NCBI GenBank assembly: GCA_040755095.1
Contig: JBFMBH010000001.1
Coordinates: forward strand, 62,001-126,000
DNA: 64,000 nucleotides
Direction of reading: 5' to 3'
Source: Thermodesulfobacteriota bacterium
GTDB taxonomy: Bacteria; Desulfobacterota; Desulfobulbia; Desulfobulbales; JBFMBH01
The translations under genes were made by a program, and so were the position numbers. Within the stretch, counting starts at the first letter, position 1, and every line of letters starts with the position of its first letter. The notes under the pieces are model-generated. The model was not told the origin of the DNA. It saw nothing but the letters and a program-made list of their open reading frames with translations, and did not search any database. This document shows positions 1 through 64,000 of this stretch, in pieces.

Positions 1-112
1 GGGCATGACCGCGGTGCCCCTGGCCGAGGCGATCCGGGAGCGCAAGAAGGTCGACCTCGACAACGACAAGGTTCTCACCGCCCGGGAGATCGGCACCTGC
101 TTCGGCGACTGA
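1..112 (+). CDS. 6-phosphofructokinase, C-terminal fragment (5' end outside window)
   Basis: Only the last 36 codons are present, read in the frame that starts at base 2 and ends in TGA at 110-112. The tail has a PLAEA segment and finishes TAREIGTCFGD. This resembles the C-terminus of group III phosphofructokinases (ATP- or PPi-dependent), which often end in an 'IG-C-FGD'-like sequence. The enzyme would phosphorylate fructose 6-phosphate in glycolysis. The catalytic part lies outside the window, so the phosphodonor cannot be judged and the call rests on a short match from memory. Confidence 0.55.
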   Translation, partial: GMTAVPLAEAIRERKKVDLDNDKVLTAREIGTCFGD

Positions 113-174
113 GCCCCACCGGCACCGGTCGCCCCCCTTCTCCGCTCAGGGTGACGCAGGGGCCCCCGACAGTC

Positions 175-273
175 TCAGCCTTGGGCCACCCCGGAAACTA
201 CCGGATCCCAAAGACCGTCTTCGGCGCCCATCGCCGGATCCAGGTTGACGAGCCAGATTTCGCCCTGCCTCAT
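175..273 (-). pseudogene. MazF-type toxin remnant (32 codons)
   Basis: The reading frame starts with ATG overlapping the TGA of the upstream antitoxin gene, the usual mazEF arrangement. The first 18 residues (MRQGEIWLVNLDPAMGAE) match the start of MazF endoribonucleases. After that the protein leaves the family pattern and stops at residue 32, whereas MazF is about 110 residues. The remaining beta-barrel and catalytic residues are absent, and I do not see them in another frame before base 113. This is best read as a toxin gene lost by deletion, leaving only its start. Confidence 0.75.
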
Positions 274-518
274 GCGAAATCCTCCCCGTCCAGGGCGCAA
301 AGCACGGTCAGCTCCTGGTTGCTGGCATACTCCTCGGCCATCTCTGCCGCAATGGCCGACAGGCGGCTTCGCTTCTGCTCCTCGATGAACCGTTCCAGCG
401 CCATCCGGTAAAGATCGGACCTGGAGACCTTGAGCTCCTTCCGGAGCGCTTCGACAGCACCGGCCAGGGAATGAGGAAGAGAGACGGTAATCCTGTCTAC
501 GCTGGTCGAAGCACGCAT
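270..518 (-). CDS. Ribbon-helix-helix antitoxin of a MazEF-type system
   Basis: This 82-residue protein has the short beta-strand DRITVSLP followed by two helices, the CopG/MetJ-type DNA-binding fold of RHH antitoxins that precede mazF genes. The C-terminal acidic tail (ALDGEDFA) is typical of the toxin-binding segment. ATG at 518 is preceded by a good Shine-Dalgarno (GGAGGG) about 5 bases upstream and by a recognisable promoter. The stop overlaps the start of the truncated mazF by 4 bases. It likely still represses its own promoter, but its toxin partner is broken. The family call is firm; an intact function is inferred. Confidence 0.8.
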   Translation of the reverse strand: MRASTSVDRITVSLPHSLAGAVEALRKELKVSRSDLYRMALERFIEEQKRSRLSAIAAEMAEEYASNQELTVLCALDGEDFA

Positions 519-548
519 GGGCCCTCCTCACGTTCAGTCATAATATCC

Positions 549-577
549 AGCATACTGTCCCGCACACGCATTGACAA
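549..577 (-). promoter_or_regulatory. Sigma-70-type promoter of the antitoxin gene
   Basis: On the minus strand TTGTCA (572-577) is separated by 17 bases from TATGCT (549-554). Transcription would start near 542, giving a short leader that contains the GGAGGG ribosome-binding site before ATG at 518. The site is also the natural place for autorepression by the RHH antitoxin. Confidence 0.6.
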
Positions 578-644
578 CGCCAAGGGTCGTCCGGTGACCG
601 AGGGATGGCGCGGACCGGCCGCCGCCCCCTGCGCCACCCGCCCG

Positions 645-1352
645 CTAGCCGGCGGCCGGCGGCCCCTTGTTCTCCACGAAGCGCAGGCAGAGGATGCCCG
701 CCTCGTACAGGAGGTACAAGGGGCCGCCCATGAGGGCCATGTTGACCACATCCGGGGTCGGGGTAAGCAGGGCAGACAGGACGCTGATGGCCAGGATGGC
801 GTAGCGCCGGCCCTGGCGGAACCGCTGCCGGGAGCACAGCCCTACCTGGGCGGCAAAGACCATGAACAGGGGCAGCTCGAAGATGCTGCCAAAGCCGAGC
901 AGGAACAGGGCCACGAAGCTCACGAAACGGTCCACGGAGATGACTGGCTTGAGCTGCTCGGACTGGAAGCCCAGGAGGAAATCGATCCCGAAGGGCAAGG
1001 TGACCAGGTAGCAGAACCCGGCCCCCAGGTAGAAGAGCAGCACCGTGCCGGCGGCGAACCCGAAGGCCGCCCGCCGGGAGAGGCGGAAGACCAGGGCCCG
1101 CCACAGCCAGAGCATCAGGACCGGCAGCACGGCAAACCGGGTGACCAGGACAGACAGCTTGGCCAGGGCGAGGAACGACTCGGTGACCGTAAACCAGGCC
1201 AGATCCTGACCGAGATGGCCACGGATGATTGCCAGGATCCGGGGGGAGAGCAGAAAGCAGGCGACGCTGCCGCCAGCGACCAGGCCTGCCACCCACAAGA
1301 GGGTGCGGCGCAGCTCGACGATGACCGCAATGATGGACTGGGCAACGTTCAC
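645..1352 (-). CDS. tatC: Sec-independent translocase TatC-like protein
   Basis: TatC is the multispanning receptor that recognises twin-arginine signal peptides of folded proteins at the inner membrane. The 235-residue product has about six hydrophobic segments. It shows VELRR near residue 13 (position of the conserved Glu-Glu-Leu-Arg-Arg), a TESF segment, the FxxGxxFxY pattern (FYLGAGFCY), and a late TPTPDVV segment followed by LLYE. It is slightly shorter than typical TatC (about 250). The start is GTG at 1352, 20 bases after purQ on the same strand, with a weak ribosome-binding site. No tatA or tatB is in the window. Confidence 0.85.
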   Translation of the reverse strand: MNVAQSIIAVIVELRRTLLWVAGLVAGGSVACFLLSPRILAIIRGHLGQDLAWFTVTESFLALAKLSVLVTRFAVLPVLMLWLWRALVFRLSRRAAFGFAAGTVLLFYLGAGFCYLVTLPFGIDFLLGFQSEQLKPVISVDRFVSFVALFLLGFGSIFELPLFMVFAAQVGLCSRQRFRQGRRYAILAISVLSALLTPTPDVVNMALMGGPLYLLYEAGILCLRFVENKGPPAAG

Positions 1353-1372
1353 GGCCGGGGCGGCCGGGCGGC

Positions 1373-2200
1373 TCAGACGAGATGGGCCCGGATGAAGCGG
1401 ACGGCGTTCCGGAAGAGGCTTGCGCCCTGCCCTTCTTCGGGCAAATCCTCCCGGGTCCAGCGGGGATGGTTGGTGCGGTGCACAAAGGCCTCGGGATGGG
1501 GCATGAGGCCGAAAAGCCGGCCGCTGGGGTCGCAGATGCCGGCCACCCCCCGGGGCGAGCCGTTGGGGTTCTCCGGATAGCGGCTCGTGGGCGCTCCGGT
1601 TGCCGGATCCGCGTAGCGGACTGCCACCTGGTGCCGGGCGGCAAGCTCATCGAGGGTCCCCTGGTCCTGGGCCACGAACTTGCCCTCGCCGTGCCGGACC
1701 GGCAGATAAAGCCTTTCGAGGCCCTGGGTGAAAACGCAGGGCGAGGCCGGGTCCACGGCCAGGGTCACCCAGCGGTCCTCGAACCGGCCGGAATCGTTGT
1801 AGGTGAGGGAGACCAGCCGCTCGCCCTCCCGGCCAGGCAGGGCCGGCAGCATGCCCATCTTGACCATGAGCTGGAAGCCGTTGCACACCCCCAGGACCAG
1901 CTTGCCGGCGGCGACAAAGGCGGTCAGCTGCTCGAAGAGCCGCTCGCCGCTGCCCGCCACCCGGGCGTACCGCATCCGGAAGGCGGCCGCCTGGCCGGCC
2001 CCGAGGTCGTCCCCGTCCAGGAAGCCGCCGGGCAGGTTCAGGAAGTGGTAGTCATCCAGACGGCGCTCGCCATGCAGCAGCTCGCTCATGTGGACGATGT
2101 CCACCTGGTCAGCACCCGCCAGCCGGCAGGCGTGGGCCATCTCCATCTCGCAGTTGGTCCCGTAGCCGGTGACGACGATTGCCCGCACCTTGTCGGCCAT
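1373..2200 (-). CDS. purQ: Phosphoribosylformylglycinamidine synthase, glutaminase subunit
   Basis: PurQ is the class I glutamine amidotransferase that feeds ammonia to PurL in the fourth step of de novo purine synthesis. The nucleophile cysteine lies in LGVCNGFQ and the catalytic His-Glu in MPHPE. At 275 residues it is of the longer PurQ form, with an insertion around GVAGICDPSGR. I prefer ATG at 2200 because GGGGAG lies 6 bases upstream. A GTG at 2206 would overlap the stop of the HD-protein gene by 4 bases and cannot be excluded. It sits in a minus-strand run with the HD protein upstream and tatC downstream; no other pur gene is present. Confidence 0.9.
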   Translation of the reverse strand: MADKVRAIVVTGYGTNCEMEMAHACRLAGADQVDIVHMSELLHGERRLDDYHFLNLPGGFLDGDDLGAGQAAAFRMRYARVAGSGERLFEQLTAFVAAGKLVLGVCNGFQLMVKMGMLPALPGREGERLVSLTYNDSGRFEDRWVTLAVDPASPCVFTQGLERLYLPVRHGEGKFVAQDQGTLDELAARHQVAVRYADPATGAPTSRYPENPNGSPRGVAGICDPSGRLFGLMPHPEAFVHRTNHPRWTREDLPEEGQGASLFRNAVRFIRAHLV

Positions 2201-2202
2201 GC

Positions 2203-2898
2203 TCACTCCCCCCGGATCTCCCGCGCCAGTTGCTGAAAGAAGGTCTCCATGAAGGCATGCCGGTCGTCAGCCAGCCGGCGTCCCACCGGGGTCAGCATCC
2301 CCTCCCGGACCCGGCAGAGCTTGACCGTAAACTCCCGGTAGGCGGTGTCTTCCTGGGAATAGGCCCGGGTGAGCTCCACTGCCACCTGGGCGCCGTTGTG
2401 CAGCCGAGCCCCCAGGCGACCGGCAAAGAGAAAGGCGCGGCCGATGCCCACCGCGCCGATGGAATCCAGTTTGTCGGCATCATAGAGGATGCGCGCTTCC
2501 AGGGTCAAGGGCGGCGGCCCGCCCCGGAAGCGGTGGGCCGCGATACAGGCCGCCACCGCCTCCACCGCGGCTGGCGCAAAGCCCAGGCCCGGCAGCAGGC
2601 GACAGGCGGCAGCAGCGCCAATGGCGGCATGGCAAACCGCCCCCTGGCGGCGGGTCTCTTCCGGCCGGCCGATATCATGGAGCAGAGCGGCGGCGCTGAC
2701 GACCGACTCATCGGCACCCAGGTCCCGGGCCATGCGCACCGCCAGGCGATGCACCCGGGCCAGATGGTCCCGGCCGTGGACATCGTCGACACCGGCAGCG
2801 GCCACCTGGGCCAGAAGCTCTCCGGTCGTCTGCGGCCCCAGGGGAAACAGTGCCCGGTCCTGCAGGGCCTGGGGATGGAAAACCTCCTCGAAGACCAT
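2203..2898 (-). CDS. HD-domain phosphohydrolase
   Basis: This 231-residue protein carries the HD metal-binding pattern: GRDHLARVH near residue 40, LLHDIG, a downstream AAHRFRGG, and YDADKLDSIGA. The last pattern is characteristic of YedJ/YpgQ-like HD hydrolases. The substrate is unknown; related proteins act on nucleotides or nucleotide-like phosphates. I start at ATG 2898, since the longer frame would run through the preceding gene. The stop abuts the purQ start, which suggests co-expression with purine synthesis. The domain call is strong; the biological role is open. Confidence 0.8.
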   Translation of the reverse strand: MVFEEVFHPQALQDRALFPLGPQTTGELLAQVAAAGVDDVHGRDHLARVHRLAVRMARDLGADESVVSAAALLHDIGRPEETRRQGAVCHAAIGAAAACRLLPGLGFAPAAVEAVAACIAAHRFRGGPPPLTLEARILYDADKLDSIGAVGIGRAFLFAGRLGARLHNGAQVAVELTRAYSQEDTAYREFTVKLCRVREGMLTPVGRRLADDRHAFMETFFQQLAREIRGE

Positions 2899-2902
2899 GG
2901 CC

Positions 2903-3667
2903 TCACCCCCGGGCCTGGCTGGCAGCAAGCCAGCTGGGCAGGCGATCCGCATGCCTGGCCAGCTCCGACAAGACGCTGGTGGCTTGGCACAGGAGGGCAT
3001 AGGGGTCAGCGGCCAGCCCGGCCTGGGCCTCGGGCGCCAGGCCGTTCATGAGCACCGGGCCCAGGGGGCCGTCCAGGGAGCGGCTGAGCCCGTCGAGGTC
3101 ATAAAGAATCCGGATCATGGCCAGGCCGAACTGGGGACTTCCGGCCAGGGCCTGCTGCACCACCGGCTGGCGCCGGGCGGCGAGAAAGGCGTCGTTCATC
3201 TCGTTGTAGACTCCAAGGCCCTGCCCCTGCAGCCAGTCCGGGATCGTCACCGGCTGCGGCTCGCCGAAGCCCAGGCAGTGCTCCTCCCGCACCAGCACGA
3301 AGAACTCCTCCAGCCCGGTTTCGGGATCATGGCGCACCGCCCGTCCCACCGGATAGGCCCGGCAGGCGCCGGGGCGGTGGGGGTAGACCGTGCAGCCTGC
3401 CGGCGCAACAAAGGGGCAGCTGGCCCGGCCATCGTCGATCATGGCCAGAAAGACCTGGGGGGTCCGGGCGCCTTCGGGGGTCTCGATCACCGCGTAGCGG
3501 TCCAAGAAGGTGTCCCAGTCCACGCCCAGGGCCTGGCGCAGCCGCAGCACGTCATAGGGATAGAGGGCCAGGTCCAGGGACCGGCAGCAGTCGGTGAAAC
3601 AGGCCAGGCCGGGGTGGCAGCTGAAGCAGAAGGCCTCGCCGGCGGGCTGGGGGCGGATGGCAGGCAT
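2903..3667 (-). CDS. YkgJ-family Cys-cluster protein
   Basis: The 254-residue protein has an N-terminal cysteine cluster (CFSC, then C, then CC before a leucine-rich segment) followed by SCPF and GCTVYPHRPGACRAYP. This is the order of the YkgJ-type zinc- or iron-chelating domain. The second half has no motif I recognise. The family's biochemical role is not established; the cysteines probably bind a metal or cluster. It sits 13 bases downstream of secDF and 4 bases upstream of the HD protein on the same strand, so it is probably in the same transcript. Confidence 0.8.
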   Translation of the reverse strand: MPAIRPQPAGEAFCFSCHPGLACFTDCCRSLDLALYPYDVLRLRQALGVDWDTFLDRYAVIETPEGARTPQVFLAMIDDGRASCPFVAPAGCTVYPHRPGACRAYPVGRAVRHDPETGLEEFFVLVREEHCLGFGEPQPVTIPDWLQGQGLGVYNEMNDAFLAARRQPVVQQALAGSPQFGLAMIRILYDLDGLSRSLDGPLGPVLMNGLAPEAQAGLAADPYALLCQATSVLSELARHADRLPSWLAASQARG

Positions 3668-3680
3668 GGTCGGCTGGGCC

Positions 3681-6254
3681 TCAGCTCACCCGCTCCCGCC
3701 GCCACAGACAGAGAATCGGGCTGGCCACGAAGATCGAGGAGTAGGTGCCCACCACCACCCCGACCAGCAGCGAGAACGAGAAGTCATGGACGACGATACC
3801 GCCCAGGAAATAGAGGGCCAGGAGGGTCAGGAACACGGTCAGCGAGGTGACGACGGTGCGGCTCAGCACCTCGTTGACGCTGATGTTGACCAGGGAGGCG
3901 AAGGAGCCTGCCGCCACCCCTTTGTGCATGTTCTCCCGGATGCGGTCGAAGACCACCACCGTGTCGGTGAGGGAGTAGCCGGCCAGGGTGAGGAGGGCGG
4001 TGACAATGAGGAGGGTGACCTCCTTGTCCAGAAGATAGCAGACCCCCAGCACCGCCAGCACATCGTGGAAGGTGGCGGCAGCCGCTGCCACGCCGAAGCT
4101 CAGGTCGAAGCGGAAGGCCAGGTAGAGGACGATGCCGGCCATGGAGATGGCGATGGCCACCAGGGCCTTCTGCCGGAGGGATTGGCTCACCGAAGCGCCG
4201 ATCTCGGCCTTGTTCTCCAGGGTGAACTGATGATCCGCCAGCTTGTCGGCCAGAAGCGCGCTCAACTGCTCTTCCACATGGCCCACCGTGGTCTCGCTGC
4301 GCTTGACCTTGACGATCAGCCGGTTCTCCCCCACCACCTCCTGGAGGTCGGAGTCGGCCAGACCGTTGGCGGCCAGCACCTGACGGACGGCATCCAGGGC
4401 GAAGGGCTTGGCGGCCTGATACTGGAGCAGGGTGCCGCCGGTGAAATCCACCCCCAGGCTGGCCTTGCCCCGGGCCACCTGGACAAAGGCCACCAGGCCG
4501 AGCAGACAGAGGACAGCGGACACGGCAAAGGCCACCTTCCGTAGCCCCATGAAATCGATGTTGGTCCGGGAGAGGATGTGCAGAAACGACAGGTCCCGCA
4601 GCCGGCGCTGGCTGTGCAGGACATCGTAGACCACCCGGGTCCCGAACAGCGCGGTGAACAGGTTCAGGATCACGCCCACGGACAGGGTGACGGCAAAGCC
4701 CTTGATGGGACCGGTACCGAAGAGGAAGAGGGCGAAGGCCGTGATCAGGGTGGTGACGTGGGAGTCGATGATCGTCCAGAAGGCCTTGTCATAGCCGCCA
4801 TCCACTCCGGAGCGCACCGACTTGCCCAGGGCAAACTCCTCCCGCATCCGCTCGAAGATGAGGACGTTGGAGTCCACCGCCATGCCGATGGACAGGATGA
4901 TGCCGGCAATGCCCGGCAGGGTGAGGGTGGCCCGGAAGGCGGCCAGGGTGGCGAACAGGAACAGCAGATTGAGCAGGAGGGCGAAGTTGGCGATCACCCC
5001 GGACAGGCGGTAGTAGACCGCCATGAAGGCCACCACGAGGAAGGCGCCCAGGAGGCCGGAGGACAGGCCCTTGTGGATGGAATCCAGACCCAGGGAGGGG
5101 CCGACGGTGAGGTTCTGGATGATGGAAACCGGCGCCGGCAGGGCGCCGGCCCGGAGGACAATGGCCAGATCCGTGGCCTCCTCGTGGGTGAAGTTGCCGC
5201 TGATCTGGGCGCTGCCGCCGGAGATCCGCTCCCGGATCACCGGGGCGGAGCGGACCACCTCATCGAGGACAATGGCCAGCCGCTTGTTGACATTCTTGGC
5301 CGTCACCTGGTCGAAAACCTTGGCGCCCCGGTCGGTGAGGTCCAGCCCCACATAGGGCTCGTTGAAGGTGCCGCCGATCTGCACCCGGGCGTCCTTGACC
5401 ATCTCGCCGGTCAGGAGCACCTGGTTCTTGAGCAGGAGCGGCAGCTTATCCTCCCGTTTGGTGGTCGGGTCCACCCGGCGCTCGAAGTAGATCTCGGAGC
5501 CGGCCGGCAGCCTGGTCTGGAGGGCCAGGTTGAGGGCCTTGCGGCCGTCGGCCGGCTTCCAGGTCCCTGTTTCCTGGATCTCCCTGATGAGGCCACCCAG
5601 ATCCACCCCCGCCTCCTGGTCCACCAGCTTGAACTCCAGCTGCGCGGTCTGACCAATAAGGCTCATGGCCCGCTTGGGGTCCCGAACCCCGGGCAGCTGC
5701 ACCACCACCTCGTCGGTGCCCTGGCGGACGATCACCGGCTCGGCGACGCCGAACTGGTCGATCCGGTTGCGGATGATCTCCAGGGCCTGACTGACCGCAT
5801 TGTTGCGGATGTCGCTGACCTCAGCGTCGGACAGGGCCAGGAAGACCCTGGGGAACCCCCCTTCCTGGGCTTCCACCGTGGCGTTGAGGTTGGGGAAATC
5901 CTCCTTGAGGATCTTCTCCACCGACTCCAGGGCACTCTTGTTGGGGATGACGAAGAGCACTTTGCCCGGCACGCCGCTGTCGCTGCGCACCACCGAGATC
6001 TGCCGCTCGGCCAGGCCATCCTTGAGATCCCGGGCTGCCAGATCCAGGGAGTTCTCGATGGCCCGGTCAAGATCCACCTTCAAGACCAGGTGCATGCCAC
6101 CCTGCAGGTCAAGACCCAGCTGCAGCCCCTCGGGTGCCAGGTACTTCTTCCACCACTCCGGCACACCCTTCCACAGGGAAGGGGTCAGGGTGATACCGGC
6201 AAAGGCGACCAGGACGACAAGGAAGATGATCTTCCACTTCAGGGCCTTGTTCAT
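3681..6254 (-). CDS. secDF: Fused SecD-SecF protein translocase accessory subunit
   Basis: SecDF uses the proton gradient to pull preproteins through SecYEG on the periplasmic side. The 857-residue product contains both halves. SecD has one N-terminal membrane segment, LGLDLQGGMH, a large periplasmic domain and five membrane segments. SecF begins near residue 575 with TNIDFMG and contains LGVDFTGGTLLQY and SLTDTVVVFDRIREN. Many proteobacteria have separate genes, so the fusion is notable but not rare. ATG at 6254 is chosen because the 30 residues encoded upstream in frame are Arg/Pro-rich and unlike SecD. The usual neighbour yajC is not seen. Confidence 0.93.
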   Translation of the reverse strand: MNKALKWKIIFLVVLVAFAGITLTPSLWKGVPEWWKKYLAPEGLQLGLDLQGGMHLVLKVDLDRAIENSLDLAARDLKDGLAERQISVVRSDSGVPGKVLFVIPNKSALESVEKILKEDFPNLNATVEAQEGGFPRVFLALSDAEVSDIRNNAVSQALEIIRNRIDQFGVAEPVIVRQGTDEVVVQLPGVRDPKRAMSLIGQTAQLEFKLVDQEAGVDLGGLIREIQETGTWKPADGRKALNLALQTRLPAGSEIYFERRVDPTTKREDKLPLLLKNQVLLTGEMVKDARVQIGGTFNEPYVGLDLTDRGAKVFDQVTAKNVNKRLAIVLDEVVRSAPVIRERISGGSAQISGNFTHEEATDLAIVLRAGALPAPVSIIQNLTVGPSLGLDSIHKGLSSGLLGAFLVVAFMAVYYRLSGVIANFALLLNLLFLFATLAAFRATLTLPGIAGIILSIGMAVDSNVLIFERMREEFALGKSVRSGVDGGYDKAFWTIIDSHVTTLITAFALFLFGTGPIKGFAVTLSVGVILNLFTALFGTRVVYDVLHSQRRLRDLSFLHILSRTNIDFMGLRKVAFAVSAVLCLLGLVAFVQVARGKASLGVDFTGGTLLQYQAAKPFALDAVRQVLAANGLADSDLQEVVGENRLIVKVKRSETTVGHVEEQLSALLADKLADHQFTLENKAEIGASVSQSLRQKALVAIAISMAGIVLYLAFRFDLSFGVAAAAATFHDVLAVLGVCYLLDKEVTLLIVTALLTLAGYSLTDTVVVFDRIRENMHKGVAAGSFASLVNISVNEVLSRTVVTSLTVFLTLLALYFLGGIVVHDFSFSLLVGVVVGTYSSIFVASPILCLWRRERVS

Positions 6255-6421
6255 GGGGCTGGAATCCTGGGGAAAAAAGGGAAGCCGGCGGCCCTTCAGG
6301 CGACCTGCCGGCGGAAGGCAACGGAGGGGAAATGATACCCACAAGGGGTCGGGATGTCAAAGCGGAAACCCGCCGCGGCGGAGGGATGGCAGCTCACCGG
6401 TGCGCCCGCGGATACCACCCC

Positions 6422-6450
6422 TTGAGGCGGAAGGTGTGTATGTGTATGCT
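6422..6450 (+). promoter_or_regulatory. Sigma-70-type promoter for the RHH/coiled-coil gene pair
   Basis: TTGAGG (6422-6427) and TATGCT (6445-6450) are 17 bases apart. The predicted start near 6457 leaves a short leader with a GAGGGGGA ribosome-binding site before ATG at 6486. Confidence 0.5.
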
Positions 6451-6485
6451 GATGGCACCACCACATCCCAGAGGGGGACGCCTCC

Positions 6486-6767
6486 ATGCAACAAGCTTCT
6501 GCGAACAACTTGATTCGCAAGCAGTTTCTGATTGCGCCGCGTCAGATTGAGAAGCTGAACCGTCTCGCCAGGGAGGAGCACACGTCCGTGGCACAACTGG
6601 TCCGGCGGGCCATCGACGCCTACGACCCGCATATCCCCCCGGACGTGGAAGCCCCAGAATTGATGGAGCTGGTGTCCGCACGGCTGAAGGAAGCCATCGC
6701 CGACACCCGCAGCACCCGCGAGCGTTTGCGGAGCACCCTCAGGAAGCTGGGATTGGAGGAAGGCTGA
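6486..6767 (+). CDS. Ribbon-helix-helix (CopG-like) small protein
   Basis: The 93-residue protein contains KQFLIAPRQIEKLNRLAREE followed by TSVAQLVRRAIDAY, the strand-helix-helix layout of CopG-type DNA-binding proteins. The C-terminal half is helical and charged. It has a strong ribosome-binding site and its stop overlaps the start of a 59-codon coiled-coil gene, a layout like a toxin-antitoxin pair. No recognised toxin follows. It could be an antitoxin-like regulator of its own operon. Fold assignment is reasonable; function is inferred. Confidence 0.7.
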   Translation: MQQASANNLIRKQFLIAPRQIEKLNRLAREEHTSVAQLVRRAIDAYDPHIPPDVEAPELMELVSARLKEAIADTRSTRERLRSTLRKLGLEEG

Positions 6768-6946
6768 TGTCGGGGTGGAAGGAGCTGCTCATCGACATGC
6801 TGAAGCTCACGGACGAGGTCAGGCGGCTGAACCAGGACATCGAACGGCTGGAGAGCCACGTGGTCGATGTGGACAAGAGGGTCGTACGCCTGGAGACCCT
6901 GGTGGAGATGGCAGCGGTGCCTACCCGCCTGGCCCGCGACACGTGA
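6767..6946 (+). CDS. 59-residue coiled-coil protein coupled to the RHH gene
   Basis: ATG at 6767 shares bases with the TGA of the RHH gene (TGATG), so translation is probably coupled. The product begins MSGWKELL and contains a heptad-like stretch with Leu, Ile and Val spaced through LTDEVRRLNQDIERL and VVDVDKRVVRLETL, ending before residue 52. It has no signal peptide, membrane segment or catalytic motif. Similar tiny coiled-coil genes follow CopG-like genes in other proteobacteria as far as I recall. No function can be assigned; it could bind the RHH protein. The gene is short but its codon usage and overlap support it. Confidence 0.6.
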   Translation: MSGWKELLIDMLKLTDEVRRLNQDIERLESHVVDVDKRVVRLETLVEMAAVPTRLARDT

Positions 6947-6965
6947 AGCCCCGCGGGGCCGCGGA

Positions 6966-7712
6966 TCAGGGGCGGTTGATGGCCGCGGCCATGCAGGCGG
7001 CGCCGAAGCCGTTGTCGATGTTCACCACCGCCAGGCCCGGGGCGCAGCTGTTGAGCATGCCGAGAAGAGCGGCCAGGCCGCCGGAGCCGGTGCCGTAGCC
7101 GACGCTGGTGGGCACCGCCACCACCGGCCGGTCCACCAGGCCCGCCACCACCCCGGGAAGCGCCCCCTCCATACCAGCGACCACGATGAGGACCTGGGCG
7201 GCCAGGAGCTGCTCCTGCCGCCGGTACAGCCGGTGAATGCCGGCAATGCCGACATCGGCCAGCCGCTCCACGGGCTGGCCAAGCATGGCCAGGGTTACGG
7301 CTGCCTCCTCGGCCACCGGCTGGTCGGAGGTGCCGGCGGAGACCACCAGCACCGGGCCCCGGCAGGGGGCCGGGGGCGGGGGCGGGCCGGTGAGCATCCG
7401 GGCCTGGGGATGGTGGATGAGCCCCGGCAGGGCCTGGCACACCTGGGCCGCCTTGTCGTCGCTCACCCGGGTGGCGATCACCGGTCCACCGGCAGCCAGA
7501 AGCGCGGAGAGGATCTCCAGGAGCTGGGCAACGCTCTTGTGCTCGCCGTAGACCGCCTCCGGCCGGCCGGTCCGGAGCTGGCGCTGGTGGTCGAGACAGG
7601 CCCCGGCCAGCTCCTGGTCCGGCCAATGCCGGAGCCGGGCCAGGGCCTGGTCGACGCCGCAGGACCCCTGCCGCACACCGTCCAGCAAGGTCCGCAGCTG
7701 TTCTTCATCCAT
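6966..7712 (-). CDS. larB: Nickel-pincer cofactor biosynthesis protein LarB
   Basis: LarB carboxylates and hydrolyses nicotinic acid adenine dinucleotide, the first step towards the nickel-pincer cofactor of lactate racemase and related enzymes. The 248-residue protein has the C-terminal AIR-carboxylase-like domain with VSAGTSD, VVAGMEGALPGVVAGLV and AVPTSVGYG, all typical of LarB. The N-terminal domain (MDEEQLRTLLDGV) also fits. The partner genes larC and larE are not in the window, so the cofactor pathway is either encoded elsewhere or incomplete. It lies convergent to the RHH/coiled-coil pair and divergent from the cation transporter. Confidence 0.88.
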   Translation of the reverse strand: MDEEQLRTLLDGVRQGSCGVDQALARLRHWPDQELAGACLDHQRQLRTGRPEAVYGEHKSVAQLLEILSALLAAGGPVIATRVSDDKAAQVCQALPGLIHHPQARMLTGPPPPPAPCRGPVLVVSAGTSDQPVAEEAAVTLAMLGQPVERLADVGIAGIHRLYRRQEQLLAAQVLIVVAGMEGALPGVVAGLVDRPVVAVPTSVGYGTGSGGLAALLGMLNSCAPGLAVVNIDNGFGAACMAAAINRP

Positions 7713-7829
7713 AAGGGTTCCGCCTCCCTTCGGGTCGCCCCTCGCACCCGGCCTTCATGCCCCGCCCTTGCGGCACCGCGTCCAAGCGGGCTCCTTGCAA
7801 TCCGGGTCACGGTACCATAAAGTTGCCGG

Positions 7830-8864
7830 ATGGTCACAGACAAGCCGCTCACGAGGGTTGCCGGGCTGGGGCTGGCGGTGGCAGTCGCCCTCCTGCTCCT
7901 CAAGCTGGTGGCGTACTACCTCACCGGCTCCAAAGCCATCCTCTCGGATGCCCTGGAGTCGATCATCAACGTCGTCTCCGGCCTCTTCCTTCTGTTCAGC
8001 CTCGCCGTGAGCGCGGAGCCGGCCGATGCCGACCACCCGTACGGCCATGGCAAGATCGAGTTCTTTGCCGCCGGCCTGGAAGGCGGGCTCATCAGCCTGG
8101 CCGCCATCCTCATCTTCATCGAGGCAGTACCGGCCTTCTTCAGCCCGGAGCCGCCCCGATCCCTGGATACCGGTATCCTCCTGGTGGTGGCGGCCGGGCT
8201 GGTCAATCTCGGGGTCGGCTGGGCCTTCGTCCGGGAGGGACGGCGGGTGCGGAGCGAGGCCCTGGCCGCCAACGGCCAGCATCTCCTGGCCGACTTCGTC
8301 ACCAGCGCCGGCGTCATCCTGGGGCTGGTCCTGGTCCGGCTCACCGGCGCCATCTGGCTGGATCCCTTGACCGCCTGTCTGGTGGCCGCCCAGATCCTGT
8401 TCACCGGCTACCGTCTGGTGCGAGCCGCGGTGGGCAGCCTCATGGACACCACCGAGCCCCGGATCCTGGAGCGGGTGGTGGCGGCCTTGAACAGCATCCG
8501 CCAGCCTGGCATGCTCTGCCCGCACGCCCTGCGGGTGCTCCGCTCCGGCCGCCGGCTGCATCTGGATCTCCATGTCAGCCTGCCCCGCAACTGGACCCTG
8601 GAGCAGGTGCATGCCCAGGAAAAGGCCATCAGCCAGGCCCTCCTGGCCGCACTGGAGGAGGAAGGCGAAGCGATGCTCCATCTTGACCCCTGCGACCCCA
8701 GCTGCTGCCGGTGCTGCACCCTCGAGTCGTGCCCGCTGCGGTCGAGCCCGTTTGCCGAGGAGACACCCTGGACGACCAACGGCGTGACCGCCAAGCATGT
8801 CAACGCCTGCCCGCGACGGCTGGAGAGCGCCCCCCGGGCCGCCGCCAGCAAGGGCCGGCCATGA
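7830..8864 (+). CDS. Cation diffusion facilitator family efflux transporter
   Basis: This 344-residue inner-membrane protein exchanges divalent metal ions for protons. It has six hydrophobic segments in the first 220 residues, the signature HPYGHGKIE, SDALESIINV in segment two and HLLADFVTS in segment five, which supply metal-binding residues. A cytosolic domain follows. The C-terminus is unusual: about 60 extra residues include a cysteine-rich stretch (CDPSCCRCCTLESC) and a basic tail, which could add a metal-sensing or metal-delivery site. The gene overlaps prmA by 4 bases. The substrate (Zn, Fe, Mn or other) cannot be read from sequence. Confidence 0.88.
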   Translation: MVTDKPLTRVAGLGLAVAVALLLLKLVAYYLTGSKAILSDALESIINVVSGLFLLFSLAVSAEPADADHPYGHGKIEFFAAGLEGGLISLAAILIFIEAVPAFFSPEPPRSLDTGILLVVAAGLVNLGVGWAFVREGRRVRSEALAANGQHLLADFVTSAGVILGLVLVRLTGAIWLDPLTACLVAAQILFTGYRLVRAAVGSLMDTTEPRILERVVAALNSIRQPGMLCPHALRVLRSGRRLHLDLHVSLPRNWTLEQVHAQEKAISQALLAALEEEGEAMLHLDPCDPSCCRCCTLESCPLRSSPFAEETPWTTNGVTAKHVNACPRRLESAPRAAASKGRP

Positions 8865-9730
8865 GCCCGGACGCCTGGCTGTGCCTGACCGTCGAGCCGG
8901 CTGCCGACCTCCTGGAGCCCCTGGCCGCCCGGCTCGGCGCCCGCCTGGGCGGGGTCGAGATCCGGGGTGGCTGCATCCTGGCCTACCTGGCCGAAGGACC
9001 GGAGCTGGCGGCGCAGGAGGCGAGGCTGCTGGCCGAGATCCAACAGCTGGCCGCAACGGCCCCGGACCTGCCGCCGCCCCTGGTCCGCCGGACACGGGTG
9101 GCGGCCGAGGACTGGGGCCGCAACTGGCAGGCCTTTTTCAAAGCCAGCCGGGTGAGTCCCCGCCTGGTGGTGAAGCCCTCCTGGGAGGCCTTCCCGGCTG
9201 CGCCCGGGGACGTGATCCTGGAGCTGGATCCCGGCATGGCCTTCGGCACCGGCCTGCACGCCACCACCCGTCTCCTGCTGGAGGCCCTGGATGAGGCCCT
9301 GGCTCCGGGCCAGCCCCTGCCGGCCCGGGCCCTGGATCTGGGCACCGGCACCGGCATCCTGGCCATGGCCGCCGCCGGCCTGGGGGTGCCGGCGGTCGTC
9401 GCCCTCGACAACGATCCCCTGGCGGTGGAGATCGCCGCGGCCAATGTGGCGGCCAACAGCCTGGCGTCCCGGGTGCGGGTCTCCGGCGAGGACCTGGCCG
9501 ATTCTACCGGCCCCTTCGACCTTATCCTCGCCAACATCACCCAGGATGTGCTCCTGGAGCTGTCTGTGCCTCTGGCGGCCCGTCTGGCCCCGGGCGGCCG
9601 ACTGCTCCTGTCCGGGCTTCTGGCCGGTGGCCAGGAGGAGCGGGTGTCGGCCTGCTACCAGGGGCTGGGGCTTACGGAAACCGGCCGCCGCTTCCGGGAG
9701 GAGTGGGCGGCCCTGACCTTGCGGCGATGA
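8861..9730 (+). CDS. prmA: Ribosomal protein L11 methyltransferase
   Basis: PrmA trimethylates ribosomal protein L11 using S-adenosylmethionine. The 289-residue protein has an N-terminal substrate-binding region with EDWGRNWQAFFK, the pre-motif PGMAFGTGLHATT, SAM motif I DLGTGTGIL, an acidic LDNDP loop and LILANIT. These are the family's standard landmarks in order. The start at 8861 overlaps the transporter stop (ATGA). It is followed after 13 bases by rsmE, another ribosome-modifying enzyme, a pairing common in bacteria. Confidence 0.93.
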   Translation: MSPDAWLCLTVEPAADLLEPLAARLGARLGGVEIRGGCILAYLAEGPELAAQEARLLAEIQQLAATAPDLPPPLVRRTRVAAEDWGRNWQAFFKASRVSPRLVVKPSWEAFPAAPGDVILELDPGMAFGTGLHATTRLLLEALDEALAPGQPLPARALDLGTGTGILAMAAAGLGVPAVVALDNDPLAVEIAAANVAANSLASRVRVSGEDLADSTGPFDLILANITQDVLLELSVPLAARLAPGGRLLLSGLLAGGQEERVSACYQGLGLTETGRRFREEWAALTLRR

Positions 9731-9743
9731 TGGGCTCCGAGCG

Positions 9744-10472
9744 ATGAGCCGGCACCGCTTCTTCGTGGCCCCAGACCAGCCGCTGGCCGGGGAGACCGTT
9801 CTCGACGGCGAGGAGGCCCATCACCTGAGCACGGTGCTGCGGCTGGGCCCGGGCGCGGCCATCGAGCTGCTGGATGGACAGGGCAGCGTCTACCAGGGGG
9901 AGGTTCTGGCCGCCAGCCGCCGCCAGGTGCGGGTGCGCCTCCTGGAGCAACGCTGGCAGCCGCCGCCGGCACGAAGGCTCATCCTGGCGCCGGCCCTCCT
10001 CAAGAAGAAGGGCTTCGACCTGGTGCTCCAGAAGGCCACCGAGCTGGGGGTGCATGCCCTCCTGCCTGTGCTGAGCCACCGCTGCGTGGCCCAGGCCAAG
10101 GACGAGGTTGCCCGCTGGCCACGCCTGGTGCGCGAGGCGGCCAAGCAGTGCGGGGCCCGCTATCTGCCGGAGCTGTTGCCGCCGCGGCCCCTGGCCGACC
10201 TGGCCGTTGGGCGCGGTCTGGGATTGGCCCTCCATGAAAGCGCCGGGGAGGATCTGGCTGCCTTCCTGGCCCGCTCCGCTCCGCCGGCAGACCTCCTGTG
10301 CCTGGTGGGCCCGGAAGGCGGCTGGGATCCGGAGGACATGGGGGACATCCGGGCCGCCGGGCTGGTGCCGGTGCGCCTGGGCCCGCGGATCCTGCGGGCT
10401 GAGACCGCAGCCCTGGCCGCGGCCGCCATTCTGCAGCTGTGGCTGGGCAATCTGGACAGTGGGGCGGTGTGA
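9744..10472 (+). CDS. rsmE: 16S rRNA (uracil-1498-N3)-methyltransferase
   Basis: RsmE methylates U1498 of 16S rRNA. The 242-residue protein has the N-terminal PUA-like segment (RFFVAPDQPLAGE, EAHHLSTVLRL) and a SPOUT domain with KKKGFDLVLQKATELGV, GPEGGW and LGPRILRAETA, all characteristic. ATG at 9744 has a GAGCGATG context after a short gap from prmA. The next 150 bases hold a 9-bp-periodic repeat array and then dtd. Confidence 0.93.
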   Translation: MSRHRFFVAPDQPLAGETVLDGEEAHHLSTVLRLGPGAAIELLDGQGSVYQGEVLAASRRQVRVRLLEQRWQPPPARRLILAPALLKKKGFDLVLQKATELGVHALLPVLSHRCVAQAKDEVARWPRLVREAAKQCGARYLPELLPPRPLADLAVGRGLGLALHESAGEDLAAFLARSAPPADLLCLVGPEGGWDPEDMGDIRAAGLVPVRLGPRILRAETAALAAAAILQLWLGNLDSGAV

Positions 10473-10487
10473 CGGGAGGGCGCCGGC

Positions 10488-10585
10488 ATGGACGGCATGG
10501 ACAATGACGGAATGGACAATATGGACATGATGGACATGATGGACCACCTGCACCCTGTCCATGGGGTCCATACTGTCCATACCGT
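10488..10585. repeat. 9-bp-periodic ATGGACnnn / GTCCATnnn array, locus A
   Basis: Six ATGGAC units, mostly 9 bases apart (10488, 10497, 10512, 10521, 10530, 10539), are followed by three GTCCAT units (10556, 10566, 10575). The second set is the reverse complement of the first, so the RNA or single-stranded DNA could fold back in several registers. Because the period is a multiple of three, one frame stays open from ATG at 10488 to TGA at 10604 (38 codons, rich in Met/Asp and then His/Val). A GGGAGGG lies 8 bases before that ATG. Related arrays occur at 20624 and 60931, with a variant at 41256. Confidence 0.8.
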
Positions 10586-10620
10586 TCCCGCCACCGCACT
10601 CTGAAGCCAAGGAGCAGCTC

Positions 10621-11070
10621 ATGCGGGCCGTGGTGCAGCGGGTGCAGGAGGCGGCGGTGGCGGTGGCCGGCCAGGAGGTGAGCCGCATCGGCCCTGGCCT
10701 GCTGGTGCTGGTGGGCGTCGACCGGGAGGACCGGGACCAGGACGCTTGCGCCCTGGCGGACAAGATTGCCCACTTGCGGATCTTCGACGATGAGGAGGGC
10801 CGCCTGAACCTCTCGGTGCAGGACAAGGTGGGAGCGGTGCTCCTGGTCTCCCAGTTCACCCTCCTGGGCGACTGCCGCAAGGGCCGCCGGCCGTCCTATG
10901 GCCGGGCGGCGCCGCCGGAGCAAGCGGAAGGGCTCTGCCAGCTTCTGGCCACGGCGCTGAGCCGCCACGGCCTGCCGGTGGCCACCGGCGTCTTCCGGGC
11001 CAACATGGCGGTGAGCCTGGTGAACGACGGCCCGGTGACCCTGCTCCTGGACAGCCGGCGGCTGTTCTGA
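10621..11070 (+). CDS. dtd: D-aminoacyl-tRNA deacylase
   Basis: Dtd removes D-amino acids (and glycine from tRNA-Ala) mischarged on tRNA, a proofreading step in translation. The 149-residue product has the normal length, begins MRAVVQRV, and shows the two active-site motifs [16 protein letters not shown] and [11 protein letters not shown]. In the second, the Gly-cis-Pro that gives chiral selection is intact. ATG at 10621 follows AAGGAG by 6 bases, which fixes the start. The gene lies just after repeat array A and is not overlapped with its neighbours. Confidence 0.95.
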
Positions 11071-11163
11071 TCTTGACGGACCGGACGGCACCGGTTTTAA
11101 TGTCATGATTTTTTTCGCTCCCTGCGACGCGGCCTCCGCGGCCCATCCGACCACCCCATCCCT

Positions 11164-12498
11164 GTGACCCTGGCGGCGTATACCTGGCTGACCCGTTTGG
11201 CCGCCCTGGTCGCTGGCCCACCCTTCCTGGCCTATGCCGGCCTCAGCGGCCGCCACCGGGATGGCCTGCGCCAGCGCCTCGGCCTCGGCCCCCCCCCGCT
11301 GCCGACTGCCGACCCCCGGCCGCGGCTGTGGCTCCATGCCGCCTCGGTGGGGGAGGTGCAGGTGGTGCGCTCCCTGATCGCGGCCCTGGACGGGATCCTG
11401 GGGGAGGTGGCGGTGGTGGTCTCCACGGTCACCCCGCACGGACAGGCCTGTGCCCGGCAGCAGCTGCCAGCAGAGATTCCCTGCTTCTTTGCGCCCCTGG
11501 ACCTGCCCGCGGTGGTGCGGCGGGTGGTCCAGCAGGTGCGGCCGGCCCTCTATGTGCCGGTGGAGACCGAGCTGTGGCCCCATATGCTGGCGTACGCCCA
11601 CGCCTATGGCAGCCGGCTGGTGCTCTTGAACGGCCGGCTGTCCGAACGGTCGTTTGACCGCTACCGCCGGATCCGGGGGCTCATCGCCCCGCTTTTGGCC
11701 CGCTTCGAGGCCCTGGCGGTGATCGACGCCGTGGATCGGGATCGCTACCTGGCCCTGGGCGCCGATCCATCCCGGGTGCGGGTGCTGGGCAACGCCAAGT
11801 ATGACCTGGCCGCAGGTCCCGACGTGGCAGAGGCCGGCCGGCTGCGCCGCCGGCTGGGCCTTGCGCCCGGCCAGCCGGTGCTGGTGGCCGGCAGCACCCA
11901 TACCGGCGAGGACGAGGTGCTGCTGGCCGCCTTCGCCTCGTTGCGGCCCCGTTTCCCGGACCTGGTCCTGGTGCTGGCGCCCCGCCACCTGGCCCGGCTG
12001 CCGAAGGTGGCCGAGTCGATCACCCGACTGGGCGCCGAGCACCGGCTGCTGAGCGCGGTGCAGGGCGATGGCCGGCCGGCGCCGGTCATCCTGGTGGATA
12101 CCATGGGCGACCTGGGCCGGCTTTACGGCCTGGCCTTCATGACCTTCTGCGGCGGCAGCCTGGTGCCCAAGGGTGGGCACAACCTCCTGGAGGCCGCGGT
12201 GTGGGGCCGGCCGATCCTCTTCGGCCCCCATACTGCGGACTTCCAGGATGCCCGGGAGCTCCTGGAGCGGCGCGGAGCCGGCTTCCTGGTCGACGACGCC
12301 GGGGGCATCACCGGCACCTGGCTGCGGCTGGCCAGCGACCAGGCGGCCTATGCCACGTGCTGCCGGGCAGCCCGGCAGGCAGCCCTGGAGCAGCAGGGCG
12401 CAGCCCGGCGCCAGGCCAGGCTGCTGCACGAGATTCTGACCGGGCCGCTCCGGCGGGACCCGGCCCGTTCACACCCAACCACACCGGAGCTGCCATGA
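11164..12498 (+). CDS. waaA: 3-deoxy-D-manno-octulosonic acid (Kdo) transferase
   Basis: WaaA attaches Kdo to lipid IVA at the cytoplasmic face of the inner membrane, the step that joins lipid A to the core. The 444-residue GT-B enzyme has an N-terminal hydrophobic anchor, [19 protein letters not shown], a nucleotide-sugar domain with [13 protein letters not shown], and [16 protein letters not shown]. These are standard WaaA motifs. The start is GTG at 11164; the preceding 90 bases include an AT-rich patch near 11096-11115 that may hold a promoter. The stop overlaps carA by 4 bases. It shows the organism makes lipopolysaccharide or at least lipid A. Confidence 0.92.
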
Positions 12499-13637
12499 AA
12501 GCGCTCATCGCACTGGAAGACGGCACCATCTTCGCCGGCCAATCCTTCACCGGCGCCGGCGAGGCCGCGGGCGAGCTGGTCTTCAACACCGCCATGTCCG
12601 GCTACCAGGAGGTGCTCACCGACCCCTCCTACAAGGGCCAGATGGTGACCATGACCTATCCCCTCATCGGCAACTACGGAGTCAACCCCGAGGATATGGA
12701 GTCGGCGGCCATCCAGGTGGAGGCCTTCCTGGTCCGGGAATACTCGCCGTATCCCAGCAACTTCCGCTCCACGGGCTCCCTGGTGGACTTCCTCAAGAGG
12801 GACGGCATCCTGGGGGTGGAAGGGATCGACACCCGGGCCCTCACCCGCCACATCCGGCTGGGTGGGGCGATGAAGGCGTATGTCTCCACCGAGGACCTGG
12901 ATCCCGTCAGCCTGGTGGAGCGGGCCCGCCGCTCGCCGGGTCTGGTGGGCCGCAACCTGGTGCAGGAGGTCACCTGCGCCGAGCCCTATGCCTGGGTGGA
13001 CGGCCGTCCCCGTCCCGGCCTTCATCTGGCGGCGGCGCCGGCCGGCTGCCGGCGGGTGGTGGCCCTGGACTGCGGCCTCAAGTACAACCAGCTGCGCCTC
13101 ATGACCGAGCGGGGCTGCTTTGTGCAGGTGCTGCCGGCCGGGACGCCGGCGGCCGAGATCCTGGCCCTGCAGCCGGACGGCGTCTTTCTCTCCAACGGCC
13201 CTGGCGATCCGGCGGCCCTGGCCGGCCTTGTCGCCACGGTGCGGGATCTCCTGGGGAGAGCACCGATCTTCGGCATCTGCCTCGGCCACCAGATCCTGGG
13301 CCTGGCCTATGGCGGCCGCACCTACAAGCTCAAATTCGGCCACCGGGGCTCCAACCAGCCGGTGAAGGACCGCACCACCGGCCGCATCGAGATCACGGCC
13401 CAGAACCATGGCTTTGCCGTCGATCTCGCCTCCCTGGATCCGGCCGAGGTGGAGCTGACCCACGAAAACCTCAACGACGGCAGCTCGGAGGGCATGCGCC
13501 ACCGCCGCTTCCCGGCCTTCTCCGTCCAGTACCATCCGGAGAACGCCCCAGGCCCCCATGACTCGGTCTATCTCTTCGACCGTTTCCTGGAGCTGATGGC
13601 CGCCTGGAGCCCGGCCGCCGCCGCACCGGCACGCTGA
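12495..13637 (+). CDS. carA: Carbamoyl-phosphate synthase, small (glutaminase) subunit
   Basis: CarA hydrolyses glutamine and channels ammonia to CarB to make carbamoyl phosphate for arginine and pyrimidine synthesis. The 380-residue protein has the N-terminal CPS domain ([22 protein letters not shown]) and a class I amidotransferase domain with the nucleophile in GICLGHQ and the His-Glu pair in QYHPEN. ATG at 12495 overlaps the waaA stop, and carB follows after 59 bases, the usual carAB order. Confidence 0.95.
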
Positions 13638-13696
13638 CCGCGGCCGGCCGTTCGTTTTCGTCCCCTTCGATCCCCCCTTGGCGGAAGGAAACCCCC

Positions 13697-16600
13697 ATGC
13701 CCAAGCGCACGGATATCAAGAAGATCCTCATCATCGGCTCGGGACCGATCATCATCAGCCAGGCCTGCGAGTTCGACTACTCGGGCACCCAGGCGGTGAA
13801 GGCCCTCAAGGAGGAGGGCTTCCAGGTGGTGCTCATCAACTCCAACCCCGCCACCATCATGACCGATCCGGAGCTGGCCGACCGCACCTACGTCGAGCCG
13901 ATCACCCCGGAGATGGTGGCCAAGGTTATCGAGATCGAGCGGCCGGATGCCATCCTGCCCACCCTGGGCGGCCAGACCGGCCTCAACACCGCCATCCGGG
14001 TGGCCGAGCTGGGCGTCTTGGAGCGCTTCGGGGTGGAGATGCTGGCCGCCGATGTGGAGGTGATCCGGAAGGCGGAGGGCCGGGAGCTGTTCCGGGCGGC
14101 CATGAAGCGCATCGGCCTTGCGGTGCCGGAGAGCGCCATCGTCCATACCCTGGCCGAGGCCCGCCAGGCCGGGGAGGAGATCGGCTTTCCCATCATCGTC
14201 CGCCCGTCCTTCACCCTGGGGGGCACCGGTGGCGGCGTGGCCTTCAACAGCCGGGAGTTGGAGGCCCTGTGCACCGCCGGTCTCGATCTGTCCTTGAACC
14301 ACGAGGTGATGCTGGAAAAGAGCCTCCTGGGCTGGAAAGAATACGAGTTGGAGGTGATGCGGGACAAGAAGGACAACGTGGTCATCGTCTGCCCCATCGA
14401 GAACTTCGACCCCATGGGCGTCCACACCGGCGACAGCATCACGGTGGCACCGGCCCAGACCCTCACCGACCGGGAATACCAGGCGATGCGGGACGCCTCC
14501 ATTGCCATCATGCGGGAGATCGGCGTCGAGACCGGCGGCTCCAACGTCCAGTTTGCGGTCAATCCGGCAGACGGCGAGCTCATGGTCATCGAGATGAATC
14601 CCCGGGTGTCCCGGAGCTCGGCCCTGGCCTCCAAGGCCACCGGCTTTCCCATTGCCAAGATCGCCGCCAAGCTGGCGGTGGGCTATACCCTGGATGAGAT
14701 CCGAAACGATATCACCCGGGAGACCTACGCCTCCTTTGAGCCGACCATCGACTACTGCGTGGTCAAGATCCCCCGCTGGACCTTCGAAAAATTCCCGGAG
14801 ACCGAAGACATCCTCACCACGGCCATGAAGTCGGTGGGCGAGACCATGGCTATTGGCCGCACCTTCAAGGAGGCCCTGCAAAAGGGGCTGCGCTCCCTGG
14901 AGATCGGCCGCTTTGGCTTTGGCGGCGACGGCAAGGACTCCCTGCGTCATCTCGATGCCTACGATCTGGAGCAGGGCCTCCGGCGGCCGCATTCGGCCCG
15001 GATCTTCCATCTCCACGAGGCCTTGAGCCGGGGGATGAGCGTTGCCGCCATGGCCGAGCTGACCGGGGTCGATCCCTGGTTCCTGCACAACCTGGCCCAG
15101 ATCGTGGACGAGGAGCGGGCGGTGGCGGCGGGCGGCTTTGCCGGCCTCGATGCCGAGCGGCTGCGCGGTGCCAAGCGCCTGGGCTTTTCGGACCGCCAGC
15201 TCGGGCATCTCACCGGCACCGCCGAGGCGGATATCCGGGAGCTCCGGGGCCGGCATGGGGTGCAGCCGGTGTACAAGCTGGTGGACACCTGCGCCGCCGA
15301 GTTCGAGGCCTACACCCCGTATTACTACTCCACCTACGAGGAGGAGAATGAGGCCCGGGTCAGCGATCGCCGGAAGGTGATGATCCTGGGCGGCGGCCCC
15401 AACCGCATCGGCCAGGGTATCGAGTTCGACTACTGCTGCGTGCACGCCTCCTTCGCCCTGCGGGAGCTGGGGGTGGAAAGCATCATGGTCAACAGCAATC
15501 CGGAGACGGTGAGCACCGACTACGACACCTCGGACAAGCTCTACTTCGAGCCCCTCACCGCCGAGGACGTGCTCCACATCATCGGCACCGAGAAGCCCGA
15601 AGGGGTGATCGTCCAGTTCGGCGGCCAGACGCCTTTGAACCTGGCCCTGCCCCTGGCCCGGGCCGGGGTGCCGATCCTGGGCACCTCGCCGGACAGCATC
15701 GACCGCACCGAGGATCGCAAGCGCTTCAAGCAGTTCCTCCAGAAGCTGGGTCTCCGGCAGCCGGACAACGATACCGCCTTCACCCTGGAGGAGGCCCTGG
15801 AGGTGGCCGGCCGCATCGGCTATCCGGTGGTGGTGCGGCCCTCCTACGTGCTGGGTGGCCGCGCCATGCGCATCGTCTACGAGCCGGCCGGCCTGGTGAG
15901 CTTCATGTCCTCGGCCATCCTCGCCTCCTCGGAGCATCCGGTGCTCATCGACAAGTTCCTGGAGGATGCCATCGAGGTGGATGTGGACGCCATCTCCGAC
16001 GGCAGCCAGACGGTGATCGGCGGCATCATGCAGCATATCGAGGAGGCAGGCATCCATTCCGGCGACTCGGCCTGCGTGCTGCCGCCCCACACCCTGGACC
16101 CGGGCCTGGTGGAGGAGATCCGCCAGGCGACCCGGGCCATGGCCGCGGAGCTCCGGGTGGTGGGCCTCATGAACATCCAGTTCGCGGTCCAGGACAACAC
16201 GGTCTATGTGCTGGAGGTGAACCCCCGGGCCTCCCGGACCATCCCCTTTGTCAGCAAGGCCACCGGCGTGCCCCTGGCCAAGCTGGCCACCAGGGTGATG
16301 CTGGGCCAGAGCCTGGCCGAGCTGGGCCTCACCGGGGAGCGGCAGGTCAGCCACTTCGCGGTCAAGGAGGCCGTGTTCCCCTTCGATCGCTTCCCCAACG
16401 TGGATACCCTGCTGGGCCCGGAGATGAAGTCCACCGGCGAGGTCATGGGCCTGGACTTCTCCCTGGGCCTGGCCTACGCCAAGTCCCAGATCGCCGCCGG
16501 CCAGACCATTCCGGAGAAAGGCTCGGTCCTCATCTCGGTGCGGGACGAGGACAAGCCGGAGGTGGTGGAGATCGCCCGGGAGCTGGCCGAGATGGGCTTT

Positions 16601-16909
16601 GCCATCCTGGCCACCCGGGGTACCGCCGCCTATCTCGCCGAGCACGGGGTGCCCTGCCAGCGGGTGTTCAAGATCTCCGAGGGCCGGCCCCACATCCTGG
16701 ACAAGATCCAGGATGCCGGCATCCAGTGGATCATCAACACCTCCATGGGCTCCCGCACCACCCAGGACTCCTTCCAGATCCGGCGTGCCGCCCTGGACTA
16801 CCACCTGCCCTATTCGACCACCGTGGCCGGAGCCCTGTCCATGGTGATGGCCATCCGCACCGTGCGGGAGCGCCGGCTGGAGGTGAAGGCCCTGCAGGAG
16901 TATTTCTGA
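13697..16909 (+). CDS. carB: Carbamoyl-phosphate synthase, large subunit
   Basis: CarB uses two ATP-grasp domains to form carboxyphosphate, carbamate and then carbamoyl phosphate. The 1,070-residue protein has the full layout: a first half with [18 protein letters not shown] and [12 protein letters not shown], an internal oligomerisation region, a second half with [17 protein letters not shown] and [11 protein letters not shown], and a C-terminal methylglyoxal-synthase-like allosteric domain. ATG at 13697 has GGCGGAAGGA upstream. Nothing is missing. Confidence 0.97.
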
Positions 16910-17000
16910 GCCGGCATTGTGCCCGCAGGACCGGTGAGCCGGGCGTTTCTCGGTCGCGGTCGCGGCACCAGGAAGCCGGCCCATGCCTCAGGAGGAACCG

Positions 17001-17225
17001 ATGTTGACGAAGACCGTGGATGTCAAAGAGGGGCTGCCAGAGTTGAAGGGGTTGTTGTCCCTGGTGGCAGATGGCACCGAGGTCGTCCTCGTCGAGGGCG
17101 ATACGCCCATCGCGCGCCTGCTGCCCGTAACCAAGCGGGTGGCGGGCCTGCACACCGGGTCCATTTGGACCAGCGAGGATTTCGATGAGCCTCTTCCCGA
17201 TGCGTTTTGGACAGGAAGCGCATGA
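17001..17225 (+). CDS. Phd/YefM-type antitoxin
   Basis: The 74-residue protein starts MLTKTVDVKEGLPELKGLLSLV, followed by GTEVVLVEGDTPIARLLPV. This is the DNA-binding fold of Phd-type antitoxins that pair with PIN toxins. The C-terminal SEDFDEPLPDAFW segment fits a toxin-binding tail. ATG at 17001 is 6 bases after AGGAGG, so it is preferred over an ATG 18 bases earlier. The stop overlaps the toxin start by 4 bases. Confidence 0.85.
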   Translation: MLTKTVDVKEGLPELKGLLSLVADGTEVVLVEGDTPIARLLPVTKRVAGLHTGSIWTSEDFDEPLPDAFWTGSA

Positions 17226-17608
17226 AGCTCCTTTTCGACACCCACACCTTCATCTGGTGGGACAGCGAGCCACTCAAGCTGAGCGCACAAGTCCTGGGCC
17301 TGTGTGAGGATACAGGGAATACTCTGCTGGTCAGCGTGGCGAGCCTTTGGGAAATGCAGATCAAGCTCCAGCTGGGCAAGCTCAGGCTGCGCACCCCATT
17401 GGCCGATCTGGTTTCGGGCCAGCAACGCATCAACCGGGTTGAAATCCTTGACGTCAGGCTCGAGCACGTCATGGCTCTGGAAGGGCTGCCGCCTCGTCAT
17501 CGGGATCCCTTCGACCGCCTGTTGGTTGCTCAGGCACTGGTCGAGGAGGCTGTACTCCTGAGCAGGGACCCGATCTTTGCCGACTATCCAGTCCGGATCG
17601 AGTGGTAG
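17222..17608 (+). CDS. PIN-domain ribonuclease toxin
   Basis: VapC-like PIN toxins cut RNA (often tRNA or rRNA) with a cluster of acidic residues and two metal ions. The 128-residue protein has LLFDTHTFIWW with the first Asp, SVASLWEMQIK with the conserved Glu, a DPFDRLLVAQAL motif with the third acidic group, and ends near SRDPIFADYPV. This places it in the PIN_Sll0205-like group, which is usually paired with Phd-type antitoxins, as here. A related pair is at 30021-30664. Confidence 0.88.
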   Translation: MKLLFDTHTFIWWDSEPLKLSAQVLGLCEDTGNTLLVSVASLWEMQIKLQLGKLRLRTPLADLVSGQQRINRVEILDVRLEHVMALEGLPPRHRDPFDRLLVAQALVEEAVLLSRDPIFADYPVRIEW

Positions 17609-17885
17609 GGACCACAGACAGCCTGGGCACGATCATCGCTTGGAAGCCGGCGGCAGGGCCACCCTGCACAAGGCCGGCTTCCCCGCGTGGCGGCCCGTCG
17701 GGTTTTCCGGCCGAGCCTCTTTTCTTTTGCTCGCTGCCCGAAGATGGAGTACAAAGGACGGAAGTCCGGGCACCAGGAGGCAGCCTTGGCCACCTGCACG
17801 GGCGGGCGGCCTGGCCGCCGGTCCAGGCGCCCGGCTCCACCCCGCCTCTTCGGGTTGACTATTCTGATGCAGTAGGGAGGCTTCC

Positions 17886-19712
<1,827 letters not shown>

Positions 19713-19726
19713 CCCCTGCCTTCCCG

Positions 19727-19759
19727 CCCCCTGGCGCGGCCCGCGCCAGGGGGCTTCTT
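19727..19759 (+). terminator. Rho-independent-like terminator after ftsH
   Basis: CCCCCTGGCGC (19727-19737) pairs perfectly with GCGCCAGGGGG (19743-19753) around a 5-base loop, and CTTCTT follows. The 11-bp GC stem is strong; the U-tract is weak. It separates ftsH from folP. Confidence 0.75.
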
Positions 19760-19771
19760 GCCTCCGCCGCC

Positions 19772-20602
19772 ATGCCCTTCGCCGTCGACCCCGCCCGCAC
19801 CCTGGTGATGGGCATCCTCAATGTCACGCCGGACTCCTTTTCGGACGGCGGCGCCTTCCTGGACCCTGGCCAGGCCCTGGCCCAGGCCGAGGCGATGCTC
19901 GCTGCCGGTGCCGACCTGCTCGACGTGGGCGGCGAATCCACCCGACCGTTTGCCGCGCCGGTGGCCGCCGATCAGGAGCTGGCCCGGGTGCTGCCCGTGA
20001 TCGAGGCCATCCGCGCCCGCTGGCCGATTCCCCTCTCGGTGGACACCCGGAAGGCGATGGTGGCCGAGGCGGCCCTGGCCGCCGGCGCCGACCTGGTGAA
20101 CGACGTCAGCGCCCTGACCCACGACCCCGCCATGGTGGAGGTGGTGCGGCGCTGGCAGGTGCCGGTGGTGCTCATGCACATGCAAGGCCGCCCCGAGACC
20201 ATGCAGCTCGCCCCGGCTTATGGCGATGTGGTCGCCGAGGTCAAGGCCTTCCTTGCCGAGCGCATCGCCTGGGCCCAGGCCCAGGGCATCCCCCGGCAGC
20301 ACCTCATCGTCGATCCCGGTATCGGCTTCGGCAAGACCGTGGAGCACAACCTGGCCCTGCTGCGCGGCCTGCCGCAGCTCCGGGAGCTGGGCTGTCCGGT
20401 TCTGGTGGGCCACTCCCGCAAGGCCTTCCTGGGCAAGGTCCTGGGGATCGAGCGGCCGGCGGACCGGGATCTGGCCACCGCCGCCGTGTCGGCCCTGTGC
20501 GCCGCCGCTGGCGTGGCAGTGGTCCGGGTCCACGACGTGGCGGCCACTGCCCAGGCGGTGCGCATCGCCCGGGCGATCACCGGCGCCCACCCGCAGCCCT
20601 GA
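19772..20602 (+). CDS. folP: Dihydropteroate synthase
   Basis: FolP condenses p-aminobenzoate with the pterin pyrophosphate in folate synthesis and is the sulfonamide target. The 276-residue TIM-barrel protein has MGILNVTPDSFSDGG, VGGESTRP, SVDTRKA, DPGIGFGKT and LVGHSRKAFLG, all family signatures. ATG at 19772 is preceded by the ftsH terminator and has no strong ribosome-binding site. In many bacteria folP follows ftsH, as here; the often-following cdaA or glmM genes are missing, and instead a convergent helicase gene lies downstream. Confidence 0.94.
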   Translation: MPFAVDPARTLVMGILNVTPDSFSDGGAFLDPGQALAQAEAMLAAGADLLDVGGESTRPFAAPVAADQELARVLPVIEAIRARWPIPLSVDTRKAMVAEAALAAGADLVNDVSALTHDPAMVEVVRRWQVPVVLMHMQGRPETMQLAPAYGDVVAEVKAFLAERIAWAQAQGIPRQHLIVDPGIGFGKTVEHNLALLRGLPQLRELGCPVLVGHSRKAFLGKVLGIERPADRDLATAAVSALCAAAGVAVVRVHDVAATAQAVRIARAITGAHPQP

Positions 20603-20623
20603 CGGGCCGGCCCGGTGCCGGCT

Positions 20624-20657
20624 CGTCCATGCCGTCCATATTGTCCATACTGTCCAT
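20624..20657. repeat. 9-bp-periodic GTCCATnnn array, locus B
   Basis: Four GTCCAT units stand exactly 9 bases apart at 20624, 20633, 20642 and 20651. Unlike loci A and C there is no clear opposing ATGGAC arm. It lies between the 3' ends of the convergent folP and helicase genes. Confidence 0.75.
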
Positions 20658-20670
20658 CAGCCAGCACGCC

Positions 20671-21993
20671 TCAGACACCGCGCCGGTTGCCGCCGGTCCG
20701 GCGGCCGGCAACCGCGCCCAGACCCAGGGGGGCCGGCCGGCGGTGGCTCTGGCCCGGGCCCGGCTGCCGCCGCTCGCCGGCAGGGGTGGACGGCCGGGCC
20801 GGTCGCGCCGGCCGGCTGCTGGGCCGGCTCGGCCGCCGGCTTTCTGCTGACGGCAGGGGACAGGGGGCGGCCAGGGCCTCCGGGGACAGGGTCACCTGCT
20901 GCCGGCAAAGGCGCTCGCCCAGGGTCCGCTCGATGACGCGGATCATGGCCGCATCCTCCGGGCTGGCGAAGGTGTATGCCTCGCCGGTGCGGCAGGCCCG
21001 GCCGGTGCGGCCGGTGCGGTGGGTGTAGGCCTCGGCGGAATCCGGCACGTCGAAGTTGATGACATGGCTGACCCCGGCCACATCGATACCCCGGGCCGCG
21101 ATATCGGTGGCAACCAGGACCCGGAAGCGGCCACTCCGGAATCCCTCCAGGGCCTCCTGCCGCCGATTCTGGGACAGGTTGCCCTGGATGGCGGTGGCGG
21201 CCACCCCCGCCGCTTCCAGCTGCCGGGCCAGGCTCTTGGCCCGGTGCTTGGTGCGGGTAAAAACCAGGGTGGAGGTGAGCCCCGGATCGGTCACCAGGGT
21301 CTTGAGGAGGGCCAGCTTGCCTTCCGCCGGCACCGGGAACAGGCGGTGCGAGATGGTGGGCGCCGGCCCGGGCGTATCGGCCTGGACGGTCTTCGGCGCC
21401 CGCAGCACCTCGGCCGTGAGCACGCGGATCTCCTCGGGCATGGTGGCGGAAAAGAGCAGGGTCTGGCGCCGGGCCGGCAGGTGCCGGAGGATGCGGCGGA
21501 TGGCCGGCAGAAAGCCCATGTCGAACATCTGATCCGCCTCGTCGAGGACCAGCATCTCCACCCGGGACAGATCGATGGCCCGGTCGCCCAGAAGGTCCAG
21601 CAGCCGGCCCGGACAGGCGACCACGATGTCGACCCCGGCCCGCAGCCGTTTCGTCTGGCCGACCTTGCTCACCCCGCCATAGACGGCCATGCTGGTGAGC
21701 CCGGTCTTGGGCCCCATGCCGTCGCAGGCCACTCGGATCTGCTCGGCCAGCTCCCGGGTGGGGGCGATGACCAGGGCCCGCACCTGACCCCGGGGGCCGG
21801 GCAGCAGGCGCTCCAGGATGGGCAGCACAAAGGCGGCGGTCTTGCCGGTGCCGGTCTGGGCCAGGCCCACCAGGTCATGACCGGCCAGGACCAGGGGCAT
21901 GGCCTGGACCTGGATGGGGGTGGGGGTGGTGTAGCCGCAGGCCGCTATGCCGGCGGCTACCTGGGGATGGAAAGAAAACGCGTCAAAGCTCAT
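20671..21993 (-). CDS. DEAD-box RNA helicase
   Basis: The 440-residue protein has a complete RecA-like helicase pair: Q motif GYTTPTPIQ, Walker A AQTGTGKT, PTRELA, DEAD, SAT, RGIDVAG and HRTGRTGR. A basic, Pro/Ser/Arg-rich tail of about 80 residues, low in complexity, probably binds RNA non-specifically. Such proteins (RhlE-like) act in ribosome assembly or RNA turnover. I start at ATG 21993 (MSFDAFSFHP), since the residues encoded upstream in the same frame are unlike helicases and AAGGAG lies upstream. It converges on folP. Confidence 0.92.
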   Translation of the reverse strand: MSFDAFSFHPQVAAGIAACGYTTPTPIQVQAMPLVLAGHDLVGLAQTGTGKTAAFVLPILERLLPGPRGQVRALVIAPTRELAEQIRVACDGMGPKTGLTSMAVYGGVSKVGQTKRLRAGVDIVVACPGRLLDLLGDRAIDLSRVEMLVLDEADQMFDMGFLPAIRRILRHLPARRQTLLFSATMPEEIRVLTAEVLRAPKTVQADTPGPAPTISHRLFPVPAEGKLALLKTLVTDPGLTSTLVFTRTKHRAKSLARQLEAAGVAATAIQGNLSQNRRQEALEGFRSGRFRVLVATDIAARGIDVAGVSHVINFDVPDSAEAYTHRTGRTGRACRTGEAYTFASPEDAAMIRVIERTLGERLCRQQVTLSPEALAAPCPLPSAESRRPSRPSSRPARPARPSTPAGERRQPGPGQSHRRPAPLGLGAVAGRRTGGNRRGV

Positions 21994-22521
21994 GATGCTC
22001 CTTTTGTTGCTTGCGGGAAGAGATCGCCCGGCCCCGCCCCCGGCGGATGCCCTTTCCGGGAGACGGCGCTGGCGAGGGAATGGCGGTCCGCTGGCCGCCC
22101 CTTTCTTTGCGGGCAGCGGTCCATGGGTCACAGTTGGCTGGGCTACGAAGGTGACGAGCCGGGGCTGGTGGCTGGCCGGGGTCTCCGGCCAAGTCACGGA
22201 CATCGACCGCCCCGTGACGGCCGTCAGGTGACCAGCAGCTTCACAGCATCAGACGAGGCGGAGGGTACGCGCGCGGGTCGGGGGGAAATGACGCGGAAAG
22301 AAGGTGCGGGGCACGTCCTTGAGTCGTGCAAGACAGCACTATGACCGAGATCCGCCCGACTGGCAAGGCCATTTTGATGTTCCCGGCCCAACCCCGCCAT
22401 CGCTGAGACAACCATCCGTCGCCGCCAGCTGCCGTTCGTCGCAGCAAACCAGCCAGGCTGCACCCGCTCGGCTACCCTGGAGGAAAGGGAATCCTCCACC
22501 ACTTCTCCAGGGGCACTGGCC
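21994..22521. other. Intergenic region between divergent helicase and flavoprotein-fusion genes
   Basis: These 528 bases separate two divergent genes and must hold both promoters. I see only a small GC hairpin (GGCCGG-loop-CCGGCC near 22174-22190). No convincing promoter, RNA gene or coding frame stands out. GC content dips slightly around 22310-22390. Confidence 0.4.
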
Positions 22522-24276
22522 ATGGAACGACTGACGACCATCCTTCTTGCCCTGCGGGGCTGGCCCAGCCTGGGCCTCTTCTTCCTGCTACGGCAACATG
22601 GCGGCCCGGCCCCGGCCATCCTTGCCGGCCTGGCGTACAGCCTGGCCTACACCCTCCTGGCCATGGCCCATGGTCGCCCCAGCAAGCTCGATTTCGGCCT
22701 GGCCGGCTTCTGGGCCATGGGCGCCGCCAGCCTGGCCGGTCCGCCGGCCACCACCGCCGGCTTCGAGGCCCGGCTCGGCCTGTGGCTCAACCTGGCCCTC
22801 TTTGCCGCCAGCTATCTTCCTCTGGTGGCCGGCGCCGAGCCCTTCACCATGGTCTTCGCCCGCCGCCGCACCCCGAAAGAGCTCTGGAATACCGAGCTGT
22901 TCCGCCGCATCAACGAGCTGATGACCATCGGCTGGGCCGGGATCTTCCTGGCCGGCCTGGTGGCCAACGCCATTCTGGCCGGCCCGGCAGGCCTGGCCGC
23001 CTCGGGCCTCCTGGCCCTGGGCCTGGGCCTGCCCTTCACCCGGCGCTTCCCGGACTGGTATCTGGCCCGCCAGGGACAAGGAATCTCCCCCCGGCCGGGG
23101 ACGCCGGCCCCGGCGCCGGTGCCGCGGGACGTGAGCCCTGCCCCGGACCAGGAGCGCCAGGCCGACGCCCAGCGCCTGGGGCCGATCCGAACCGCCCTGG
23201 TGATCTTCGGCAGCCCCCGGGGCCAGGAGGGGTTCACCTGGAAGACCCTGGACCGCTTCCTGGCCGGGCTCCGGGATGGCGGGGTCGCCGTGGAGGTGAT
23301 CTCCCTTGCGGACCATGCCATCAAGCCCTGCCGCGGCTGCTTCTCCTGCTGGATCAAGACCCCCGGCGCCTGCATTCTTACGGACGACATGGCCGGGATC
23401 CTGCCCCGCCTGGACGCCGCGGACCTGGTGATCTATGCCCAGCCCCTGTACATCTTCAGCGTACCTGGTCCCATGAAGATCTTTCTCGACCGCTGCCTGC
23501 CCCGGTACCAGCCGTTCCTGGTGGAAGGGCCGGGTGGCCTCACCCGCCACCCCATGCGCCGGGGGGAGCGCCCGGGCCGGATGCTGGTCTTCTCCGTATG
23601 CGGCTTCCCGGAAAGAGAGCACTTCCAGCCACTTCTGGCCATGTTCCGGCACATGGCCCGGGTCAGCGGCTCCCGGATCGTGGGCGAGATCCTGCGACCG
23701 GCCGCCGAATCGCTGCGCTTCGCCTCCTCCCTGGGGCCGGCCCAGAGGCAGGTCTGGGACGCTCTCTACCAGGCCGGCCAGGAGGTGGCCCGGCAGGGCT
23801 TTGTCCGCCAGGCCAGCGAGGAGGGGATCGCGGCCCCCCTCTTCCCCACCGCAGGCGGATTCCGGGGCGTGGCCAACCGGTTCTGGGAGGCCTGTCTGGA
23901 GCATGGCGAGGCGAGGCGGCAGAACCGGCCCGTGCCGCCTCTGGAGACGTTTCTCCAGGAGGACCGGCGCCTCTTTTTCGCCGGCATGGCCGCCAGCTTC
24001 CGGCCGGACCAGGCCCGGGACCTCACCGCCACCCTGCGCTTCGTTCTCACCGACCAGCCGGCTGGCCAGTTCTCCCTGGCCATCGGCGATGGCGCCTGCC
24101 AGCTCTTCCCCGGACCGGGTCCGGAGCCGACCCTGACCGTGGAGACCCCCTTCGCCGTCTGGCAGTCCATCAGCCGGGGGGAGATCTCGGGCCAGGAGGC
24201 CTACCTGCAAGGGCTGTATCAGGTGCGGGGGGATGTGGGGCTTCTCACCCGGATGCGGGAGGTGTTCGGATCATGA
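22522..24276 (+). CDS. Membrane domain / iron-sulfur flavoprotein / SCP2-domain fusion
   Basis: This 584-residue protein joins three parts. Residues 1-195 are hydrophobic with about six membrane segments and no recognised family. After a Pro/Ala-rich linker (about 190-230), residues 235-460 form an NADPH-dependent FMN-reductase-like flavodoxin domain starting ALVIFGSPRG. It contains Cys270, 273, 276 and 284 in the CX2CX2CX7C arrangement that holds a 4Fe-4S cluster in iron-sulfur flavoproteins. The last 100 residues (FSLAIGDGACQLFPG, then QAYLQGLYQVRGD) look like an SCP2 lipid-binding domain. It could be a membrane redox enzyme acting on a lipid or quinone-like substrate; that is inference. 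The gene overlaps a LytS-like kinase gene by 4 bases, which suggests a joint sensory or regulated role. Confidence 0.7.
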   Translation: MERLTTILLALRGWPSLGLFFLLRQHGGPAPAILAGLAYSLAYTLLAMAHGRPSKLDFGLAGFWAMGAASLAGPPATTAGFEARLGLWLNLALFAASYLPLVAGAEPFTMVFARRRTPKELWNTELFRRINELMTIGWAGIFLAGLVANAILAGPAGLAASGLLALGLGLPFTRRFPDWYLARQGQGISPRPGTPAPAPVPRDVSPAPDQERQADAQRLGPIRTALVIFGSPRGQEGFTWKTLDRFLAGLRDGGVAVEVISLADHAIKPCRGCFSCWIKTPGACILTDDMAGILPRLDAADLVIYAQPLYIFSVPGPMKIFLDRCLPRYQPFLVEGPGGLTRHPMRRGERPGRMLVFSVCGFPEREHFQPLLAMFRHMARVSGSRIVGEILRPAAESLRFASSLGPAQRQVWDALYQAGQEVARQGFVRQASEEGIAAPLFPTAGGFRGVANRFWEACLEHGEARRQNRPVPPLETFLQEDRRLFFAGMAASFRPDQARDLTATLRFVLTDQPAGQFSLAIGDGACQLFPGPGPEPTLTVETPFAVWQSISRGEISGQEAYLQGLYQVRGDVGLLTRMREVFGS

Positions 24277-25304
24277 GCTGCGCCAGCGCCTGCCTCCTCC
24301 TGGCCAGGGAGGCGGGGATCGTCGCCGGCCTCAACAGCCTCATTGCTCTCTTCATGCACGGCCTGGGCGTGGGCAGCGGCCTCGGCTCCTGCCTGCTGAT
24401 CGCCCAGGCGGTGGGGCTGTCGGTCTATCCGGCCATGCGCCTGGTGCCCCGCTGGCTGGGCCATTGGCCGCCCCTCGGCCAGTTCGCAGCCCTGGCGGCG
24501 ACCCTGGCTTTGGCCACCGGCCTGGGTCTTGCCGTTGGCAGCCGGCTGGCAGGCCTCGATGCGGTCCTCTGGCAGCCGCCCGCCCGCTTCTGGTCCATCT
24601 ACGGCGCCAGCGTCGGCTTCGGAGCGGCGATCAGCACCGTCTTCATCAGCCGCAAGCGGCTGGCCGCCGCCCGCTCCCAGGCCCAGGAGGAGCGGCTTTG
24701 CCGCCTGGCCCGGGAGAAGGGCCTGGCCGAGATGCGCCTCGTCCTCCTCCAGGCCCAGATCGAGCCCCATTTCCTGTTCAATACCCTGGCCACCGTGGAC
24801 AGCCTCCTGGAAGAGAATCCCTCCCAGGCCCGAGCCCTGCTCCAGGAGCTGGTCACCTTTCTGCGCCTGACCATGCAGGCCCTCCGCAGCCCGGACAGCA
24901 CGGTGGGCCAGGAGCTGGATCTGGTCGCCAGCTTTCTGGCCATCTTCCGGCAGCGGCTGCCGGACCGGCTGCGGGTGGCCATCGAGGCGCCGCCGGGACT
25001 CCGCAGCCGGCCGCTGCCGCCTCTGCTCATCCAGCCCCTGGTGGAGAACGCCATCCGCCATGGCATCGAGCCGGCCAAGGCCGGCGGCGAGGTGCTGGTG
25101 CGGGTGAGCGAGAGCGGAGCACGGCTGATCATCGAGGTGGCGGATACCGGGGCCGGAATGGGCCAGGGGCTGCCGGGCAGCGGGGTGGGCCTGGCCAATG
25201 TACGGGAGCGGCTGGCCGCCCTCCACGGTAATGCCGCCTCTCTCAGCCTCTTTGAGAACCGGCCTTGCGGCGTCCGGGCGGTGCTGGAGATCCCTTGGGC
25301 ATGA
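24273..25304 (+). CDS. LytS/YehU-type sensor histidine kinase
   Basis: The 343-residue protein has four hydrophobic segments in the first 125 residues, a short coiled stretch, and a His_kinase domain with QIEPHFLFNTLATV, where the His is the likely phosphoacceptor. An ATPase domain follows with PLLIQPLVENAIRHG and DTGAGMG. This is the LytS/YehU layout, which normally phosphorylates a LytTR response regulator such as the one encoded next. It overlaps both neighbours by 4 bases (ATGA), so the three proteins are probably made together. The ligand is unknown. Confidence 0.88.
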   Translation: MSCASACLLLAREAGIVAGLNSLIALFMHGLGVGSGLGSCLLIAQAVGLSVYPAMRLVPRWLGHWPPLGQFAALAATLALATGLGLAVGSRLAGLDAVLWQPPARFWSIYGASVGFGAAISTVFISRKRLAAARSQAQEERLCRLAREKGLAEMRLVLLQAQIEPHFLFNTLATVDSLLEENPSQARALLQELVTFLRLTMQALRSPDSTVGQELDLVASFLAIFRQRLPDRLRVAIEAPPGLRSRPLPPLLIQPLVENAIRHGIEPAKAGGEVLVRVSESGARLIIEVADTGAGMGQGLPGSGVGLANVRERLAALHGNAASLSLFENRPCGVRAVLEIPWA

Positions 25305-26065
25305 GACCAAAGGCCCTGATCGCCGATGACGAGCCGGCCCTGCGGGCGTCGTTGCGCCGGCAGCTGGGCGAGCTGATGCCAGAGCTGGAGATCGTCGCCG
25401 AGGCCGGAGACGGCGACGAGGCGGCGGCACTCCTCGCCGCGCACCGGCCGGAGGTGGCCTTCCTGGACATCCGCATGCCCGGCCGCTCCGGTCTGGCGGT
25501 GGCAGCCGAGGCGCCGGCGGGCACCCGGATCGTCCTGGTCACCGCCTTTGACCAGTACGCGGTGGCCGCCTTCGAGGAGAACGCCGTCGACTATCTCCTG
25601 AAGCCGGTCTCCCCCGAGCGCCTGGCCCGCACCGTGGCCCGCCTCCGGGAGCGGCTGGTCGAGGAGCGCTGGCAGCCGCCGGCCGCGGACCTGCTCGGCC
25701 GGCTGCAGGCCCTGCTGCTCACCGGAGCCGCCGCCCCCCGCCGGTCCTGGATCCGGGCCGGCCAGGGCGAGGAGATCCGCCTGGTGCCGGTGGCCGAGGT
25801 GGCCTTCTTCCGGGCCGAGGACAAGTACACCGTGGTCGCCACCCGGGACAACCAGGAGCATCTCATCCGCACCCCCTTGCGCCAGCTGGAAGCGGAGCTG
25901 GACCCCGAGCGCTTCTGGCGCATCCACCGCAGCATCATCGTCGCCGCCGGCGAGATCCTGCGCGCCCGCCGCACCTTCACCGGCGGCCTGGAGATCTCCT
26001 TGCGCTCCCGGCCGGAAACCCTGCCGGTGAGCCGGGCCTACGCCCATCTCTTCCAGAGGATGTGA
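25301..26065 (+). CDS. LytTR-family response regulator
   Basis: The 254-residue protein has a receiver domain (ALIADDEPALR, phosphoacceptor Asp in VAFLDIRMPG, Lys in YLLKPVSPE) and a LytTR DNA-binding domain (VAFFRAEDKYT, ERFWRIHRSIIV, LPVSRAYA). It is the expected partner of the upstream LytS-type kinase. LytTR regulators bind pairs of direct repeats; I did not find a clear pair upstream of the operon. Its operon mate, the flavoprotein-SCP2 fusion, is the simplest candidate target or signal source. Confidence 0.9.
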   Translation: MRPKALIADDEPALRASLRRQLGELMPELEIVAEAGDGDEAAALLAAHRPEVAFLDIRMPGRSGLAVAAEAPAGTRIVLVTAFDQYAVAAFEENAVDYLLKPVSPERLARTVARLRERLVEERWQPPAADLLGRLQALLLTGAAAPRRSWIRAGQGEEIRLVPVAEVAFFRAEDKYTVVATRDNQEHLIRTPLRQLEAELDPERFWRIHRSIIVAAGEILRARRTFTGGLEISLRSRPETLPVSRAYAHLFQRM

Positions 26066-26104
26066 ATTTCCAGCCCCACCCCGCTGCCTCCCGCTCCAGT
26101 CACC

Positions 26105-26596
26105 TCACCCCGCCCGGGTCTGCCAGCGACGGGCGGCCAGGCGGTAACGGCAGCGGCGGGCGACCACTGCCAAGGGCCCGCACCACTGGGGCAGGAGCCG
26201 AGCCACCTGCACAGACAGGGAAAGGCCGTCCCGGCCCTCCCGCCCCAGGCGGCCTTCCACGGTCACCACCCGGCTCATGAGGAGCAGCCGGGCCCAGCGG
26301 GCCTGGGCCTCGGCAAAGGCCACCAGGTCAACGAGACCGGTCTCGTCCTCCAGGGTGACGAACATCACCCGCCGGCCGGAGCGGGTGGGCGGGGTGTGGA
26401 CCATGAGCATGAGGCCCGCCACCCGCACCAGACGGCCGGCCGGGGTCTGGCGGAGGCTGGCCGCGGTCTGCACCCCGCTGGCCGCCAGGACGGGCCGGAG
26501 CACCGCCAGAGGATGGCAGCGGCAAAACACCTCCAGGCTGCTCTCTTCCTGGGCCAGAACGGCCAGCTCCTCTTCCCAGGCCGCCGCATCCTTCAT
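26105..26596 (-). CDS. OB-fold domain of a DnaE2-like polymerase, encoded as a separate gene
   Basis: The 163-residue protein begins MKDAAAWEEELAVL and contains RLVRVAGLMLMVHTPPT, RRVMFVTLEDETGLVDLV and VVTVEGRLGRE. This is the OB-fold/nucleic-acid-binding segment normally found near the C-terminus of DnaE-type polymerases. Its ATG overlaps the polymerase TGA by 4 bases. Polymerase (886) plus this protein (163) total 1,049 residues, close to the usual length of one DnaE2. It is most simply a split of one ancestral gene with both pieces kept, probably assembling in trans. The frame is clean, so a random frameshift is less likely but possible. Confidence 0.75.
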   Translation of the reverse strand: MKDAAAWEEELAVLAQEESSLEVFCRCHPLAVLRPVLAASGVQTAASLRQTPAGRLVRVAGLMLMVHTPPTRSGRRVMFVTLEDETGLVDLVAFAEAQARWARLLLMSRVVTVEGRLGREGRDGLSLSVQVARLLPQWCGPLAVVARRCRYRLAARRWQTRAG

Positions 26597-29253
26597 CGCC
26601 ACCCCTCCCCGCCACCGGCCGCGGCCAGAGGTCGCGGCCCGGCTGTCCCCAGGCTGCGGGGAGCGACCGGCGACCGTGCTTCCTTCTGCAGGCCGGCCAG
26701 GGCGCCGGCCCGGGCCAGGGTGGCCAGCAGCCGGGCCGGCAGGGCAAGGCGCTGCTGCAAATCCTCCAGGTTGCCAAAAGGGCCGCCGGTCTCCCGGTTG
26801 GCCAGCAGCCGCTGGGCAATGGCCGGGCCGACGCCGCGGATCACGGTGAGGGGCAGGCGGATGCCCGGCCCTTCGGGGGCATACTCCAGGCCGCTTTCGT
26901 TGACATGGGGCGGCAGGATGGGGATCCCCCGGCGGCGAGCCTCGTTGAGAAGGACAGAGGGTGGATACGACCCCACCTGACCGGCACCCAGGAGGCCGAG
27001 GTAGAGGGCCTGGGGGTGGTGGGCCTTGAGCCAGGCGCTCTGGTAGGTGATCTCGGCAAAGGCCACGGCATGTGCCTTGCAGAAGCCGTAGGCGGCAAAG
27101 GCTGCCACCTGGGCGAAGACCTCCCGGGCCAGGGACAGGGGATGGCCCTGGGCCTGGGCACCCGCCAGGAAGCGGGCTTCCAGGCTCGCCATCTCGGCGC
27201 TGCTCCCTTTCCGGTTCATGGCCCGGCGGAAGGCATCGGCCTCGGCGTAAGAAAAGCCGGCAAAGAGGTGGACGACCCGGAGCACCTGCTCCTGGAAGAC
27301 GATGACCCCGCAGGTCTCGGCCAGGACCTCCGCCAGAACCGGATGGAAGACGTCGGCCGGCTCCTGGCCATGGCGCCGGGCCACATAGTGCTGCACCATG
27401 TTGCCCTCCACCGGGCCGGGCCGGAAAAGGGAGATCTCGGCCACCAGGTCGGTGAAGGAGGAGGGCTGCAACCGGCCGATGAGATGGCGCTGGCCCGGCG
27501 ACTCCAGCTGGAAGATGCCCAGGGTGTCGGTGCTCTGCAACAGCTCGTAGGTGGCGGCATCGTCCAACGGCAGGCGGCCGAGATCGACCGGGATCCCGTG
27601 CTGCCGGAGGATGGCCGCAGCCCGGCCCAGGGCCGAGTGCATGCGCAGGCCTAAAAGATCCAGCTTCATCAGGCCCAGGGCCTCCACGTCGTCCTTGTCC
27701 AGCTGGCTCACCGGCAGGCCCTTGGCCGAGGTGGTAAGGGGCGTCCAGTCGGTGATCGCGCCGGGGGCCAGAATCACGCCGCCCAGATGCACCGAGCTCT
27801 GGAAGGGCAGACCGCACAGGCGGCTGGCCAGCGCCAAAAGGCGGGGCTCCTGGCGGATGGGCGCCCGGCGCAGCTCGGGCAGGGCCTCCAGGGCGGCGAC
27901 GAGATCGTAGCCCCGGAGGGACCAGGGCAGGCAGTCGGCCAGCCGGCCGATGGCGGCCAAAGGGTAGCCCAGGGCCCGGGCCACCAGGCGCACGGCGCTC
28001 CGGGGTCGCAGGCAGTGGATGGTGGCCACCATCGCCGCCTGGCCCGGCAGGCGGGCCATGACCCAGGAGAGCACCTCGTCCCGCCGCTCGGAATCGAAAT
28101 CGATGTCGATGTCCGGCAGATCCGGCCGGCCCTCGTTCATGAAGCGCTCGAAAAGAAGGCCGTGGCGGATGGGATCCGGGCCGCCCAAAAGGAGATGCAC
28201 CAGGAGGGAGCCGGCGGCCGAGCCCCGGATGCTGCTCCTGATCCCGGCCTTCCGGGCAAAGGCCACCACCTCCTGCACCAGAAGAAAGAAATCCGCCAGG
28301 CCCCGGCCGCTGACCTGGGCCAGCTCGTGGGCCAGCTGCCGCAGATAGACGGGGGACACCGGCCGCTGGCAGCGGGCCAGGGCGACAAGGCCCTGCCGGG
28401 CCAGGATCGTATCACCGGGGCGGGCGCTCCCGTCCCTGGCGGGATATGAAGGTGGATGGCGGCGGCCCAGAGGCAGAACCGGCTCCTGGCAGCGCTCGGC
28501 CACCAGCCGGGTATTGGCGAGGGCCGCCGGCACCGGCACCGCCTCGGCCATGGCAGCGCCGGAGCGCAGGAAGAAGCGGTCATTGGGCAGCGGCGTCACG
28601 GCCCGGTGGTGGTACCGCTCCTGGACTGCCACCAGGGTCAGGTGCAGGGAAAGGTCGGCCGGGGTGAGAAAGGCGACGCTGTTGGTGGCCACCACCGGCA
28701 GATCCAGGTCCCGGGCCAGCTCCAGAAAGACCTGCCCAAGAAAGCCGTCCTCGGGCAGGCCATGATCCTCCAGGGCCAGGAAGAGCTGCAGATCCTGGTC
28801 GAACAGCCGGCGCAGCCGCACAAGGGCGGCCCGGACCGGGTGCCAGCCCCCGGCCAAGAGCTGCCGCCGCCAGGGGGAGGGCCAGCCCCCCACCAGGCCG
28901 ATGAGGTCCCGGCCCTCGGCCAGAAGGAGGGGATCCAGGGGGACGATCCGCCGCTCCTGGCTGTGGGCCGCGGAGACGAGGCGGCAGAGCTGGCCAAAGC
29001 CGGCCCGGTTCCGGGCCAAGAGGGTGATCCAGGAGCCGTCGGCCAGGGGCAGGCGGCTGCCGACGATGGGCTGGATGCCGGCCCCCTCGGCGGCCCGGCA
29101 GAAACGGACCGCGCCGGGCAGGCCCAGGAGGTCGGTGAGGGCCACCGCCGGCTGCCCCAAAGCCTGAGCTGCCGCCACCAGGGCCTCCGGAGTGAAGGTC
29201 CCCCAGAGGAAGGAAAAAGCGCTCTGGACCTCCAGGTGGACGAAAGGATCCAT
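26593..29253 (-). CDS. dnaE2: Error-prone DNA polymerase III alpha-like subunit (DnaE2 type), lacking its OB domain
   Basis: The 886-residue protein is a C-family polymerase. The catalytic Asp residues are present in LPDIDIDFDSERRDEV and in LGLMKLDLLGLR. It also has EISLFRPGP, FQEQ and YGFCKAHAVAFA in the finger region and a helix-hairpin-helix near GVGPAIAQRLL. The N-terminal PHP domain is eroded: the usual metal-binding His-X-His and the His of TDH are replaced (LEVQS, ALTDLLG), so it should be inactive. It is 33 bases downstream of lexA on the same strand and thus likely SOS-induced, fitting translesion synthesis. The partner genes imuA and imuB are not in the window. DnaE2 rather than DnaE1 is inferred from length and context. 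Confidence 0.8.
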   Translation of the reverse strand: MDPFVHLEVQSAFSFLWGTFTPEALVAAAQALGQPAVALTDLLGLPGAVRFCRAAEGAGIQPIVGSRLPLADGSWITLLARNRAGFGQLCRLVSAAHSQERRIVPLDPLLLAEGRDLIGLVGGWPSPWRRQLLAGGWHPVRAALVRLRRLFDQDLQLFLALEDHGLPEDGFLGQVFLELARDLDLPVVATNSVAFLTPADLSLHLTLVAVQERYHHRAVTPLPNDRFFLRSGAAMAEAVPVPAALANTRLVAERCQEPVLPLGRRHPPSYPARDGSARPGDTILARQGLVALARCQRPVSPVYLRQLAHELAQVSGRGLADFFLLVQEVVAFARKAGIRSSIRGSAAGSLLVHLLLGGPDPIRHGLLFERFMNEGRPDLPDIDIDFDSERRDEVLSWVMARLPGQAAMVATIHCLRPRSAVRLVARALGYPLAAIGRLADCLPWSLRGYDLVAALEALPELRRAPIRQEPRLLALASRLCGLPFQSSVHLGGVILAPGAITDWTPLTTSAKGLPVSQLDKDDVEALGLMKLDLLGLRMHSALGRAAAILRQHGIPVDLGRLPLDDAATYELLQSTDTLGIFQLESPGQRHLIGRLQPSSFTDLVAEISLFRPGPVEGNMVQHYVARRHGQEPADVFHPVLAEVLAETCGVIVFQEQVLRVVHLFAGFSYAEADAFRRAMNRKGSSAEMASLEARFLAGAQAQGHPLSLAREVFAQVAAFAAYGFCKAHAVAFAEITYQSAWLKAHHPQALYLGLLGAGQVGSYPPSVLLNEARRRGIPILPPHVNESGLEYAPEGPGIRLPLTVIRGVGPAIAQRLLANRETGGPFGNLEDLQQRLALPARLLATLARAGALAGLQKEARSPVAPRSLGTAGPRPLAAAGGGEGWR

Positions 29254-29286
29254 GGGCAGCGGCCCCTCCCCGCGCTACGGGGCCGC

Positions 29287-29898
29287 TCAGGAGTGCCGGA
29301 TGAGGCCTACCAGCCGGCCGAGGATCCGGACCTTCTCCTGCGCCTCGGCCGTGAAGATCAGGTCGGGGTAGAGGGGGTTGGCGGCCTGGAGGCGGATGGT
29401 CTCGCCCTGGCGGCGGAAAAACTTGAGGGTGGCCTCGGTGAGAAGATCGTCGATGAGCACCGCCACGATCTCGCCGTCGGCGGCATCTTCCTGGGGCCGG
29501 AGGATCGCCAGGTCACCGTCGGCGATATGGACGCCGATCATGGAGTCGCCCTGGACCCGCAGGGCGAAGCAGTCCTGGCAGCCGAAGAGGCGGGGATCCA
29601 CCGGCAGGCCCTCGTCGCGGTCCTCCAGGGCCTCCCGGGGAGGGCCGGCGGCGATGCGGCCCAGAAGCGGAATCGCCGGCCGGGCCGGACCGGCCATCAG
29701 CCGCCAGGAGCGCTTCTTGCCGGCCTGGCTGGCCAGATGCCCCTTGGCCACCAGGGCCTGGAGGATGCGGTGCACGCCGGCCAGGCCCCGCAGGCCGAAA
29801 TGCTCGGCGATCTCCCGCACCGAGGGGGCGATGCCGGTCTCCTCCTGATGACGCCGGATGAAGGTCAGAACACTCTGCTGCCGGGGGGTGAGATCCAT
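29287..29898 (-). CDS. lexA: LexA repressor
   Basis: LexA represses SOS genes and cleaves itself when RecA is activated. The 203-residue protein has an N-terminal winged helix (MDLTPRQQSVLTFI, then SVREIAEHFGL), a cleavage site Ala84-Gly85, the nucleophile Ser119 in GDSM and the base Lys159 in ATLKF. All functional residues are present. Its own promoter carries a perfect palindromic operator, so it is autoregulated. It heads a minus-strand operon with the polymerase and OB-domain genes. ATG at 29898 gives the canonical LexA N-terminus. Confidence 0.95.
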   Translation of the reverse strand: MDLTPRQQSVLTFIRRHQEETGIAPSVREIAEHFGLRGLAGVHRILQALVAKGHLASQAGKKRSWRLMAGPARPAIPLLGRIAAGPPREALEDRDEGLPVDPRLFGCQDCFALRVQGDSMIGVHIADGDLAILRPQEDAADGEIVAVLIDDLLTEATLKFFRRQGETIRLQAANPLYPDLIFTAEAQEKVRILGRLVGLIRHS

Positions 29899-29904
29899 GG
29901 CCCC

Positions 29905-29933
29905 ATCATGGTGAACATTTGTTCACCTGTCAA
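29905..29933 (-). promoter_or_regulatory. lexA promoter with SOS box in the spacer
   Basis: On the minus strand TTGACA (29928-29933) and CATGAT (29905-29910) are 17 bases apart. The spacer is filled by the perfect palindrome GTGAACATTTGTTCAC (29911-29926), which has the GAAC-N4-GTTC form of a LexA operator. LexA bound there would block RNA polymerase directly. The predicted transcription start falls at or within a base or two of the ATG at 29898, so the message is probably leaderless. Confidence 0.85.
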
Positions 29934-29985
29934 GGGCTTGGCCCCATGAGACTTGCAGGACCAGCAGGTGGCCGGAATCTGGTCC

Positions 29986-30014
29986 TTGACCGGACCATGT
30001 TCCTGACCTAGAAT
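29986..30014 (+). promoter_or_regulatory. Promoter of the second Phd/PIN pair
   Basis: TTGACC (29986-29991) and TAGAAT (30009-30014) are 17 bases apart. The expected start is about 30021, which is the antitoxin ATG itself, so this transcript may also be leaderless; the only Shine-Dalgarno-like GAGG is one base from the ATG. Confidence 0.65.
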
Positions 30015-30020
30015 CGAGGC

Positions 30021-30275
30021 ATGATCACCCTCAATATCCACGAGGCCAAGGCCACCCTCTCTGCCTGTCTGGCCAGGGTCAGCAGCGGCGAGACAGTCAT
30101 TCTCTGCAAGCGCAACCAGCCCATCGCCGAGATTCGCCCGCTTCGCAAGAAGCTCCGGAAGAGGCGGCCCATCGGACTCGCGCGGCAGGAGTTCCCGGAT
30201 TTCACCGTCGACAAGGCCTTCTTCGAGCCGCTTCCCGAGGATCTCACCGACGCCTTTCTTGGTGAGGGCCCGTGA
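30021..30275 (+). CDS. Phd/YefM-type antitoxin
   Basis: The 84-residue protein has MITLNIHEAKATLSACLARVSSGETVILCKR and QPIAEIRPL, the DNA-binding fold of Phd antitoxins, then a basic hinge (RKKLRKRR) and an acidic C-terminal tail that would wrap the toxin. It is divergent from lexA, with 122 bases between the two starts holding both promoters. The stop overlaps the toxin's GTG start by 4 bases. Confidence 0.88.
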   Translation: MITLNIHEAKATLSACLARVSSGETVILCKRNQPIAEIRPLRKKLRKRRPIGLARQEFPDFTVDKAFFEPLPEDLTDAFLGEGP

Positions 30276-30664
30276 ACATCCTGCTGGATACGTGCACCTT
30301 CCTGTGGCTCATCGCCGACAGCCCGGAGCTTTCCGGCCCAGCTCGGGAGGTCTTTGCGGACCCGGAGAACGAGGTCTATCTGAGCGTCGCCTCCTGTTGG
30401 GAGATCGTGGTCAAGTGGTCCATGGGGAGGCTTGCCCTGCCCGAGGAGCCCGGACGATTCCTGCCCAGACAGCGGCACCAGCATGAAATCGAGCCGCTGG
30501 CCCTGGTCGAAGAGGCCACCTGGCATCTCCCCAAGCTGCCGCTGCTGCACAAGGATCCTTTTGACCGGATCCTCATCTGCCAGGCCATCGAGCACTCCCT
30601 GATCCTCCTGACCCCGGACCCTCTCATCACCCAGTATCCGGTGCGGACCCTCTGGCCAAGCTGA
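30272..30664 (+). CDS. PIN-domain ribonuclease toxin
   Basis: The 130-residue protein resembles the PIN toxin at 17222 in layout: LLDTCTFLWLI with the first Asp, SVASCWEIVVKW with the Glu, KDPFDRILICQAI with further acidic residues, and a TPDPLITQYPV end. It starts with GTG overlapping the antitoxin TGA, consistent with coupled translation. The two pairs in this window are related but clearly diverged, so they are not a recent duplication. Confidence 0.88.
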   Translation: MNILLDTCTFLWLIADSPELSGPAREVFADPENEVYLSVASCWEIVVKWSMGRLALPEEPGRFLPRQRHQHEIEPLALVEEATWHLPKLPLLHKDPFDRILICQAIEHSLILLTPDPLITQYPVRTLWPS

Positions 30665-30679
30665 GGACTCCCGGCCCCC

Positions 30680-30847
30680 TCACCCGCTCCGGTCCTGCCG
30701 GGAGGGGCAGCAGCCGGACGGGCGCTGCTCGCAGGCGCCCTGGCTGCAGGCGCAGCCCCGCTCCCGCCCCCGCACCACCCGCCACAGCCAGCGGCCGGCA
30801 AAGAAGAAAGCCAGCATCCCGATGAGCACCACGGTGAGCGTTTCCAT
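30680..30847 (-). CDS. Small Cys-rich single-span membrane protein
   Basis: The 55-residue protein has an N-terminal membrane segment (roughly residues 4-24) followed by a basic stretch and a tail with five cysteines (CAC, C, CC). The layout resembles the small FeoB-associated Cys-rich membrane proteins. Here it follows the Gate-domain membrane protein by 17 bases on the same strand, so it may be that protein's partner and could bind a metal. The short length makes the call tentative, but the ATG, the spacing and the composition support a real gene. Confidence 0.6.
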   Translation of the reverse strand: METLTVVLIGMLAFFFAGRWLWRVVRGRERGCACSQGACEQRPSGCCPSRQDRSG

Positions 30848-30864
30848 ACGAGGTCTCCTTGGCC

Positions 30865-31830
30865 TCAGGTCGTGACCAGGCCATAGCCCAGGGCAACCAG
30901 CACGATGCTGGCGGCCCGGAAGACCTGGCCATAGAGCACCAGCCGGCCGGCCAGGGCCGGCGAAAAGATCCCGGAGTAGTACGGCAGCTGGTGCCGCAAG
31001 GCCCGCATGGGGGAGGACAGGATGTTGCCCACCAGGAGGGCCAGCACCACCTGCCGCTCGGGCAGGGCCGCGCCCTGCAAAAGCGCGCCGGCCGCCGCCA
31101 GGCTGGCACCGATCTCGGCCGCCAGATGGAAGATGACGATGCCGACCGCCTCCGGCTGCAGGAAGCTCGACCCGCTCACCGCCCGGCCCATCTGCCCTTC
31201 CAGCCAGGCAAAGAAGCCCAGGCGCTGCAGGGCAAAGAAGGCCGAGTAGATGGGGATCGTCCAGACCAGCACCCGGCCGATGCGCTGCCGGAAGCGCTGC
31301 CAGCTCCGGCGGCCGATCTCCCGCCAGCTCCGGGACGGCTCGCCCGCCAGCTGGCAGGCCAGGCACAGATCCGGTCCGGCGGGCAGCAGCAGGCGGCCGG
31401 CCAGGACGACACCGGCGGTGCGCAGGCCTGCGGCCAGCAAGGTGAGCCCCACATAGATGAAGGCGGTACGGCCCAGGAGAGGCAAGGCCACGAAGAACAG
31501 GGTCGGCAGGTGGAGAAAATAGGTGGGCAGGCTGTTGAGCAGGTTGGCCAGGACCAGCTCCCGGCGGCTCAGGCGGCCCTGGTCATGGGCCTCGGCCAGG
31601 AGGCTGTTGGCGGCGATGCTGGAGAAGAAGGCCAGGGAGAAGCTGGCACCGGTGGTTTCCGACAGGCGGCCGAAGCGGATGAAGGGGGTGGCGAGCCGGG
31701 CCACGCCGTGGGTCCAGTTGGCCGCCTCGATGACGTTGGCCACCAGGAGGCCGGCGGCCACCGAGATCAGCAGCCGGCCAAGAGGCGCCACCAGGCCATG
31801 CGCCCAGGCTGCCAGCTGTTCCTCCACCAT
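30865..31830 (-). CDS. Nucleoside-recognition (Gate) domain membrane protein
   Basis: The 321-residue integral membrane protein has about eight hydrophobic segments and two related halves. Features are SFSLAFFSSIAANSLLAEAH and NLLNSLPTYFLHLP in the first half and EAVGIVIFHLAAEIGA plus VGNILSSPMRALRHQLPYY in the second. This matches the Gate-domain family also found in FeoB and SpmA/SpmB. Many sulfate- and metal-reducing bacteria carry such a gene; substrates are unproven, although some family members are thought to move nucleosides or metal ions. ATG at 31830 follows AGGAGG. Confidence 0.75.
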   Translation of the reverse strand: MVEEQLAAWAHGLVAPLGRLLISVAAGLLVANVIEAANWTHGVARLATPFIRFGRLSETTGASFSLAFFSSIAANSLLAEAHDQGRLSRRELVLANLLNSLPTYFLHLPTLFFVALPLLGRTAFIYVGLTLLAAGLRTAGVVLAGRLLLPAGPDLCLACQLAGEPSRSWREIGRRSWQRFRQRIGRVLVWTIPIYSAFFALQRLGFFAWLEGQMGRAVSGSSFLQPEAVGIVIFHLAAEIGASLAAAGALLQGAALPERQVVLALLVGNILSSPMRALRHQLPYYSGIFSPALAGRLVLYGQVFRAASIVLVALGYGLVTT

Positions 31831-31984
31831 GCCCCTCCTCCCGGTCGGTCCGTTGCCAGCGCCGGACGGCGACCCGCGGCGGCCCGGCTCATGCCGGCCT
31901 CTTCCGCCGGCCGATGCCTAACCGTACCGCCGAAAGGGGCCAGGGTCAAAGGCCCGAGCCGCGGCACCGGCCGGGGGCTTGGCA

Positions 31985-32014
31985 TTGACGCTGGGGGTGC
32001 CCTTTCAGTATCCT
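31985..32014 (+). promoter_or_regulatory. Candidate sigma-70 promoter for the cNMP/HDOD gene
   Basis: TTGACG (31985-31990) and TATCCT (32009-32014) are separated by 18 bases, about 50 bases ahead of ATG 32067. Match is moderate. Confidence 0.5.
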
Positions 32015-32066
32015 GTGTTCAACTCCACGGAAACAACGACCATTTTCACCCCAGGCGGACCACACC

Positions 32067-33569
32067 ATGACCCAGACGAAAGGCAAGGATGTGGATATCG
32101 AGCAGCAGATCAGCTTCCTCAAGCGGATCCAGTTCTTCCACAACTTCGACGACTCGGAGCTCAAGCAGTTCCTGGTCGTCAGCCGCTGGCTCAAGGTGCC
32201 CAAGGACACGGTGATCATTCGGGAGAACACCGTGGAGCGGGTCTTCTACATCCTGGTCCGGGGCACGGTCTCGGTGTGCAAAGGCCTGGAAGGTAGCCAG
32301 GAGTCCATTGAGCTGACCAGCCTGTCCACCGGCGACTGCTTCGGGGAGATGGCCCTGGTCGGCGAGACCAGGCGTACCGCGGCGGTGGTCGCCACCTCCG
32401 ATTCCTACATCCTGCGGGTGGAGCCGGACATCATCAGCAAGTCCTCCGTCTTTCTGCAGCTCAAGTTCTACAAGCGCTTCTGCGAGATCCTGGTGGCGCG
32501 GCTGATCCTGGCCAACGCCCAGATGGTCCGCCAGCAGACCGCGCCCCGGGAGGTGCCGCACCGGCGCCTGCCCCCGGAGCCGGAAGAGGAGATAGCCGAG
32601 CCTCTGGCGACCCCGCCCGGGGAGGGCACCCTGGCCCAGATCGACACCACGGCCACCATCCCGGAGCTGCCGCCGAAAAAGGAGTGGAGCTTCCGGGCCG
32701 GCTGCCGCCGCCGGGTGCAGTCCAACTTGGCGCTGCCCATCAACCCGGTGGTGGCCGACACCCTGACCCCCTACCTGTCCGGCGATGCCGACAACACCCG
32801 CCGGCTGGCCGAGCTCTTCAGCCTCGACCCCTGGATTGCCGCCCGGGTGCTGCAGCTGGCCAACTCTCCCTTCTACCGCCGCTCCGCTCATATCCTGTCC
32901 CTGCCCCACGCCATGATCACGGTGGGGATCAAGGACATCAGCAAGGTGGTGCTGGAGTCCATCCAGAGCCGGCCGACCCGGCCGGCCTTCGGCAGCTCGG
33001 CCCTGGCGGATGCCTTCTGGCAGCACAGCGTGGTCACCGCCCGCATCGCCCAGATCCTCAAGGACATCCTGCGCATCAACCTGCCGGAAGACGTCGCCCT
33101 GGCCGGCATCCTCCACGACCTGGGCATGCTGGCCGTGGACGCCCTGGAGCCCGGGCTCTACCCCCACCTCCTGGCCCAGCCGGCGGGGACCACTGTGGAC
33201 GAGATGCTGCACCTGGAGCGAGACTACGCCGGGGTGGACCACGAGACCGCCGGCCGCTGGCTGGGGGACTGCCTGGGCCTGCCCCAGGCCTATGTGGATG
33301 TCATGACCTTCCACCACCGGCCGGATGGCCTGAAGGACAACGTCCTCCTGGTGGCCCTGGTGCATCTGGGCAAGGCCTTTGCCATGGCCCGGGGAATGAC
33401 GGTGGGCAGCGGCCTGCCCCGGATGCCCCTGGTGGAGTCGCCGGCCTGGGCCTTGTTGCGGGAGGAGCATCGCCCCTTTGCCGACGTGGTGGCCGACGAT
33501 TTCATCCAGGCCGTCCACGAAGAGCTCTCCAAGATGTGGCCGGAGATCACCGCCCTGGTGCCGATGTAA
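32067..33569 (+). CDS. Cyclic-nucleotide-binding domain / HDOD signalling protein
   Basis: The 500-residue protein has an N-terminal cNMP-binding (Crp-like) domain at about residues 15-135, with GDCFGEMALVGETRRTA forming the phosphate-binding cassette, an acidic and proline-rich linker, and an HDOD domain from about 210 (LALPINPVVADTL, DPWIAARVLQLANSPFY, LPHAMITVGI, AGILHDLGMLA). HDOD proteins take part in two-component and cyclic-di-GMP networks and often have no enzymatic activity. There is no DNA-binding domain. The following gene starts 3 bases after its stop, so it may sense a nucleotide signal and act on the pilus or surface locus. Confidence 0.85.
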   Translation: MTQTKGKDVDIEQQISFLKRIQFFHNFDDSELKQFLVVSRWLKVPKDTVIIRENTVERVFYILVRGTVSVCKGLEGSQESIELTSLSTGDCFGEMALVGETRRTAAVVATSDSYILRVEPDIISKSSVFLQLKFYKRFCEILVARLILANAQMVRQQTAPREVPHRRLPPEPEEEIAEPLATPPGEGTLAQIDTTATIPELPPKKEWSFRAGCRRRVQSNLALPINPVVADTLTPYLSGDADNTRRLAELFSLDPWIAARVLQLANSPFYRRSAHILSLPHAMITVGIKDISKVVLESIQSRPTRPAFGSSALADAFWQHSVVTARIAQILKDILRINLPEDVALAGILHDLGMLAVDALEPGLYPHLLAQPAGTTVDEMLHLERDYAGVDHETAGRWLGDCLGLPQAYVDVMTFHHRPDGLKDNVLLVALVHLGKAFAMARGMTVGSGLPRMPLVESPAWALLREEHRPFADVVADDFIQAVHEELSKMWPEITALVPM

Positions 33570-33572
33570 CGG

Positions 33573-35600
33573 ATGGCGTCTCTTCCCGCGCCGGGCAGCT
33601 CCCCTCTGGGCCGGTGGGCCCCCGGCCTCCTGCTGGCGGTGGCCGTGGTGGCCGTCTACGGCAACAGCCTGGATGCCGGCTGGCATCTGGACGACCGCGC
33701 CAACATCCTCGACAACCCCAACCTGCGCCTCACCGACTGGCGCTGGGCCAGCCTGGCCCGCGCCATGGCCGGCCCGCCCGCCAGCGGCCTGCTGCGTCCC
33801 TTTTCTTTCCTGACTCTGGCGGTGAGCTGGTCCTGGGGTGGGACGGCGGTGGCCGGCTACCATCTGGTCAATCTGGGCCTGCACCTTGTGGCGGCTTGCG
33901 GTCTGTTTCTCTTCCTGGCCCAGGCCCTGGACGAGCCCCGGGTGGGCGGCCGGCTGGCAGGACAGGGCCGGGCGATCGCCCTGGCGGCGGCGCTGTGGTG
34001 GGCGATCCATCCGGTGCACGTGCCGGCAGTCACCTACATCGTGCAGAGGATGGCCGTGCAGGCCGGGGCCTTCCAGATCCTGGCCCTGGCCGCTTTCCTG
34101 GCCGGCCGCCGGGCCCGCCAGGGCCGCGGCTGGCCCTGGTATGCCCTGACTGGCCTCTTCGGCCTCGTGTCCATGGGCAGCAAGGAGAACGGTCTCCTGC
34201 TGCCGGTGAATATCCTCTTGACCGAATGGCTGCTGGGGCCGCGGCCGGCGGGCCGGATCTGGCCGGCGCTTCTGGCCGGGCTGGGCCTCGCGACCATGGG
34301 GGCGGCCCTGGCCTGGCACGGGCCGGAGCGACTCCTGGCCGCCTTTGACCTGCGGCCCTTCACCCTGGAGCAAAGGCTGATCACCGAGCCGCGGGTCCTG
34401 GGCCGCTACCTGTCGCTCCTGGCCTGGCCGGCGCCCTCCCGGCTGATGCTCCTCCACGACCTGCCGGTCTCCACCGGTCTCTTCACACCCTGGACCACCG
34501 CCGCCGCCCTTCTGGCCCTGACCGCCGTGCTCGTGCTGTCGCTGGCCGGGCACCGCCGCGCGCCCCTGCCGGCCTTTGCCGGCCTCTTCTTCCTGGCCAA
34601 CCACGCCATCGAGGGCAGCGTCCTGCCCCTGGAGCTGGCCTTCGAGCACCGCAACTACCTGCCGGCCATGCCGCTTTTTGCCCTGCCGGCCATGGGCATC
34701 GCCTGGCTGGGAAGCCGGCTGGGCCAACGGGCCGGGCCGGCGGTGCTGGCAGCCCTGGCCGCGGCTGGTCTCGTGGCCTGGGAGGCGGCGGTCACCCGGG
34801 GCCGCAACCAGGTCTTTGCCAGCGAGATCAGCCTGTGGGAGGACAATGTGGCCAAGGCACCGGGCCTGCGCCGGCCCCGGCAGAATCTGGGCCTGGCCTA
34901 TCTGGAGGCCGGCCGGCCCCAGGAGGCCCGGGTCATGATCGAAAGTGCCCTGGCGGCGCGCGAAGACGTGGCCCGCCGCCAGGAGCACCGGATCCTCCTC
35001 GCCCTGGCTGCGACCCAGGACCGGCTCGGCGATTGGCCAGCCGCCAGGATCTCCCTGGAGAAAGCCCTGGCAGCGCAGCCCGGCTTCCTGCCCGCGGCCC
35101 TGGCCCTGGCCCGCCGCCTCTGGCAGGAAGGGGAGCTGGCGGCAGCCGAGGCCCGGGCCCGCCAGGCCCGGGACCTGGACCCCAGCCCGGAGAGCACCCG
35201 GCTGCTGGCCCAGATCCTGGTGACCCAGGGCCGTGCCCTGGAGGCGGTCCGGGAGCTGGAGGCCGCTGTGGCCCGCTGGCCCCAGGAGCCGGCTCTGGGC
35301 TATCTCCTCGGCGAGGTCCAGGGGCTGGCCGGTCTCCTGCCGGCCGCCCGGACCAGCCTGCAGGCGGTGCTGGCCGCCGATCCCGATGCCCTGCCCGCCC
35401 GCCTGGCCCTCATCGACCTGGCGCTTCTGGCCGGGGATCAGCCGCAGGCCCAGGCCCTGCTGGCGGATCTTGCCGCCCGTCTGCCCCGAACGGAGATCCT
35501 GGCCGCCAGCCGGGAGATCGAGACCGCCAACGCCCCTCTGGCCGCCGGCCGCAGCGACCGTTTGGCGGCGGCCCTCGCCGGCTCATCCCCCCAGCCCTGA
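33573..35600 (+). CDS. GT-C-like membrane glycosyltransferase with C-terminal TPRs
   Basis: The 675-residue protein has about nine to eleven hydrophobic segments in the first 410 residues, with WHLDDRANILDNPNL in the first extracytoplasmic loop. That loop is typical of GT-C enzymes (TMTC/PMT-like), which use a lipid-linked sugar. The region after residue 420 is made of tetratricopeptide repeats rich in Ala and Leu (for example NLGLAYLEAGRPQEAR). It lies upstream of two pilin genes, so O-glycosylation of pilin or another surface protein is a reasonable guess. Catalysis is not shown by sequence alone. Confidence 0.7.
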   Translation: MASLPAPGSSPLGRWAPGLLLAVAVVAVYGNSLDAGWHLDDRANILDNPNLRLTDWRWASLARAMAGPPASGLLRPFSFLTLAVSWSWGGTAVAGYHLVNLGLHLVAACGLFLFLAQALDEPRVGGRLAGQGRAIALAAALWWAIHPVHVPAVTYIVQRMAVQAGAFQILALAAFLAGRRARQGRGWPWYALTGLFGLVSMGSKENGLLLPVNILLTEWLLGPRPAGRIWPALLAGLGLATMGAALAWHGPERLLAAFDLRPFTLEQRLITEPRVLGRYLSLLAWPAPSRLMLLHDLPVSTGLFTPWTTAAALLALTAVLVLSLAGHRRAPLPAFAGLFFLANHAIEGSVLPLELAFEHRNYLPAMPLFALPAMGIAWLGSRLGQRAGPAVLAALAAAGLVAWEAAVTRGRNQVFASEISLWEDNVAKAPGLRRPRQNLGLAYLEAGRPQEARVMIESALAAREDVARRQEHRILLALAATQDRLGDWPAARISLEKALAAQPGFLPAALALARRLWQEGELAAAEARARQARDLDPSPESTRLLAQILVTQGRALEAVRELEAAVARWPQEPALGYLLGEVQGLAGLLPAARTSLQAVLAADPDALPARLALIDLALLAGDQPQAQALLADLAARLPRTEILAASREIETANAPLAAGRSDRLAAALAGSSPQP

Positions 35601-35603
35601 CCA

Positions 35604-35626
35604 GGGGACCCGTGAAACGGGTTCCC
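35604..35626 (+). terminator. Hairpin after the GT-C-like gene
   Basis: GGGGACCCGT (35604-35613) pairs with ACGGGTTCCC (35617-35626), allowing a G-T wobble and one mismatch, around a GAA loop. It begins four bases after the stop. There is little U-tract, so it may be a weak terminator or RNA-stabilising hairpin. Confidence 0.5.
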
Positions 35627-35672
35627 ATAATTGTCCACTTCCACCCCTCACCCTTCACGCCCTGAAGCCCGT

Positions 35673-35689
35673 TCTCCAAATTTTGGAGA
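35673..35689. promoter_or_regulatory. Inverted repeat, candidate activator-binding site for the pilin promoter
   Basis: TCTCCAAA and TTTGGAGA (8-bp arms, one central T) lie about 100 bases upstream of the sigma-54 -24 element. Enhancer-binding proteins usually bind dyads at this distance. Confidence 0.5.
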
Positions 35690-35715
35690 CCAGAGAAGTC
35701 GTTTCACAGCGCCCT

Positions 35716-35749
35716 CCATCCGGCCGGCGCCGCGCCGCCGGCCGGATGG
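35716..35749. other. Perfect 14-bp GC-rich hairpin upstream of the pilin promoter
   Basis: CCATCCGGCCGGCG (35716-35729) is perfectly complementary to 35736-35749 with a 6-base loop. It lies between the candidate activator site and the sigma-54 promoter. It could terminate read-through from the upstream gene or affect DNA looping. Confidence 0.6.
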
Positions 35750-35786
35750 CTCCCCTCGGGCCTCTGGGCGCCTGGTTGCCTGGCTC

Positions 35787-35802
35787 TGGCACATCTGTTG
35801 CT
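35787..35802 (+). promoter_or_regulatory. Sigma-54 promoter of the pilin genes
   Basis: TGGCAC-N5-TTGCT matches the -24/-12 consensus, with the GG (35788-35789) and GC (35800-35801) separated by exactly 10 bases. Transcription would begin near 35814, about 50 bases before the pilin ATG. It implies dependence on an ATP-hydrolysing activator; two such activators are encoded nearby. Confidence 0.88.
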
Positions 35803-35863
35803 TAAGGATCCAGGCACAGGCCGTTGTGCAGCACCGAACCTCTAGCACGCAGGAGACCCGATC

Positions 35864-36262
35864 ATGCCAAAGGACAAAGCCGCCCGCACCACCCCCATCC
35901 TGGTGAGCCAACAGGGCTTCACCCTCATCGAGATCATCGCCGTGCTCATCCTTCTGGGCATCCTGGCTGCCGTGGCCGTGCCCAAGTACATCGACATGTC
36001 CAACGAGGCCAAGGTCAAGGCCCTGGACGCCGGGATCTCGGAGCTGAACTCCCGGGAAAACCTGGCCTGGGGCCGGTACAAGCTGACCTCGCCGGCGACC
36101 TGGGCCGACGCCACCCTCCTGGGCACGTACATGGACACCGACCTGGGATCGGAATACGCCTGGTCCGGGAACAATGTCTCCTTCCAGAGCGGCACCGCCA
36201 AGGCCTTCACCCGCACCGCCTCCACCGAGACCACGCCGGGCAACTGGACCCGCGCCCAGTGA
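35864..36262 (+). CDS. Type IV pilin (first of two)
   Basis: The 132-residue prepilin has an 18-residue basic leader ending in Gly, then FTLIEIIAVLILLGILAAVA with Glu5 of the mature protein, the N-terminal helix of type IV pilins. A prepilin peptidase would cut after Gly and methylate Phe1. The mature protein of about 114 residues is short. Two short shared blocks, SRENL and WSGNNVSF, recur in the second pilin. There are no cysteines, so it lacks the usual disulfide loop. It stands behind a sigma-54 promoter. Confidence 0.92.
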   Translation: MPKDKAARTTPILVSQQGFTLIEIIAVLILLGILAAVAVPKYIDMSNEAKVKALDAGISELNSRENLAWGRYKLTSPATWADATLLGTYMDTDLGSEYAWSGNNVSFQSGTAKAFTRTASTETTPGNWTRAQ

Positions 36263-36359
36263 CGTGACGGCATCCAACCCCCTGCCCCTGGCAGCGACGT
36301 CCGCCGGCGGTGCCGGCAGGACGGCTGCCAGGGGGGCCTGGCCGAGGCGACCGGCAGCC

Positions 36360-36779
36360 ATGCGGCAGCGGTGTGCGAGGCAGGAGGATCGCGCTCGGAG
36401 CAGCCCCGGGGGCCGGCCGGCCACCGGCGCCGCCGGCTTCACCCTGCTGGAGATCGTCGCCGTGCTCGTCCTCCTGGCCCTCCTGGCCGCGGTGGCGGTG
36501 CCCAAGTACCTGGACCTCACCGAGGAGGCCAAGCTCCGGGCCCTGGACGAGGCGGTGGCCCAGCTCAACTCCCGGGAGAACCTGACCTGGAGCAGCTACA
36601 AGCTGACCGACACCGCGACCTGGGACGATTCGGTGCTGCAGGCGCGCATGACCACGGCGCTGGGCGACCATTACACCTGGACCGGCAACGACGTCTCCTT
36701 CGAGGGCGGCCCAGCCAGGACCTTCAACCGCCAGGCCTCCACCGCCCAGGCCCCCGCCCGCTGGACCCGCTCCCCGTAG
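36360..36779 (+). CDS. Type IV pilin (second of two)
   Basis: The 139-residue prepilin has an unusually long 26-residue leader ending in Gly, then FTLLEIVAVLVLLALLAAVA. The mature part closely parallels the first pilin: VPKYLDLTEEAK against VPKYIDMSNEAK, AQLNSRENLTWSSYKLTDTATW against a similar block, and a WTGNDVSFEGG segment. It clearly arose by duplication of its neighbour. ATG at 36360 is the likely start, but an alternative is hard to exclude because no strong ribosome-binding site is seen. It probably shares the upstream sigma-54 transcript, with a 97-base gap. Confidence 0.85.
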   Translation: MRQRCARQEDRARSSPGGRPATGAAGFTLLEIVAVLVLLALLAAVAVPKYLDLTEEAKLRALDEAVAQLNSRENLTWSSYKLTDTATWDDSVLQARMTTALGDHYTWTGNDVSFEGGPARTFNRQASTAQAPARWTRSP

Positions 36780-36800
36780 CTCGCCGGCTGGCGGTGCCCG

Positions 36801-38123
36801 CTATTTCAGGGCCGCCACGTCGATGCCGTACTTCTTCACCCGGTGCCACAGGCTGCGCTGGTTGATACCCAGGAGCGCCGCGGCCCGCACCTGCACCCCG
36901 CCGGTCCGCTTCAGGGCCTCGATGATCATCCCCTTCTCCAGCGCCCCCAGGCGGGCATCCAGGGAGGCCCCCGGATCGGCCTCGCCGGCCGCCGCCGGCG
37001 CCGGCGCTGCCTGCACCATGGCCGGCGGCAGGTGGGCCAACGTGATGAGCCCCTCCTCGCAGATCAGGGACGCCCGCTCGACGGTGTTCTTAAGCTCCCG
37101 CACATTGCCCGGCCAGCTGTAGTTGACCAGGGCCTGCAAGGCCCCATCGTCGAGGCGGGCCGGCCGGGGCGCCTGGGCCAGGAAATGCTCCACCAGGATC
37201 GGGATGTCATCCCGGCGCCGTTCCCGCAACGGCGGCACCTGGAGCACGAAGACGTTCAGCCGGTGATAGAGGTCCTCCCGGAAGCGGCCCTTTTCGACCA
37301 TCTGCAGGAGATTCTTGTTGGTGGCGGCAATGAAGCGCACATCAAGCCGGATCGGACGGGTCCCCCCCACCCTTTCCAGCTCCCGCTCCTGCAGGACCCG
37401 CAGGAGCTTGGCCTGCAGGGACAAAGGCATGTCGCCGATCTCGTCGAGAAAGATGGTGCCGCCGTTGGCCGCCTCGAACTTGCCGATCTTGCGGCTGGTG
37501 GCGCCGGTGAACGCCCCCTTCTCATGGCCGAACAGCTCGCTCTCCAGAAGCTCCTCGGGAATGGCCACGCAGTTGATCGTGACAAAGGGCTTGCCCAGGC
37601 GGCGGCTGTGCTGGTAGATGCTGGCCGCCACCAGCTCCTTGCCGGTGCCGCTCTCCCCCAGGATGAGCACGGTGGAATCGGTGGGCGCCACCTTCATGAC
37701 ATGGGAGAGCAGGCCCCGCATGGCTCGGCTTTCCACGATCACCTCCGGGAAGAGGCTCTTGGCCTCCACCGTGGACAGCACGTCGGTGACCTGTTCGAAA
37801 AAGCGCGTCAGATGCTGGATCTCGTCCCCGGGCTCCGGCCGGCTGACGGGCGGCGCTGCGGCGGCCAGAACGGGCAGGCTCTTGGCGGTCGCCATGAAGC
37901 GCTCCATCGGCCGCAGGAGGAGACGGGCCACCACCAGGCCACAGCCGCTGCTGGCCAGGGCCATGCACCCGGCCCACAGGGAGATGGCCAGGCCCGCTGC
38001 TCCACCCTGGCGCAGGGTATAGCCGGTGAGATGATACGCACCGATGACCGACAGGAGCGACAGACCGGCAAAGATCAGGGGGATGATGACATGGAGGCTG
38101 ACGGAGAAGCGGGGCAGGCTCAT
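36801..38123 (-). CDS. Membrane-anchored sigma-54-dependent transcription activator
   Basis: The 440-residue protein has two membrane segments in its first 70 residues, a HAMP-like linker, a full AAA+ sigma-54 interaction domain (GESGTGKE, GAFTGAT, the Walker B region FLDEIGDM, NYSWPGNVRELKN) and a C-terminal Fis-type helix-turn-helix. The sigma-54-contacting GAFTGA loop is intact. There is no receiver domain, so the signal is probably sensed in or through the membrane. ATG at 38123 is chosen because the much longer upstream frame encodes no recognisable protein. It converges on the pilin genes and is a strong candidate for their activator. Confidence 0.88.
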   Translation of the reverse strand: MSLPRFSVSLHVIIPLIFAGLSLLSVIGAYHLTGYTLRQGGAAGLAISLWAGCMALASSGCGLVVARLLLRPMERFMATAKSLPVLAAAAPPVSRPEPGDEIQHLTRFFEQVTDVLSTVEAKSLFPEVIVESRAMRGLLSHVMKVAPTDSTVLILGESGTGKELVAASIYQHSRRLGKPFVTINCVAIPEELLESELFGHEKGAFTGATSRKIGKFEAANGGTIFLDEIGDMPLSLQAKLLRVLQERELERVGGTRPIRLDVRFIAATNKNLLQMVEKGRFREDLYHRLNVFVLQVPPLRERRRDDIPILVEHFLAQAPRPARLDDGALQALVNYSWPGNVRELKNTVERASLICEEGLITLAHLPPAMVQAAPAPAAAGEADPGASLDARLGALEKGMIIEALKRTGGVQVRAAALLGINQRSLWHRVKKYGIDVAALK

Positions 38124-38342
38124 GAAGATCTCGGCGTGGACAAAAACGGCGGCAGCGTTTCCCAACTCCTGGAGATCATAGACAGGACCGAGGTTGCCTG
38201 TCAAAAGCAAAGGACTGGCCAACCGCGCCCCCGGCAGCCGATCCCCCTTGACGAAGGGGTGGCAGCCTCGTAGTGTAGGGGGCCAGTCCCGGGCCGCCTC
38301 CTGTCTTGCAGCCTGCCCGACCAATGCCCTCTCTCTGTGTGC

Positions 38343-38978
38343 ATGCCAGCCGGAGCCTCGCCATTGCCTTCGCGCCCTGCCGGCTTTACCCTCCCTGGCC
38401 GCTCGCCGGTGCCCTGGCGCTCCCTGGCGCTGGTGCTGGCCGCCCTTTTCGCCGGGCTGCTGCCTGCCCAGCCGGCGCCGGCTGCCGAGCCGCCGGCCAT
38501 CACCGAGGTCATCGTCACCAACTCCCAGACCGAGCTTCTGGTGTATCTCTCCGTGGCGGACGGCTTTCCGCCGGAGGTCGTGGAATGCCTCCACAGCGGC
38601 ATGCCGCTGACCTTCACCTTCTTCCTGGAGCTTTCGGAGGTACGGCCGGCCTGGCCTGACCGCACCCTGGTGGAGCATTCCCTGGAGCGCATCCTGACCT
38701 ACGACTCCCTCCGGGACGAATACCGGATCACCGAGGAGGAGGGCGACCGGGCGGTGGTGACCATCAAGGCCTGGCGGGACGCCAAGGCCCGGATGGCCGC
38801 GCTGGCCGGCTTCCGGATGGCCCCCCTTTCCGTCCTGGTGCCGGAGGGCCGCTACCGGCTGGCGGCCAAGGTGAAGCTGACCAGAAAGGGCCCGGCCGTG
38901 AAGCTCCTGGATCTCGTGCCCTTCCTGTCCTTCTGGGACCAGGAGAGCGACTGGCACGCGGTGGAATTCCGGTACTGA
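38343..38978 (+). CDS. DUF4390-type secreted protein
   Basis: The 211-residue protein has an N-terminal hydrophobic segment (SLALVLAALFAGLLPAQ, then Pro/Ala) followed by a domain with EVIVTNSQTELLVYLSVAD, LTFTFFLELSEVR and a final PFLSFWDQESDWHAVEFRY. This fits the DUF4390 family, which often precedes NtrY-like kinases in Desulfobacterota. Its function is unknown, but its position and periplasmic location suggest it modulates the kinase encoded 21 bases downstream. The start may be ATG 38343 or GTG 38337. Confidence 0.8.
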   Translation: MPAGASPLPSRPAGFTLPGRSPVPWRSLALVLAALFAGLLPAQPAPAAEPPAITEVIVTNSQTELLVYLSVADGFPPEVVECLHSGMPLTFTFFLELSEVRPAWPDRTLVEHSLERILTYDSLRDEYRITEEEGDRAVVTIKAWRDAKARMAALAGFRMAPLSVLVPEGRYRLAAKVKLTRKGPAVKLLDLVPFLSFWDQESDWHAVEFRY

Positions 38979-38999
38979 CCGCCCCAGGAGCCACCCCCC

Positions 39000-41231
39000 A
39001 TGACCTCCGGCCCGCCGCCGTCAACCCTGCCAGCCCCCGCCTCCGGACCGGATCGACCAGCTGCCGACCCGACCAGGAAGCGCCGGCGGCTGTGGCTGGT
39101 CATCGCCGGCTGCCTGGCCCTGGTCAGTCTCTTCACCTTTCTGGAGACGCGGCTCATCTCCTTGGGGCCAGTGCCTCTGCCGGTGAGCGGCAATGTCCTG
39201 GTCTTCACCCTCATCAACCTCAACGTCATCCTGCTCCTGCTCATGGTGTTCCTGGTTCTGCGGAACCTGGTGCACCTGGCCTTCGAGCGGCGGCAGCGGC
39301 TCCTGGGCTCGTCGCTGCGCACCAAGCTGGTCATTTCCTTCGTCTCCTTGTCCCTCATCCCCACCGGCCTCCTGTTCGCGGTCGCCCTGCAGTTCGTTTC
39401 CACCAGCATGGATTACTGGTTCAACAGCCGTGTCGAGGAATCCCTGGAGGAGTCCCTGGCCTTGAGCCGCAGCCTGTACCAGGAGGTGCGCCAGGACAGC
39501 CTGCGGGCCAGCCAGATCGTGGCGGCTCGTTTGGCGGCGGCAGGCCTGGCTGCCGATGCCGCCGGCGCCCAGCAGCAGCTGGCCGGCCTGGCCGCCGAGC
39601 TGGGCCTGGCCGGGCTGGAGCTCGTCACCCCGGCCGGCAGCATCCGGGCCGGCAGCAGCGCCCTGGCGGCCGCCGCCCTGCCCGAGCTGCCGGCGCCCCT
39701 GGTCCGCCGCGCCCTGGCCGGGGAAGCCGGTCTCAGCATTGTCCAGTCCCTGCCGGCCGGCGATGTCGTCCGGGGCCTGACCATGACGCCAGGGGGCCTG
39801 CTGGCCAGCGCCAAGCTCATCCCGGCCCAGCGGCTGCGGCAGATGGAGGCCGTTTCCCAGGGCCTGGGGGGCTACCGCCAGCTCATACTGCTCAAGGGGC
39901 CTCTCAAGACCAGCCTCTTGGTCCTCCTGCTCATTGTCACCCTGCTCATCGTCTTTTCCGCCATCTGGTTCGGCTTCTACGTGGCCCGAGGCCTCACCGG
40001 CCCCATCAAAGGGCTGGCCTTTGCCACCCGCCGGGTGGCGGAGGGGGATCTGGACTTCGTCCTGGCGCCGGAGTCCAGCGATGAGATGGGGGTTCTGGTG
40101 GAGTCCTTCAACCGCATGACCCAGGACCTCAAGGCCAGTCACCGGCAGTTGGCGGAAAGCAACCAGGCCCTCTTGGCCAAGAACATCGAGCTGGACAACC
40201 GCCGCCGCCACACCGAGATCATCCTCCAGAACGTGGCTGCCGGCGTGGTCTCTTTTGACGCGAGCGGCATCATCACCTCCTTCAACCGTTTTGCCGAGGA
40301 GCTGTTCCGGATCCCGGCCGCCAGCGTCGTGGCCCAGCCGTACCAGGCCATTCTCCCTGCCGCCTACCGGACCGTGCTGGAGGATCTCATGGCCGAGCTG
40401 GCCGGAAGCGACCGGCCCACCATCCAGCGCCCGTTGCGCCTGGCCATCCGCCGCCAGCCCCACTCGCTCGTGGCCAGCCTCACCCGCCTGGAGGATGAGG
40501 CCGGCAATCGCCAGGGCCATGTGCTGGTCTTTGAGAACCTGACCGAGCTGGAGAAGGCACAGCGGGTCGCCGCCTGGCGGGAGGTGGCCCGGCGCATCGC
40601 CCACGAGGTGAAAAACCCCCTCACTCCCATCGGCCTGTCGGCACAGCGGCTGCGCAAGCGCTACCTCCATGTCCTGGGCGAGAACGCCGAGGTCTTTGAT
40701 CTGTGCACCCGTACCATCATCAGCCAAGTGGAGGAGCTTAGGCGCCTGGTGGGCGAGTTTTCGAGCTTTGCCCGCCTGCCGGCGGTGCAGCTGGCCCCGG
40801 GCCGCATCCAGGACATGGTGCGGGAGACCATGGCCCTCTATCAGGAGGCCCACCGGGAGATGGTGTTCGTCTTCGAGGAGGAGGACGTCATCCCGGAATT
40901 CTCCTTCGACCGCAAACAGCTCCAGCAGGTGGTGGTCAACCTCCTGGACAACGGTGTGGCGGCGCTGGCCGCCGGCGGCCGCCTCAAGGTGTCCCTCGCC
41001 CTGGACAGAGACCACAAACGGGTTATCTTGGAGGTGGCGGACAACGGCCCCGGGGTTCCGGACGAGGACAAGCCGCGGGTCTTCGAGCCGTACTTTTCCA
41101 CCAAGAAGGGCGGCACCGGCCTGGGCCTGGCCATCGCCAGCTCGGTGGTGGCGGGCCACGGCGGCTACATGCGGGTGCGGGACAACCCCGGGGGGGGAGC
41201 CGTGTTCGTGGTGGACCTGCCCCTGGCATGA
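39000..41231 (+). CDS. NtrY-like membrane sensor histidine kinase
   Basis: The 743-residue protein has three N-terminal membrane segments, a periplasmic region, a further membrane segment at about residue 305-325, a HAMP domain (LTGPIKGLAFATRRVAEGDL), a PAS domain (IILQNVAAGVVSFDASG), a HisKA domain with the phosphoacceptor His in RIAHEVKNPLTPI and an ATPase domain with NLLDNGVAAL, DNGPGVP and GTGLGLAI. This is the NtrY layout. It is followed closely by an NtrX-like regulator. In other bacteria NtrYX controls nitrogen, redox or envelope functions; here the target is unknown. Confidence 0.9.
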   Translation: MTSGPPPSTLPAPASGPDRPAADPTRKRRRLWLVIAGCLALVSLFTFLETRLISLGPVPLPVSGNVLVFTLINLNVILLLLMVFLVLRNLVHLAFERRQRLLGSSLRTKLVISFVSLSLIPTGLLFAVALQFVSTSMDYWFNSRVEESLEESLALSRSLYQEVRQDSLRASQIVAARLAAAGLAADAAGAQQQLAGLAAELGLAGLELVTPAGSIRAGSSALAAAALPELPAPLVRRALAGEAGLSIVQSLPAGDVVRGLTMTPGGLLASAKLIPAQRLRQMEAVSQGLGGYRQLILLKGPLKTSLLVLLLIVTLLIVFSAIWFGFYVARGLTGPIKGLAFATRRVAEGDLDFVLAPESSDEMGVLVESFNRMTQDLKASHRQLAESNQALLAKNIELDNRRRHTEIILQNVAAGVVSFDASGIITSFNRFAEELFRIPAASVVAQPYQAILPAAYRTVLEDLMAELAGSDRPTIQRPLRLAIRRQPHSLVASLTRLEDEAGNRQGHVLVFENLTELEKAQRVAAWREVARRIAHEVKNPLTPIGLSAQRLRKRYLHVLGENAEVFDLCTRTIISQVEELRRLVGEFSSFARLPAVQLAPGRIQDMVRETMALYQEAHREMVFVFEEEDVIPEFSFDRKQLQQVVVNLLDNGVAALAAGGRLKVSLALDRDHKRVILEVADNGPGVPDEDKPRVFEPYFSTKKGGTGLGLAIASSVVAGHGGYMRVRDNPGGGAVFVVDLPLA

Positions 41232-41255
41232 AGATGCTTCGCCAGAGAGCCCTTT

Positions 41256-41289
41256 TCCCATCCGTCCCATCCGTCCCATTGGTCCCATG
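41256..41289. repeat. 9-bp-periodic GTCCCATnn variant array, locus D
   Basis: CCCAT recurs every 9 bases at 41257, 41266, 41275 and 41284, and the last copy includes the ATG start codon of the NtrX-like gene at 41287. The unit has GTCCCAT instead of GTCCAT but the same period. Confidence 0.6.
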
Positions 41290-42687
41290 AATCCCCTTGG
41301 CCCCACGGACAAGCCGCGCATCCTGATCGTCGACGACGAGGCCCGCATCCGGGAGTCCATCGCCGGTATCCTGGCGGACGAGGGCTTCCTGGCTCTGGAG
41401 GCCACGGATGGCCAGGAGTGCCTGAGCCGCCTCGAGGAGAGCCGGCCGGATCTGGTGCTCCTGGACATCTGGATGCCGGGCCTTGACGGCCTGGCGGTGC
41501 TCAAGACCATCAAGGAGAGCGATCCGACCCTGCCGGTGATCATGATCTCGGGCCACGGCACCATCGAGACCGCGGTCAAGGCCACCCGGATGGGGGCCTA
41601 CGACTTCATCGAAAAGCCGCCTTCCTATGACAAGATCGTGGTCGCCATCAGCAATGCCTTGCGCCTGGCCCGGCTGGAGGCGGACAACACCATCTACCGC
41701 CAGCGGGAGGAGCATCGTCCCCGGCTGACCGGCGACAGCCCGGCCATGATCCGGCTGCGGGCCGAGATCGAGCGGGTGGCGCCCACCGACGCCTGGGTGC
41801 TCATCCGGGGCGAGCATGGCACCGGCAAGGAACTGGTGGCCCAGGCCATCCACCGCCAGAGCCGCCGCCGGGACCGGTTGATGGTGGAGGTGAACTGCGC
41901 CGCCATCCCGGAAGAGCTCATCGAGTCCGAGCTCTTCGGCCATGAGCGCGGCGCCTTCACCGGCGCCACCGCGACCAAGGAAGGCCGCTTCGACCAGGCG
42001 GATGGCGGCAGCCTGTTTCTGGACGAGATCGGCGACATGAGCCTCAAGACCCAGGCCAAGATCCTGCGTATCCTCCAGGAGCAGAAGTTCGAGCGGGTGG
42101 GCGGCAACCGCACCCGGCGGGTGGATGTGCGGGTTCTGGCGGCCACCAACAAGAACCTGGAAGAGGAGATCGCTGCCGGCACCTTCCGGGAGGATCTCTT
42201 CTGGCGCCTCAACGTGGTGCCGATCTTTGTGCCGCCGCTCAGGGAGCGCGCCAGCGATCTGCCAGTGCTGGCGGCCCTGTTCCTGGACGACTGCGCCACC
42301 AAAGGGCTGGGCAAAAAGACGCTGACCCCGGCTGCCCTGGAGGTGCTGCGGGCCCACAGCTGGCCAGGGAACGTCCGGGAGCTGCGCAATCTTGTTGAGC
42401 GGCTGGCCATCATGTGCCCGGAGCCGCTCATCAGGGACGATCTGGTGCAGGCCTTCCTGCGGCCGGCGGGCCAGCAGGGCGGAGCCGGTGCGACCAGCCC
42501 CGAGCCGGCGCCGGCCTGGCCCCTGGAATTCCGGGAGGCCCGCCGCCAGTTCGAGCGACACTTCCTGCGCCAGCGCCTGCTGGCCAATGGCGGCAACATC
42601 TCCCAGACCGCCGACCAGATCGGTCTTGAGCGCAGCCATCTGCACAAGAAGCTCAAGGCCCTCGCCCTGGCCCCGGAGGGCGACTGA
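41287..42687 (+). CDS. NtrX-like sigma-54-dependent response regulator
   Basis: The 466-residue protein has a receiver domain (ILIVDDEARIRES, phosphoacceptor Asp in LVLLDIWMPG, Lys in FIEKPPS), a sigma-54 activation domain (GEHGTGKE, GAFTGAT, FLDEIGDM, AHSWPGNVRELRN) and a Fis-type helix-turn-helix (ISQTADQIGLERSHLHKKL). It is the partner of the kinase 55 bases upstream. The start lies in a 9-bp repeat, and it is preferred because it directly precedes the receiver. It could activate sigma-54 promoters, including the pilin promoter 5.5 kb upstream. Confidence 0.9.
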   Translation: MNPLGPTDKPRILIVDDEARIRESIAGILADEGFLALEATDGQECLSRLEESRPDLVLLDIWMPGLDGLAVLKTIKESDPTLPVIMISGHGTIETAVKATRMGAYDFIEKPPSYDKIVVAISNALRLARLEADNTIYRQREEHRPRLTGDSPAMIRLRAEIERVAPTDAWVLIRGEHGTGKELVAQAIHRQSRRRDRLMVEVNCAAIPEELIESELFGHERGAFTGATATKEGRFDQADGGSLFLDEIGDMSLKTQAKILRILQEQKFERVGGNRTRRVDVRVLAATNKNLEEEIAAGTFREDLFWRLNVVPIFVPPLRERASDLPVLAALFLDDCATKGLGKKTLTPAALEVLRAHSWPGNVRELRNLVERLAIMCPEPLIRDDLVQAFLRPAGQQGGAGATSPEPAPAWPLEFREARRQFERHFLRQRLLANGGNISQTADQIGLERSHLHKKLKALALAPEGD

Positions 42688-42692
42688 GCCGT

Positions 42693-44519
42693 ATGGATTC
42701 CGTCATGCCCAAGCCTGCCGCCCAGCCCCGGCACGATCTTCGCCAGCAGCCCCACGCCACCGACCCTCCCGGCCATGGCCTGCCCTCTCCCAAGGAGATC
42801 GAGCGGGACCTGGAGCAATACCTGTCCAAAAAGTATGGGGAGCGGGTCAAGGTGATGTCCCAGATCCTGACCCCGCAGCCCCAGCGGCCCGACGAGCCGG
42901 AAGCAGGACCGGCCACCGGGCCCGGCCTGCTGCGGGACTTCGCCCTCAAGCCCGAGGAGCTGGTGGCCTATCTCGACGAATATGTGGTCCGCCAGGACGA
43001 GGCCAAGGCGATCCTGGCCACCAAGATCTGCACCCATTTCAACCGCCTCCGCCGGGCGCTCGCCGACCCGAAGCGGGCCGGCCGGGAGCGGGGCCGCATC
43101 AAGAGCAATGTGCTGCTCATCGGCCCTACCGGCGTCGGCAAGACCTTTCTCATCAAGCTCATCGCCGACAAGCTGGGGGTGCCCTTCGTCAAGGGCGACG
43201 CCACCAAATTCAGCGAGACCGGCTACGTGGGCGGGGATGTGGAGGATCTGGTCCGGGAGCTGGTGGAGCGGGCGGGCGGTGACCTGGAGGCGGCCCAGCA
43301 CGGCATCATCTACATCGACGAGATCGACAAGATCGCGGCCAGCCGCAACCTCATCGGCCCGGATGTCTCCCGCACCGGGGTCCAGCGCGCCCTGCTGAAG
43401 CCCATGGAGGAGACCGAGGTGGACTTGCGGGTGCCCCATGATCCCATCGCCCAGCTGGAGGCCCTGGAGCGGTACCGGGCCACCGGCAAGCGGGAAAGGC
43501 GCACCGTCAACACCCGGGACATCCTCTTCATCATGAGCGGCGCCTTCGCCGACCTGGACGACATCATCCGCAAGCGGCTGGGCAGCCAAGCCATCGGCTT
43601 TGCCAGCCCCATGCGAGCCCGGCGGGAGCAGCCGGACCTCTGCCGGGAGGTCCGGGCGGAGGATCTCCACGCCTATGGCTTTGAAAGCGAGTTCATCGGC
43701 CGCCTGCCGGTGATCGCCGTCTTTGATCCCTTGAGCGAAGGCGATCTGTTCGTTATTCTCAAGAATCCCAACAGCTCGGTGGTGGCCAGCAAGAAGCAGG
43801 ATTTCCTGGCCTACGGGATCCGGCTGCTGTTCGAGGACGAGGCCCTCCAGGAACTGGCCCGGCGGGCCCAGGCGGAGGGCACCGGCGCCCGGGGGCTGGT
43901 GCGGGTGGTGGAATCGGTGCTGCTGCCCTTCGAAAAGCGCCTGCCGTCCACCGACATCCGCTTTCTGGTGGCGAGCGCCGCCCTGGTGTACGCCCCCCAG
44001 GCTCAGCTGCAGGCGCTGCTTGGGGATCCGGCGGTCCGCACCGGCCACGAGCGCCGCTACCAGGAGCTTCTGGCCAGCCAGCGCCAGGAGCTGGTCGCCT
44101 TTCTCCGGGAGCGCTCCGGCCCCTATCTGGAATCCCAGGGCCTGCCGCTTTCGGCGCCGCGGCTGGAGCTGATGGCCGCCCGCTGCCAGGAGGACCTGCT
44201 GGACACCCGGGCGGTCTGCGACCGGTGGCTGGAGCTGGCCCGGGCGGTCCACGACTGCGAGCCGGCCATCACCGAGCGCTGCGGCATGCAGGTCGTCTTT
44301 GGCGAGGATGCCGTGGACGCCATCCTCGCCACCTGGCCCCAGGGGCCGGAGGAGATCCAGGCCCTGGTTACCCGGCTGGGCCAGGCCTACGAATACGGCC
44401 TGCGGCTCATCAGCCACAAGAAGGGCTGGCCCCGGATCGTCATCCCGGCGGCCGGGGTCACCGAGCCGGCGGCCTTCATCAACGAGCTGGTGGATCGGAC
44501 CTTCCACACCCAGGACTGA
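42693..44519 (+). CDS. ClpX-like AAA+ ATPase without the zinc-binding domain
   Basis: The 608-residue protein has a HslU/ClpX-type AAA+ core: GPTGVGKTFLIKLIA, SETGYVGGDVEDLVREL, IIYIDEIDKIA, SGAFADLDDII, SEFIGRLPVIAVFDPLSE. It keeps an IGF motif (QAIGFASP) like the loop ClpX uses to dock on ClpP, but lacks the N-terminal zinc finger, which is replaced by a charged, Pro-rich segment. Residues after about 440 are an extra domain I do not recognise. It may be an alternative unfoldase. The start may be at 42693 or 42705 (the latter has GGATTC upstream). It follows the NtrX-like gene by 5 bases. Confidence 0.75.
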   Translation: MDSVMPKPAAQPRHDLRQQPHATDPPGHGLPSPKEIERDLEQYLSKKYGERVKVMSQILTPQPQRPDEPEAGPATGPGLLRDFALKPEELVAYLDEYVVRQDEAKAILATKICTHFNRLRRALADPKRAGRERGRIKSNVLLIGPTGVGKTFLIKLIADKLGVPFVKGDATKFSETGYVGGDVEDLVRELVERAGGDLEAAQHGIIYIDEIDKIAASRNLIGPDVSRTGVQRALLKPMEETEVDLRVPHDPIAQLEALERYRATGKRERRTVNTRDILFIMSGAFADLDDIIRKRLGSQAIGFASPMRARREQPDLCREVRAEDLHAYGFESEFIGRLPVIAVFDPLSEGDLFVILKNPNSSVVASKKQDFLAYGIRLLFEDEALQELARRAQAEGTGARGLVRVVESVLLPFEKRLPSTDIRFLVASAALVYAPQAQLQALLGDPAVRTGHERRYQELLASQRQELVAFLRERSGPYLESQGLPLSAPRLELMAARCQEDLLDTRAVCDRWLELARAVHDCEPAITERCGMQVVFGEDAVDAILATWPQGPEEIQALVTRLGQAYEYGLRLISHKKGWPRIVIPAAGVTEPAAFINELVDRTFHTQD

Positions 44520-44587
44520 TCCGGGAGACCGGCCCCACTGGCCGCCAGGCGGATGGTGGCCGGCCGGGCCCGGGCGAAGACGTTCAT

Positions 44588-44603
44588 AAACGAATAAGCG
44601 TTT
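44588..44603. promoter_or_regulatory. Inverted repeat upstream of the six-haem cytochrome gene
   Basis: AAACG-N6-CGTTT (44588-44603) lies in the AT-rich patch before the cytochrome gene. A TATACT (44634-44639) follows but lacks a well-placed -35. It could be an operator; support is weak. Confidence 0.35.
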
Positions 44604-44691
44604 GCAGTATGGAGCTCCTGTCCGAGGCCGTGCTATACTGACCCCAGGCCGGTCTGTGTATGCGGCAAGGCCTTCAGACAGCGAAGCCACG

Positions 44692-45828
44692 GTGAATGAC
44701 GTGCTGATCCGAAGAAGCGTATTGTTGGCAGGTCTTTTGGCTCTCGGCATCGCGGCTCCGACCAGCGCCCGGGTCACGGGCTTTCTGTGCAGCAACTGCC
44801 ATACCATGCACAACAGCCAGGACGGCGGGCCAGTGGTCCGGACCGGGCTGGGCGCCGGCTGGGACAGCGGCACCCTGGACGGCGGCCTGCCGGGCGACCC
44901 CCAGGCGTCTCTGCTCCGGACCGATTGCGTCGGCTGCCACACCAGCGCCGGCACCGACACCATCGTCACGGTGGGCGGCTCCCGCATCCCCATCGTCTAC
45001 AACCTGATGGCGCCGGTGGACCCGCTGGCCGGCGGCAATTTCTACTGGGTGGCCCACGATGGGGACAGCCGCGGCCATAACGTCCGCGGCATCTCCAACG
45101 CGGACGGGACCCTGGCCGTGGCGCCGGGCGCCATCGGCTGCTCCAGCAGCTGCCACACCTCCCTGGCCCTCACCGATGCCCAGACCTATGGCCAGCGCCG
45201 CAACGGCTGCCAGGGCTGCCACAACAGCGTCAGACACCATGGCCAGGACGACGCCGGGGTGCCGGTCACGGCAGACGGTGGCTGGTACCGCTTCCTGAGC
45301 GCCCCCTCCGGCCACGACATGCTGGGCGGCGCCGGGGTCAACGGCATCGAGGACCCGGACTGGGAGCAGCAGCCCACCGCCAACGCCCACAACCATTATT
45401 ACAGCGGCACCGGTGCCGACAACGACACCCCCCAGTCCATCGGCAAGTTCTGCGCCGGCTGCCACTACAACTTCCACTCCCCGGGCTTCTCCACCACCTT
45501 CATGGGCACCGACAACGGCGGCGGCAGCAACCCCTGGCTGCGGCATCCGTCGGATGTGGTCATCCCCAACGAATACGAGTTCCAGGCCTTCACCGTCTAC
45601 GATCCCCAGGTGCCGGTGGCTCGGCCCGAGGCCAGCCTGACCGGTTTCGATCCTGCCACCGTCCGTCCCGGCACCGACCGGGTCACCTGCATCTCGTGCC
45701 ACCGCGCCCACGGCAGCCCGTACAACGACATGCTGCGCTGGGACCGCACCACCATCACCACCGGCGCCACCGGCGCGGCGGCCGGCACCGGCTGCTTCCG
45801 CTGCCACACCAGCAAGGACGGCCAGTAG
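44692..45828 (+). CDS. Secreted multiheme c-type cytochrome (six canonical CXXCH motifs)
   Basis: The 378-residue protein has a signal peptide (RRSVLLAGLLALGIAAPTSA) and six CXXCH motifs (CSNCH, CVGCH, CQGCH, CAGCH, CISCH, CFRCH) that would each bind a covalent haem. A seventh site at 45139-45156 reads CSSSCH (three residues between the cysteines), which may be an atypical haem site. Between motifs the protein is Gly- and His-rich; no catalytic domain is recognised. It is probably an electron carrier in the periplasm or at the surface. GTG at 44692 is used; an in-frame GTG at 44701 is also possible. It is the first gene of the electron-transfer cluster. Confidence 0.88.
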   Translation: MNDVLIRRSVLLAGLLALGIAAPTSARVTGFLCSNCHTMHNSQDGGPVVRTGLGAGWDSGTLDGGLPGDPQASLLRTDCVGCHTSAGTDTIVTVGGSRIPIVYNLMAPVDPLAGGNFYWVAHDGDSRGHNVRGISNADGTLAVAPGAIGCSSSCHTSLALTDAQTYGQRRNGCQGCHNSVRHHGQDDAGVPVTADGGWYRFLSAPSGHDMLGGAGVNGIEDPDWEQQPTANAHNHYYSGTGADNDTPQSIGKFCAGCHYNFHSPGFSTTFMGTDNGGGSNPWLRHPSDVVIPNEYEFQAFTVYDPQVPVARPEASLTGFDPATVRPGTDRVTCISCHRAHGSPYNDMLRWDRTTITTGATGAAAGTGCFRCHTSKDGQ

Positions 45829-46466
45829 GCGGCAAGGCCCCGGAGGGCCCCGCGCGACCCGGCAGGGGTCCGACCCGCCGGCGGCCCTCCCGCACCGGCC
45901 AGACCTCCCCCCCGGAGGCCGTGGCCGGCCGCTTTCGTACCGCCCCCCCGACCGCAGACCTCTCCTGACGCTGCTGAGCCTCTTCCCCGCCCTCTCTTTC
46001 CGGCCCTGACCTGGCGCCGCCGCTCCCGAGGCCGGCCGTCTGCTACCGCGCCGCCTGGATGTGAAGCTGGTCCACATTACCCCCTTCTTCGCCATAGACC
46101 TGCGACTGGCCTTATCCTGCCATTTTTCCTACCATAATTGATCGCCAACGGACGCCTTTCCCAGCCGCGCCCCCGGCCGTCCCCGGTGGCCGACGCCCCG
46201 CGTCGTTACGGTGAAGCGGGATTCAGCCATCAAGCCGGCGGCCTGCTGCCCCCGGTGCTTATCCTCTGTTTAGCTGTGAATAAACCTTCACCATATAGAG
46301 ACCGGCTTTGCCGTCATGTTAGACTGATCGTGGGATCGCTTGCCGGTCAGCGAGGCGGCCCCGCGCCCTGCCCGGTCCCGGCCGGCCGGCTGCCGCTCGG
46401 CTCGGGCACCTCGGTCCACGACGGCCGGATGCTGAGCCGGGGCACGGCCCGCCCATGGAGTCAGTC
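45829..46466. other. 638-base intergenic region before the NHL gene
   Basis: GC drops in two patches, near 46060-46145 and 46255-46330. The second holds a GTGAA-N6-TTCAC dyad and a TATAGA (see separate entry). I see no coding frame with support and no RNA gene. The first 200 bases after the cytochrome stop are GC-rich with no clear terminator. Confidence 0.5.
46276..46299 (+). promoter_or_regulatory. Dyad and -10-like element upstream of the NHL gene
   Basis: GTGAA-N6-TTCAC (46276-46291) lies directly before TATAGA (46294-46299). Both outer half-sites are identical to those of the LexA operator at 29911, but the inner C and G are changed. No good -35 is visible. Confidence 0.35.
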
Positions 46467-48863
46467 ATGAGAACCTTCCCCATCCGCATGCTCCCCCTGG
46501 CCGCTGTCCTGCTTCTGGGCTTGGCGGCATCGTCCCAGGCCGGCACCCTGGCCGGCGACTATCCTCGCCTGGCCTCGATCCGTACCGGCAAGATCACGGC
46601 CATGGCCCTGGACGGCGCGGAGCAGCTCTGCCTGCTGGAGGCGGGGGGAAGCCGTCTTCTGGTCACAAGCCGGCAGGGCCGGGTGCAGGCCAGCCTGGCC
46701 GGACTGGCCGACCCGATCAGCCTGGCGGCCGACCGCCAGGGCCGCTGGTACGTAGGCAGCGCCGAGACCGGCTCGGTGGAGGTGCTCGGCCCCACCCTGC
46801 GGCAACCCTTTGCCCTGGGTCAAGGCGCCGGGGAATTCGGGCGGCCGAGCGCCATTGCCGTGAGCCGGGCCGGCACCGTGTACGTGGCCGACAGCAAGGA
46901 GCAGCAGATCAAGGTCTTCGACCCCGCCGGCCGGCGGCTGTTCGCCTTCGGCTCCCCGGGCAGCGGCAACGGCTCCTTCCACTTCCCCACAGCCCTGGCC
47001 ATCGACGAGGCAGCCGGCGAGGTGGTGGTGACCGACCTGCCCATCATCACCTCGCCCCGGGGCCCCCACGAGGGCGCCCGGGTGCAGTTCTTCACCCTGG
47101 ACGGCGGCTATCGGCGCAGCTTCGGCACTTACGGCACCGGCGCCGGCCTGCTCATGAAGCCCCTGGGCGTGGCGGTGGATGCCGCCGGCCGGGTGCTGGT
47201 CAGCGATGCCCAGCAGGGGGTGGTGCAGGTGTTCGACCGTCAAGGCGCCTTCATCGGCACCCTGTACGACCCCGAGCATCCCTTGCGCACCCCCCTGGCA
47301 GTGGCGGTTGGCCCGGCCAGCGGCCAGCTCTTCGTCGCCTCCCTGAACAGCGGCACCGTGGAGGTCTACGGCCCGTCGCCGGAGCCGATCGTCCATGTCC
47401 TGGCCTCGGCCGGCGGCCGTGTCACCCCCTCCGGCGACATCCCGGTGCCCTTCGGCCAGGATCTCTCCCTGACCCTGGCCCCGGACCCGGGCCATCACGT
47501 GACCCAGCTGCTGGTGGACGGGAGCGACGCCGGCGCCCGGACCGCCTACACCCTGGCTGCGGTCACCGCGGACCATACCGTCGAGGCGCGCTTCGGCCGG
47601 GACAGCTTTGCCATCGCGGCTTCAGCCGCGGCGGGCGGCCGGATCGCGCCGGCGGGGCAGGTGCCGGCGCTTTTTGGCGACAGCCCCGTCTTTGCCATCA
47701 CCGCCGATCCGGGCTTCGAGATCGCCGACCTCCTGGTGGATGGCATCTCGGTGGGTGCCACCGGCACCTATACCTTCACCCGGGTGACGGCCAGCCATAC
47801 CATCCGCGCCCTGTTCCGGCCGGTGGCAGTGACCCGGACCTTCGAGGTGGCGGTGGCGGTGGCCGGCGCCGGCGTCGTCGAGGCCAGCGGCATCCGCTGC
47901 CCGGGCGACTGCACCGAGACCTGTGCCGGCGGCACCGAGCTGGTGCTGGTGGCCGCTGCCGCGCCGGAGCAGGTGTTTGCCGGCTGGGGGGGGGATTGCG
48001 CCGGCACCGGCCTGGAATGCCGCCTCACGGCGGACAGCCCCAAGACCGTCACCGCCCGCTTCGTGCCGGCCGCCGACCTGGACACCTTCGAGGCCGAGGG
48101 CCCGTCCAGCCTGCCGTGGCTTACCGGCGGCGACAGCCCCTGGACGCGGCAGGCCGTGGCGAGCCATTCCGGCACCATGGCCATGGCGGCCCCGACCCTG
48201 GCTCCGGGCCAGATGAGCTTCCTCGAGGTGCCACTTGCGACCACGACGGCCGGCGAGGTGACCTTCTGGTCCAGGATCGTGGCCGAGCCAGGGATGAGCG
48301 CCCTGCGCTTCCTGGTGGACAACGTCGAGCTGGGCCGCTGGTCCGCCGGCCAGGATTGGACCGACGCCGGCTTCAACATCCCCGCCGGCAGGCACGTCTT
48401 CCGCTGGGAGTATCTGCAGGCAGAAGGCCAGGGCTTCGACGGCCTGTGGCTGGACGATGTCATCTTCCCGGCCCACCTGCCGCCGGCGTGGCCGCTCCCC
48501 GACCTCAAGGTCAACCATGGCGATGGCCCTCTGCTCCTGGGGGCGGGCGGCCAAGCCCTGGTGAGCGTGGCGGTGGCGGCAGGCCCGCAGGCCGGCAGCC
48601 CCAGCACCGGGTACCTGGCCCTCAAGGGTGGCAAGAGGCTGTTCTTCCTCGATGGCGCCACCGGCCTCTGGCAACTGCGACCCGCAGCGCTGGCGGCAGC
48701 GCCTCTGGCCGAAGACAGCTTCACCCACACCCGGGTGGCAGACCTGGGCGGCTTGCCCGCCGGGCTCTACACCCTCTATTACGTCACCGATGTGGCGCCG
48801 CCCGGGGCGGCGAGCCACCTGATCGCCGCCGATCAGGCAGTGATCCAGGTACGCCGGCGCTGA
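46467..48863 (+). CDS. Secreted NHL-repeat propeller protein with InlB-like repeats
   Basis: The 798-residue protein has a signal peptide (residues 1-25, ending SQA), then about six NHL-type blades up to residue 305 (for example GRPSAIAVSRAGTVYVADSKEQQIKVFD), forming a likely beta-propeller. About three divergent InlB-type repeats follow (VTPSGDIPVPFGQDLSLTL ... HTVEARF; IAPAGQVPALFGDSP ... HTIRALF; a Cys-containing third). The C-terminal 260 residues contain a jelly-roll-like segment. No haem motif is present. NHL proteins often sit beside multiheme cytochromes in metal-reducing bacteria. It may scaffold or anchor the cytochromes. ATG at 46467 has GGAG seven bases upstream; ATG 46455 is an alternative. 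Confidence 0.8.
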   Translation: MRTFPIRMLPLAAVLLLGLAASSQAGTLAGDYPRLASIRTGKITAMALDGAEQLCLLEAGGSRLLVTSRQGRVQASLAGLADPISLAADRQGRWYVGSAETGSVEVLGPTLRQPFALGQGAGEFGRPSAIAVSRAGTVYVADSKEQQIKVFDPAGRRLFAFGSPGSGNGSFHFPTALAIDEAAGEVVVTDLPIITSPRGPHEGARVQFFTLDGGYRRSFGTYGTGAGLLMKPLGVAVDAAGRVLVSDAQQGVVQVFDRQGAFIGTLYDPEHPLRTPLAVAVGPASGQLFVASLNSGTVEVYGPSPEPIVHVLASAGGRVTPSGDIPVPFGQDLSLTLAPDPGHHVTQLLVDGSDAGARTAYTLAAVTADHTVEARFGRDSFAIAASAAAGGRIAPAGQVPALFGDSPVFAITADPGFEIADLLVDGISVGATGTYTFTRVTASHTIRALFRPVAVTRTFEVAVAVAGAGVVEASGIRCPGDCTETCAGGTELVLVAAAAPEQVFAGWGGDCAGTGLECRLTADSPKTVTARFVPAADLDTFEAEGPSSLPWLTGGDSPWTRQAVASHSGTMAMAAPTLAPGQMSFLEVPLATTTAGEVTFWSRIVAEPGMSALRFLVDNVELGRWSAGQDWTDAGFNIPAGRHVFRWEYLQAEGQGFDGLWLDDVIFPAHLPPAWPLPDLKVNHGDGPLLLGAGGQALVSVAVAAGPQAGSPSTGYLALKGGKRLFFLDGATGLWQLRPAALAAAPLAEDSFTHTRVADLGGLPAGLYTLYYVTDVAPPGAASHLIAADQAVIQVRRR

Positions 48864-48919
48864 TGGCCTGGCACCGGGCGGGTGCCGGATCGCGCCATGA
48901 AGGGAGCGAGGGTCCGAGG

Positions 48920-51900
48920 ATGGGCACGAAGGCAGGCATGAAGACGACCATGCGCACAAAGGCGGCCCTGGCGGCCCTTTTCTTCGGGCTGGTCCTGGCT
49001 GCGCCGGCGGCGCTGGCGGACCAGCTCGGTATCGACTACCCCCATTACCAGCCGTCGGGGGTGGGCTGCGACTCCTGCCACTACATCGCGGAGGAGCCGC
49101 CGGCCTGGGTCTCCCACGTGGCCCAGGACATCGACGACACGCCGTCCAACAACCTGTGCTGGAGCTGCCACAACGACGTGCGCGCCCAGTTTGTGGAGCC
49201 CCATTCGGCGCTGACCACCAGCACCCGCTATGGCACCACCTGGTCGGTGGAATGCCGGACCTGCCACTGGCCGCACCACCAGCTGCAGCCGCGGACATAC
49301 GGCGCGGCCAGCCACGTGGCTGCCGGCAGCTCCACCGCCCTCACCGCCAATAGCCTGAGCCTTGCCGGCGCCGGCTGGATCCCGAACAGCTTTGCCGGCT
49401 ATCTCCTCATCCCCAACACCAGTCAGCTCAGCTACAGCTACCGGATCACCACGAGCACCAGCGACACGGTCTGGGTCGAGCCGGCCATGGACCTGAGCAA
49501 GGCCGCGGTGGGCAACCCCTTTGCCATCGTCTACGGCAAGCTGGTGAAGAACAGCCTTGCCACGCCCAACAGCGGCACGAAGACCGTGCGGCTCTTCCGG
49601 CGGGAAGGGCCCAACTCCTTTGCCGACGGCGATGCCACCTACGACGGCGTCTGCGAGGTCTGCCACACCCAGCCCAGCCACTTCCGCAACAACGGCGCCG
49701 CCCCGGACCAGCTGCACAACAACCTCAACGGCTGGCAGGGGGGCAACTGCATCCTGTGCCACACCCATGCCAACGGCTTCGGTCATGGCCCGGATGGCGG
49801 CGGCACCGCCTGTGCCGACTGCCACGGCAAGGACCAGGACCAGGGCGGCAAGGGCTCCTTTCAGAGCCACTCCACCCACACCGAGACCGACGCCGACGAC
49901 CTCAAGGGCGCTGGCGGTCTCCTTTGCAACGCCTGCCACGACACCACCGACTATCCCTTCTTCAAATCCGGCACCGACATAAGCGGCGACGGCCGCCTCA
50001 GCCTGGCGGAAACGGACGTCTGCGACACCTGCCACAGCCCGGGCGGCGCCTACGATGGCGTGAACGCCCCGGCCTCCGGCGCCAAGGCCAACTGGAAGAA
50101 CGGGATCTATGCCGGCCTGGGCCTGCGGCCGGGCAAGGAGACGTGGTGTCTGGGCTGCCACGATGACCTGCCAGCCAACAGCCGGCAGGACGGCTCCGGC
50201 ATCGTTGCGCCCAACAAGGCGGGGGATGGCCTCACCTACGGCTATTTCCTGACCGGCCATGGCCGCACGACCCCCTTCAACGCCACCCTGCATGGCCAGA
50301 ACGGGCCGGGCTATGCCTGCGCCGTCTGCCATGAGACGACCGCAAGCCATCTCAACCACACCGCCGGTGACCGGCGGCTGATGGCGGTGCCCGGCGACGG
50401 CCTTGCCTCCACCTCGGCGGCCACCGAAGTCTGCCAGGACTGCCACCAGGTCGGCCAGAGCGCCAACGGCGCCCTGGGCTTTGACGCCAGCGCCGAGGCG
50501 ACGATCCATTCCGGCGCCATCACCGGCAAGTACAACACCAACGCTGCCGCCGCCTTCCCGGCCTACGGCAACAGCGCCGACTACGCCACCAGCCCCGGCT
50601 ACCAGTGCGAGGACTGCCACGATGTCCACGGCACCGGCAAGCTGGCCATGCTGCTGCCGGTCATCGACGGCCGCCTGGCCGGCGCCAGCAATCCGGTGGC
50701 GATCACCGGCCTCGGCTCCGCGGACAGCGATCTTCTTGATCTCGACCCCGCGGCAGGGCCGGACAACGGCGTCTGCGACGCCTGCCACCAGGCGGGCAAC
50801 GATCCCCATCCGGACACCAGCCATGCCGGCAACCACTACCAGGGCGAAACCGGCAACGCCTGCATGGCCTGCCACACCCACACCCGCTCCTTTGCCCATG
50901 GCGGCGGCGCCGGCATGAGCTGCGGCACCGCCAACTCCTGCCACGGCACCTTCGACTCGCACCCCACCCACGTCAAGGACAGCGCCATGGTGCTGGTGGA
51001 CTGCGATGCCTGCCACAACACCGGCAGCTTCCCGACCTTCGCCGACGGCCAGACCCTGGCCGGCACCTCGGTCTGCGCCGGCTGCCACGGCGGTGGCTCG
51101 GCCCTGGCCAAGACCTACTGGCAAAGCCCCGGCTCCGAGGCCATGGCTGCCGGCAGCTGGCTGGCGGTGGAGGGGGATGCCAACTACTGCGGCACCTGCC
51201 ACGGCGGCAACGAGAGCGCCGACCACAACAACCTCAATGCCTCGGCGGGCTGCAGCAGCTGCCACCAACCCCTGGGCACCAAGGTCGAGATGCTGGCTCT
51301 CCACAATGGCGCCGCCTGCTCCACCTGCCACCTCTCGGCGGACGTGGCGGTCACCGCCACCATCAGCACCGGCAAGTCCGGCGGCGGCAACACAGCGGTC
51401 CAGTGCACCTCCTGCCACACCGGGCCGGGGGGCAATGCCATGCATGGCCTGGCCACCATCGATGCCGAGCTGCAGGCGCGGCACAACATGCTGTCCGTGT
51501 CCGCCAATGCCGGCAGCGATCCGGCCGACTGCGCCATCTGCCACACCATGGGCTCGGCCCAGGCGAGGCTGGACCTTCATCCCGGCTGTCTGGCCTGCCA
51601 CACCAGCGCCGATCCGGATGTGGTGGCGGCGATCAGCGGCGGCATCGCTGGCAGCACGATCAACTGCGAGACCTGCCACGACGCCCAGGGTGAAAACCGA
51701 CTCCACGGCCTGACCATTGCCGCGGTGGCCGGCGACCACACCGGCTTCGGCACCAGCCATACCGGCGAGAGCGCCTGCGGCAACTGCCATCTCATGGCCA
51801 CGGCCAGCGACAGCCTGGATCTGCACCCCGCCTGCTCCAGCTGCCACACCACCCATGCCACGGATGCCACGCTCCGGACCGCGGTGGTGAACGACGGCCG

Positions 51901-54900
51901 GGAGCCGGGACATCAGGTGGGCGGCGGCAACGGCAATGCCCAGGACTGCGAGTCCTGCCACAGCACCCTCGGCCAGTACCGGCTGCACGGTCTGACCGTG
52001 GCCGACGTGGCCGGCGACCACACCGCCTTCACCACCAGCCACAGCGCGGAGAAGGCCTGCAGCAACTGCCACACCATGGCCTCGTCCAGCCAGAGCCTGG
52101 ATCTGCACCCCAGCTGCACCACCTGCCACACCACCCATGCCACCGACGGCTCGGGCCGCACCACGGCCATCAACAACGGCCGCGAGGCCGGCCACCACGT
52201 GGGCGGCGGCAACAACGTCACCCAGAGCTGCGAATCCTGCCACAGCGCCAAGGGCACCTATTCCCTGCACGGCCTCACGGACGACAACGGTGCCGACGGC
52301 GTGGCCGATGCCCACGACCAGCTGGTCACCTCCCAGGGCGCCTGGGTGTCCACCGGCAACCAGGTGCCGGCCTACCGCAAGGCCGACTACAGCGGCAAGA
52401 TCAAGTACGGCGTCTACGGCGGCCTGCTCGCTCCGGACTACAACTGCGCCGACTGCCATGCCGCGGACCGCGCCACCATCACCACCCTGGAAGCGGTGCA
52501 GCTCCACACCAGAGCCAACGGCACCGGCTTCGGTGACTGCCGGACCTGCCACACCGCAAGCGGCATCAGAAACGAGGTGGACAACGGCCGCGAGCCCGGC
52601 CACCACATCGGTGGCGGCGGCAACCAGGCCGTCAGCTGCGAGACCTGCCACCAGGCGGCCTACGACGCTGCCAGCCCCAGCGGCCAGAAGATGTACCAGT
52701 ACGACGGCGTGCGGCACCACACCACCGCCTACGCGCAGGCCGGCGACTGCACCTATTGCCATGCCGACCCGCGGCCGGCCACCCCCACCCAGGCCACCGG
52801 CTATGCCGCCACCGCCGACACGGTGGGCACCTCCAGCACCGGCTGGAATACCGACTACGCCCTGGGCTATGCCGACGCCAACGTCCCGAAACAGCCTGCC
52901 TGCCGTCTGTGCCATACCAATGCCATGACGTATTCCGTGAACGTGGACGGTGGCAATGGCAACCATGGATTCAACATCGGTGGGCCGACCAATGGTCTCA
53001 CCGTGTATGCCAATGACTTCAACGCCACCACAACAAGCTTCATCAACACGTCCACCCGACCCGTAAACGCCACGAAGATGACCCAGACCGGGTTGGCCTC
53101 GCACCGCATCGCGGCCAACGACGGCGCAACGCTGATCCAGGTTGAGAACATGGGTGCCTGTTTCACGTGCCATTCGGTGCAGATCATGCACGCAGCCCCA
53201 AAACCAGGCGCCGACTACCCTGCCCCTGGCTGTGGGCAATATGCGCCCCTGGACAGTCTGCGCTACGCGCCTGGCCGGTCGGTTTTCAACCTCCTCAAAG
53301 GAAGCGCCACCGGCAACACCACGTCGTGGGACGATCATCGCTATTCCAGCAACAGCCTGCAGCCCTATGACCCGTGCTCGGACACCAACAGCACACGAAC
53401 GCGGGCCAAGAATTACCTGAAGAACAACAACGGAAATGACTGGCAATGGGGCGATGTCGCGGGTGATTCACTGCTGGGCGTCCCTGCCTCCAGCTCCTTC
53501 TCCAATTTCGAAGGGCTGAGTGGCATGCCGACCAATGGCGCGACGTACAACGTTCCGGTGTTCGCCAACATCGCGGCACCGGCCATCCCCGACAACATCC
53601 ACATCACCAGGGCCTACTACCAAGCCGGCGCCCTGACCGTAGAGGCCTACAGTGAGAAGGGGGCGGGCCAGACGCTCTCCTTCACCTACACCGGCGGCGG
53701 CTGCAACGGCACGGCCATGACCTGGAACGGCAGCTTCTACGCCGGCACCTGCAACAGCCCCAGCGGCTGGACCGAAGGGGTGGATACCGTAACGGCCAGC
53801 AACACCGCCACCGCCAGCCCGCTGGACGTGGAGACCCGCCTGGTGACCGGCTTCAAGGCCGCGGCAGCGGTAGCTGACAGCCTCACCGCCTGGTCGGGCC
53901 TCACCACCAGCCTGGCTCCCCTGGCCAACGATACCGGCACCGGCATCTACCTCTTGGCCATCGATGCCGCCGGCCTCAACGCCAACTGCACGGCGGAGAT
54001 GAGCGGCAACCAGGTGGCCCTCACCTGCGGCGCCGCCACCGGCGCCATGGGCAGCTTCGGCTACACCATCAAGGACGCCGGCGGCGGCCAGTCCTCGGCC
54101 ACGATCACCGTCACCGCGGCGGTGAACTCCGCCCCGACACTGGCCATCGCCGAGCCGGACGGGGTCAACGACCAGGTGTTCGCCGGCGACCTTTATCCCA
54201 TTACGTACACCCTGGACGATCCCGACGAGACGGTGACCGTGGCCTTCTACCGGGACAACGACCATGCCGGGGAGAACGGCACTGCCCTCCCCGGTGCCTG
54301 CGCCGCGGCAGCCGAGGGCAGCGGGGTCACCTGCGCCTGGGACACCACCGGCCTGGCACCCGGCACCTACTATGTCTACGGCCAGGTGAGCGACGGCTAC
54401 CACCCGGCGGTGAGCGCTTACTCGGCCGGGGCACTTACGGTGGTGGCGCCGGTGAGCGTGGCCGGTCCGGCCTCGGCCCTGGCCACCGCCGGCGGCGGCA
54501 CCAACACCGCCACGGCCAGCTATGCGGCGGCAGCGGGCAGCAACCGGATCGTGCTCATCGCTGTGGCCTGGGAGGACACCACCTCCAGCTACGACACCAA
54601 CGAGACAGTGACCAGCGGCACTTACGGCGGCCAGGCCATCAGCCAGGTGGCCGTGACCCGCTCCAGCGACGGCAGGCAGGGGGTGTGGGTGGGCTATGTC
54701 ACTGCCGCCAAGCTGGCGGCCAAGAGCGGGGATGCCATCAGCCTCAGCTTCGACGGCGACGGCAACAACCCCAACGTGGCTGCCATCACCGCCATGACCC
54801 TGGCCAACGCCAGTCAGGCAGCGCCGGCGGCGGTGACTGCCAACGGCACCAGCGGCACCGCCCTGGCCTGGTCGGGCCTGGCGGTGAATGCCGGCGGCTA

Positions 54901-56101
54901 CGCGGTCTACCTGGCCAACGCCGACGGTGCGGTCACCTTCGACCCGCCTCCGCCCGGTGGCAGCAACGACTTCACCGAGCGCTTCGACACCCAGATCGGC
55001 AGCCAGTTCCAGCTCACCGCCGGCGACAAGGCGATCACGTCCACCGGCACCTCCGCGGAGACGGTCACCAGCTCTTTGTCCGGCCGCTGGGCCCTTACAG
55101 CGGTGGCGGTGCAGTCCAACGCCAACTTCGCGCCCAGCCTGGCCATAAGCCAGCCGGACGGGGCCGGCGATGCCGTTTATCCGGGCAGCTCCTACAACAT
55201 CACCTACTCCCTGGAGGACGGCGAGGATGTGGTGACCGCCGCCTTCTCTTACGACGTGGACAACACCGGCCTCGATGGGGTCGCCATCACCGGTGCCTGC
55301 GCCACCGCCGCCGAGGGCACCGATGCCACCTGCGCCTGGGACACCACCGGCCTGGCACCCGGGACGTACTATGTCTACGGCGCCAGCGACGACGGCATCA
55401 ATCCGGCGGTGAGCGCGTACTCCCCCGGTCCCATCACCATCAACCCCTGCCCGGCGGTGGCGGTGCTGGACACCTGGACCTCGGTCTACGGCGGCACCGC
55501 CAGCTCGCCCTCCGGCACCAAGACCGTCTCCGCCGGCAGCGACTCCAACCGGCTGCTGCTGGTGGCGGTGTTGAACGAATACACGGGCAATGTCACGAAC
55601 TCCTGGACCGTCACCTACGGCGGCCAGACACTGACCCAGGTGGCCACGGTCAACAACGGCTACAGCAACATGTGGCTGGGCTATCTCAAGGAGAGCGGCC
55701 TCGACGCTGCCACCAGCACCACGGTCAGCGTGACCATGACCGGCAACAAATCGTACAGCCGGGTCTACGCCATGGTGCTGGACGGGGTGAGCCAGACCAC
55801 CCCGGTGGCTTCTCCCAGCGGCGTTTACAACTCCAACTCCTCCGGCACCCAGGTGGCCACCGGCAACATCACCTGGACCGCCAACGACCGGGTGGTCTAT
55901 GCCGCCAACTCCACCAGCACCAGCGCCGGCCACGGCCAGCCCGGCACTTACACCGAGGCAGTGGAGAATCTGTCCACCCTGGGCGGCTCCGCCGGCTACC
56001 GGACCGCGGTCACCGGCGGCGGCACCGAGGCCGTCACCGTCACCCACGCCAGCGGCCGCTCCGCCATCATCGGCGTGGCGGTGAAGGGGGCGTGCAACTG
56101 A
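48920..56101 (+). CDS. Giant multiheme c-type cytochrome with adhesin-like C-terminus
   Basis: This 2,393-residue protein has a signal peptide (AALAALFFGLVLAAPAALA) and, between about residues 50 and 1420, 35 CXXCH motifs by my count, one per ~39 residues, plus one CX5CH site. Part of this region is a tandem repeat of 94 residues. Residues 1420-1735 are non-haem, and the last 660 residues form two copies of a 333-residue unit, each with a domain starting APxLAI-PDG and containing CAWDTTGLAPGTYYVYG, then a beta-rich domain. These look like cell-surface beta-sandwich modules. No membrane anchor or sorting motif is seen at the end. Such a protein could wire electrons over tens of nanometres outside the cell; that role is inferred. 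Start at ATG 48920; ATG 48938 is also possible. Confidence 0.9.
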   Translation: MGTKAGMKTTMRTKAALAALFFGLVLAAPAALADQLGIDYPHYQPSGVGCDSCHYIAEEPPAWVSHVAQDIDDTPSNNLCWSCHNDVRAQFVEPHSALTTSTRYGTTWSVECRTCHWPHHQLQPRTYGAASHVAAGSSTALTANSLSLAGAGWIPNSFAGYLLIPNTSQLSYSYRITTSTSDTVWVEPAMDLSKAAVGNPFAIVYGKLVKNSLATPNSGTKTVRLFRREGPNSFADGDATYDGVCEVCHTQPSHFRNNGAAPDQLHNNLNGWQGGNCILCHTHANGFGHGPDGGGTACADCHGKDQDQGGKGSFQSHSTHTETDADDLKGAGGLLCNACHDTTDYPFFKSGTDISGDGRLSLAETDVCDTCHSPGGAYDGVNAPASGAKANWKNGIYAGLGLRPGKETWCLGCHDDLPANSRQDGSGIVAPNKAGDGLTYGYFLTGHGRTTPFNATLHGQNGPGYACAVCHETTASHLNHTAGDRRLMAVPGDGLASTSAATEVCQDCHQVGQSANGALGFDASAEATIHSGAITGKYNTNAAAAFPAYGNSADYATSPGYQCEDCHDVHGTGKLAMLLPVIDGRLAGASNPVAITGLGSADSDLLDLDPAAGPDNGVCDACHQAGNDPHPDTSHAGNHYQGETGNACMACHTHTRSFAHGGGAGMSCGTANSCHGTFDSHPTHVKDSAMVLVDCDACHNTGSFPTFADGQTLAGTSVCAGCHGGGSALAKTYWQSPGSEAMAAGSWLAVEGDANYCGTCHGGNESADHNNLNASAGCSSCHQPLGTKVEMLALHNGAACSTCHLSADVAVTATISTGKSGGGNTAVQCTSCHTGPGGNAMHGLATIDAELQARHNMLSVSANAGSDPADCAICHTMGSAQARLDLHPGCLACHTSADPDVVAAISGGIAGSTINCETCHDAQGENRLHGLTIAAVAGDHTGFGTSHTGESACGNCHLMATASDSLDLHPACSSCHTTHATDATLRTAVVNDGREPGHQVGGGNGNAQDCESCHSTLGQYRLHGLTVADVAGDHTAFTTSHSAEKACSNCHTMASSSQSLDLHPSCTTCHTTHATDGSGRTTAINNGREAGHHVGGGNNVTQSCESCHSAKGTYSLHGLTDDNGADGVADAHDQLVTSQGAWVSTGNQVPAYRKADYSGKIKYGVYGGLLAPDYNCADCHAADRATITTLEAVQLHTRANGTGFGDCRTCHTASGIRNEVDNGREPGHHIGGGGNQAVSCETCHQAAYDAASPSGQKMYQYDGVRHHTTAYAQAGDCTYCHADPRPATPTQATGYAATADTVGTSSTGWNTDYALGYADANVPKQPACRLCHTNAMTYSVNVDGGNGNHGFNIGGPTNGLTVYANDFNATTTSFINTSTRPVNATKMTQTGLASHRIAANDGATLIQVENMGACFTCHSVQIMHAAPKPGADYPAPGCGQYAPLDSLRYAPGRSVFNLLKGSATGNTTSWDDHRYSSNSLQPYDPCSDTNSTRTRAKNYLKNNNGNDWQWGDVAGDSLLGVPASSSFSNFEGLSGMPTNGATYNVPVFANIAAPAIPDNIHITRAYYQAGALTVEAYSEKGAGQTLSFTYTGGGCNGTAMTWNGSFYAGTCNSPSGWTEGVDTVTASNTATASPLDVETRLVTGFKAAAAVADSLTAWSGLTTSLAPLANDTGTGIYLLAIDAAGLNANCTAEMSGNQVALTCGAATGAMGSFGYTIKDAGGGQSSATITVTAAVNSAPTLAIAEPDGVNDQVFAGDLYPITYTLDDPDETVTVAFYRDNDHAGENGTALPGACAAAAEGSGVTCAWDTTGLAPGTYYVYGQVSDGYHPAVSAYSAGALTVVAPVSVAGPASALATAGGGTNTATASYAAAAGSNRIVLIAVAWEDTTSSYDTNETVTSGTYGGQAISQVAVTRSSDGRQGVWVGYVTAAKLAAKSGDAISLSFDGDGNNPNVAAITAMTLANASQAAPAAVTANGTSGTALAWSGLAVNAGGYAVYLANADGAVTFDPPPPGGSNDFTERFDTQIGSQFQLTAGDKAITSTGTSAETVTSSLSGRWALTAVAVQSNANFAPSLAISQPDGAGDAVYPGSSYNITYSLEDGEDVVTAAFSYDVDNTGLDGVAITGACATAAEGTDATCAWDTTGLAPGTYYVYGASDDGINPAVSAYSPGPITINPCPAVAVLDTWTSVYGGTASSPSGTKTVSAGSDSNRLLLVAVLNEYTGNVTNSWTVTYGGQTLTQVATVNNGYSNMWLGYLKESGLDAATSTTVSVTMTGNKSYSRVYAMVLDGVSQTTPVASPSGVYNSNSSGTQVATGNITWTANDRVVYAANSTSTSAGHGQPGTYTEAVENLSTLGGSAGYRTAVTGGGTEAVTVTHASGRSAIIGVAVKGACN
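51440..52264 (+). repeat. Tandem haem-repeat array inside the giant cytochrome
   Basis: Two consecutive 282-base units (51701-51982 and 51983-52264) encode 94-residue repeats that begin HGLT, continue AVAGDHT or DVAGDHT, and carry four haem motifs each (one CxNCH, one CxxCHTTHATD pair and CESCH-type). A diverged 261-base unit precedes at 51440 and a partial copy starts at 52265. The repetition is at protein and DNA level, suggesting growth by unequal duplication. Confidence 0.8.
54125..56101 (+). repeat. Duplicated 333-codon unit in the giant cytochrome C-terminus
   Basis: The unit at 54125-55123 recurs at 55124-56101. The two share PDG near the start, CAWDTTGLAPGTYYVYG about 75 residues in, an SAYS segment, and a following beta-rich domain with YGGQ. 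Neither carries haem motifs. Confidence 0.75.
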
Positions 56102-56141
56102 CCCCATCCGCCGTCGCCCCACCGGTCTTCCCCCGCCCACG

Positions 56142-56184
56142 CCACAACCAAGGCCCCGCCATCCCGGTGGGGCCTTGGTCGTGG
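56142..56184 (+). terminator. Long hairpin after the giant cytochrome
   Basis: A 16-bp stem (56142-56157 with 56169-56184; core CCAAGGCCCC/GGGGCCTTGG, one G-T wobble) closes an 11-base loop 40 bases after the stop. There is no U-tract, so it may be a bidirectional or attenuating structure. Confidence 0.65.
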
Positions 56185-56305
56185 TGGCGACAGCCCCTTG
56201 CCAAAGGCCGTGAAGGAAGCCAAGATCAGAAGAACGCCGCCGGGGCTGCCACCTGGGTGCTCCGGCGAGATCCCCGGCCCAGGTGGCGGCTCGATGCCGC
56301 CGGCA

Positions 56306-56477
56306 GGTGCCGCTGCTGTCAGGGCTGGCGCCGGCATCGCCGGGGGATGAATCCCCCGGCTACCGTTTCTGCTCTCGCTTCGCGAGGCTTGGGTGCCGCT
56401 GCTGTCAGGGCTGGCGCCGGCATCGCCGGGGGATGAATCCCCCGGCTACCGTTTCTGCTCTCGCTTCGCGAGGCTTG
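56306..56477. repeat. 86-bp tandem duplication with two hairpins per unit
   Basis: The 86-base sequence at 56306-56391 is repeated directly at 56392-56477 with, as far as I can read, no difference. Each copy contains GCCGGGGGA-TGAA-TCCCCCGGC (9-bp perfect stem) and CTCGC-TTC-GCGAG. Two palindromes per unit recall REP/BIME elements. It lies in the 451-base gap before the OmpA-domain gene. Confidence 0.85.
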
Positions 56478-56552
56478 CAGGAAGGGAGCTTCTTGGAGAG
56501 CCCCGCCAGAGCGGACAACCGGCCGGGGAGACGCCCAGGCGCAGGTGACCGT

Positions 56553-57764
56553 ATGCTCCGTTTTCTTCTGTGCTCCATCCTGGCGCTGGTGCCGGTGATC
56601 GCCCATGGCGCGGCGCCGGGCTTCTTGTTGAAGAAGGCAGGCACCCTGTCCGGCCAGGTCTTCGTGGACAACGCGCCGCTGGCCAACGCTGTCGTCGCCT
56701 TCTTCCTGGAGGCCAAAGGGCTGCCGCCGGTCCATCCCGGCATGACCCGGGTGCCGGAGGCCCTGGGTCGCCTGGACGGGGACGGCCGCTTTGCCGTCCG
56801 GCTGGCCCCGGGCAGCTATTACCTGGGCATGCTGCAGCGGGATCCGGCGGCAGGACCGGGGCCGCCCCGGCCGGGAGAGGCGTTCTATTTCGCAGCCGAT
56901 CCGGAAAGGGCGACGCTGCGGGTCTTCACCCTGGCCCGGCAGGAGACCCTGGACCTGGGCCGGATCGACGGCCTGCCGCCGGAGCGCCTTGCCGGTGTCC
57001 CGGCGCCGGCGGTCTTCACCGCCCGCGGCCGGCTGCTGGATGGCCAGGGCCAGCCGGTGGCAGGGGCGGTGGTGCTGGCCAAGCGGCATCTCGATGTACC
57101 CCGGCCGGATGTGGCCTCGGCCCGCACCGGCGCGGACGGCGCCTTCACCCTGGCCCTGCCGGCGGAGACGCCCTTCTTCCTGGTGGCCCGGGAGACCATG
57201 GCTGGCGGCCGGCCGCAGCCGGGGCAGCTGGTCGGCACCTATGGCATCCGTTCCGAGACCGGGTTCTTCCCGGCGATGTTTGGCGGGGAGGCCGGCGACG
57301 GCCAGGGGCTGAGCGCCGGCACCCGGCCGCAGACCGTGGCCGGCGCGGCCGGCGAGACGCGGCCGGATCTGGAGATCGTCATGTACCCGGTACCGGATCC
57401 GGCGGCCATCAAGGCCTCCCTGCAGGGCGCCTTCACCGGCCCCGCCAGCGAGGCGGCACCGGATCTGGGGCCCATCCCCTTCGCTGTTGGCGGGGACCGT
57501 TTGGACGAGGGAGGGGCGGCGATCCTCGACCGCTGGGCCGGTCTTCTGAGTGCCCGGGCGACGACGCAGGTGGAGGTCCGGGGCTATGCTGACGACGCCG
57601 GGGCGGCGGTCGCCAATGAGGAGCTGGCCAGGCAGCGCGCCCGGCAGGTGGCCGACTATCTGGCGGGCAAAGGGATTGCCCGGGAACGGCTCACCGTCCT
57701 GGGCGTGGCGGGCGGCGGCCGGCGGGTGGAGATCCGGGCCAAGGCCCGGGAGGAGGAGCGATGA
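56553..57764 (+). CDS. Secreted carboxypeptidase-regulatory-like / OmpA-domain protein
   Basis: The 403-residue protein has a signal peptide (MLRFLLCSILALVPVIAHG), then two beta-sandwich segments of the carboxypeptidase-regulatory type (LSGQVFVDNAPLANAVVAFF; ARGRLLDGQGQPVAGAVVLAKR). Its C-terminal 90 residues form an OmpA-like domain (FAVGGDRLDEGG, VEVRGYADDAGAAVANEELARQRARQVADYL) that would bind peptidoglycan. It would sit in the periplasm, tied to the wall. Its position after the giant cytochrome suggests a scaffold or tether. The stop overlaps the next gene by 4 bases. Confidence 0.8.
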   Translation: MLRFLLCSILALVPVIAHGAAPGFLLKKAGTLSGQVFVDNAPLANAVVAFFLEAKGLPPVHPGMTRVPEALGRLDGDGRFAVRLAPGSYYLGMLQRDPAAGPGPPRPGEAFYFAADPERATLRVFTLARQETLDLGRIDGLPPERLAGVPAPAVFTARGRLLDGQGQPVAGAVVLAKRHLDVPRPDVASARTGADGAFTLALPAETPFFLVARETMAGGRPQPGQLVGTYGIRSETGFFPAMFGGEAGDGQGLSAGTRPQTVAGAAGETRPDLEIVMYPVPDPAAIKASLQGAFTGPASEAAPDLGPIPFAVGGDRLDEGGAAILDRWAGLLSARATTQVEVRGYADDAGAAVANEELARQRARQVADYLAGKGIARERLTVLGVAGGGRRVEIRAKAREEER

Positions 57765-58375
57765 GACAGATGGTGGTGGCGGTTGTCGGAGCTCTGTTCT
57801 TGGCCAGCGGGGCCTGGGCCCAGGAGCCGGCGGTGGCGCTCGAGGCCCAGCAGGAGGAGGCCGTCTCCCTGTTCGGCGAGGCCTTTCGCCTCGCCACCTC
57901 GCCGGAACGCGACGCCAACATCGAGCGCCTGGCGTCCATCTACCGCCGGATCATCCACGACTGCCCGGACGTGCCCCTGGCCCAGGAGAGCTCCTGGCGA
58001 CTCATCGTCCTTCTGATCCGCGACCACGAGCCGCCGCGGATCAGCGACGCCCTGGGCGTCTACGGAGAGCTTCTGACCAGGCACCCGGACACGCCGGTGC
58101 GTCATGCCCTGGACAACGAGCTGGGCCGCTTCCTCTTCGAGAAGGCCCGGTGGACTGACCTGGCCACCATGCAGAGGCTGTCCGGGGCCGGCGAGGATCT
58201 TGGCCGCGCCCAGAAGCTGTCGCCGGTGATGCTCTTCTATTACAGCGAGGCCAAGTGGCAGCTCGGGGATCGGGCCGGCGCCCGCCCGGGCTTCCAGCGC
58301 ATCCTGGAGGACCACCCGCAGACGGTCATGGCGGCCACCGCCCAGGAGCGGCTCCGGCCAGCGGCCCACGAGTAG
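57761..58375 (+). CDS. Secreted TPR-like helical repeat protein
   Basis: The 204-residue protein has a signal peptide ending AWA, and helical repeats of about 40 residues ([74 protein letters not shown]), the style of TPR/Sel1 or YbgF-like periplasmic proteins. It is a clear paralogue of the lipoprotein at 62843 ([11 protein letters not shown] against [19 protein letters not shown] against ALAQEASWRLL). Function is unknown; TPRs usually mediate protein contacts. It is translationally coupled to the OmpA-domain gene. Confidence 0.75.
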
Positions 58376-58520
58376 ACCTTGCCAAGGATCGGCCGGGGGA
58401 GTAGATTGGGCGGCTACCCCGGTGGCCGAACCCGGCCCCTCGACGTCTCGCCTGTCCCCATTCTGCCCGATCGCCTCATCCCTGCCCCCAGGGGCGGCAC
58501 CAACCCACGGAGGTCATCCC

Positions 58521-59507
58521 ATGCTGTTTCCCGAAAGCCGGCCGCGGCGGCTGCGGCGCAACGAGGCCTTCCGTGCCCTGGTCCGGGAGACCCAGCTCTC
58601 ACCAGCCCAGTTCATCTATCCCCTCTTCGTGGTGCCAGGCAAGGGGGTGAAGAAAGAGGTGGGCTCCATGCCCGGGGTCTTCCAGCTGTCGGTGGATCAG
58701 CTGGGCCGGGAGGCCAAGGAGTGCGTGTCGCTGGGTGTGGGCGGGGTCATCCTGTTCGGCCTGCCGGACAGGAAGGACCCCATGGGCTCTGGCGCCCATG
58801 TCAAGGACGGCCCGGTGCAGCGGGCCATCCGGGAGCTCAAGAACAAGGCCCCGGATCTCCTGGTGGTCACCGACGTCTGCCTGTGCGAGTACACCGACCA
58901 CGGCCACTGCGGGGTCATCATCGAGGGCCAGGTGGACAACGACGCCACCTGCGAGATCCTGGCCGAGACCGCGGTGTCCCACGCCAAGGCCGGGGCCGAC
59001 ATGGTGGCACCCTCGGACATGATGGACGGCCGGGTGGGCGAGATCCGCACCGCCCTCGACGACAATGCCTTCGAGATGACGCCCATCATGTCCTATGCGG
59101 TGAAATACGCCTCCGCCTTCTACGGGCCGTTCCGGGAGGCCGCCGACTGCGCCCCCCAGTTCGGCGACCGCCGGGCCTACCAGATGGACCCGGCCAATGC
59201 CCTGGAGGCGTTGCGGGAGGCCACCCTGGACGTGGAGGAAGGGGCGGACATCCTGATGGTGAAGCCGGCGCTGCCGTATCTGGACATCATCCGCCGGCTG
59301 CGGGACGAATTCGATTTGCCTGTTGCCGCCTACCAGGTGAGCGGCGAGTACGCCATGATCAAGGCCGCCGCGGCCAACGGCTGGCTCGACGAGGCCCGGG
59401 TCATGCACGAGTCGCTCTTGGCCATCCGCCGGGCCGGTGCCGAGATCGTCCTCACCTATTTTGCCAAGGACATGGCCCGCCTGCTCCAGGCCGGCGGCCG
59501 GCGCTGA
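58521..59507 (+). CDS. hemB: Delta-aminolevulinic acid dehydratase (porphobilinogen synthase)
   Basis: HemB joins two aminolevulinate molecules to porphobilinogen, an early step of haem synthesis. The 328-residue protein has the zinc site [14 protein letters not shown], the allosteric-site [10 protein letters not shown], the active-site Lys in [11 protein letters not shown] and the Schiff-base Lys in [13 protein letters not shown] at 58521 follows GGAGG. Haem supply fits the adjacent cytochrome genes, although hemB may be there by chance. Confidence 0.96.
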
Positions 59508-59548
59508 CCGCCAACCCCATCCCTGATCCGAGCCGAGGAGGAGACAAC

Positions 59549-60877
59549 GTGCTGACCAAGAAGGAGATCCTGGCCACCATCGAGCGGGAGCATATCCATT
59601 TCTTCCGCCTGCAGTTCTGCGACATCCTCGGCCAGGTCAAGAACGTGGCCCTGCCCATCAGCCAGGCGGAGAAGGCCCTGGACGGCCAGATGATGTTCGA
59701 CGGCTCCTCCATCGACGGCTTTGTGCGCATCGAGGAGTCGGACATGTACCTCAAGCCCGACTTCGACACCTTCACCATCCTGCCCTGGCGAACCCGGGAT
59801 GGCGTCAAGGCGGCGCGCATCATCTGCGACGTCTACAAGCCCGACGGTGAGCCCTTCGAGGGCTGCCCTCGCAACAACCTCAAGAGGGTGCTGGCCGAGG
59901 CGAAAGCAGCCGGCTATGCCATGAATGTCGGCCCGGAGGCGGAGTTCTTCCTCTTCGAATTCGACGAGAACGGCAACCCCACCACCTGCTCCAAGGACTC
60001 GGCCGGCTACTTCAGCGTCGACCCCATCGATCTGGGCATCGACTGCCGCCGGGCCATCATCCATACCCTGGAGGAGATGGGCTTCGAGATCGAGGCCTCC
60101 CACCACGAGGTGGCGGAGGGCCAGCACGAGATCGACTTCAAGTACGCCGACGCCCTGACCACCGCCGACAACACCATCACCTTCAAATGGGTGGTGAAGA
60201 CCATTGCCAAGCAGTTCGGCCTGTACGCCACCTTCATGCCCAAGCCGGTCTTCGGCATCAACGGCTCGGGCATGCACTGCAACCAGTCCCTGTTCAAGGA
60301 CGGCGACAACGCCTTCTTTGACCCCAACGGCGACCTGCAGCTCAGCGACGACGCCCGCCAATACATCGCCGGCCTCATGAAGTACGCCCGGGGCTTCGCC
60401 GCGGTCACCAACCCGCTGGTCAACTCCTACAAGCGGCTGGTGCCTGGCTACGAGGCGCCGGTCTACGTGGCCTGGTCGGCCGCCAACCGCTCCTCCCTGA
60501 TCCGCATCCCGGCCGCCCGGGGCAAATCGACCCGGGTGGAATTCCGCTCCCCGGATCCCTCCTGCAACCCGTACCTGGCCTTCGCCTGCATGCTCACCGC
60601 CGGCATGGAGGGCATCCGCACCAGGCTCGATCCGCCTCAGCCCACCAACCGGAACATCTACAGGATGAGCCCGGAGGAGATGGCCACCGCCGGCATCCAC
60701 AGCCTGCCCGGCTCCCTGGCCGAGGCCCTGGAAGCCCTGAAGAGCAATCCCCTGGCGGAAAAGGCCCTGGGCAGCCACATCCTGGAAAAATTCATCCAGG
60801 CCAAGTCCATCGAATGGGACGAGTACCGCACCCATGTCACGGACTGGGAGCTGGCCAACTACATGAAAATCTACTAG
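59549..60877 (+). CDS. glnA: Glutamine synthetase type I
   Basis: GlnA condenses glutamate and ammonia with ATP. The 442-residue protein has the beta-grasp start ([16 protein letters not shown]), [32 protein letters not shown] and [14 protein letters not shown], all GSI signatures. Its length and the segment [10 protein letters not shown] near the C-terminus match the short GSI-alpha class, which lacks the adenylylated Tyr region and is usually feedback inhibited. The start is GTG at 59549 with GAGGAGGAGA upstream. No glnB is adjacent. Confidence 0.95.
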
Positions 60878-60930
60878 GCTGGCAGCGAGCCAGGGGGATG
60901 GCGTGCTGACCCGCGTCACCCTGGCTGACG

Positions 60931-61016
60931 ATGGACGGCATGGACCCACTGGACAGGATGGACCGCCTGGACGATCCGGCCCTGTCCATACTGTCCATAA
61001 TGTCCATAATGTCCAT
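60931..61016. repeat. 9-bp-periodic ATGGACnnn / GTCCATnnn array, locus C
   Basis: Five TGGAC units 9 bases apart from 60931 are followed, after 8 bases, by four GTCCAT units 9 bases apart (60983, 60992, 61001 and 61010). The two arms are complementary, giving a nearly symmetrical fold-back. The frame stays open and runs into the next gene, but the ATG at 60931 has no ribosome-binding site. Confidence 0.8.
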
Positions 61017-61035
61017 CCCGTCAGAACAAAGGCCC

Positions 61036-61674
61036 ATGGATCTGCAACGACACCTCGACCGGGCCGTCGCCCTGATCAAGGCGGCACCCGCCGTGCTCAT
61101 CGGCGGCGGCCTGGTGGCCTTTGTCCTGGCAGGGGCCAGCTTCGGCATCCTGGCCGGGCCGAGCCTGGGGGCCTATTGCGGCGCCATCGTCCGGGCCCTG
61201 CGGGCAGAACGACCGCCCGGCTGGGCAGATCTTCTGCCCCCCGGGCGCCACGTCCTGGCCCTCCTGCCCTTCTCGGCCCTGCCCCTGGGCATTTCCCTGG
61301 TTTTCAGCCTGACCGTCGTCTTCCAGTCCCTGCTCTTCCTGGTCCCGGGGGTGATCCTGGTGGTGTGGTGGCTCTACACCCTGCCCCTGATGGCGGACCA
61401 GGGGCTGGGCCTCTTGCCGGCCATGGGTGCCAGCCGGCAGAAGGTGGCCGAGCAGGGCTTCTTCCCCCACCTGAGCTATCTCTTTGTGGTCTTCGTGGTG
61501 CCGGAGCTGATCCTCACCGCCTTCCGGGCCGTGTTTGGCGACGCACCCATCATCCCGCCTCTGATCAGCCTGCTGCACATCCTCCTCATCCCGCTCCAGA
61601 CCGGCTGCCTGGCCGGTCTCTACCTGGACGCCTTCCCGCCGCCGGCCGCGCCGCCGTCTCTCCTGGACCAGTAG
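61036..61674 (+). CDS. Integral membrane protein of unknown function
   Basis: The 212-residue protein has about five hydrophobic segments (for example IGGGLVAFVLAGASFGILAG, VFSLTVVFQSLLFLVPGVILVVWWL) and is not recognised beyond a loose likeness to DUF4013/YciC-type small multispan proteins. Start at ATG 61036 is preferred over an upstream in-frame ATG at 60931 that begins inside the repeat array. Its last 55 bases overlap the convergent VanZ-type gene. Confidence 0.65.
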   Translation: MDLQRHLDRAVALIKAAPAVLIGGGLVAFVLAGASFGILAGPSLGAYCGAIVRALRAERPPGWADLLPPGRHVLALLPFSALPLGISLVFSLTVVFQSLLFLVPGVILVVWWLYTLPLMADQGLGLLPAMGASRQKVAEQGFFPHLSYLFVVFVVPELILTAFRAVFGDAPIIPPLISLLHILLIPLQTGCLAGLYLDAFPPPAAPPSLLDQ

Positions 61675-62009
61675 CGCCAGCCGGCCACGGCCAGCAGCAC
61701 CCCGGCCAGGTCGGCCGCCAAGTCGGCCAGCTCCGGGCTGCGGTACGGCACCCAGGCCTGGTGCAGCTCGTCGGACAGGCCATAGAGGCCGCAGACCACC
61801 ACCACCGCCAGCACCGGCACCCGGCGCCAGCCCCAGCGACCGACCACGGCAAAGAGGGTGGCCCAGGCCAGGACCCCATAGGCACCGGCATGGGCCAGCT
61901 TGTCCGCGGCGAAGAAGCCCGGCAGCTCCAGGCTGTCCCCCGGTTGATCGGACAGAAAGAAGATGGTCCCCATGACCAGAAGCATGGGCAGGAAACGGCA
62001 CAGGGACAT
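61620..62009 (-). CDS. VanZ-like membrane protein
   Basis: The 129-residue protein has four hydrophobic segments and the VanZ-family signature order: FFLSDQPGDSL, ADKLAHAGAYGVLAW and GLSDELHQAWVPYRSPELADLAADLAGVLLA. Function is unknown; the namesake gives low-level teicoplanin resistance, but most homologues have other, undefined roles. ATG at 62009 follows GGGGAA-like bases poorly, so the start is tentative. The 3' end overlaps the convergent neighbour by 55 bases. Confidence 0.85.
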   Translation of the reverse strand: MSLCRFLPMLLVMGTIFFLSDQPGDSLELPGFFAADKLAHAGAYGVLAWATLFAVVGRWGWRRVPVLAVVVVCGLYGLSDELHQAWVPYRSPELADLAADLAGVLLAVAGWRYWSRRDGGAAGGGKASR

Positions 62010-62046
62010 GGGGAAGGGGGGCGGCAGCCCCGGCAGGAAGGGGCGC

Positions 62047-62610
62047 TCAGGCGCCGGCGGCCGGCTCCACAGCGGCAGAGGCTTCGGCAGCGGCCGGCGC
62101 CTCCGGCATGGTCTCGGAATGGAGCACATGGTGCACCCCGGCCATCCGCTTGCCGATGCCCTTCAAGGCGGCGCGGATGCGGGCCACCGGGTAATCGGCA
62201 TGGCGGCTCTGCCGGAGGTCGGCGGCATAGGGGGTGGCCAGGAACCCGTCCTGATCGAGGACGAAATGGTGCGACCAGACGATCTCGATGGTGCCCGGCT
62301 TCTCCTCCACCGACACCTCGAGGATCCGTCCCTGGTCGGCAATCCTGAGGGCGTCCCGCTCCAGACCTTCCAGGAGCCAGGCGTCGCCGCCCGCGGTGGC
62401 GAAGAGGACGAAGACCCCCAGCTGGCGGACCACCGCCTGCCGCTGGGCCACCGACCGTCGCAGCTCATCCAGGGCGGCCCCCAGAGGCCGGCCGGAGGGA
62501 GGGGCCGGAGCCGCGGCCGCGCCGGCGGCCTGCACCCTGGCAAGACAGCACTTCTTGTATTTGTTGCCGCTGCCGCAGGGGCAGGGCTCGTTTCTGCCGA
62601 TCCTGGCCAT
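62047..62610 (-). CDS. SEC-C motif protein
   Basis: The 187-residue protein starts MARIGRNEPCPCGSGNKYKKCC, the zinc-binding SEC-C motif found in SecA tails and many small proteins. The rest has a mixed alpha/beta segment (VFVLFATAGGDAWLLEGLERDAL, IEIVWSHHFVLDQDGFLATPYA) that I do not recognise, then an Ala/Pro-rich tail. It may bind ribosomes or proteins through the zinc motif; that is inference. ATG at 62610 has AAGGAG eight bases upstream. Confidence 0.85.
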   Translation of the reverse strand: MARIGRNEPCPCGSGNKYKKCCLARVQAAGAAAAPAPPSGRPLGAALDELRRSVAQRQAVVRQLGVFVLFATAGGDAWLLEGLERDALRIADQGRILEVSVEEKPGTIEIVWSHHFVLDQDGFLATPYAADLRQSRHADYPVARIRAALKGIGKRMAGVHHVLHSETMPEAPAAAEASAAVEPAAGA

Positions 62611-62842
62611 GACGAGCTCCTTTCGTTCGCAGGGATGAGAAGGACGGTTTTCGGACGCCCGCCGGCCGCTCGGCACAACGGAGCGCAGAGTATAGGCCAA
62701 AGGCGTCTGGTAGCGCAAACACAAAAAGACCCGGCCCACTCCCCGGCTGCTCGCGTCACAGCCAAGGTCGCCATTGCGGGAAAACAGCAAGACCGGGCAC
62801 AATGGATGGATCCGATTTCCTTCACCCCCGGAGCGAACAGAC

Positions 62843-63358
62843 ATGCCACGAGCCCCACGCGCCCTTGGCTGGATTGCCCTGGCCTTGCTGATCCTTGCTG
62901 CCTGCGAGAAAGAACCCGCCCAGCCGCCGCCAGCGGCCGCCCCGGCCGCGCCGCCACCCAGGGTGGTCACCGCCGAGGAGAAGGCCTACGCCCTCTTCGG
63001 CGACATCCTGGCCCTGGGACAATCTGCCGACCGGGCGGCGGTCCGGCCGCAGATGGAGGAGCTCTACCGGACCATCATCCGGGACTATCCGGAGATGGCG
63101 CTGGCCCAGGAGGCCTCCTGGCGGCTCCTCAACCTGCTCCTGGAGGATGGCACGCCGGAAGGCAGGACGAGGGCGGAGGAGCTGTATGCCCAGTTCAAGG
63201 ATCGCTACCCGGGGTCCCGCTTCCAGGGCCTGCTGGAAAAAAGCCTGGCCGCCGCCGGGGCGGGCGCGCCCGGGTCAGCGGCGACCGCCCCACCAGCGGC
63301 CGAGACGGGACACCCCGCCCAGGGCCAGGAGGGCGAAGCCGGCGTAGACCACCGGTAG
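62843..63358 (+). CDS. Lipoprotein with TPR-like repeats, paralogue of the 57761 gene
   Basis: The 171-residue protein has a lipobox (LLILAAC) that would be acylated at Cys21, a Pro/Ala-rich linker and TPR-like helices (EKAYALFGDILALGQSADR, LYRTIIRDYPEMALAQEASWRLLNLLLEDG, ELYAQFKDRYPGSR). It matches the 57761 protein along these helices and differs by having a lipid anchor. It could be an outer-membrane assembly or scaffold factor. Its low-complexity C-terminus overlaps the convergent ResB-like gene by 84 bases. Confidence 0.75.
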   Translation: MPRAPRALGWIALALLILAACEKEPAQPPPAAAPAAPPPRVVTAEEKAYALFGDILALGQSADRAAVRPQMEELYRTIIRDYPEMALAQEASWRLLNLLLEDGTPEGRTRAEELYAQFKDRYPGSRFQGLLEKSLAAAGAGAPGSAATAPPAAETGHPAQGQEGEAGVDHR

Positions 63359-64000
63359 GCCGGGATCGCGGACGATCTGGATGCCGGCGTAGGGCCGACC
63401 CGCCTCGTCCACGGCGGTCTGGGTGTGGAAGAAGCGCAGCCCCTCCCACACCAGGGGCTCGTTGACCCCGGCCCGACCGCTGGCCACCACCCGCTCGCCC
63501 GCCAGAAGCTCCAGCTCCACCCAAAGCGTCTTGACCACCGGCGTCCGGAAGGCCACCAGCTGCGGCCGCCAGGGCTCCTCGCCGGACAGGCCGCCGGTGC
63601 CGTCGCTGGCCACCATCCCCAGGGACCGGCCGTCCCGCACCACCTGCAGCCGCACCATCTTCTGCTCCAGGTCCACATCCAGAACCTGGAACTCGAGGCC
63701 CTGGGCGCGGAAGCTCCCGCCGCTGGCCACCTCGAAAAGCCCCACCTTCTCCTCGCCCTTCCAAAGACCCACCCGGAGCAGCACCGGGTAATAGCTCCTT
63801 CCGATCCGGCGCACCGCCACCCGCACCCCCAGATCCGTCTCCTGGCCGAGGTCCCAGCGGAAGACCCGGCTGGCGGCCCTGCCCTCGTGGATGTTCACCG
63901 TGGCCACGAAGCCGGCCCGGCCCAGGAGGGCGCCGGCCAGCACCGCCAGCACGCCCAGGTGGAGGGCCAGAATGCCCCAGGGCAGATGATGCCAGTGCTG
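63275..64000 (-). CDS. ResB-like cytochrome c biogenesis protein, C-terminal part (5' end outside window)
   Basis: The frame is open to the window edge, so the protein continues upstream. The visible 241 codons contain a membrane segment (PWGILALHLGVLAVLAGALL), a GRAGFVATVNIHEG loop, a beta-rich periplasmic domain with FHTQTAVDEAGRPYAGIQIVRDPGLPVVYAGFALL, and the C-terminal membrane segment. This pattern (ResB/CcsB, system II) handles apocytochrome and haem for c-type cytochrome assembly. It fits an organism making the dozens of covalent haems encoded earlier. The partner ResC/CcsA may lie just outside the window. Confidence 0.8.
   Translation of the reverse strand, partial: QHWHHLPWGILALHLGVLAVLAGALLGRAGFVATVNIHEGRAASRVFRWDLGQETDLGVRVAVRRIGRSYYPVLLRVGLWKGEEKVGLFEVASGGSFRAQGLEFQVLDVDLEQKMVRLQVVRDGRSLGMVASDGTGGLSGEEPWRPQLVAFRTPVVKTLWVELELLAGERVVASGRAGVNEPLVWEGLRFFHTQTAVDEAGRPYAGIQIVRDPGLPVVYAGFALLALGGVSRLGRWWGGRR

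Follow-up and report, generated by a model that had tools for sequence, protein, structure and literature searches.

Several very large multihaem cytochromes c have been described, some of them joined to domains of a surface type. Cytochromes with up to 86 haem motifs are reported from Desulfuromonas acetexigens in the main text of PMC12133095, where they are expressed on electrodes and iron oxides. The Oet cluster of syntrophic sulfate reducers encodes 26-haem and 16-haem cytochromes, a six-bladed β-propeller and a peptidyl-prolyl isomerase (PMC5539420, PMC10553843). An Oet-type operon is also reported for Desulfurivibrio (PMC5539420), and oetF carries fibronectin domains, for which the authors suggest a possible contact with the matrix or a partner (PMC10553843). 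In Geoalkalibacter ferrihydriticus, two fibronectin III domains are part of a 24-haem cytochrome encoded beside a 38-haem cytochrome (PMC12016550), and the ANME giants MHC-A/B/C hold 20-80 haems and are fused to S-layer, peptidase M6-like and pectin-lyase type domains (PMC9012536). With fibronectin, S-layer and pectin-lyase domains among the published giants, a giant cytochrome that bears surface domains is thus already a known kind.

The locus presented here lies in a 64,000 nt stretch of DNA (the window) from a Thermodesulfobacteriota bacterium of the order Desulfobulbales, probably a sediment dweller, and its central gene encodes a giant cytochrome with 35 CXXCH motifs and a long haem-free tail. 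By description, its haem number is comparable to those of the Geobacter high-haem outer-membrane cytochromes OmcN, OmcO, OmcP and OmcV. The D. acetexigens giants, also compared by description only, are likewise very large, many-haem proteins of Desulfobacterota, but they have more haems and no adhesin-like tail is described for them in the main text (PMC12133095). The Oet cluster resembles the window locus, again by description only, in having a large cytochrome beside a β-propeller gene. The window locus combines a propeller with 6-haem and predicted 36-haem cytochromes, whereas an isomerase and a 16-haem gene were not found among the annotated window neighbours. The Geoalkalibacter 24-haem protein shares a multihaem chain with Ig/FN3-type domains, but is half the length and has only two such domains, which are N-terminal (PMC12016550). 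The ANME giants also combine a giant cytochrome with surface domains (PMC9012536); compared by description, they differ in being archaeal and S-layer or membrane anchored, with other domains in another order.

The decahaem, four-domain cytochromes MtrC and OmcA differ from the window protein with its 35 motifs, and no MtrB-type porin or MtrA is present among the annotated neighbours. A search of the bacterium's own genome for an MtrB/PioB porin gave no match, and the control search was likewise empty. In contrast to the OmcS, OmcE and OmcZ nanowires, the window protein has no sequence match to solved filaments, and the whole protein has none to any PDB chain. A profile of its conserved N-terminal part, the head, matches other multihaem chains of solved structure weakly (best E 1e-5).

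The gene frame and its haem motifs

The gene and the parts of its haem-bearing region are as follows.

48920..56101, + strand: giant multihaem cytochrome c, 2,393 codons and stop; 35 CXXCH and 1 CX5CH; apoprotein ~240 kDa
48938..49018, + strand: likely Sec signal peptide MKTTMRTKAALAALFFGLVLAAPAALA, by eye from the translation; without a lipobox
49019..50389, + strand: conserved N-terminal haem head, residues 34-490, 10 CXXCH (alignment of 21 members; Pfam)
49289..49633, + strand: haem-free β insert in the head, between haems 3 and 4 (133-residue inter-motif gap)
50633..51202, + strand: partial second head copy, residues 572-761, with the CX5CH site (self match)
50921..50944, + strand: CX5CH motif CGTANSCH, residues 668-675, probable 36th haem site (alignment, motif counts)
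51663..51944, + strand: three-haem 94-residue repeat, copy 1 (self-comparison)
51945..52226, + strand: three-haem 94-residue repeat, copy 2 (self-comparison with copy 1)
52229..53194, + strand: C-terminal haem module, residues 1104-1425, 7 CXXCH (53% identical to the orthologue in genome G035)
56148..56178, + strand: 10-bp perfect inverted repeat after the stop codon, from the sequence

The sequence-only reading had counted 35 CXXCH motifs by eye, and a script count of the frame gives the same number; 1,000 shuffles give a mean of 0.14 and a maximum of 2. With haem, the mass would be ~260 kDa. The signal peptide is a typical Sec sequence ending at AALA/DQLG, as judged by eye. Counted in the longer frame, this signal extends to residue 33, and a start at 48938 or 48950 is therefore more likely than one at 48920. 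Inspection of the protein by eye revealed neither a lipobox nor a membrane helix, nor any outer-surface sorting signal of a known type. The inverted repeat past the stop codon is a possible operon end, a reading that is weakened by the lack of a T run.

A frameshift that divides the frame, listed in the sequence-only reading among the outcomes that would refute it, is not indicated. GC3 is 0.79-0.94 along the entire frame, and this uniformity from end to end indicates that the haem part and the tail are coding in one frame. Another family of the order has an orthologue in which the frame is likewise unbroken and the tail layout is the same (genome G035, contig 64; 2,191 aa, 29 CXXCH). Thus the window frame is not an assembly artefact.

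The single CX5CH that had been noted by eye was located by script as CGTANSCH. In the alignment it falls where other head copies carry CXXCH, and the heads of paralogues have either CX5CH or CXXCH at the equivalent site. Counts across the whole set of family frames are 11 for CX3CH, 16 for CX4CH and 15 for CX5CH, against 1 for CX6CH and 2 for CX7CH; CX8CH to CX15CH are absent, CXXCH sites aside. This step, from spacings of three to five that are common to longer ones that are nearly absent, makes the CX5CH a likely haem-binding site, the 36th in the protein; the giant cytochrome should thus hold about 36 haems. The haem part has 53 non-motif histidines, enough to provide second ligands for all 36 sites.

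Haem motifs are mostly spaced 19-58 residues apart. Pfam matches above cut-offs are to Cytochrome_C7 (3e-37) and MtrC/MtrF domain II/IV (6e-25). The second head copy has 30% identity to the head in self-comparison (E 2.5e-14), and residues 749-1110 are built from related repeats. The two adjacent 94-residue repeats, with 77% identity in DNA and 65% in protein, indicate that the haem number grew through tandem duplication. Matches to the C-terminal haem module are weak throughout, with the exception of the G035 orthologue. Structure modeling of residues 34-1233 with AlphaFold, run without haems, gave a mean pLDDT of 37, as expected in their absence, and the β insert of the head, which is all-strand with a core pLDDT of about 80-94, is the only confident section. 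A fold search with this model found no match below E 0.04.

The haem-free tail

Downstream of the haem part, the protein continues into a tail with the following features.

53174..56098, + strand: tail of 975 residues without haem; almost entirely strands in the modelled parts
53861..54115, + strand: Big_9 bacterial Ig domain, residues 1648-1732 (Pfam PF17963, above cut-off)
54125..55123, + strand: tail unit 1, Ig-like and second β domain, 333 residues (DNA repeat, alignment, model)
55124..56098, + strand: tail unit 2, Ig-like and second β domain (DNA repeat, alignment; pLDDT mostly 70-90)

The final CXXCH is at residue 1414 and is followed by 975 residues without CXXCH, in agreement with the approximately 970 residues first estimated. 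The duplication of a 333-residue unit also holds: DNA copies are found in register at 54125/55124 and 54284/55283, i.e., 999 bp or 333 residues apart, and the two protein copies are 39% identical over 333 aligned columns. The order within the tail is a poorly modelled stretch, then Big_9, then two copies of an Ig-like domain with a second β domain. AlphaFold gives almost solely strands (mean pLDDT 57.6), with unit 2 mostly at 70-90 and the remainder weaker. The tail units are modelled as β domains, as the sequence-only reading had expected of them.

That reading termed the tail adhesin-like. The tail is indeed haem-free, all-β and of a surface type, and it shows a feature of bacterial Ig-type surface adhesins, i.e., tandem Ig-like domains (Big_9 and two repeated Ig-like units in an all-β model), but sequence comparison linked none of its units to a named adhesin. 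A tail profile gave no match to solved structures. In the fold search of the tail, long chains of Ig domains were numerous among the matches, with TM-scores no higher than about 0.1-0.2. S-layer proteins and a mastigoneme filament are found among the weak multi-domain matches; matches at this level are taken as a general all-β likeness only. No catalytic family was matched in the tail by Pfam. As to the broader claim of a large cytochrome that conducts and attaches, the gene does encode a very large, apparently secreted multihaem protein with an all-β, surface-type tail, and conduction and binding would be the roles of its two parts.

Relatives and neighbouring genes

The head, of ~460 residues, was used as a profile made from the 21-member alignment, with a threshold of E 1e-20 or better for the count across the order. 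Of the 251 genomes of the order, at least 42 carry it, and these represent 22 of the 69 genera; a few genomes from other orders of the phylum have it as well. The bacterium's own genome (4.5 Mb, 255 contigs), whose 16S gene has a single mismatch to the Desulfobulbaceae probe DSB706, encodes seven further head-bearing giant cytochromes with 12 to at least 33 CXXCH. The rarity that had been claimed for a combination of many haems with a large repeat tail was therefore overstated, as it also is in view of the published 86-haem cytochromes (PMC12133095) and fibronectin-bearing ones (PMC10553843, PMC12016550). A scan of named genomes found one relative, CALZHT010000028.1 from an uncultured Desulfobulbaceae MAG, and a search of a plasmid collection gave no match.

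Two more many-haem proteins of the same genome lack the head. One, on contig 17 (L029 560-6265), has 1,901 residues and 59 CXXCH in short haem repeats; the other, on contig 153 (L030 1-2791), has at least 32 CXXCH in 930 residues and ends at the contig edge. Another genome of the order, G007, has a 2,600-residue frame with 86 CXXCH (L073 4267-12069), the same figure as in D. acetexigens. A paralogue of apparently 5,814 residues at C1:129054 is an artefact, with residues 1730-5811 masked as N (12 kb); its real part has at least 1,729 residues and 33 CXXCH.

The complete architecture, tail included, is clear in one other genome, that of the G035 orthologue, where the C-terminal haem module is 53% and the tail 49% identical. 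The proximal part of the tail also follows the haems in genome G114. A Pfam scan of the tails of six other family members shows different domains. Right-handed β-helix and GEVED tails are found in the members on contigs 5 and 21 of the own genome and in one G013 member, and a β-helix alone in a G024 member; the contig 33 member has kelch repeats and the contig 25 member a laminin-G/concanavalin-like domain. Further members have β-helix and GEVED, or Ig-like domains with propeller and laminin-G, and Big_9/cadherin is also among the surface-type tails of the family. With a head that aligns well throughout, the pattern is thus one head with various tails. No description of such a family behind an NHL gene was found in the portion of the open-licence literature covered here. 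In the best head tree, which has moderate support, the window and G035 heads are not grouped, but a grouping of the two is still compatible with an AU test (p 0.058), and tail swapping by recombination is therefore not claimed from the head phylogeny.

Two genes upstream of the giant cytochrome are of interest.

46455..48863, + strand: NHL β-propeller with InlB-type repeats, 802 aa (Pfam NHL, Flg_new_2; signal peptide by eye)
44602..45828, + strand: six-haem cytochrome c (Pfam Paired_CXXCH_1; tblastn)

The NHL gene is directly upstream, with a gap of 57 bp to position 48920, and this close spacing suggests that the two genes are expressed jointly. A homologous NHL gene is directly upstream in all eight family loci of the own genome, near or directly upstream in 7 of the 11 loci of other genomes that have enough upstream flank, and upstream in both members checked from another order. 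It should be noted that 1.5-kb flanks are poorly informative here, as the conserved propeller part sits further upstream. Homologues of the six-haem cytochrome accompany several family loci (tblastn).

A second, like cluster lies just past the window end (C1:126608-129054; L022 6609-9055), with a six-haem cytochrome, an NHL-type gene and the 33-CXXCH giant cytochrome. Directly after the window's giant cytochrome gene, positions 56283-57764 encode a carboxypeptidase-regulatory-like and OmpA-type protein. Elsewhere in the window are a ClpX-like AAA protein of 608 residues (42693-44519), which is longer than usual and below the ClpX model cut-off, a small protein that begins like a type IV prepilin, GFTLIEIIAVLILLGILAAVAVPKY (35864-36262), and two small-gene pairs that resemble antitoxin and PIN-domain toxin modules by eye (16983-17608 and 30021-30664).

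Possible roles of the giant cytochrome

An electron-transfer role is likely for the giant cytochrome because of the spacing and number of its haems, its export signal and its family matches. Taken as a whole, the protein is probably a cytochrome for electron transfer that is secreted and then docked, through its tail, to a surface, matrix or partner. Its mosaic structure, of a 10-haem head, a partial second head, three-haem repeats, a C-terminal haem module and an Ig-like chain, may be read accordingly in terms of function. Its place of work would be the exterior or the outer face of the cell, where it would form one stretch of a path for electrons. Smaller cytochromes, e.g., the nearby six-haem protein, would deliver electrons to it, and these would move over its haems, which lie close together in the chain, to an acceptor outside the cell or, in reverse, from a donor there; tandem three-haem repeats would lengthen the wire. 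Through its tail the protein would be held on a surface, on a polymer of the matrix or on a partner cell, and its paralogues, which have tails of other kinds, may act likewise on different targets. The NHL propeller encoded upstream may be a partner specific to the cytochrome, with a part in assembly, anchoring or capping. The scheme presumes that the protein is secreted past the outer membrane, is loaded with haem and conducts; it also presumes a direction of electron flow, a role for the propeller and adhesion by the tail.

A tail that builds rather than binds should also be considered, i.e., one that serves self-assembly, secretion or docking to the NHL propeller, so that a filament or surface layer is formed. 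The NHL gene directly upstream of all own-genome members points in this direction, as do the S-layer and mastigoneme proteins among the weak fold matches. The constant presence of the propeller gene does suggest a shared assembly or anchoring partner. However, docking to the propeller predicts tails that are conserved with the head, and the tails vary while head and propeller stay the same; the TM-scores of the fold matches are also only about 0.1-0.2. Varied tails on a constant head favour targeting over a purely structural role, and we regard a building tail as somewhat doubtful.

It is a recognised idea that large cytochromes may serve to store electrons. The window protein could be an extracellular or periplasmic capacitor rather than a wire, with haems that buffer electrons when there is no acceptor and a tail that merely keeps the molecule placed or soluble. 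The very high haem number reached by tandem duplication, and the 59-haem paralogue in the same genome, would fit such a store. Yet a store has no need of varied surface-type tails, and the differing folds of the paralogue tails fit targeting better, which leaves storage an unlikely main function.

Some relatives bear β-helix or lectin-type domains of the sort seen in polysaccharide enzymes, and the haem part might then feed electrons to a catalytic tail domain at the cell surface; since the window tail has no β domains other than Ig-type ones and matches no catalytic family, this is very improbable. An assembly chimera or decayed gene, in which cytochrome and adhesin genes were joined by error in a genome of 255 contigs, is hardly credible when the same fusion is found in an independent genome, 49-53% identical from haem module through tail, and GC3 is uniform along the frame.

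The reading as a secreted electron-transfer cytochrome with a docking tail can be extended, tentatively, to the family. The giants may form a plug-in system, in which a conserved head behind its own propeller gene is fitted with exchangeable binding tails. One genome would then make at least eight giants, each with a target of its own among minerals, polymers and partner cells, and the window gene would be the Ig-tailed member.

The giant cytochrome is a specific example, open to testing, of a single polypeptide that would join electron wiring to attachment. With a head that is shared and tails that differ, tail swaps could show whether the non-haem part selects electron partners or minerals. 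Such a choice of partner by the non-haem part bears on direct electron exchange in sediments and bioelectrodes.
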